Source of the DNA: a virus
DNA: 22,295 bases
Strand: one strand, 5' to 3'
IMG/VR virus record: IMGVR_UViG_3300009151_000440
Location: 1 to 22,295 of that record
Each line of letters starts with the position of its first letter. Positions within the stretch are counted from its first letter, which is position 1. The notes under the pieces were generated by a model. It saw only the letters and a list, made by a program, of their open reading frames with translations. It did no database searches and was not told where the DNA came from. Shown piece by piece: positions 1-22,295 of this stretch. Both the position numbers and the translations under genes were made by a program.

Positions 1-2
1 AT

Positions 3-2300
3 GACGTGCCTGCGTCTAGTCCACAAACTAGTACATCTATTACACCTGAAATTGGAAGCCAGATTTGGGTCATGTTTGAATCTGGAGATCCTGAGTATCC
101 TGTATGGATGGGGTCTAGTAGTGGAAGTTCTACTGGTGTAACTTCAGTAGATGGGTTAACTGGAGCCGTAACTTTATCAGGCACCTATTTAACTCAGACT
201 AATGCTGCGTCTACTTATGAGCCTAAAATCACTGCTGGGACCACAGCACAGTATTGGCGTGGAGATAAGACATGGCAAACGTTTCCTACTATTCCTACTG
301 CTTTTACTGGCTATGACTACGAAATTCACGTTAGCCAAGTAGATGGAAATGACACTACTGGTAATGGTGATTTGCTTACCCCAGTTGCTTCTATTACTAA
401 AGCATTGACTTTAGTTACTTCAAGCCGTAAAACAATTATTGTTCACCCAGGAGGTTACACTGAAAGCCCATCAATAACTACTCAGTACACGACCATAACT
501 GGACCTGGTCTTATTGGTGGAAACATTGTACTTTATGGAACTTTGAGCGCAAGTGTTGGCTGTACTATTTCAGGGATAAAGATGACCAACCTGACAGTAA
601 CCGCGCCGACGGGAACTGGAAACGTAAACATCCTGAACTGTGAAGTTTCTGGAACTTTCACAAAGAGCAGTAATGCTGACTACACCGTTCTTCGTCTATG
701 CGATTTTAATGCCGCAAGTATTACTGGGGCTGGACTAGTAGCCATCTTTGGTGGTAATCCAAACTTCATAACGGTCAACAACGCTAGTGCGAATGTAATT
801 GTAAAAAGTGCCATCACCGTTGCCCCTGTTTTAACTGCTGGAACACTGAGCCTTGTAGATTCTGTAGTCGGTGCTGCCGTGACCAATGCAGTTACATCTG
901 CTGCCTCAAGCATCATTACATTAGCGAACTGTCAATTTCTAACTTCCGCATTGACAGGCGTTGCTCCAGTTGTTTTGAACGGGTTCTACTCAATCCTCAA
1001 CTGTGTATACGACAAACCAAACTCAACATTAGTTGCTTCATCTGGAACTGGTGGCTCTACCAACTCCGTTGACTACTTCCAATACATCAACGCAGATAAG
1101 TTTATTACTCAAGGCGGAACATCCTCTCAATTTGTAAAGGGTGACGGCTCTCTTGATTCCACAGTTAATGCAGCTACTGTTACTAATGGTGTTTACACAA
1201 ATGTGGCAAATACTTTCACGACTGGTCAAACAGTTTCCTCAACTGGTGATGCTTCACTAACCCTTAACTCTGGCACTAGCGGAGCTCCGGGCAATCAGAT
1301 TTCATTTGTGGACATGAAACTTGATGGGGTACTCAAGGGAAACATTGCCATAAACGAAGGCACAACTGGAACTCCGCTAGAAATAAATAGTGCAGCGACA
1401 ACTGATGTTGTTTTGGTTACTGGTGGCGGAAATGTCGGTATTGGCACAAGTGCACCTACAGCCAAGTTGGATGTCAATGGAACTGTAAAAGCAACTACAT
1501 TCTCAGGATCGTTGACAGGTGATGTAACGGGTAATGTAACAGGTTCTTCAGGTAGTACAACTGGCAAGTCGGCTGGTATTAGTGGCTCACAAACTGCGAA
1601 TACCGTCTATGCTGCTCCTGACGGTACCGCCGGTTTAGCATCATTTCGAGCTTTAACTGCTACTGATATTCCTAATCTTAGTGCTACTAAAATTACTTCT
1701 GGCGTTATGGGAAACACAATAGCCGCAGCTCCCGCGTGGTTTTACACAAACTATGCTGATGTTTCTGCTGGCACCGTGGCGTCTGCTGTAGCAATACCCA
1801 TGTTTAATAAGTCAGTGGCTCTTGCGGCAAGCACTATTTATGAAATAGATCTTTCTTGGCTTATAACCTTGACGACTGGAACTACCGTTAATACCCCTCG
1901 TTTGTGGTGGAATTACTCGGGCACTGTGGATGCAACAAACCCTATTAACTGGGAAGCAAGATACACTCAAGTTTCAGGATCTACCCCATTTTCAACTGCT
2001 GAAACAGCGGGTAATACAAACCAGGTTTACCCAGTAACAGCTGTAAAATTAGGCACTACTACTTCCCCATTATCTGCTGGTCCTGGATATCTGGCGTCTA
2101 CATCGTATGTTTCTAAAATTGTTGGAAAAGCAATTATACGTACATCAACCGCAGGAAATTTATCCTTTAATATTCAGGCTGGAACTACAACAGGTAATCC
2201 AGGTTATACGGCATTTAACACTAAAGCAGGTTCATTTATGCGGGTAACTCCAATGGGTACAAACTCTGGTGCAGATTTCTCTATAGGTACTTGGGCTTAA
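3..2300 (+). CDS. Baseplate hub OB-fold / beta-helix tail fibre protein (5' partial)
   Basis: Open from the left edge of the window, so the true start is upstream; the GTG at 6 is only an internal valine codon. The first ~35 residues (PEIGSQIWVMFESGDPEYPV) match the end of the gp5/gpV-type OB-fold of phage baseplate hubs. Next comes fibre-like sequence (VDGLTGAVTLSG, then a GDKTWQTF motif), then roughly residues 105-350 that read as a right-handed beta-helix, with regularly spaced short strands, N/G/T turns and no charged core. Residues ~475-525 hold GNVGIGTSAPTAKLDVNG and a G/S/T-rich repeat (TGDVTGNVTG), which in many fibres precede the head domain. The last ~230 residues are a probable receptor-binding head. 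An OB-fold fused to a fibre, rather than to lysozyme as in T4 gp5, fits a central spike or side fibre; which one is unclear. Bases ~600-1080 are richer in GC than the flanks. The role as virion protein is sure; the exact position is inferred. Confidence 0.8.
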   Translation, partial: DVPASSPQTSTSITPEIGSQIWVMFESGDPEYPVWMGSSSGSSTGVTSVDGLTGAVTLSGTYLTQTNAASTYEPKITAGTTAQYWRGDKTWQTFPTIPTAFTGYDYEIHVSQVDGNDTTGNGDLLTPVASITKALTLVTSSRKTIIVHPGGYTESPSITTQYTTITGPGLIGGNIVLYGTLSASVGCTISGIKMTNLTVTAPTGTGNVNILNCEVSGTFTKSSNADYTVLRLCDFNAASITGAGLVAIFGGNPNFITVNNASANVIVKSAITVAPVLTAGTLSLVDSVVGAAVTNAVTSAASSIITLANCQFLTSALTGVAPVVLNGFYSILNCVYDKPNSTLVASSGTGGSTNSVDYFQYINADKFITQGGTSSQFVKGDGSLDSTVNAATVTNGVYTNVANTFTTGQTVSSTGDASLTLNSGTSGAPGNQISFVDMKLDGVLKGNIAINEGTTGTPLEINSAATTDVVLVTGGGNVGIGTSAPTAKLDVNGTVKATTFSGSLTGDVTGNVTGSSGSTTGKSAGISGSQTANTVYAAPDGTAGLASFRALTATDIPNLSATKITSGVMGNTIAAAPAWFYTNYADVSAGTVASAVAIPMFNKSVALAASTIYEIDLSWLITLTTGTTVNTPRLWWNYSGTVDATNPINWEARYTQVSGSTPFSTAETAGNTNQVYPVTAVKLGTTTSPLSAGPGYLASTSYVSKIVGKAIIRTSTAGNLSFNIQAGTTTGNPGYTAFNTKAGSFMRVTPMGTNSGADFSIGTWA

Positions 2301-2361
2301 TTAAAGTACAAAAATTGTAAAATGATATATACTTATAAATTAGAGAATCGGGAGATAACAA

Positions 2362-2763
2362 GTGGCAAGTACATCTATTAACTATCCATTTACTTTAGAT
2401 CCTTTGGGAAGAATTGTTTCTACCTCTGACGATAATAAAATATATCTTGATAAGATTATGACTCTTTTATCTACTATGGTTGGGCAAAGACCTATGAACC
2501 CTGCTTATGGAACGGATCTTTTAAGAGCCCTATATGAGTCGGGAGAAGATTACGACCTTGCACTAAGAGAAGCAATAGATCGTGCAATGGCTACTTTTCT
2601 TCCCGCAGTTTCATTACAAGAAGTTACAATAAAAGAACCAGACAGCTCTGGGGTGTCAATGGTTAGTATTTCTTTTTCTTTTCCTGATGGAAGTACAAAT
2701 GAAGTAAGTTTAAATAGTTCGTATCTAAATAGTGATGGAACACAAATAGGAGACATATACTAA
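2362..2763 (+). CDS. gp25-like baseplate wedge protein (GPW/gp25 family)
   Basis: A 133-residue protein of the usual size for the GPW/gp25 family, which joins sheath and baseplate in contractile phage tails, type VI secretion and related injection machines. Visible family features are the N-terminal 'FTLDPLGRIVSTSDDNKIYLDKIMTLLST' type opening followed by GQRPMNPAYGTDLLRALYE (the conserved R-P-x-x-P-x-x-G-x-D-L core) and a C-terminal beta strand segment ending in a serine/asparagine-rich tail. The start is GTG, preceded by GGGAG at about 2350-2354 with suitable spacing. The gene overlaps the following baseplate J gene by one base (TAATG). Its presence is the clearest sign, with the J protein, that the phage has a contractile tail. 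In T4 the homologue was once thought to be a lysozyme; no catalytic role is implied here. Confidence 0.9.
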   Translation: MASTSINYPFTLDPLGRIVSTSDDNKIYLDKIMTLLSTMVGQRPMNPAYGTDLLRALYESGEDYDLALREAIDRAMATFLPAVSLQEVTIKEPDSSGVSMVSISFSFPDGSTNEVSLNSSYLNSDGTQIGDIY

Positions 2764-4289
2764 TGATTTCACAGGTTGATTACACATCTAGAGACTATGC
2801 ATCAATACGTAACGATCTTATTCAAGTTGTGCAAGAAAGAGTACCAGCTTGGAAAGCTGACGATACTTCAGATTTTACCCTTGCTCTTGTAGAAGCTTTT
2901 GCTTATCTTGGAGATATAATTTCTTACTATGTAGATAGGGCTGTTAATGAATCTAACGTGGCAACGGCTACTGATCTAGATCATCTTCTTAACTTTGCTG
3001 AACTATCAGGGTATAAGCCGTCTGGACCTACGCCAGGATATGTTTCTCTAACATTTAAAAATACATCCTCTTCTTCAATAGATATCCCCGTAGGTACGCA
3101 AGCTACTGCGGTACTTAATGCAGGTATTTTTACCCAAGCTTGGTATGAAACTATACAATCGGTAACAGCACTTGCTCCAGGAGCTTCGACTACTTTAGTT
3201 GCTCTTGAAGGAAAGACAACCTCGGGCGGGTTGGACGCAAACAGTAAAATAACGCCCATTAGTTTAGGCACATCTTCTGGAACTGCATATCAAACTTCTA
3301 AACTTCCTGGTACTGGAGTAGTAGATAACTCAATAACTGTTTATGTTGGGCAGGGAAGTTCTTTTAGTAAATGGACTTATGTGTGGAGCTTAGTTGAAGT
3401 TGGTCCACAAGATCAGGTGTACTCAACGCGCTTAAATTCTGATGGAACTACTTCTATATTATTTGGTGACGGTATAAACGGAGCAATACCCCCAAGCAAT
3501 AATACTATTTCTGCTACATACAGAACTAGTGTTGGTGCGGCTGGAAACGTAGACGCTGGAAAAATTAATCAAATTTCTTATATTCCAGGCATTGGTTTAA
3601 ACCCAAGCAGTACAATAGCTACGGTTAGCAACTCTTCTAGAGCTTTTGGTGGAACTGATGGAGACAACCTAGCTTTAATTAGAAAAAATATTGGAAAAGC
3701 ACTAGCTACAAAAGGTAGAGCTACCACTTTAAAAGACTATGAAAATTTAGCTTACTATATTGCAGGTGTTGGCCAAGCTAAAGCTACTTCCTCTGTGTAC
3801 ACTTCCGTAACGCTATACGTTCAACCTTTAAATGATTACAGTGTTACCCCGGGCTTAGTTAATGGGGTTGCAACTGCTAGCTGGAATTCTTTAGCAAGTG
3901 CAGTAGGTACTTTTTTATCAGATAAAATTCCAGCTAACTCTACAGTTGTAGTCTTGCCACCATCATATGTAGATTTAGATTTAACAGTTAGCGTTACAGC
4001 GCAAGCATCTTACAAGCAAAGAGATATACAAATTGCGGTAGCTAAAGCTTTGATAGATGTTAATCAAGGACTGTTTTCTTACAATTCATACGGATTTGGT
4101 CGCACGGTGTCTTTATCAACAGTAATCTCAACGCTCATGGGAATAGACGGGGTTACTCAGGTAGATGTTACTAAGCTGTGCAAGCACGGTGGATCTGGGG
4201 CCGCAAACGTGGTTTTAACCGCTGCCGAAATTCCTATTCTTCAAGCAGCAAACCTTAGCCTAACTATTACGGGCGGAATACCATCTTAG
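2763..4289 (+). CDS. Baseplate J-like protein (gp6-like wedge)
   Basis: A 508-residue protein of the baseplate J/gp6 family, which builds the wedge ring around the baseplate hub. Evidence: the N-terminal stretch DYTSRDYASIRNDLIQVVQER followed by DFTLALVEAFAYLGDIISYYVDRA, then LLNFAELSGYKP and a beta-rich middle (IDIPVGTQATA, ILFGDGINGAIPP), and the conserved ALATKGRATTLKDYENLAY segment near residue 320, all in the order seen in J-type wedge proteins. The C-terminal part (PPSYVDLDLTVSVTAQ, then a helix and VISTLMGIDGVTQVDVTKL) is the usual closing domain. ATG overlaps the stop of the gp25-like gene in TAATG and has AGGAGA at 2748-2753. Pairing gp25-like then J-like is the normal order in myovirus and phage-derived tail machines. 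Confidence 0.9.
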   Translation: MISQVDYTSRDYASIRNDLIQVVQERVPAWKADDTSDFTLALVEAFAYLGDIISYYVDRAVNESNVATATDLDHLLNFAELSGYKPSGPTPGYVSLTFKNTSSSSIDIPVGTQATAVLNAGIFTQAWYETIQSVTALAPGASTTLVALEGKTTSGGLDANSKITPISLGTSSGTAYQTSKLPGTGVVDNSITVYVGQGSSFSKWTYVWSLVEVGPQDQVYSTRLNSDGTTSILFGDGINGAIPPSNNTISATYRTSVGAAGNVDAGKINQISYIPGIGLNPSSTIATVSNSSRAFGGTDGDNLALIRKNIGKALATKGRATTLKDYENLAYYIAGVGQAKATSSVYTSVTLYVQPLNDYSVTPGLVNGVATASWNSLASAVGTFLSDKIPANSTVVVLPPSYVDLDLTVSVTAQASYKQRDIQIAVAKALIDVNQGLFSYNSYGFGRTVSLSTVISTLMGIDGVTQVDVTKLCKHGGSGAANVVLTAAEIPILQAANLSLTITGGIPS

Positions 4290-4368
4290 CCTCTGTTTAA
4301 AAGGATTTATTCTTAATTATCAGAGAGTATATGAAGGAGGGGTTTATTTTTATTATGGAGATTAATAA

Positions 4369-4902
4369 ATGGCAGCAGATTATCCCACAAGTGTAACCAG
4401 CTTTACAGCAAAAGTAGACTTAACTGACACTATTTTTGCATCTCACATCAACAAGCTTCAAGATGAAGTCCTTTCAATTGAGAATACATTAACCTCTAGT
4501 ATTCTTACTAGTACCTACGATGCTACGGCTCACTCTTTGCCGATAAGCAGCTGGACTACTGCAAATGCTCGCCTAAACAACATTGAGCGAGGACTTCTTA
4601 ATGGAGTTACTGGCGCACCATACGTTAGAAAAGACTTATCTAGCATTGTAAATGTAGCTTCTGGTATTCCATTAACTATTAAACAATACTCCGGTAACTC
4701 ATCTAACTTATTAGAGGCGCGAGATTCCTCAAACAATTTAAATTTTAAACTAGATAGTACAGGTGCCCCATACGTATCAACGTACGATGTACTTTATTCT
4801 GGTCCTGGAAGCACGTCTTATCAAGCTTTATTAACTAGCATTCAAGCCAATGTGGATGCAATTAACAATACCGTAGCCCCACTACTTCTTGCAGGAATGT
4901 AA
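4369..4902 (+). CDS. Small fibre-associated structural protein, function unknown
   Basis: A 177-residue protein starting with the motif YPTSVTSFTAKVDLTDTIFASHINKLQDEV, a signature seen at the N-terminus of many short phage tail or neck proteins (a helix that packs a trimer, then a fibre body). The middle carries KQYSGNSSNLLEARDSSNNLNFKLDSTGAPY, which looks like the short beta-repeat 'lle..d..gn..f.id..G' common in fibre shafts. The C-terminus is a helix (ALLTSIQANVDAINNTVAPLLLAGM). No enzymatic motif is visible. ATG was chosen because GGAG at 4357-4360 lies eight bases upstream; a stronger AAGGAGGGG further upstream at about 4334-4342 is not well spaced for it. It sits between wedge protein and membrane protein genes, so a minor virion component is likely. 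A 79-base gap precedes it. Confidence 0.65.
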   Translation: MAADYPTSVTSFTAKVDLTDTIFASHINKLQDEVLSIENTLTSSILTSTYDATAHSLPISSWTTANARLNNIERGLLNGVTGAPYVRKDLSSIVNVASGIPLTIKQYSGNSSNLLEARDSSNNLNFKLDSTGAPYVSTYDVLYSGPGSTSYQALLTSIQANVDAINNTVAPLLLAGM

Positions 4903-4903
4903 T

Positions 4904-5233
4904 ATGGATATTAGTAGCGCAGCAAGTTTAGCCCAAGTTATTTCAGTTATAGCTGCTTTTGTTGTAAGTATCTACGGTATTTGGCGCCGGATAGATAAAA
5001 GACAGCATCAGTTTGAGCTAACCCAGATCCGTATATCGGATAAACTCGATTTTGTTACAGCGCAGTTTGGTCCTAATGGTGGTGGGTTGCGTCAAGCAGT
5101 TAATGAACTTAGTGATAAACTAAATACAATGGAAACACGTCAGATTAGTATCGGAGAAAGATTAGCTAAACTCGACGGAGAGTTTGAACAACATATTGTT
5201 GAAGCTAATAAAAAACAACTATTATCGGAGTAA
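4904..5233 (+). CDS. Small membrane-anchored coiled-coil protein (holin-like candidate)
   Basis: A 109-residue protein with one N-terminal membrane segment (about residues 8-27, LAQVISVIAAFVVSIYGIW), a basic stop-transfer stretch (RRIDKRQH), and a long helical, coiled-coil-like remainder (ELTQIRISDKLDFVTAQ, then FGPNGGGLRQAVNELSDKL and METRQISIGERLAKLDGEF). The 'GPNGG.LR.AV..L.DKL' motif is seen in short membrane proteins of actinophages and other phages found near tail or lysis genes. Those are often called holin or DUF2746-like, but the assignment is by resemblance only. I start at ATG 4904, one base after the previous stop, with AGGAA at 4893-4897; an in-frame TTG at 4889 would overlap the previous gene and has no better site. 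Topology alone cannot separate a holin from a virion membrane protein. Confidence 0.6.
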   Translation: MDISSAASLAQVISVIAAFVVSIYGIWRRIDKRQHQFELTQIRISDKLDFVTAQFGPNGGGLRQAVNELSDKLNTMETRQISIGERLAKLDGEFEQHIVEANKKQLLSE

Positions 5234-5236
5234 ATA

Positions 5237-8200
5237 ATGGGTAAGTATGGGTTTAGTACCTATGGTGTTAGTCCTTACGGTCAAGTAAGTAGCAACACAG
5301 TTAGCTATACTTCTAATCTTGAGTCTTTTCAACCTACATATAAAACTGTTAAATTATCTTGGGATAATATTGCCGTTCCTTCTGGGGACACAGCGCTTAC
5401 TTATTGGAAAATTATAAAAAGCACTGCTGGAGCTCCTGATAACGCCAATGATGGTAGATATGTAGTTGGCGGTTCTTTTCCTATATCGCAGTTTACATAC
5501 ACCGATATTGAAACTTTTTATCCTGCAGGGACAGAAACAACATACTCTTTTTGGGTGTTTAATGGAACTAACTGGTTTTTTTGTGGAGACACCTCAGCTA
5601 TTGTTGTAACTGATACTTCTGGAACAACTCTTTCTCTTGCCCGCATGCTTCCAGGAGTATGGACAGCTAGTGTTAAGGGATTTGGTGGAGCGACTAGCGA
5701 ACCAGATACAAATACCGATCTTTACAATTTTTTAAGTAATTTTGGGTATTACTACGATTATTTAAGACAAAGAGTTTCTATTGTTAATAATCTTAGTGAT
5801 TTTAGATTTTACCCAACAGCCCTGTTGTCTACTGCAATTGGTACATTAGGATTTAGTTATGAGCCTACTCTTGGTGATCAGTACCATAGAACTTTATACA
5901 GAGCTGCAGAAACAATTAATCTTTTTAAAGGCACTAGAGCAGGAATTAGAGCATATATAACTGCACTAACTCATTACCAATCTGCCCTAGATATTGGTAC
6001 AAATTTATTACTAGATTACAATCAGTCTTCTTTTGAAGAAAGCACAGACGGTTGGTCTATTTCTATAACCCCTACTGCTAAAACTATTACTAATACTCAG
6101 GTAGTTTCATCTGTTGCAACTATAACCAGTGCCGCTCACGGATTTGCAGCTGGTAACGCAGTAACAGTATCCGTAACAAATAATAATTCTGTGTATAACG
6201 GTGATTGGATTATTAGCTCTGTTACTACAAACACCTTTAGTTACTCTGTTTCAACGACAACTTTAGCAAGCGCGGCTAATACTGGCACTGTAATTTTTGA
6301 CCCACTTAGTGCTAGAAAATACGCTAACTCCGCAGCAGAACTTGGAAGTGCTCTTTTAGCTCCATCGGACTCTAGCTTACTTACTCCTGCAGCGGCACTA
6401 GTAGATAGTATTTACAAACCCCGCACAGCTGGGTATGGATTGATCTGCTCTAATGGAACTTCTGACATAACATTAAGCTCTTACAACTCTACAGATACTA
6501 TAACTAGAACAGTTCCAATTATTGAAGGACGTTCATATCAATTTTTTGGGTATGCCCGTAAATCTTCTAGCAATACTTCTAATACTTCTACAATCAAGGC
6601 TGCTATTAGATGGTTTGATCGACTTGGTGCAGAAATTACTACTACATACTCGAGTGGAAATCCGGTATATGGAACTGCTTTAACGTTCTCCACTTCTTGG
6701 CAATACTTTGAGTCATCAAATGTTGATACTGCAATTGTTGCTCCCCGTGGCGCAGTTTATGCGGGAGTTACGCTTGTAGTTAGCAGCCCTGCTGCAAATG
6801 ACAGATTTTTTATAGACTTTTTAAGTTTTAATGAATACCCAGGGTTAATTGGAGATTTTTCTTACGGATCCGGTAAAGCTATTTATGAAGATGCCAGAAC
6901 TATTAAAATTAATTTAAGTGGTGTTAGGACAAACTACCTTCCTAATCCAAGTTTTGAGGATTCTAAAGGCGGTACTCTTGGTGGATGGAGTGCTTACAAT
7001 GGCACTATTACTACTGATACTACTTCTCCAATTGTTGGGACAAAAGTATGTAAATATACTGCGCTTTCTTCAAATAGTAATTTAGGGGCTTTAAGTACTA
7101 ACTGGATTCAATTAAACCCAGACACTATTTACACATTTAGTGCATACGTAAGAGGGCTAAGTAGTGCCCAAACAGCGTTTGCAAGAGTGGATTTTACTTC
7201 TCCATATGATGAGACAGATCAAGTTAGTATCAAACAAGATAGCGTTACTAACGAATATTACTTTAATGTAGCCGACCCAGTTGATATGGGAACTTACACA
7301 GTTGCCCAAGCAGGTTGGGGGCCAACAAGCATACAAACTAGTACAGCAACAGTTTTTACTCCGACTACAACTCCTTCTTTTAAAATAGGAGACCGAGTAA
7401 GGGTATATGAAACATCAAACAACACCATCTGGGCTGAAGGAATTGTACTAAGCATTACTAGTGGAGTTTCAATCTTATTTGATACTTTATCAGCATCAGG
7501 AATCTCTATTACTAATGCAACGCTAACATTAGCTAAATATCAATACAGAACTAAGGGAAATGACGTAACTCTAAGCGGAACTCAATACCAAAGGGTTAGC
7601 GTAACTTTTAAAACCCCTCAGTACACAACAGATGGTGGGTTTACTTCAGTTAAAGCTCACATATTTTTCCCAAACATGGCTGCATATGATTACTACCTTA
7701 TAGACGGCTGTTTGCTAGAAAAGGGATCAACGTTGCTTCCATTTTTCTGGGGTAGCGGTGGAGTAAGTGATGCAAATACTAATCTTAACCCAACTTATAA
7801 TGTTCTTGGAGATTATTTTACTCCTGCAGAAGACTGCCAATGGGAAAAGAAAGTACGTTCAAACTTTATCGATAACCCGTCTTTTGAATCAGGCAGCACA
7901 ACAGGATATACAGCAACCAGCGGTACATTAACTTCAGTAACTTACACCGCTGCAGGCGTACCTGCTATGTTTGGAACTTACGTAGGTAAAGTAGTTGCAT
8001 CGTCTGTATTTAGTAATATTAATACTACGTTTTTGTACCCTTCAAATATATCTCTTTCTGGGTCTCCTACTACAACTCCATTTCCTTATGGTGGGGAGTC
8101 AATTACGGCATCCGCTTATGTATATGGTCCTGCGGGTACTTACACAATGTCTATAGGAAGTACAACCTCTAGCTTTACCATACCCGCTAATACATGGACT

Positions 8201-9067
8201 CGACTTTTTGTTACTGCCTACGCGGATAGGGCAACAACTACGACCCCATCAATTAGTGTGAATGTTGCTTATGGTGGGTCATCTGGAACTTGGTATGTAG
8301 ACGGAGTACAAGCTGAGTTTGGAGATAATCCATCGCCATTTGTTGACCCTGCAGATACAGCAACACTTCAGGTTACTCATCCAAGAGATGATACTAAAAA
8401 GATTTATACAACACTGCAGCCCGCTACTGGAGGAAGTAGAAGCTATTATTGGCCAAGATTAGTTAATAAACTAGCTCGTCTTGGAACTAATTTAATTGAT
8501 TTTACTCCTTTAGGATCAAGCTGGTCTATAGTGCTTGGCGAGCATCAAGAAAGCTCTACACAACAAAACCTTAAATCTTCTTCTTTTGAAGAAAGCTTAT
8601 ATGGTTGGACTCCTACAACATCAAATACTAAAGCTACAAGAGCGGTTGGCAGAGGGGCTTTATACTCAGAGGTTGGTGCGCTTGGCTCTTCTTGGGCAAA
8701 GCTAACTAATACAACAACTAGTGAGACTTCTTTTGGTATTTATCAAAACTCATTATTTGTAAAACCTGGAACCCCATACACTTGCGCTACGGCTGCGCAG
8801 ATCACGTCTTCTGCTGATGCTGGAATTATTAATGTTCAGGTAGATTGGTATGACTCAACAAATACTTTTATCTCATCTGTTAATAAGAATAATTCAATTT
8901 CTACTACAAAACGTTGGCAGTATGCAAATGTAGTTAATTCTAGTGGGGTTTTGACTGCACCAACTAATGCGGCGTATGCTAAGGTAACGTTGACGTATAC
9001 ACCTACTAGTAGAACCAGTACAAACTCTGTTCTTTTAGACCGTGTTGTATTTAGAGAAATAGGTTAA
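5237..9067 (+). CDS. Large tail adsorption protein: tail-protein-I-like domain plus four jelly-roll-like modules
   Basis: A 1276-residue protein. Residues 1-16 have the tyrosine/glycine start YGFSTYGVSPYGQ typical of phage tail proteins. Residues ~30-125 look like a fibronectin-type fold (KLSWDNIAV, TYSFWVFNG). Residues ~135-250 match the P2 gpI-like tail domain (LARMLPGVWTA, then YYDYLRQRVS, TALLSTAIGTLGF, LYRAAETINLFKGTRAGI), which docks fibres to the baseplate. The rest holds four modules that open with an N-x-SFE...GW/Y motif: SSFEESTDGW (residue ~264), NYLPNPSFED (~566), NFIDNPSFESG (~876) and KSSSFEESLYGW (~1114). This is the usual start of carbohydrate-binding jelly-roll domains (CBM4/9-like). 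The first and last share an identical 18-base stretch at 6026-6043 and 8579-8596. Role inferred: host-surface glycan binding from the baseplate. Start ATG follows the previous stop by three bases. Confidence 0.75.
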   Translation: MGKYGFSTYGVSPYGQVSSNTVSYTSNLESFQPTYKTVKLSWDNIAVPSGDTALTYWKIIKSTAGAPDNANDGRYVVGGSFPISQFTYTDIETFYPAGTETTYSFWVFNGTNWFFCGDTSAIVVTDTSGTTLSLARMLPGVWTASVKGFGGATSEPDTNTDLYNFLSNFGYYYDYLRQRVSIVNNLSDFRFYPTALLSTAIGTLGFSYEPTLGDQYHRTLYRAAETINLFKGTRAGIRAYITALTHYQSALDIGTNLLLDYNQSSFEESTDGWSISITPTAKTITNTQVVSSVATITSAAHGFAAGNAVTVSVTNNNSVYNGDWIISSVTTNTFSYSVSTTTLASAANTGTVIFDPLSARKYANSAAELGSALLAPSDSSLLTPAAALVDSIYKPRTAGYGLICSNGTSDITLSSYNSTDTITRTVPIIEGRSYQFFGYARKSSSNTSNTSTIKAAIRWFDRLGAEITTTYSSGNPVYGTALTFSTSWQYFESSNVDTAIVAPRGAVYAGVTLVVSSPAANDRFFIDFLSFNEYPGLIGDFSYGSGKAIYEDARTIKINLSGVRTNYLPNPSFEDSKGGTLGGWSAYNGTITTDTTSPIVGTKVCKYTALSSNSNLGALSTNWIQLNPDTIYTFSAYVRGLSSAQTAFARVDFTSPYDETDQVSIKQDSVTNEYYFNVADPVDMGTYTVAQAGWGPTSIQTSTATVFTPTTTPSFKIGDRVRVYETSNNTIWAEGIVLSITSGVSILFDTLSASGISITNATLTLAKYQYRTKGNDVTLSGTQYQRVSVTFKTPQYTTDGGFTSVKAHIFFPNMAAYDYYLIDGCLLEKGSTLLPFFWGSGGVSDANTNLNPTYNVLGDYFTPAEDCQWEKKVRSNFIDNPSFESGSTTGYTATSGTLTSVTYTAAGVPAMFGTYVGKVVASSVFSNINTTFLYPSNISLSGSPTTTPFPYGGESITASAYVYGPAGTYTMSIGSTTSSFTIPANTWTRLFVTAYADRATTTTPSISVNVAYGGSSGTWYVDGVQAEFGDNPSPFVDPADTATLQVTHPRDDTKKIYTTLQPATGGSRSYYWPRLVNKLARLGTNLIDFTPLGSSWSIVLGEHQESSTQQNLKSSSFEESLYGWTPTTSNTKATRAVGRGALYSEVGALGSSWAKLTNTTTSETSFGIYQNSLFVKPGTPYTCATAAQITSSADAGIINVQVDWYDSTNTFISSVNKNNSISTTKRWQYANVVNSSGVLTAPTNAAYAKVTLTYTPTSRTSTNSVLLDRVVFREIG

Positions 9068-9080
9068 GGATGTTGAGGGC

Positions 9081-9359
9081 ATGGTTACTTTAGTTATAAC
9101 TGCTTTAGCTACCGCTTTTGTATTAACTGCCATAGAGGAGTTGGTACGAAATTTGGGCAAATTTAGAGGCTTAGTTGCTTTTCTTATAAGCCTTTTAGGA
9201 GCATATTTTACTGGCCCTAATGACTGGGGCATGATCATATTTACGGCTTTTGCCGGAGCATTTGCGGGATTGGCATGTTCTATGTCTATACTTAACCTGA
9301 TAGAGAGCCGTGAACCACGGACTCTACGAGGCATGCCACAGCGCATACCGCCACTGTAA
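9081..9359 (+). CDS. Small three-helix membrane protein (holin candidate)
   Basis: A 92-residue, strongly hydrophobic protein with three likely membrane helices: residues ~2-21 (VTLVITALATAFVLTAI), ~29-45 (RGLVAFLISLLGAYF) and ~49-71 (WGMIIFTAFAGAFAGLA). The tail is basic and proline-rich (ESREPRTLRGMPQRIPPL). Size and topology match class I holins, but many phage membrane proteins look the same, and no endolysin lies beside it, so 'membrane protein' is the safe reading. AAGGA at 9066-9070 supports ATG 9081; an ATG at 9070 reads only seven codons. It is the first gene after the tail module and lies just before the winged-helix replication gene, separated by 18 bases. A long antisense frame over the same bases (9035-9454) looks like a shadow. 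Confidence 0.6.
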   Translation: MVTLVITALATAFVLTAIEELVRNLGKFRGLVAFLISLLGAYFTGPNDWGMIIFTAFAGAFAGLACSMSILNLIESREPRTLRGMPQRIPPL

Positions 9360-9377
9360 GACGTTTTGGAGGGCATT

Positions 9378-10310
9378 TTGATAAGTTCTACCCCTATGAT
9401 GGATACGCGGCTCTCGCTGCGTTCTAGGGGCATTTGGGGCCTATTTATGGCCATGGGTCGAACCCTAACTACATCTGAAATCTACCCCTTAGTTCCTGAG
9501 GGCCGCGACTCTATACGCAAGGCTCTTCGGGAGCTAATTTCTGCTGGATATGTATCTGAGACTAAATTTAGAGGTAAAAATGGCCAGTGGACATACCAAT
9601 TAGATGTTAACCAGGCCTGGATTACCCGGGACGGATTTTCAGGGCCCCTTTTATACGATACCGCTATTAGCTATAGTACTAGTAGCTTAAGTACGTTAAT
9701 AGAACTTACTAACGTAAGTTCTAATAACGTATCGGGCGTGCCGCCCGAGGAAGTAAATACTAAAGAGGAGTATGTTCTAGTGAGTTGGCCAGGTCTTGAT
9801 GATGAAGCGCCAGAACCCAAGGCTAAAAAGAAATGGGTTGAAGACGACGAGGTTGGAGTCGTAGGGAACTTGGATCTTAGGGATAAGAAAGAAGTTCGGA
9901 ACGCAAAATATAAAAAAACTAAGTTTGATGCAGTACCTGCAGGTATGCGTAGGCACGAAAGGCCAGAGGAACTCTGGACTACAGAGGATTTGGTTAGTGA
10001 GTTTTATGAACTTACTCGTGAATCAGCACCAAATGTTCCTAGTCAGGTAAATGGCAAGAACTTAGCGTCTTGGATTAACCGACAAGTTAGTGATGGCGTT
10101 ACTCGTCTAGCTATACTAAAAGCAATTCGCGGATTCTTTAATGACCCGCGTTTGACAAAGGATCCCGGTATAGGCCATCCTTATTGGCGTAGGTTTGTGG
10201 CCTACTATCCAACAGTGCATGGTATTTACTCACGCACAGAAGATATAGAGTACACTGATGACGAGTTTGAAGCCCATAGGGCTAAGATGCTCAAACTATT
10301 GGAGGATTAA
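9378..10310 (+). CDS. Winged-helix DNA-binding protein, replication-initiator-like
   Basis: About 310 residues. The N-terminal ~65 residues form a winged helix: MDTRLSLRSRGIWGLFMAM, a turn, then RDSIRKALRELISAGYVSE (recognition helix) and a KNGQWTYQLDV wing. This is the arrangement of phage replication initiators and DnaD-type proteins, which begin with the same 'LSLrARGl' phrase. A serine/threonine/asparagine-rich linker follows (~residues 90-125), then an acidic/basic stretch and a C-terminal helical domain (ELWTTEDLVSEFYELT, ASWINRQVSDGVTRLAILKAI). I start at TTG 9378 because GGAGGG lies four bases upstream at 9368-9373; an in-frame TTG at 9366 and ATG at 9396 are alternatives. The gene is followed with one-base overlap by a DnaC-type loader, as lambda O is followed by P. 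The DNA encoding the linker is packed with palindromes. Function as origin-binding protein is inferred. Confidence 0.7.
   Translation: MISSTPMMDTRLSLRSRGIWGLFMAMGRTLTTSEIYPLVPEGRDSIRKALRELISAGYVSETKFRGKNGQWTYQLDVNQAWITRDGFSGPLLYDTAISYSTSSLSTLIELTNVSSNNVSGVPPEEVNTKEEYVLVSWPGLDDEAPEPKAKKKWVEDDEVGVVGNLDLRDKKEVRNAKYKKTKFDAVPAGMRRHERPEELWTTEDLVSEFYELTRESAPNVPSQVNGKNLASWINRQVSDGVTRLAILKAIRGFFNDPRLTKDPGIGHPYWRRFVAYYPTVHGIYSRTEDIEYTDDEFEAHRAKMLKLLED
9611..9748. other. Palindrome and heptamer cluster, candidate replication origin
   Basis: Within the initiator-like gene lie, in order: palindrome CCAGGCCTGG (9611-9620), CCCGGG (9625-9630), GGGCCC (9642-9647), a near-palindrome AGCTA/TAGCT around TAGTACTA (9669-9687), a perfect 10-base inverted repeat with a TAAC loop (arms 9700-9709 and 9714-9723) and a 7-base GC-rich hairpin with loop TGC (arms 9732-9738 and 9742-9748). 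The heptamer TAACGTA occurs inverted at 9692-9698 and direct at 9710-9716 and 9725-9731. Several other phage origins, lambda's in gene O being the best known, sit inside the initiator gene in the linker-coding part. The repeats are read directly from sequence; origin function is inference. Chance, or an RNA structure, are the alternatives. Confidence 0.4.
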
Positions 10311-10993
10311 TGTACGAGCTTTCTAGCGTACGTCCGTCTATACGAAGCCAGATAAACCAGTCTAATATTCCAGATAGGTTTATTGGCCTGACTCTTGAGG
10401 ATTTGAAGCCCTACCAAAATGGGGTCATAGATTCTGTACAAAAGTGGGTTGATTTGGTCTTAGATGGTCAAATTATTAAGGTTCGAGGCTCATCTAAGTG
10501 CGGTCTTGGCTTACTTCTAATTGGAATGCCAGGACATGGGAAGACTACTCTTGCTAGTGTAGTACTACAAGAAGTCTTACGTCAGGCGAGACCAGAACTT
10601 TGGGGATCAACCGAGACATTTGCTAAAAAACCAGGACTATTTGTAGATTATCCAAAGTTGTTACGTATACAGCAGCGTGCTTGGAAAGATGACGATGGGC
10701 CAGAAGCCCAACTGATTCAAAGCGTGTACGGTGATGCTAGTGGCGCCGACAACATAAGTTTGTTAGTGCTAGACGACTTAGGCAAGGAACACAAGACTGC
10801 GTCAGGCTGGGCTGAAAATACGTTTGACTCTGTTTTACGGTCTCGACATAACGCAGGTCTTCCGACTATAGTTACATCAAATGTTCCACTTAAGAATTGG
10901 GGAGATGTTTATGGGCAGCCAATGGAAAGTTTTGCTCACGAAGCGTTCTTACCATTTAATATAATTTCACAGGAGGGTGATCGTAGGAAATGA
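10310..10993 (+). CDS. DnaC-like AAA+ ATPase, helicase loader
   Basis: A 227-residue AAA+ protein of the DnaC/IstB type, the right size for a phage or bacterial helicase loader. Seen: an N-terminal segment ending in YQNGVIDSVQKWVDLV; Walker A GMPGHGKTT at residues 72-80; Walker B LLVLDDLG with D155/D156; sensor 1 TIVTSN at residues 186-191; an arginine-rich VLRSRHNAG just before it that probably carries the arginine finger. Between A and B lies FVDYPKLLRIQQRAW, equivalent to the DnaC 'l.r.i...w' region. It overlaps the winged-helix gene by one base (TAATG), with GGAGGA at 10301-10306, and the replicative helicase follows two genes on. It would load that helicase onto single-stranded DNA at the origin. 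The short N-terminal domain presumably binds the helicase. Confidence 0.85.
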   Translation: MYELSSVRPSIRSQINQSNIPDRFIGLTLEDLKPYQNGVIDSVQKWVDLVLDGQIIKVRGSSKCGLGLLLIGMPGHGKTTLASVVLQEVLRQARPELWGSTETFAKKPGLFVDYPKLLRIQQRAWKDDDGPEAQLIQSVYGDASGADNISLLVLDDLGKEHKTASGWAENTFDSVLRSRHNAGLPTIVTSNVPLKNWGDVYGQPMESFAHEAFLPFNIISQEGDRRK

Positions 10994-11292
10994 AGGATAA
11001 GACAATGGCTAAATCTGAGTGGCGTACTGTACAGTTTTTTCTATCTCCTCGTGGAGTCTTTGAGGTAGAGATAGACTTAAACAGTGATAATGTTCGATGC
11101 ACTTGTTCCGGATTTGAAACCCGTAAGCTTTGCAAGCACACCCGCATGGTTGTTGCTAGGGCTAAACGCAATGACGGCATTTATCCTCTTAAAGTTTCAT
11201 CACGTGCGTCTAAAAAAGAAAGCGATGCCGCTCAAGAGTCTACAGAGTCCTTCCGGGATTTTGTGATAAAATACGGATACATAGAGGCATAG
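10990..11292 (+). CDS. SWIM-type zinc-finger small protein
   Basis: A 100-residue protein with a SWIM signature C-x-C-x8-C-x-H: C37, C39, C48 and H50, in CTCSGFETRKLCKHTRMV. SWIM zinc fingers bind DNA or protein partners in recombination and ATPase-associated proteins; here there is nothing else recognisable except a basic helix (ARAKRNDG) and a short C-terminal helix (ESFRDFVIKYGYIEA). ATG 10990 overlaps the previous stop in ATGA; the in-frame ATG at 11005 (MAKSEWRTV) has a better placed AAGGAT at 10993-10998 and is just as plausible. Position between loader and helicase suggests a role in replication or its regulation, but this is context only. Confidence 0.7.
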   Translation: MKDKTMAKSEWRTVQFFLSPRGVFEVEIDLNSDNVRCTCSGFETRKLCKHTRMVVARAKRNDGIYPLKVSSRASKKESDAAQESTESFRDFVIKYGYIEA

Positions 11293-11295
11293 GAT

Positions 11296-11703
11296 ATGCA
11301 AGGAGGGGACTTAAGTAATGAAGAACCGCGTAGGGCTGTTGTTACTCTTGATTGCATTTTGGATCGGGAGCCTGTCATAAAAAAGGTCTTTGGCCTTATT
11401 TCAACATCATCTGAAAATGTTACCTATAACCGTGGCATGCTTGCCCGGTTTTGGAATTATTCTAGCTACACAAATTTTGTTTTAGAGTTAGTTGGGTTTG
11501 GGTATTCTCAGAAAGAAATGGATGAGATTATGGAGGACCTTGACAATCTAGGCACTAATCCATTTAGATATGGTAAGTCATATAGTGTGGTTTCCGATTT
11601 GGTTTCAGAACTTCCTTATCGAAGCGAACTTGTATGCGTGATAGACGTACCAACTCGTGCACTACGTTATGGTAGTTGGTACTACGACCTTGGGAGGGTT
11701 TAA
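11296..11703 (+). CDS. Unknown phage protein within replication operon
   Basis: A 135-residue protein I do not recognise. It begins with a polar stretch and a beta-type segment (RAVVTLDCILDREPVIKKVFGLI), then a mixed helical centre with aromatic residues (MLARFWNYSSYTNFVLELVGF, SQKEMDEIMEDLDNL), and closes with beta strands (RSELVCVIDVPTRALRYGSWYYDL). No catalytic or metal motif is obvious, and no membrane segment. ATG 11296 has AGAGG at 11283-11287, eight bases upstream. A much stronger ribosome binding site (AAGGAGGGG at 11300-11308) lies inside this gene and faces a different frame; see the nested peptide entry. The stop overlaps the helicase start in TAATG, so the gene is surely expressed with helicase. 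A structural fold prediction would be needed to say more. Confidence 0.65.
   Translation: MQGGDLSNEEPRRAVVTLDCILDREPVIKKVFGLISTSSENVTYNRGMLARFWNYSSYTNFVLELVGFGYSQKEMDEIMEDLDNLGTNPFRYGKSYSVVSDLVSELPYRSELVCVIDVPTRALRYGSWYYDLGRV
11318..11380 (+). CDS. Possible nested 20-residue hydrophobic peptide
   Basis: Out of frame inside the unknown gene at 11296, an ATG at 11318 follows AAGGAGGGG (11300-11308) by nine bases, the best placed ribosome binding site in the vicinity. It reads 20 codons with a basic N-terminus, an uninterrupted hydrophobic run and a TAA at 11378-11380: MKNRVGLLLLLIAFWIGSLS. That is the shape of a one-pass membrane peptide or a signal-like leader. The surrounding gene codes convincingly in the other frame, so this may be chance; the binding site, however, serves no other start well. 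Treat as a candidate only. Confidence 0.25.
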   Translation: MKNRVGLLLLLIAFWIGSLS

Positions 11704-12926
11704 TGGCTGCGGATAATGAACTCCGTTTAATAAGTCGTGCAATACGCACGCGAGATATCTCTACAATCCTAGAGTATGGATTAGAAGATGATTGGTTTTA
11801 TGTAGAAGAGAACCGCACTGTGTGGAAGTTTATCCGCACACATCACTCTAAGTATTCTGAGGTTCCTACAGCTGTAACTATCAAAGATAATTTTCCTACA
11901 TATCGGTTACTTAACGTAGAAGATACTGTTGAGTATTTGCTTGATCAGTTGGTTGAGTATCGCAAGCGCCAAAAAGCAATTGAGATTGTGCAGGATGCTG
12001 CAGAAGCTATTTCATCTGGCGATCATTCAGTAGCAATTGATTTAATGACCCGAGGCGTTGCAGGCTTCTTTGATGATGGGCTTAGCGCATCTACGGATGT
12101 TGACTTAACTAAAACTCCTATGGATCGATATCAGGAATATCTTGATATCAAAACTCGCCCAAATGGTTTAATCGGTATGGCCACAGGATTCTCCTTGATT
12201 GACCAAGCAACTGCAGGTTTACAACCAGGTCAGTTAGTAGTAATTATTGCTCCACCTAAAACAGGTAAGTCAGTCATTGCTCTACAGACCGCTGTTAACT
12301 TACATGAAGATGGTTTTGTTCCAATGTTTCAGTCTTTTGAGATGAGCAACCAAGAGCAGAAAGCACGTCACGATGCAATGCGTGCCAACATTTCTTATGC
12401 TCGGTTGACCCGAGGTGCCCTCAAAACAGATGAAGAAGCGCGTTACCAAAAGTCTCTTAAGCGTATGGAAGATATGCACAACTTTTACTTAACCGACAGC
12501 GTTTCTGCTCGCACTATCTCCGGTTTGTCAGCCAAGGTCGATAAGCTACAGCCAGACATAATTTTTGTGGACGGTGTTTATTTAATGATGGATGAAATTA
12601 GTGGTGAGCAAAACAACGCTCTAGCACTTACTAACATTACTCGATCATTAAAACGGTTAGCACAAAAAGCAAAGAAGCCGGTAGTAGTTACTACGCAGGT
12701 TTTGGAATGGAAGATGAAAAAGGGCCGTGTATCCGCCGGGTCTATTGGCTACTCATCATCGTTCTTCCAAGATGCAGACGTTATACTTGCACTTGAGCGA
12801 CAGGATCCAGAAGACGATTCATCCCGCTTATTCCGCATAGAAGCTAGCCGTAACTGTGGCAAGGTTGAAGTAGAACTAATGTGGGATTGGGAAAACGGTA
12901 AGTTTCAAGAATATCCAAACCCATAA
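11703..12926 (+). CDS. DnaB-like replicative DNA helicase
   Basis: A 407-residue RecA-fold hexameric helicase of the DnaB family; host DnaB is slightly longer (about 450-470). The N-terminal ~140 residues are the helical primase/loader interaction domain. The motor begins near PNGLIGMATGFSLIDQATAGL, with Walker A APPKTGKS at residues 183-190, FEMSNQEQ (E213 after the second strand), Walker B DIIFVDG with D290, and VVVTTQV with Q332. GRVSAGSIGYSSSFFQDAD is the typical loop leading to the arginine-finger strand (RIEASRNCG). Start chosen at ATG 11703, overlapping the previous stop in TAATG with a GGGAGG site just upstream; an in-frame TTG at 11676 would add only MVLRPWEGL. It would unwind the fork, loaded by the DnaC-like protein encoded upstream and working with the primase encoded downstream. 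Confidence 0.9.
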   Translation: MAADNELRLISRAIRTRDISTILEYGLEDDWFYVEENRTVWKFIRTHHSKYSEVPTAVTIKDNFPTYRLLNVEDTVEYLLDQLVEYRKRQKAIEIVQDAAEAISSGDHSVAIDLMTRGVAGFFDDGLSASTDVDLTKTPMDRYQEYLDIKTRPNGLIGMATGFSLIDQATAGLQPGQLVVIIAPPKTGKSVIALQTAVNLHEDGFVPMFQSFEMSNQEQKARHDAMRANISYARLTRGALKTDEEARYQKSLKRMEDMHNFYLTDSVSARTISGLSAKVDKLQPDIIFVDGVYLMMDEISGEQNNALALTNITRSLKRLAQKAKKPVVVTTQVLEWKMKKGRVSAGSIGYSSSFFQDADVILALERQDPEDDSSRLFRIEASRNCGKVEVELMWDWENGKFQEYPNP

Positions 12927-12953
12927 AATAAATACACTGACTAGGAGGAAGTC

Positions 12954-13211
12954 ATGGACTTTGGTCCCAATTTTGAAGGTAAGCAAAAGTGTATGGAAGT
13001 GGAAGATCCAGACATGTTTTTTCCGCACCCATCTGATCGTGCAGGCATAGCTGCAGCAAAAGAAGTTTGCAATAGTTGCGCGTTTATTACAGAATGTTTA
13101 AGCTATGCTGTACGCCATCCAGAACTACAAGGTGTCTGGGGAGGGTTAACGCAGCGTCAAAGGGAAACGCTACGGTCAAAATTAAGGAATAAAGCTAATG
13201 TTACTAACTAA
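12954..13211 (+). CDS. WhiB-family iron-sulfur transcriptional regulator
   Basis: An 85-residue protein with the complete WhiB pattern: four cysteines C13, C39, C42 and C48 (spacing x25, x2, x5) to hold a 4Fe-4S cluster, AKEVCNSC before YAVRHPE, and the GVWGGL turn at residues 60-65 followed by a basic C-terminal helix (TQRQRETLRSKLRNK) that would touch DNA or sigma factor. WhiB proteins occur in actinobacteria and their phages; phage versions (for example WhiB of mycobacteriophage TM4) can interfere with host WhiB regulators. AGGAGG lies at 12943-12948. The last 14 bases overlap the primase gene in another frame. Its place amid replisome genes, in a single transcription unit with them, is unusual. 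Regulation of host or phage genes is inferred. Confidence 0.92.
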   Translation: MDFGPNFEGKQKCMEVEDPDMFFPHPSDRAGIAAAKEVCNSCAFITECLSYAVRHPELQGVWGGLTQRQRETLRSKLRNKANVTN

Positions 13212-14178
13212 CGATAAAGTAAAAACTGTTTTAACTAACCTTAGTATTGAAGTTGAGAACGAGCGTGGAGATGAAATTCTGGCATTATGCCCAGGTCACG
13301 AACTGCGCACTGGAAAAGTAGATCAAAACCCTTCTTGGTCTATCAACACTGAGACTGGAGTACACCACTGTTTTTCTTGTGGGTATAAGGGCAATCTTTT
13401 AACCCTTGTAGCAGAACAAAAAGAGTTCTACACATCTTGGAATCGTTTAGATCTTGAGGGTGCACAAGAATGGCTACGTCAGAATTCAAAGATTGATCTT
13501 CCTATGCTCATAAAACAAATGGAAGAAATTAAAGAATCATATGTTGCTATACCTAAGCCAGTTCCTATGAGTGAAGCCCGCCTTGCTCTATTTTCTACAG
13601 AAATACCTAAAAACGTTTTAGATTCCCGCCTACTAAACGAAGACTCGACAAAAAAGTATGGGGTTCTTTGGGACTCTGTTAATGCACGTTGGATTCTTCC
13701 GATACGTACTTGGGAAGATAACGAGCTTATGGGCTGGCAAGAAAAAGGATATCGGGAGCGTTATTTTAAGAACCGTCCTACAGGTATTGCTAAAAGCAAA
13801 ACATTATTCAATAGTTACAACACTGAATATGATCGCAGGATGATAGTTGTAGAAAGTCCGCTAGATGCTGTACGCCTACATTCTGCTGGGATTATGGGTG
13901 GTCTAGCATCTTTTGGTACTTCTATAAGTCCAGATCAGTTTGCTATTTTTAGAGAGACCGAAGATTTAATCTTTGCTTTTGATAATGACGAGCCAGGCCG
14001 TGTTGCAGCATTACGTATGTTAGATCTTTGCCGTAAGACTGGAATGGAATGTAAGTTTTTTAACTACGATGATGTAGAATGTAAGGATATTGGTGAAATG
14101 ACTAATAACCTTATACATCGTGGTATTGAAACTGCAAAGCACTGTGTACTAGGTAAAGCAGCTATTCTGGGAGCGTAA
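13198..14178 (+). CDS. DnaG-type primase (CHC2 zinc finger and TOPRIM)
   Basis: A 326-residue primase, shorter than bacterial DnaG (~600) but usual for phage. Zinc-binding domain: C31 and H34 in CPGH, then C58 and C61 in CFSCGYKGN. TOPRIM catalytic core: E219 in VVESPLDAVRL, then GLASFGTSISPDQ and the metal-binding DxD in FDNDEPG (D262, D264). A helical spacer (residues ~80-200) contains the W-I-L-P-I-R segment of the RNA polymerase core. Start ATG 13198 has AAGGA at 13184-13188 and overlaps the end of the whiB gene by 14 bases. No C-terminal helicase domain is fused, consistent with a separate DnaB protein in the same operon. It makes RNA primers for lagging strand synthesis. Confidence 0.88.
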   Translation: MLLTNDKVKTVLTNLSIEVENERGDEILALCPGHELRTGKVDQNPSWSINTETGVHHCFSCGYKGNLLTLVAEQKEFYTSWNRLDLEGAQEWLRQNSKIDLPMLIKQMEEIKESYVAIPKPVPMSEARLALFSTEIPKNVLDSRLLNEDSTKKYGVLWDSVNARWILPIRTWEDNELMGWQEKGYRERYFKNRPTGIAKSKTLFNSYNTEYDRRMIVVESPLDAVRLHSAGIMGGLASFGTSISPDQFAIFRETEDLIFAFDNDEPGRVAALRMLDLCRKTGMECKFFNYDDVECKDIGEMTNNLIHRGIETAKHCVLGKAAILGA

Positions 14179-15734
14179 TGTCGTTTATAGGTACTCTTTT
14201 GCCTTATCAAGTAGAGGCTGTAGAACGCATGTGCAAGCAAGGCAAAATGCTTGTAGCATATGACCTCGGTCTTGGTAAGACAGTGATTACTATCTCAGCA
14301 ATTGAGAAGCTCCGGGACCAGGGAAAGATCTCTGGCCCGGGGCTTGTCATATGCCTATCAAGTCTTAAATATCAGTGGGCATCTCAAATAGAAAAATTTA
14401 CTGGCGGTTCAGCTAAAGCTTTAGTAATAGATGGAACTCCAGCTGCTCGCATAAAACAATATGCTGCTGCTAAAGAGTATGACTATGTAATTATTAACTA
14501 TGAACAAGCAGTAAAAGACTTCGATCTTGTTAAAAAATTACAAAGGTCATTCATAGTTGCAGATGAAGCCACAGCTTTAAAAAGCTTTAAATCAAAACGG
14601 TCAAAATACGTAAAAAAACTGCAAGCTCCTTATGTTTTTGCTCTTACAGGCACTCCAGTAGAAAATGGTAAAGCAGAAGAGTTATTCTCAATTATGGAGT
14701 TTGTAAATTCTCGCGTATTTGGAAGGTTTATTGATTTTGAGTTTAAGCACATAGTTCGTAACTACTTTGGTGGAATTGAGCGGTATAAGAACCTAGATGC
14801 TCTGTACAGGATTCTCAGTACTTCGTGTGTTCGTAAACGCCAGTCAGACCCAGATGTTTCGCCATATCTACCAGAGACTATGCACGCCGCACCAATTCTT
14901 GTTCCTTTGGATAAAGCTAGCCAAACGCTTTATGACACAATAACTGAGCAGTTAATTGCTGACTTAGATGAAGCTGTGGAAACCTTTTCTGATCTAAATT
15001 TATTTACAGACAATCCATATGACCCAATGATCAATGAAATAAAGGGCCGGATTATGTCCAAAGTTACTGTGTTACGCATGCTTTGCGATCACCCAGAATT
15101 AGTTCTGCGAAGTGGTCAGGCCAATAATGCTGATCCATTAGGTATAGAAGGATCTAAATACGCCGGGGAATTGGTAGACGTTGGAGCTTTAAATCGTGTA
15201 GTAAAAGCACCAAAACTAGAGGTACTCAAAGAAATAGTTACAGACTTCTTATCCCAAAGCTCTAAAAATAAGGTCGTTATATTCACAAGTTTTGTACATA
15301 TGGTGGATATAATTGCTAAAGAGTTTGAAGCATTCAATGCCCAGACTTTTACCGGTCGAATGAACGCTAAGGAAAAAGAAGATGCTAAAATCGATTTTCA
15401 AACTAATCCTACTACCCGCATTATTGTCAGCTCTGACGCTGGTGGGTATGGGGTGGATCTCCCTCAGGCTAACTTACTTATTAACTACGACCTCCCCTGG
15501 AACGCAGGTCTAGCAACACAACGTAATGGTCGAATTCAGAGGGCCTCTAGTACTTGGAAGCACATTGTCATTCAAGATGTTATAGTTAAGGCATCAATTG
15601 AAGAACGTCAATATGAGATGCTGCAACAAAAGTTGTCAGTAGCCTCGGCTATAGTTGATGGAGAAGGTATAGATTCCAAAGGTTCTCTAGAACTTACTGC
15701 AGGATCGCTTAGGCAGTTTTTGCAATCTATCTAG
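14178..15734 (+). CDS. SNF2-family DNA translocase/helicase
   Basis: A 518-residue superfamily 2 protein of the SNF2 class. Motifs in order: LLPYQVEAV (Q region), motif I DLGLGKT at residues 29-35, Ia VICLSSLKYQW, motif II DEAT (D129-T132), motif III LTGTP at 156-160, a short insertion, then the C-terminal lobe with VVIFTSFVHMVDII (IV), SSDAGGYGVDLPQAN (V) and the arginine-finger motif WNAGLATQRNGRIQR (VI). Overlap with the primase stop is TAATG. Phage SNF2 proteins of this size act in fork restart, branch migration or replication-linked recombination, comparable in role to T4 UvsW. No nuclease domain is visible. A GC-rich hairpin lies in the coding DNA at 14312-14340. Confidence 0.88.
   Translation: MSFIGTLLPYQVEAVERMCKQGKMLVAYDLGLGKTVITISAIEKLRDQGKISGPGLVICLSSLKYQWASQIEKFTGGSAKALVIDGTPAARIKQYAAAKEYDYVIINYEQAVKDFDLVKKLQRSFIVADEATALKSFKSKRSKYVKKLQAPYVFALTGTPVENGKAEELFSIMEFVNSRVFGRFIDFEFKHIVRNYFGGIERYKNLDALYRILSTSCVRKRQSDPDVSPYLPETMHAAPILVPLDKASQTLYDTITEQLIADLDEAVETFSDLNLFTDNPYDPMINEIKGRIMSKVTVLRMLCDHPELVLRSGQANNADPLGIEGSKYAGELVDVGALNRVVKAPKLEVLKEIVTDFLSQSSKNKVVIFTSFVHMVDIIAKEFEAFNAQTFTGRMNAKEKEDAKIDFQTNPTTRIIVSSDAGGYGVDLPQANLLINYDLPWNAGLATQRNGRIQRASSTWKHIVIQDVIVKASIEERQYEMLQQKLSVASAIVDGEGIDSKGSLELTAGSLRQFLQSI
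14312..14340. other. Stable coding-region hairpin in SNF2 gene
   Basis: The bases at 14312-14316 (CCGGG) pair with 14336-14340 (CCCGG); after a bulged A, 14318-14324 pairs with 14329-14335 including one G-T wobble, closing an AAGA loop. Twelve pairs in an otherwise AT-rich genome, encoding DQGKISGPG between helicase motifs I and Ia. No T-run follows, so it does not look like a terminator. It may be chance from glycine/proline codons; role unknown. Confidence 0.3.
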
Positions 15735-15776
15735 AGGTATACTAGGATGTTGGGGGGGCAAAGATTAGGAGATACG

Positions 15777-15914
15777 GTGTCTAATCAAACGCCTACACGT
15801 ACTATCAGAGTTTCAGACGAACTCTGGAATGCAGCAAAAGAAAAAGCTGCAGAACTGGGTGTCACAGTTACTGATATAGTAATTGCAGCACTTGAAGAAC
15901 TTATAGAAAGTTAA
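15777..15914 (+). CDS. Ribbon-helix-helix mini-protein (Arc/MetJ-type)
   Basis: A 45-residue protein of the ribbon-helix-helix class, which dimerises to put an antiparallel beta ribbon in the DNA major groove. Seen: the short strand TRTIRVSDELW, helix 1 NAAKEKAAELG, turn and helix 2 TVTDIVIAALEELIES; arginine/threonine at the strand would contact DNA. Start GTG 15777 has AGGAG at 15767-15771, five bases upstream; an in-frame ATG at 15747 would add a glycine-rich ten-residue extension and lacks a binding site. It lies between the SNF2 gene and a conserved unknown gene. A regulator that controls its own operon is the usual role of such proteins; the target is unknown. It is too short to be found by usual length cut-offs. 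Confidence 0.7.
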   Translation: MSNQTPTRTIRVSDELWNAAKEKAAELGVTVTDIVIAALEELIES

Positions 15915-15930
15915 TTATTTAGGAGGGCTA

Positions 15931-16380
15931 ATGCCAAACGTAATTGGTAAAGAAAATTTACCTACGATTGAGACCGTAGGTGTCTCTGACCTAGAGAGTA
16001 TGTTCCATGAGTATGTACATCTCAAGAAGAACATTGATGATCTATCTAAGCGTCAGGATGAAATCAAAAAAGAACTAATGTCATTTGTAGACGCTAATGG
16101 TCTTGAAGATGACAAGGGCCACAAGTGGTACGACATGCAGTCTTATGGGGGATACGCCGGTATGCAGAAACAGCGTCGTGTATCTCAGTCATTAGATGAA
16201 ACTGCTGCTCACGATATCCTACGGGAAAAAGGCTTGTCAGCACGTTGCTTTGAACTAAAGCCTGTACTTAATCAGGACGAAGTTATGGCTTGTCTTTCCG
16301 AAGGTTTGCTAACGGAAGACGATATCGATACGATGTTCCCTAAGAAAATTACAAACGCTTTCGTTCTTACAAAGGAATAA
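15931..16380 (+). CDS. Conserved phage protein of unknown function
   Basis: A 149-residue protein. It has a helical, possibly coiled-coil middle (YVHLKKNIDDLSKRQDEIKKELMSF), then DDKGHKWYDMQSYG and QKQRRVSQSLDETAAHDILREKGLSARC, ending LTEDDIDTMFPKKITNAFVLTKE. I recognise this pattern (a 'DE.GH.w' strand followed by 'R.RRVS.SLDE..A..iL.ekGL') as a conserved phage family near DNA polymerase genes, without known function. AGGAGG at 15921-15926 precedes the ATG at 15931. No catalytic motif is visible. Neighbours are the ribbon-helix-helix gene and the tiny zinc-finger gene. A replication accessory role would fit the context but is not shown. Confidence 0.65.
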   Translation: MPNVIGKENLPTIETVGVSDLESMFHEYVHLKKNIDDLSKRQDEIKKELMSFVDANGLEDDKGHKWYDMQSYGGYAGMQKQRRVSQSLDETAAHDILREKGLSARCFELKPVLNQDEVMACLSEGLLTEDDIDTMFPKKITNAFVLTKE

Positions 16381-16381
16381 T

Positions 16382-16498
16382 ATGTCGTACATGAAACGGT
16401 ATATGGAAGACAATTTGCATATCTGCTGGGATTGCGATAAAACATTTACAGAGTTGCTAGATTTTATAGCGCACCGGGAGGCAAATCATGGCAAGTGA
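16382..16498 (+). CDS. Single C2H2 zinc-finger mini-protein
   Basis: A 38-residue protein that is almost nothing but one classical zinc finger: C15-x2-C18-x3-F22-x5-F28-x2-H31-x4-H36, with both hydrophobic core positions filled. A basic N-terminus (MKRY) and a GK end complete it. AAGGA at 16372-16376 lies five bases before the ATG, and the ATG follows the previous stop by one base. The last 11 bases overlap the start of the next gene. Small C2H2-like fingers are scattered through phage genomes and often go unannotated; they may bind DNA, RNA or a host protein. Function unknown; the fold is well supported by the spacing. Confidence 0.65.
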   Translation: MSYMKRYMEDNLHICWDCDKTFTELLDFIAHREANHGK

Positions 16499-16646
16499 CC
16501 TAACTGAGGAACGTTTACTAGAGTTAGTATCGCAGGGCCTACGGGCTTGGGATCCATTATTGTTTGCCCGTACAGAAGATAGTATAGGTGCCGCATTTAT
16601 AGCTATCGACGTTTTTAAGAAAGCTATGGAAGGCCTAATTAAGTAA
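16488..16646 (+). CDS. Small hypothetical protein
   Basis: A 52-residue helical, acidic-to-neutral protein (MASDLTEERLLELVSQGLRAWDPLLFARTE, then AFIAIDVFKKAMEGLIK) that I do not recognise. GGGAGG at 16477-16482 provides a good ribosome binding site, and it overlaps genes at both ends (11 bases with the zinc finger gene, TAATG with the MerR-like gene), which argues that it is translated. It may be a protein-interaction module; nothing further can be said. Confidence 0.55.
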   Translation: MASDLTEERLLELVSQGLRAWDPLLFARTEDSIGAAFIAIDVFKKAMEGLIK

Positions 16647-17122
16647 TGAGTACAGACCCATTTGAGGATATCTTCGGAGTCCCCGGTGAGTTTTACCCAG
16701 GTTCTAAAAAAAAGCGCCGTCCAGTAAATCCAGAAACAGAACGTAAGAAGCAAGAAAAGCAAGAACGTGAGGGCTGGGATTCAAAACCCCAAGTAAAGAC
16801 ATTATCTAATGGTAATGTTGTAGAACTTTACAGTGCCGGCACTCTTGCGCTAGCATTAGGGAGGCCCTTAGTGACTGTTCGTTTGTGGGAACGCAAAGGA
16901 TACATTCCTAAGGCCCCCTATCGCTTACGCTCCATGATAGTAAATGGAGAAAAGAAACCGGGGTGGCGGATGTATAGCCGTGCTATGATAGAAAGTATAT
17001 TAACAAGCTTTCGATCCAGAGGACTTGAAGAAGCCCCTCGGATTGACTGGAATCGGTATCCAGACTTATCATTAGAAATATATGATAGCTGGAAACAGAT
17101 TCATAGCCAAGAAACTGAATAA
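16646..17122 (+). CDS. MerR-like winged-helix DNA-binding protein
   Basis: A 158-residue protein. After a charged, probably disordered lysine/arginine/glutamate tail (residues ~20-48), residues ~62-118 form an excisionase/MerR-like winged helix: YSAGTLALALGRPLVTVRLWERKGYIPKAPYR, a wing with KKPGWRMYS, and RAMIESILTSF. The W-E-R-K-G-x-I-P phrase is the family hallmark. Such proteins act as small regulators, excisionases or structural accessory proteins. No integrase is in view, so excision is not implied. Start ATG overlaps the previous stop (TAATG). It precedes the single-strand binding protein gene and may regulate or organise DNA in the replication region. Confidence 0.7.
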   Translation: MSTDPFEDIFGVPGEFYPGSKKKRRPVNPETERKKQEKQEREGWDSKPQVKTLSNGNVVELYSAGTLALALGRPLVTVRLWERKGYIPKAPYRLRSMIVNGEKKPGWRMYSRAMIESILTSFRSRGLEEAPRIDWNRYPDLSLEIYDSWKQIHSQETE

Positions 17123-17161
17123 CCAAAACGCCATATGGCCATAACTAAGGAAACAAATAAC

Positions 17162-17842
17162 ATGAACGCACGTAACACCAATATCAATTCATATCTAGAC
17201 GACGAAGAAGAGACCATCACTCCTGATGCAATCTTTGAAGACGAAGATGAAAATGAAGTAGCCGATCGCTCTTCTGTAATTCAAGTAGGCTGGTCTGCAG
17301 CACGTAAGGTACAGGAAAAGGTTAGTCGCCAGTACGCAACCGACTTCAAGTTTGAAGAAGACGTACAGTTGATTAAGTTCCTTTCACCAGAACCAATGAT
17401 TTTTTCACAGCACTGGGTAAACCGTACTGGTAAGAAGTCATTCGTTTGCTTAGGCACATCAGAGTGCCCACTATGCCGTACAGGTAACAAAGCAGACAAT
17501 AAGTTTGCTTTCTCAGTTGTTAACCTCATGGACGAAGATGCAACAGTTCAACTTATGACTGTTGGCTTGCGTCTTTGTGGTCAACTAGAAAAGTTAAATA
17601 ACGATCCAAAGACAGGTCCTCTAGACCGCATGTATTGGGCGGTTAGCAAGTCAGGTCAGGGTACCAAGACTAGCTATTCAATCATGCCGGTTAAGGAACG
17701 CGACCTTCCAGAAGATTGGGATCTTGACGTAGCGGAAACTGCTAAGGTAGTCGCAGCATTAGCACCTCTAGGTGTTGATTCTTTGCGTATGTCTACTAAG
17801 GCAGAGCTTGCGGAAATCGCACGCGAACTTCCAGAAGACTAA
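17162..17842 (+). CDS. Single-stranded DNA-binding protein (gp32-like)
   Basis: A 226-residue protein resembling actinophage gp32-type SSB. Centre: VQLIKFLSPEPMIFSQHW, then a putative zinc site FVCLGTSECPLCRTGNK with C96, C102 and C105, then the strand KFAFSVVNLMDEDATVQL, and WAVSKSGQGTKTSYSIMPV. The N-terminus (YLDDEEETITPDAIFEDEDENE) is very acidic; in most SSBs the acidic protein-interaction tail is C-terminal, where here there is only the short ARELPED. I begin at ATG 17162 because TAAGGA lies ten bases before it; ATG 17135 has no binding site. A strong hairpin follows the stop. It would coat the lagging strand and recruit polymerase and recombinase. Confidence 0.75.
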   Translation: MNARNTNINSYLDDEEETITPDAIFEDEDENEVADRSSVIQVGWSAARKVQEKVSRQYATDFKFEEDVQLIKFLSPEPMIFSQHWVNRTGKKSFVCLGTSECPLCRTGNKADNKFAFSVVNLMDEDATVQLMTVGLRLCGQLEKLNNDPKTGPLDRMYWAVSKSGQGTKTSYSIMPVKERDLPEDWDLDVAETAKVVAALAPLGVDSLRMSTKAELAEIARELPED

Positions 17843-17853
17843 GATACCCATTT

Positions 17854-17899
17854 AGTAGGGGGCGGGTCTTACCCCTCCTAGGCTTAGCCCCCTACTTTT
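17854..17899 (+). terminator. Strong rho-independent-type terminator after ssb
   Basis: A perfect 10-base stem: 17854-17863 (AGTAGGGGGC) pairs with 17887-17896 (GCCCCCTACT), followed by TTTTA (17896-17900). The loop contains a second small hairpin GGGT-CTT-ACCC at 17864-17874 and a CCTAGG palindrome. It starts 11 bases after the SSB stop codon and ends before the polymerase ribosome binding site. It is the only large structured gap in the replication half. Transcription of the polymerase gene must pass it or restart after it, suggesting a way to make SSB more abundant than polymerase. Confidence 0.75.
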
Positions 17900-17914
17900 A
17901 CTTTGGAGCGCACT

Positions 17915-19894
17915 ATGAATATTATTTTAACCACTGAACAACTTTATGAAGTCGCACAACATTACTCACAATTAACTGAGTTTGTTTTTGACGTTGAAAC
18001 CTCTGGCCCACATCGTGGAGATCCTCGACAGAATGCTGTTGTATGGATTGCACTTGCTTGTGATGACCGCACAGATGTTATTCCTATGGGTCACCCTAAT
18101 GGTGAGTATGTACGCACCGATTACCCATTACTACCCTCCGCTAAAATTCGTCAAGCAAAAGGTTTAGGCCTACGTCCACAGGACTACAGCAAAGACGAAA
18201 AGAAAGCAACAAAAGTATTTACCGATGCCCCAGAGCAACTAACCGCCGGGGAAGTCTTTAAAGCTTTGAAGCCTATCTTTATGAGTAATATTACTAAAGT
18301 AGGCCACAATGTTAAGTTCGACCTACAAAGTATTGCTAAGTACATTGGTGGGTTACCTACACCTAATTATGGCTGCACACTTATCGCGTCTTTTATTCTT
18401 GATAACCAGAATCGAATTAATGGCTTGGGTCTTGACGACTGCCTTAAACGTGAATTTGGATATGAGATGGTCAAGGGTGTCGGTAAAGAAATTGAAGCAC
18501 ATAGCTTTGAGGATGTTGCTACCTACGCAGGTCTTGATGCTGAGTGGACATGGAAGCTTTGGAAACAACTGTCATCAAAGATAGATGCCATAAAGCTGAA
18601 TAAACTTTTTGCTCTAGAGATGGACGTACTAGAAGTTATCTGCAACATGGAATTACGTGGCGCAGACATTGATGTATCTGCATTGTCTCAACTTAAAAAG
18701 GATCTAGAAAACCAGCTAGAAGAATGTAAAGCTGAGATATATGTTGCTGCGGGCAAAGCCTTTAATCTTAATAGTGTTAAAGAAAAGCAAGAACTTCTTT
18801 ATACTTCTAAAAAACTTGGCGGCCGTGGACTTAAACCTAAGGTAGCAACTACTAATGGTCAGAAGAGGATTGATTCAGGGGAGCCTACTAGTGTTTCGGA
18901 CTTCTCAGTATCAGAGCAGGCTTTAAATATATTTGCCGGCAAGGATGCTGTAGTAGATGGTTTGATTAAATACTCAGACCTAAACAAGTTGCTTACTACA
19001 TACGTAATTCCATACTTGGGTGGAGATATTACTCGTACTCTTGCTGGTAAAAGCAAGGTCGTATCAAAGAAAGCCCTGCTTCTTGACGGTAGGGTCCACA
19101 CTGACTTTGTACAATACGGTACAGAGACTGGTCGATTCTCCAGTCGTAATCCGAATCTTCAGAATGTACCTGCTCCCCACACCTCAAATGGTAAAGCTAT
19201 CCGCAATTTATTTGTAGCACCAGAAGGGTGCTCTTTAATTGTTGCTGACTATTCTCAGATTGAGCCACGTATTATTGCGTCATTCTCGCAAGATCGAATT
19301 ATGACTTCGTCTTACTTAGACGGCGGGGATATCTACACAACCGTAGGTGAGACTATGGGAGTTAACCGCAAGGCAGGTAAGGTACTTGTACTAGCTATGG
19401 CATACGGCGTAGGTCCGGACAAGATTGCTGATCAGATTGGTTGCACTCTTACAGAAGCCAAAGAGCTTTTAGAAAACTTTAGTAAGAAATTTGCGTCTAT
19501 TGAACGGTATAAGCGTTCGGTTATTGCGACTAGTCGTAACCAAACGCCAGTTCCATACGCTACAACCTTGCTAAAGCGCCGGCGTTATCTGCCCGATCTT
19601 AGGTCTAAAGAGATCTGGAAGAGGGCTCGGGCAGAACGCCAGGCGTTCAACACCGTTATCCAAGGATCTGCAGCAGATATTATCAAAGTTGCAATGGTCC
19701 GGGCATACGATATGATTCCAGAAGAGGCTAACTTGATACTCACAGTTCACGATGAATTGGTCACCGTTGCCCCTACAAACTTGGCTGAAGAAACTGCTGA
19801 AGCCATTCGAAATGCTATGGAGGGCATTAACGTGTTAAATATTCCACTTTTGGCAGATGTCAAAACCGTACAACGTTGGGGTGAAGCTAAATAA
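17915..19894 (+). CDS. Family A DNA polymerase with 3'-5' exonuclease
   Basis: A 659-residue PolA-type polymerase, of the size usual for phage enzymes without the 5'-3' exonuclease. Exonuclease: Exo I FDVET (D26, E28), Exo II VGHNVKFD (D136), Exo III YAGLD (Y204, D208). Polymerase: motif A VADYSQIEPR (D445), motif B RKAGKVLVLAMAYG (R485, K489, Y497, G498), motif C LTVHDELV (H612, D613, E614). The residue matching E. coli F762 is L493. I start at ATG 17915, with GGAG at 17905-17908; an in-frame TTG at 17903 would overlap that site. It is the replicative polymerase, working with the helicase, primase and SSB encoded upstream. It overlaps the next gene in TAATG. Confidence 0.95.
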   Translation: MNIILTTEQLYEVAQHYSQLTEFVFDVETSGPHRGDPRQNAVVWIALACDDRTDVIPMGHPNGEYVRTDYPLLPSAKIRQAKGLGLRPQDYSKDEKKATKVFTDAPEQLTAGEVFKALKPIFMSNITKVGHNVKFDLQSIAKYIGGLPTPNYGCTLIASFILDNQNRINGLGLDDCLKREFGYEMVKGVGKEIEAHSFEDVATYAGLDAEWTWKLWKQLSSKIDAIKLNKLFALEMDVLEVICNMELRGADIDVSALSQLKKDLENQLEECKAEIYVAAGKAFNLNSVKEKQELLYTSKKLGGRGLKPKVATTNGQKRIDSGEPTSVSDFSVSEQALNIFAGKDAVVDGLIKYSDLNKLLTTYVIPYLGGDITRTLAGKSKVVSKKALLLDGRVHTDFVQYGTETGRFSSRNPNLQNVPAPHTSNGKAIRNLFVAPEGCSLIVADYSQIEPRIIASFSQDRIMTSSYLDGGDIYTTVGETMGVNRKAGKVLVLAMAYGVGPDKIADQIGCTLTEAKELLENFSKKFASIERYKRSVIATSRNQTPVPYATTLLKRRRYLPDLRSKEIWKRARAERQAFNTVIQGSAADIIKVAMVRAYDMIPEEANLILTVHDELVTVAPTNLAEETAEAIRNAMEGINVLNIPLLADVKTVQRWGEAK

Positions 19895-20319
19895 TGTTTT
19901 TTAATAAAAAGAAGCAAAATAAAAAACCTCACATTACAGCGCTATCTGCTAAAGCGCAGATGCGAAAGATAATATATGATTCAGGTTGCAAGTTCCCAGA
20001 AGAAGTAGCAATTATGATGGGGCTGGGAACAGTCTCTGATGATGTGGCTGAAATGGAAACAGAGGCTAGTGACCGTCGCGTCCAGCGTCTAGATCCTATA
20101 TTAAGCATCATAGAGACTAGTGCAATGGTTGCTGCACAAGTTAGTGCAATGTCTTTTGTACGCAGTGAGATAGAGGATGGCGAAACTCTCCCAGCAGAAG
20201 AAGTAATAGTTGCTCTTACTCAAATGTTTAAGATTGTATCAATTGCGTCAGCTATTTCTTGTATGTCAACTTTAATTGATTTAGGACTAGTTACGGAAGG
20301 ATATGAATATGGCGAGTGA
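19894..20319 (+). CDS. Unknown protein next to DNA polymerase
   Basis: A 141-residue protein. The N-terminus is lysine-rich (FFNKKKQNKKP), then two helical parts: KAQMRKIIYDSGCKFPEEVAIMMGLG, and LDPILSIIETSAMVAAQVSAMSFVRSEI / VIVALTQMFKIVSIASAISCMSTLIDLGLV. The long hydrophobic, alanine/serine/methionine-rich helices are amphipathic, probably a helical bundle and not membrane segments. No catalytic motif is recognisable. It starts with TAATG overlap on the polymerase stop and overlaps the zinc-ribbon gene by 11 bases, so it is translated as part of the polymerase operon. An accessory role is inferred from this position only. Confidence 0.65.
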   Translation: MFFNKKKQNKKPHITALSAKAQMRKIIYDSGCKFPEEVAIMMGLGTVSDDVAEMETEASDRRVQRLDPILSIIETSAMVAAQVSAMSFVRSEIEDGETLPAEEVIVALTQMFKIVSIASAISCMSTLIDLGLVTEGYEYGE

Positions 20320-20701
20320 TTGGTGGTCTCGAAAATTACAAGGAGAAGAAATTTCCACTACCCGTCCTAGTGCACCAACAGGACCAATACCAACTGTACG
20401 TTATGTTCCCGAGGGTAATGTAACCGCTACTCCAGTTAGGTACGATGCTAATGAAGATCAGTTAGTTACAAAGGCAAAGAGCGCACGTATGGATGATCGT
20501 TGCCCAGAATGTGTTTCAGGAAACTATTTTGCCCCTACCGGTACGCAAATGAAGCGCTGTTACGATTGCGGCTATCCCCTGGTACAATCAGGTAGTGGGG
20601 GTGGACTTCCTTCAGATAGTTCGGGTCCAGCTACTCCCGCTAAGCAAACCTCTAAAGGTAATAACTTTAACCCTAACGTAATTGTAGACAGGATCGGATA
20701 A
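20309..20701 (+). CDS. Zinc-ribbon protein
   Basis: A 130-residue protein beginning MASDWWSRKL, a tryptophan/arginine motif found at the start of several phage zinc-ribbon proteins. After a proline-rich, disordered stretch (RPSAPTGPIPTVRYVPEG) comes a four-cysteine zinc ribbon: C65/C68 (CPEC) and C84/C87 (CYDCGYP). The tail is glycine/serine/threonine-rich and disordered, ending in NNFNPNVIVDRIG. I begin at ATG 20309, seven bases after GGAAGGA (20295-20301); ATG 20303 is too close to that site. The gene overlaps the preceding one by 11 bases and the RecA gene in TAATG. Its function is unknown; a single-strand or protein adaptor in the replisome is plausible. Confidence 0.7.
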   Translation: MASDWWSRKLQGEEISTTRPSAPTGPIPTVRYVPEGNVTATPVRYDANEDQLVTKAKSARMDDRCPECVSGNYFAPTGTQMKRCYDCGYPLVQSGSGGGLPSDSSGPATPAKQTSKGNNFNPNVIVDRIG

Positions 20702-21765
20702 TGATGACACTAAACGCAGAGATACTAAAGATCGCGGCACTTCTTAATAAAAAGATGGGTCCTGGTACCGTAATTAAAGCTAGTGAAGCGCAGTTACCTA
20801 CGCGCATTACTACAGGTTCGCTAACCTTAGATGTTGTACTTGGTGGTGGCTGGCCTGTAAATCAGTGGACTGAAATTATCGGTGAAGCGTCTAATGGTAA
20901 GACTGCTATTGCACTCAAGACTGTTGCGGCAAATCAGGCTAAGAATCCAGACTTTACAACCGTGTGGATTGCTGCAGAGCCTTTTGACGTAGGTTATGCA
21001 CAAATGTGTGGTATCGATACTGACCGTGTTTTTGTAGTATCTACTAACATCATGGAAGAGGCTTACGAAGCAGCTATTCAGTTCTGTGAGTCTAAAGCTG
21101 TTGACCTTATTATTATTGATTCTCTTCCTGCTCTAGTTCCTACAGCAGAAGACGATAAGAACATGGATGAAATGACCGTAGGTCGTGGTGCCCTTCTTAC
21201 TAATAAGTTTTTCCGCAAGGTGGCAAAGGCTACTAAGCGTTCTCTAGTTGAGAATGAGCGCGGGATTACTTGCCTATTGATCAACCAGTTCCGTATGAAG
21301 ATTGGCGTAATGCATGGAGATCCTCGTACTACACCTGGTGGTCTAGGCAAGGACTATGCCATGGCTATTCGCGTAGAAGTAAAGCGCGATGACTGGCTAG
21401 AAGTAGGTGTCGGAGAAGGCAAACGCCGTTGTGGCCAGACTATCCGTGTACGTACTATTAAGAACAAAACCTTTCCACCGCAGCAAACTGCGTATCTAGA
21501 TTTCTGGTTTGCTGATGGGGGTCCATTAAATGCTGGCTCCTATGACTCTGCTAAAGAGATTATTTCTCTATCTATTATCAATGGAATTGTAGAACGTCGT
21601 GGTGGATGGCTATACTATGAAGATCGAAAGTGGCAAGGCGCCGCTAACATGTTGGAGTCAATCCGTGAGGAACTTGACCTCAAAGATGCACTAACTAAGG
21701 AAGTAATGGATACTCTCCGTACTTCACCGCTTATCAAAATAGAGGAAGAAGAAGATGGTAATTAG
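20701..21765 (+). CDS. RecA-like recombinase
   Basis: A 354-residue RecA/UvsX-type protein, close in length to bacterial RecA. Walker A GEASNGKT (residues 61-68), catalytic-glutamate segment AAEPFD (E93), Walker B LIIIDSLPALVP (D140), and the L2 region LLINQFRMKIGVMHGDPRTTPGG with Q196 in the position of E. coli Q194. Downstream, RVEVKRDDWLE and TIRVRTIKNKTFPP match the end of the core; the C-terminal domain is short and ends in an acidic tail (IKIEEEEDGN), as in RecA. Starts in TAATG overlap with the zinc-ribbon gene; a second in-frame ATG follows directly. It would pair strands for recombination-dependent replication and repair, alongside the SNF2 protein and the resolvase encoded downstream. 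Confidence 0.9.
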   Translation: MMTLNAEILKIAALLNKKMGPGTVIKASEAQLPTRITTGSLTLDVVLGGGWPVNQWTEIIGEASNGKTAIALKTVAANQAKNPDFTTVWIAAEPFDVGYAQMCGIDTDRVFVVSTNIMEEAYEAAIQFCESKAVDLIIIDSLPALVPTAEDDKNMDEMTVGRGALLTNKFFRKVAKATKRSLVENERGITCLLINQFRMKIGVMHGDPRTTPGGLGKDYAMAIRVEVKRDDWLEVGVGEGKRRCGQTIRVRTIKNKTFPPQQTAYLDFWFADGGPLNAGSYDSAKEIISLSIINGIVERRGGWLYYEDRKWQGAANMLESIREELDLKDALTKEVMDTLRTSPLIKIEEEEDGN

Positions 21766-22171
21766 TAGATTAACAGGCCTACAGGCCTACAGCCATATGA
21801 AGAAGCTTATGGTTAACCACGTCTCAGGTGTTCAGGGTCGTTGCCATGCAACTTGCCAAAATGCATGGGGCTTGCCAGTAAAGTACGCCAGCGCAATTGA
21901 TGCTTGGAACCATATTCCAGCAAAAGCAAAGAACACAGATCCAAGCAAGGCTCCAATTGGTGCCCCACACTTCTTTGACGGAGGTCACTACGGTCACGTG
22001 GTTATTCAGTCAGATAAGAAGGGAATTGTAATTGGAACAGACGCTCCAGTAGCAGACTATGTTGGCGAAGTACATTTAGATTGGTTCTCTAAGAACTGGG
22101 GTAAGAAGTACCTTGGCTGGGCATCTGTCTACAATGACGAGGCACTACAGCTTAAGGACATGCCTAAGTAA
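21755..22171 (+). CDS. CHAP/NlpC-P60-like putative cell-wall peptidase
   Basis: A 138-residue protein. Its body looks like the papain-fold domain seen at the N-terminus of many actinophage endolysins: a cysteine motif (GRCHATCQNAWG, with C30 or C34 as possible nucleophile), SAIDAWNHIP, PSKAPIGAPHFFDGG, HYGHVVIQ (H81 as likely base), a turn IGTDAPVADYVGEVHLDWFSKNWGKKYLGWASV. It has no signal peptide, membrane segment or cell-wall-binding domain. GAGGA at 21742-21746 precedes ATG 21755, which overlaps the recA end by 11 bases. An endolysin lying directly after recA and away from the membrane-protein genes would be odd; it might be a non-lytic peptidase or an early factor. Similarity is by pattern, not by search. 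Confidence 0.6.
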   Translation: MVISRLTGLQAYSHMKKLMVNHVSGVQGRCHATCQNAWGLPVKYASAIDAWNHIPAKAKNTDPSKAPIGAPHFFDGGHYGHVVIQSDKKGIVIGTDAPVADYVGEVHLDWFSKNWGKKYLGWASVYNDEALQLKDMPK

Positions 22172-22295
22172 TGAAATCAGAAGGTCAAAAGCAGTCTCTA
22201 AAGCACGAAAAGCGTTTAGAGAAAGCCCTCGGAGGCCAGCGCTCTGCTGGCTCCGGGGCCTTCTGGTCTCGTAAGGGTGATGTAAGGACTAATGA
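22171..22295 (+). CDS. Holliday-junction resolvase/nuclease-like protein (3' partial)
   Basis: Only the first 41 codons are in the window. They read KSEGQKQSLKHEKRL, then GGQRSAGSGAFWSRKGDVRTN, a start shared by phage PDDEXK-type Holliday junction resolvases and similar nucleases: helix with basic residues, then S-G-A-F/W and a G-D-V-R strand in which D is probably a metal ligand. The ATG overlaps the previous stop in TAATG. The rest of the catalytic core (D/E-x-K) lies beyond the right edge, so the family is likely but not proved. Neighbour RecA supports recombination work. Confidence 0.5.
   Translation, partial: MKSEGQKQSLKHEKRLEKALGGQRSAGSGAFWSRKGDVRTN

Follow-up and report, generated by a model that had tools for sequence, protein, structure and literature searches.

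The question raised by this locus is whether a phage replication-initiator gene carries an origin of replication within its own coding sequence. The window analysed was the whole of IMG/VR virus record IMGVR_UViG_3300009151_000440 (22,295 bases). A sequence-only reading had listed GC palindromes, a near-palindrome, a 10-base inverted repeat with a 4-base loop, a GC hairpin and three TAACGTA heptamers inside such a gene, and had proposed an origin comparable to that in lambda gene O. All of the listed repeats were present. Comparison with relatives indicated that, across a large family of uncultured phages from lakes, a long DNA hairpin is kept at this place by paired changes in its two arms.

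Genomic setting

The locus comprised the following features.

9366-10310, + strand: replication-initiator gene, 314 aa (PHROG 678 'replication initiation O-like', E 1e-4; PHROG 4707)
9610-9643, + strand: iteron-like stretch, GTTAACCAGGCCTGG / ATTACCCGGGACGGA at 15-nt spacing, starting at 9606, with a TCAGG motif at 9639-9643
9655-9691, + strand: AT-rich spacer with small palindromes (AGCTATAGTACTAGTAGCT), recognized by sequence and raised synonymous conservation
9692-9731, no strand assigned: hairpin 1, arms 9692-9709/9714-9731, 17/18 paired, loop TAAC at 9710-9713
9732-9748, no strand assigned: hairpin 2, TCGGGCG-TGC-CGCCCGA, 7-bp GC arms 9732-9738/9742-9748, abutting hairpin 1
9764-9770, + strand: Shine-Dalgarno-like AGAGGAG of an internal start, recognized by duplex energy
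9780-10310, + strand: in-frame start within the gene, GTG in this phage and mostly ATG in relatives, and the 176-aa C-terminal initiator isoform predicted from it
10310-10993, + strand: DnaC-like helicase loader gene directly 3' of the initiator (PHROG 50, E 1.4e-29)

DnaB-type helicase and primase genes were identified further downstream of the loader. In the AlphaFold2 model of the initiator, aa 18-82 form a winged-helix domain, aa 96-169 a disordered linker (pLDDT < 50), and the C-terminal domain is helical; the hairpin element sits in the linker-coding part of the gene, with dnaC adjoining. A Pfam search with the initiator returned no match, no related solved structure was found by sequence, and structure comparison gave weak winged-helix matches, including the DnaD N-terminal domain, none of them at E ≤ 0.001. 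Matches to the initiator in cultured phages were confined to the winged helix, and a single scan of genome contigs found no host or prophage copies. A WhiB-like transcription factor gene at 12954-13211 suggests that the host of the phage is actinobacterial, and the phages concerned form a large uncultured freshwater (lake) family whose hosts are probably actinobacteria. The two ends of contigs G003, G005, G006 and G008 overlapped exactly, by 94 or 123 bases, which is what circular assembly maps of ~100-kb genomes would give.

Two abutting hairpins in the linker-coding region

The 10-base inverted repeat (9700-9709/9714-9723) was present but had been understated, as it extends to an 18-bp inverted repeat with one mismatch, TACGTTAATAGAACTTAC-TAAC-GTAAGTTCTAATAACGTA. 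This inverted repeat exceeds chance: the single-strand DNA fold of the hairpin pair gave z = -8.0, its best repeat score was 14 compared to a mean of 6.1 and a maximum of 12 in 300 protein-keeping codon shuffles, and it was conserved in every relative covering the place. GC palindromes were located at 9614-9619 (AGGCCT), 9625-9630 (CCCGGG) and 9642-9647 (GGGCCC), and TAACGTA heptamers at 9710 and 9725, with an inverted copy at 9692. The heptamer cluster did not hold up as an independent conserved feature or as a set of iterons, for the heptamers form stem and loop in their own clade and are absent as heptamers from most others. A terminator was rejected, since no T run follows either hairpin, as was a sigma-70 promoter, for which there was a single weak match, no more than in shuffles.

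Conservation and covariation among relatives

Loader and initiator searches gathered ~200 loci, corresponding to 110 distinct gene sequences. Hairpin 1 was found at the same spot in 107 of the 107 distinct genes that cover the place, among initiators diverging to ~40 % identity; relatives with the same protein but lacking conserved repeats, which the sequence-only reading had named as the case against it, did not turn up. Of the three genes without a long hairpin, two came from truncated contigs and one was a distantly related gene of a Rhodococcus phage. The loop read TAAC, TAC or, once, TAAA. In L015 (1-649), a relative of the loader at 62 % identity, the upstream sequence contained neither an initiator gene nor the hairpin.

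Pairing was counted in a 35-column alignment (A5) instead of the long alignment (A4), in which MAFFT had misplaced the loop gap. Across 27 distinct stems of hairpin 1, 97.2 % of 351 cells were paired, and 12 of 13 pairs showed changes on both sides. Covariation was 0.821 compared to 0.187 in shuffled data (0/500), whilst slid control versions of the stem were 30-38 % paired. On a tree of the protein minus its linker, parsimony counted 65 pair-state changes, with left and right arms of the inner eight pairs changing equally often, and three changes of loop length. As the relatives are not independent, more weight goes to the slid control and to the changes counted on the tree than to the shuffle counts. 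Between clades, the letters of the stem were replaced with pairing retained, and the GC arms of hairpin 2 co-varied as well. On this variable stem the apex was conserved as T-N-C-TA(A)C-G-N-A. That both arms change together while the letters drift points to recognition of shape, and shape, more than sequence, appears to be what is retained in the hairpin. A scan of viral contigs with a 16-base pattern also matched contigs in which no related initiator was found, possibly by chance.

Extent of constraint and upstream repeats

Synonymous codon identity in six clades was 0.83-1.00 inside the hairpins compared to 0.55-0.72 outside, synonymous sites hardly varying here, unlike in the rest of the gene. 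Raised synonymous conservation in these clades extended from ~36 codons upstream to ~30 codons downstream of the hairpins. The hairpins belong to a constrained stretch of ~200 nt inside the initiator gene that is best explained as a cis-acting element.

The iteron-like stretch is the equivalent of CCG-N4-CGG in relatives, and synonymous conservation was raised there too. Self-matching over lags of 3-36 was maximal at lag 15 (0.324 vs ~0.24). The CCG-N4-CGG dyad (core CCGNNNNCGG) was present in 20 of 30 distinct relative segments compared to 2 of 120 control segments, and its exact form was missing from the other 10, the window's own segment included. The 15-nt periodicity and the dyad held for most clades but not all, the iteron-like repeats being faint or missing in some. 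No direct-repeat family with at least three copies was found within 9300-10100. The encoded GxSG motif used TCA for Ser in 88 of 88 cases and GGC or GGG for Gly in 88 of 88. In Microbacterium phages Matzah and Terij, too, the winged helix is followed by the core CCGACGACGG, which suggests that this core is a candidate binding site for this type of winged helix. Upstream of the hairpin in L244/L241 and L016/L159 there were clade-specific 15-nt units, apparently gaining and losing copies, that encode GxS/PGx-type pentapeptides. The AT-rich spacer between the iteron-like stretch and hairpin 1 is a possible unwinding region.

An internal start, and whether the hairpins act as DNA or RNA

Downstream of the hairpins lies a feature absent from the sequence-only account, an in-frame internal start. 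Its codon was ATG in 93 and GTG in 12 of 105 pattern-matched relatives, with no other codon used, and the remaining two encoded Met; where the position encodes Val, the codon was always GTG. The Shine-Dalgarno duplex averaged -10.4 kcal/mol in relatives compared to -3.3 for other in-frame ATG/GTG codons. These signatures predict a second initiator isoform that comprises the C-terminal part alone (160-183 aa across relatives), and they offer a possible second function for the hairpin region.

A reading of the hairpins as an RNA element is accordingly worth weighing, if rather less probable. Folded in the mRNA, they would control or insulate translation from the internal start, or mark a processing site, and so set the ratio of full-length to short protein. 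Hairpin 2 lies a few to ~15 nt upstream of the strong Shine-Dalgarno sequence and start codon in all relatives, and the stretch, which lies inside the initiator frame among successive genes on one strand, should be transcribed. RNA stems normally tolerate G-U pairs, whereas a structure required on both DNA strands tolerates neither G-T nor A-C mismatches. No G-T wobble occurred in the 13 core pairs (0 G-U among 341 standard core pairs), the inner eight pairs contained neither G-T nor A-C, and at the stem base A-C exceeded G-T, the opposite of what RNA tolerance predicts. One-sided changes in the inner eight pairs thus fail on either strand, as would be expected of DNA. A role confined to mRNA is also at odds with the extension of constraint over the iteron-like stretch upstream and with the absence of an Rfam match at the hairpins; the single Rfam match, to a glmS riboswitch at 9795-9907, was sub-threshold (21.4 bits vs a cut-off of 37) and most likely due to chance. 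Taken together, there is a good, but not final, case that the paired structure acts as DNA rather than RNA, weakened by the fact that template-switch correction of palindromes could also give two-sided changes without wobble intermediates.

A candidate replication origin

The ~200-nt element most likely represents a replication origin embedded in its own initiator gene, a reading to which we assign a probability of about 0.55. Supporting context is provided by the neighbouring DnaC loader, DnaB helicase and primase genes. The GC-skew turn that the sequence-only reading had named as a check was found in part: skew turned positive at the hairpin, from values below or close to zero, in six genomes of ~100 kb, but this step did not rank first in all of them. 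Its site is also where the tail and replication modules meet, and other steps were equally strong in some genomes.

More tentatively, the element may be a theta-type origin whose key signal is the form of a pair of neighbouring DNA hairpins, read extruded or single-stranded, and which is coupled within the same ~200 bases to the start of an antagonist isoform. The winged-helix domain would bind the iteron-like dyads, after which the AT-rich region and the two hairpins would open or be extruded from the duplex as folded DNA. Either the initiator or DnaC, its partner, would then recognize the hairpins by shape, through the apex and with stem sequence nearly free, and DnaC would load DnaB helicase there. 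The internal start would yield the C-terminal isoform, presumably capable of contacting the loader or the helicase, though not the origin, and a likely brake or cofactor.

An explanation of lower probability is that hairpin 1 is an operator or origin box, bound as duplex by a dimer of the initiator or another regulator, with arms that track the specificity of the protein. Its perfect two-fold symmetry without wobble would suit such a site, winged-helix proteins often bind dyads as dimers, and the lambda iterons are themselves hyphenated dyads (PMC6022878). The arms did not track the protein, however, in L042 and L247, whose winged helices differ at 1 of 58 aa whilst 3 of 13 stem pairs differ, all compensated. 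Almost free stem sequence, three changes of loop length and the co-varying GC hairpin alongside also argue against a duplex box, and CCG-N4-CGG upstream is the better candidate dyad.

Two further explanations are very improbable. In the first, template switching keeps perfecting a functionless quasi-palindrome within a protein-tolerant linker; this accommodates the two-sided changes without wobble intermediates and the disorder of the linker in the AlphaFold2 model, but not the identical place of the hairpin in all relatives despite large divergence, its conserved apex, or the freezing of non-palindromic neighbours (TCAGG, Shine-Dalgarno, start). The second, a rolling-circle origin with the apex (TACTACG in clades with a 3-nt loop) as the nick site of a Rep endonuclease, draws on the conserved apex above a variable stem and on what we take to be a resemblance to the pMV158-type nick site, but is opposed by an initiator of winged-helix type without a Pfam match, by theta-type genes (DnaC, DnaB, primase) and by the absence of Rep_OBD (PF01719), the one HUH family searched, from all 10 related genomes.

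The usual route to a phage origin is through repeated sequences to which proteins bind. If the element is an origin, as we favour, co-variation would allow origins to be located even when their repeats have diverged too far, and hairpin extrusion in theta-type initiation would become testable by compensatory mutation.

Comparison with known systems

A variable stem is also a property of the DNA hairpins of integron attC sites. These are recognized as folded single-stranded DNA (PMC6393395) and differ from the candidate origin in serving recombination, not replication. The internal start has a counterpart in the replication gene of the Klebsiella plasmid pIGRK (RepR/RepR'), where an in-frame internal start yields an N-terminally truncated isoform that is a negative regulator (PMC6854812). 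Both have an in-frame internal start with a ribosome-binding site, whereas pIGRK is a plasmid and the isoform here is a prediction.

Among cultured actinophages, Microbacterium phages Matzah, Terij and Nicole72 and Rhodococcus phage Whack likewise encode a winged helix and then a linker with pentapeptide repeats, where an inverted repeat of 10-11 bp comes directly behind the winged-helix sequence. Unlike the family described here, they have short repeats only, without the long TA(A)C hairpin, and protein similarity is to the winged helix alone. The genes concerned are Nicole72 gp54 (L112), Matzah gp55 (L287), Terij gp53 (L288) and Whack gp38 (L113), and they offer tractable relatives for work on iteron binding.

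In phage SPP1, oriL lies in gene 38, the loader gp39 and DnaB-type helicase gp40 are phage-encoded, and the origin is described as direct repeats with an AT-rich unwinding region; the available portion of the source mentions no co-varying hairpin pair (PMC6316719). The placement of the candidate origin within the initiator gene and the phage-encoded loader and helicase are shared, and the iteron-like repeats and AT-rich stretch are possible counterparts of the SPP1 direct repeats and unwinding region. Ori lambda, inside gene O, comprises four 18-bp iterons of hyphenated symmetry and a 39-bp AT-rich region (PMC6022878). As in lambda, the gene for a winged-helix initiator contains the cis element, placed between the parts coding for the DNA-binding and C-terminal domains, has dyads and an AT-rich region, and is followed by the helicase-loader gene. 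The lambda-like setting pointed out by the sequence-only reading was recovered, with iteron-like repeats upstream. Four iterons of the lambda type were not encountered in the direct-repeat scan of 9300-10100, and in their place are one long AT-rich hairpin with a nearly free stem, a GC hairpin abutting it and a start codon within the gene. The likeness to lambda is therefore partial, the conserved core being a double hairpin rather than repeated iterons. This shape-conserved DNA hairpin module was unmatched among the known examples considered, and the best reading by analogy is that the candidate origin resembles the lambda O / SPP1 gene 38 kind.
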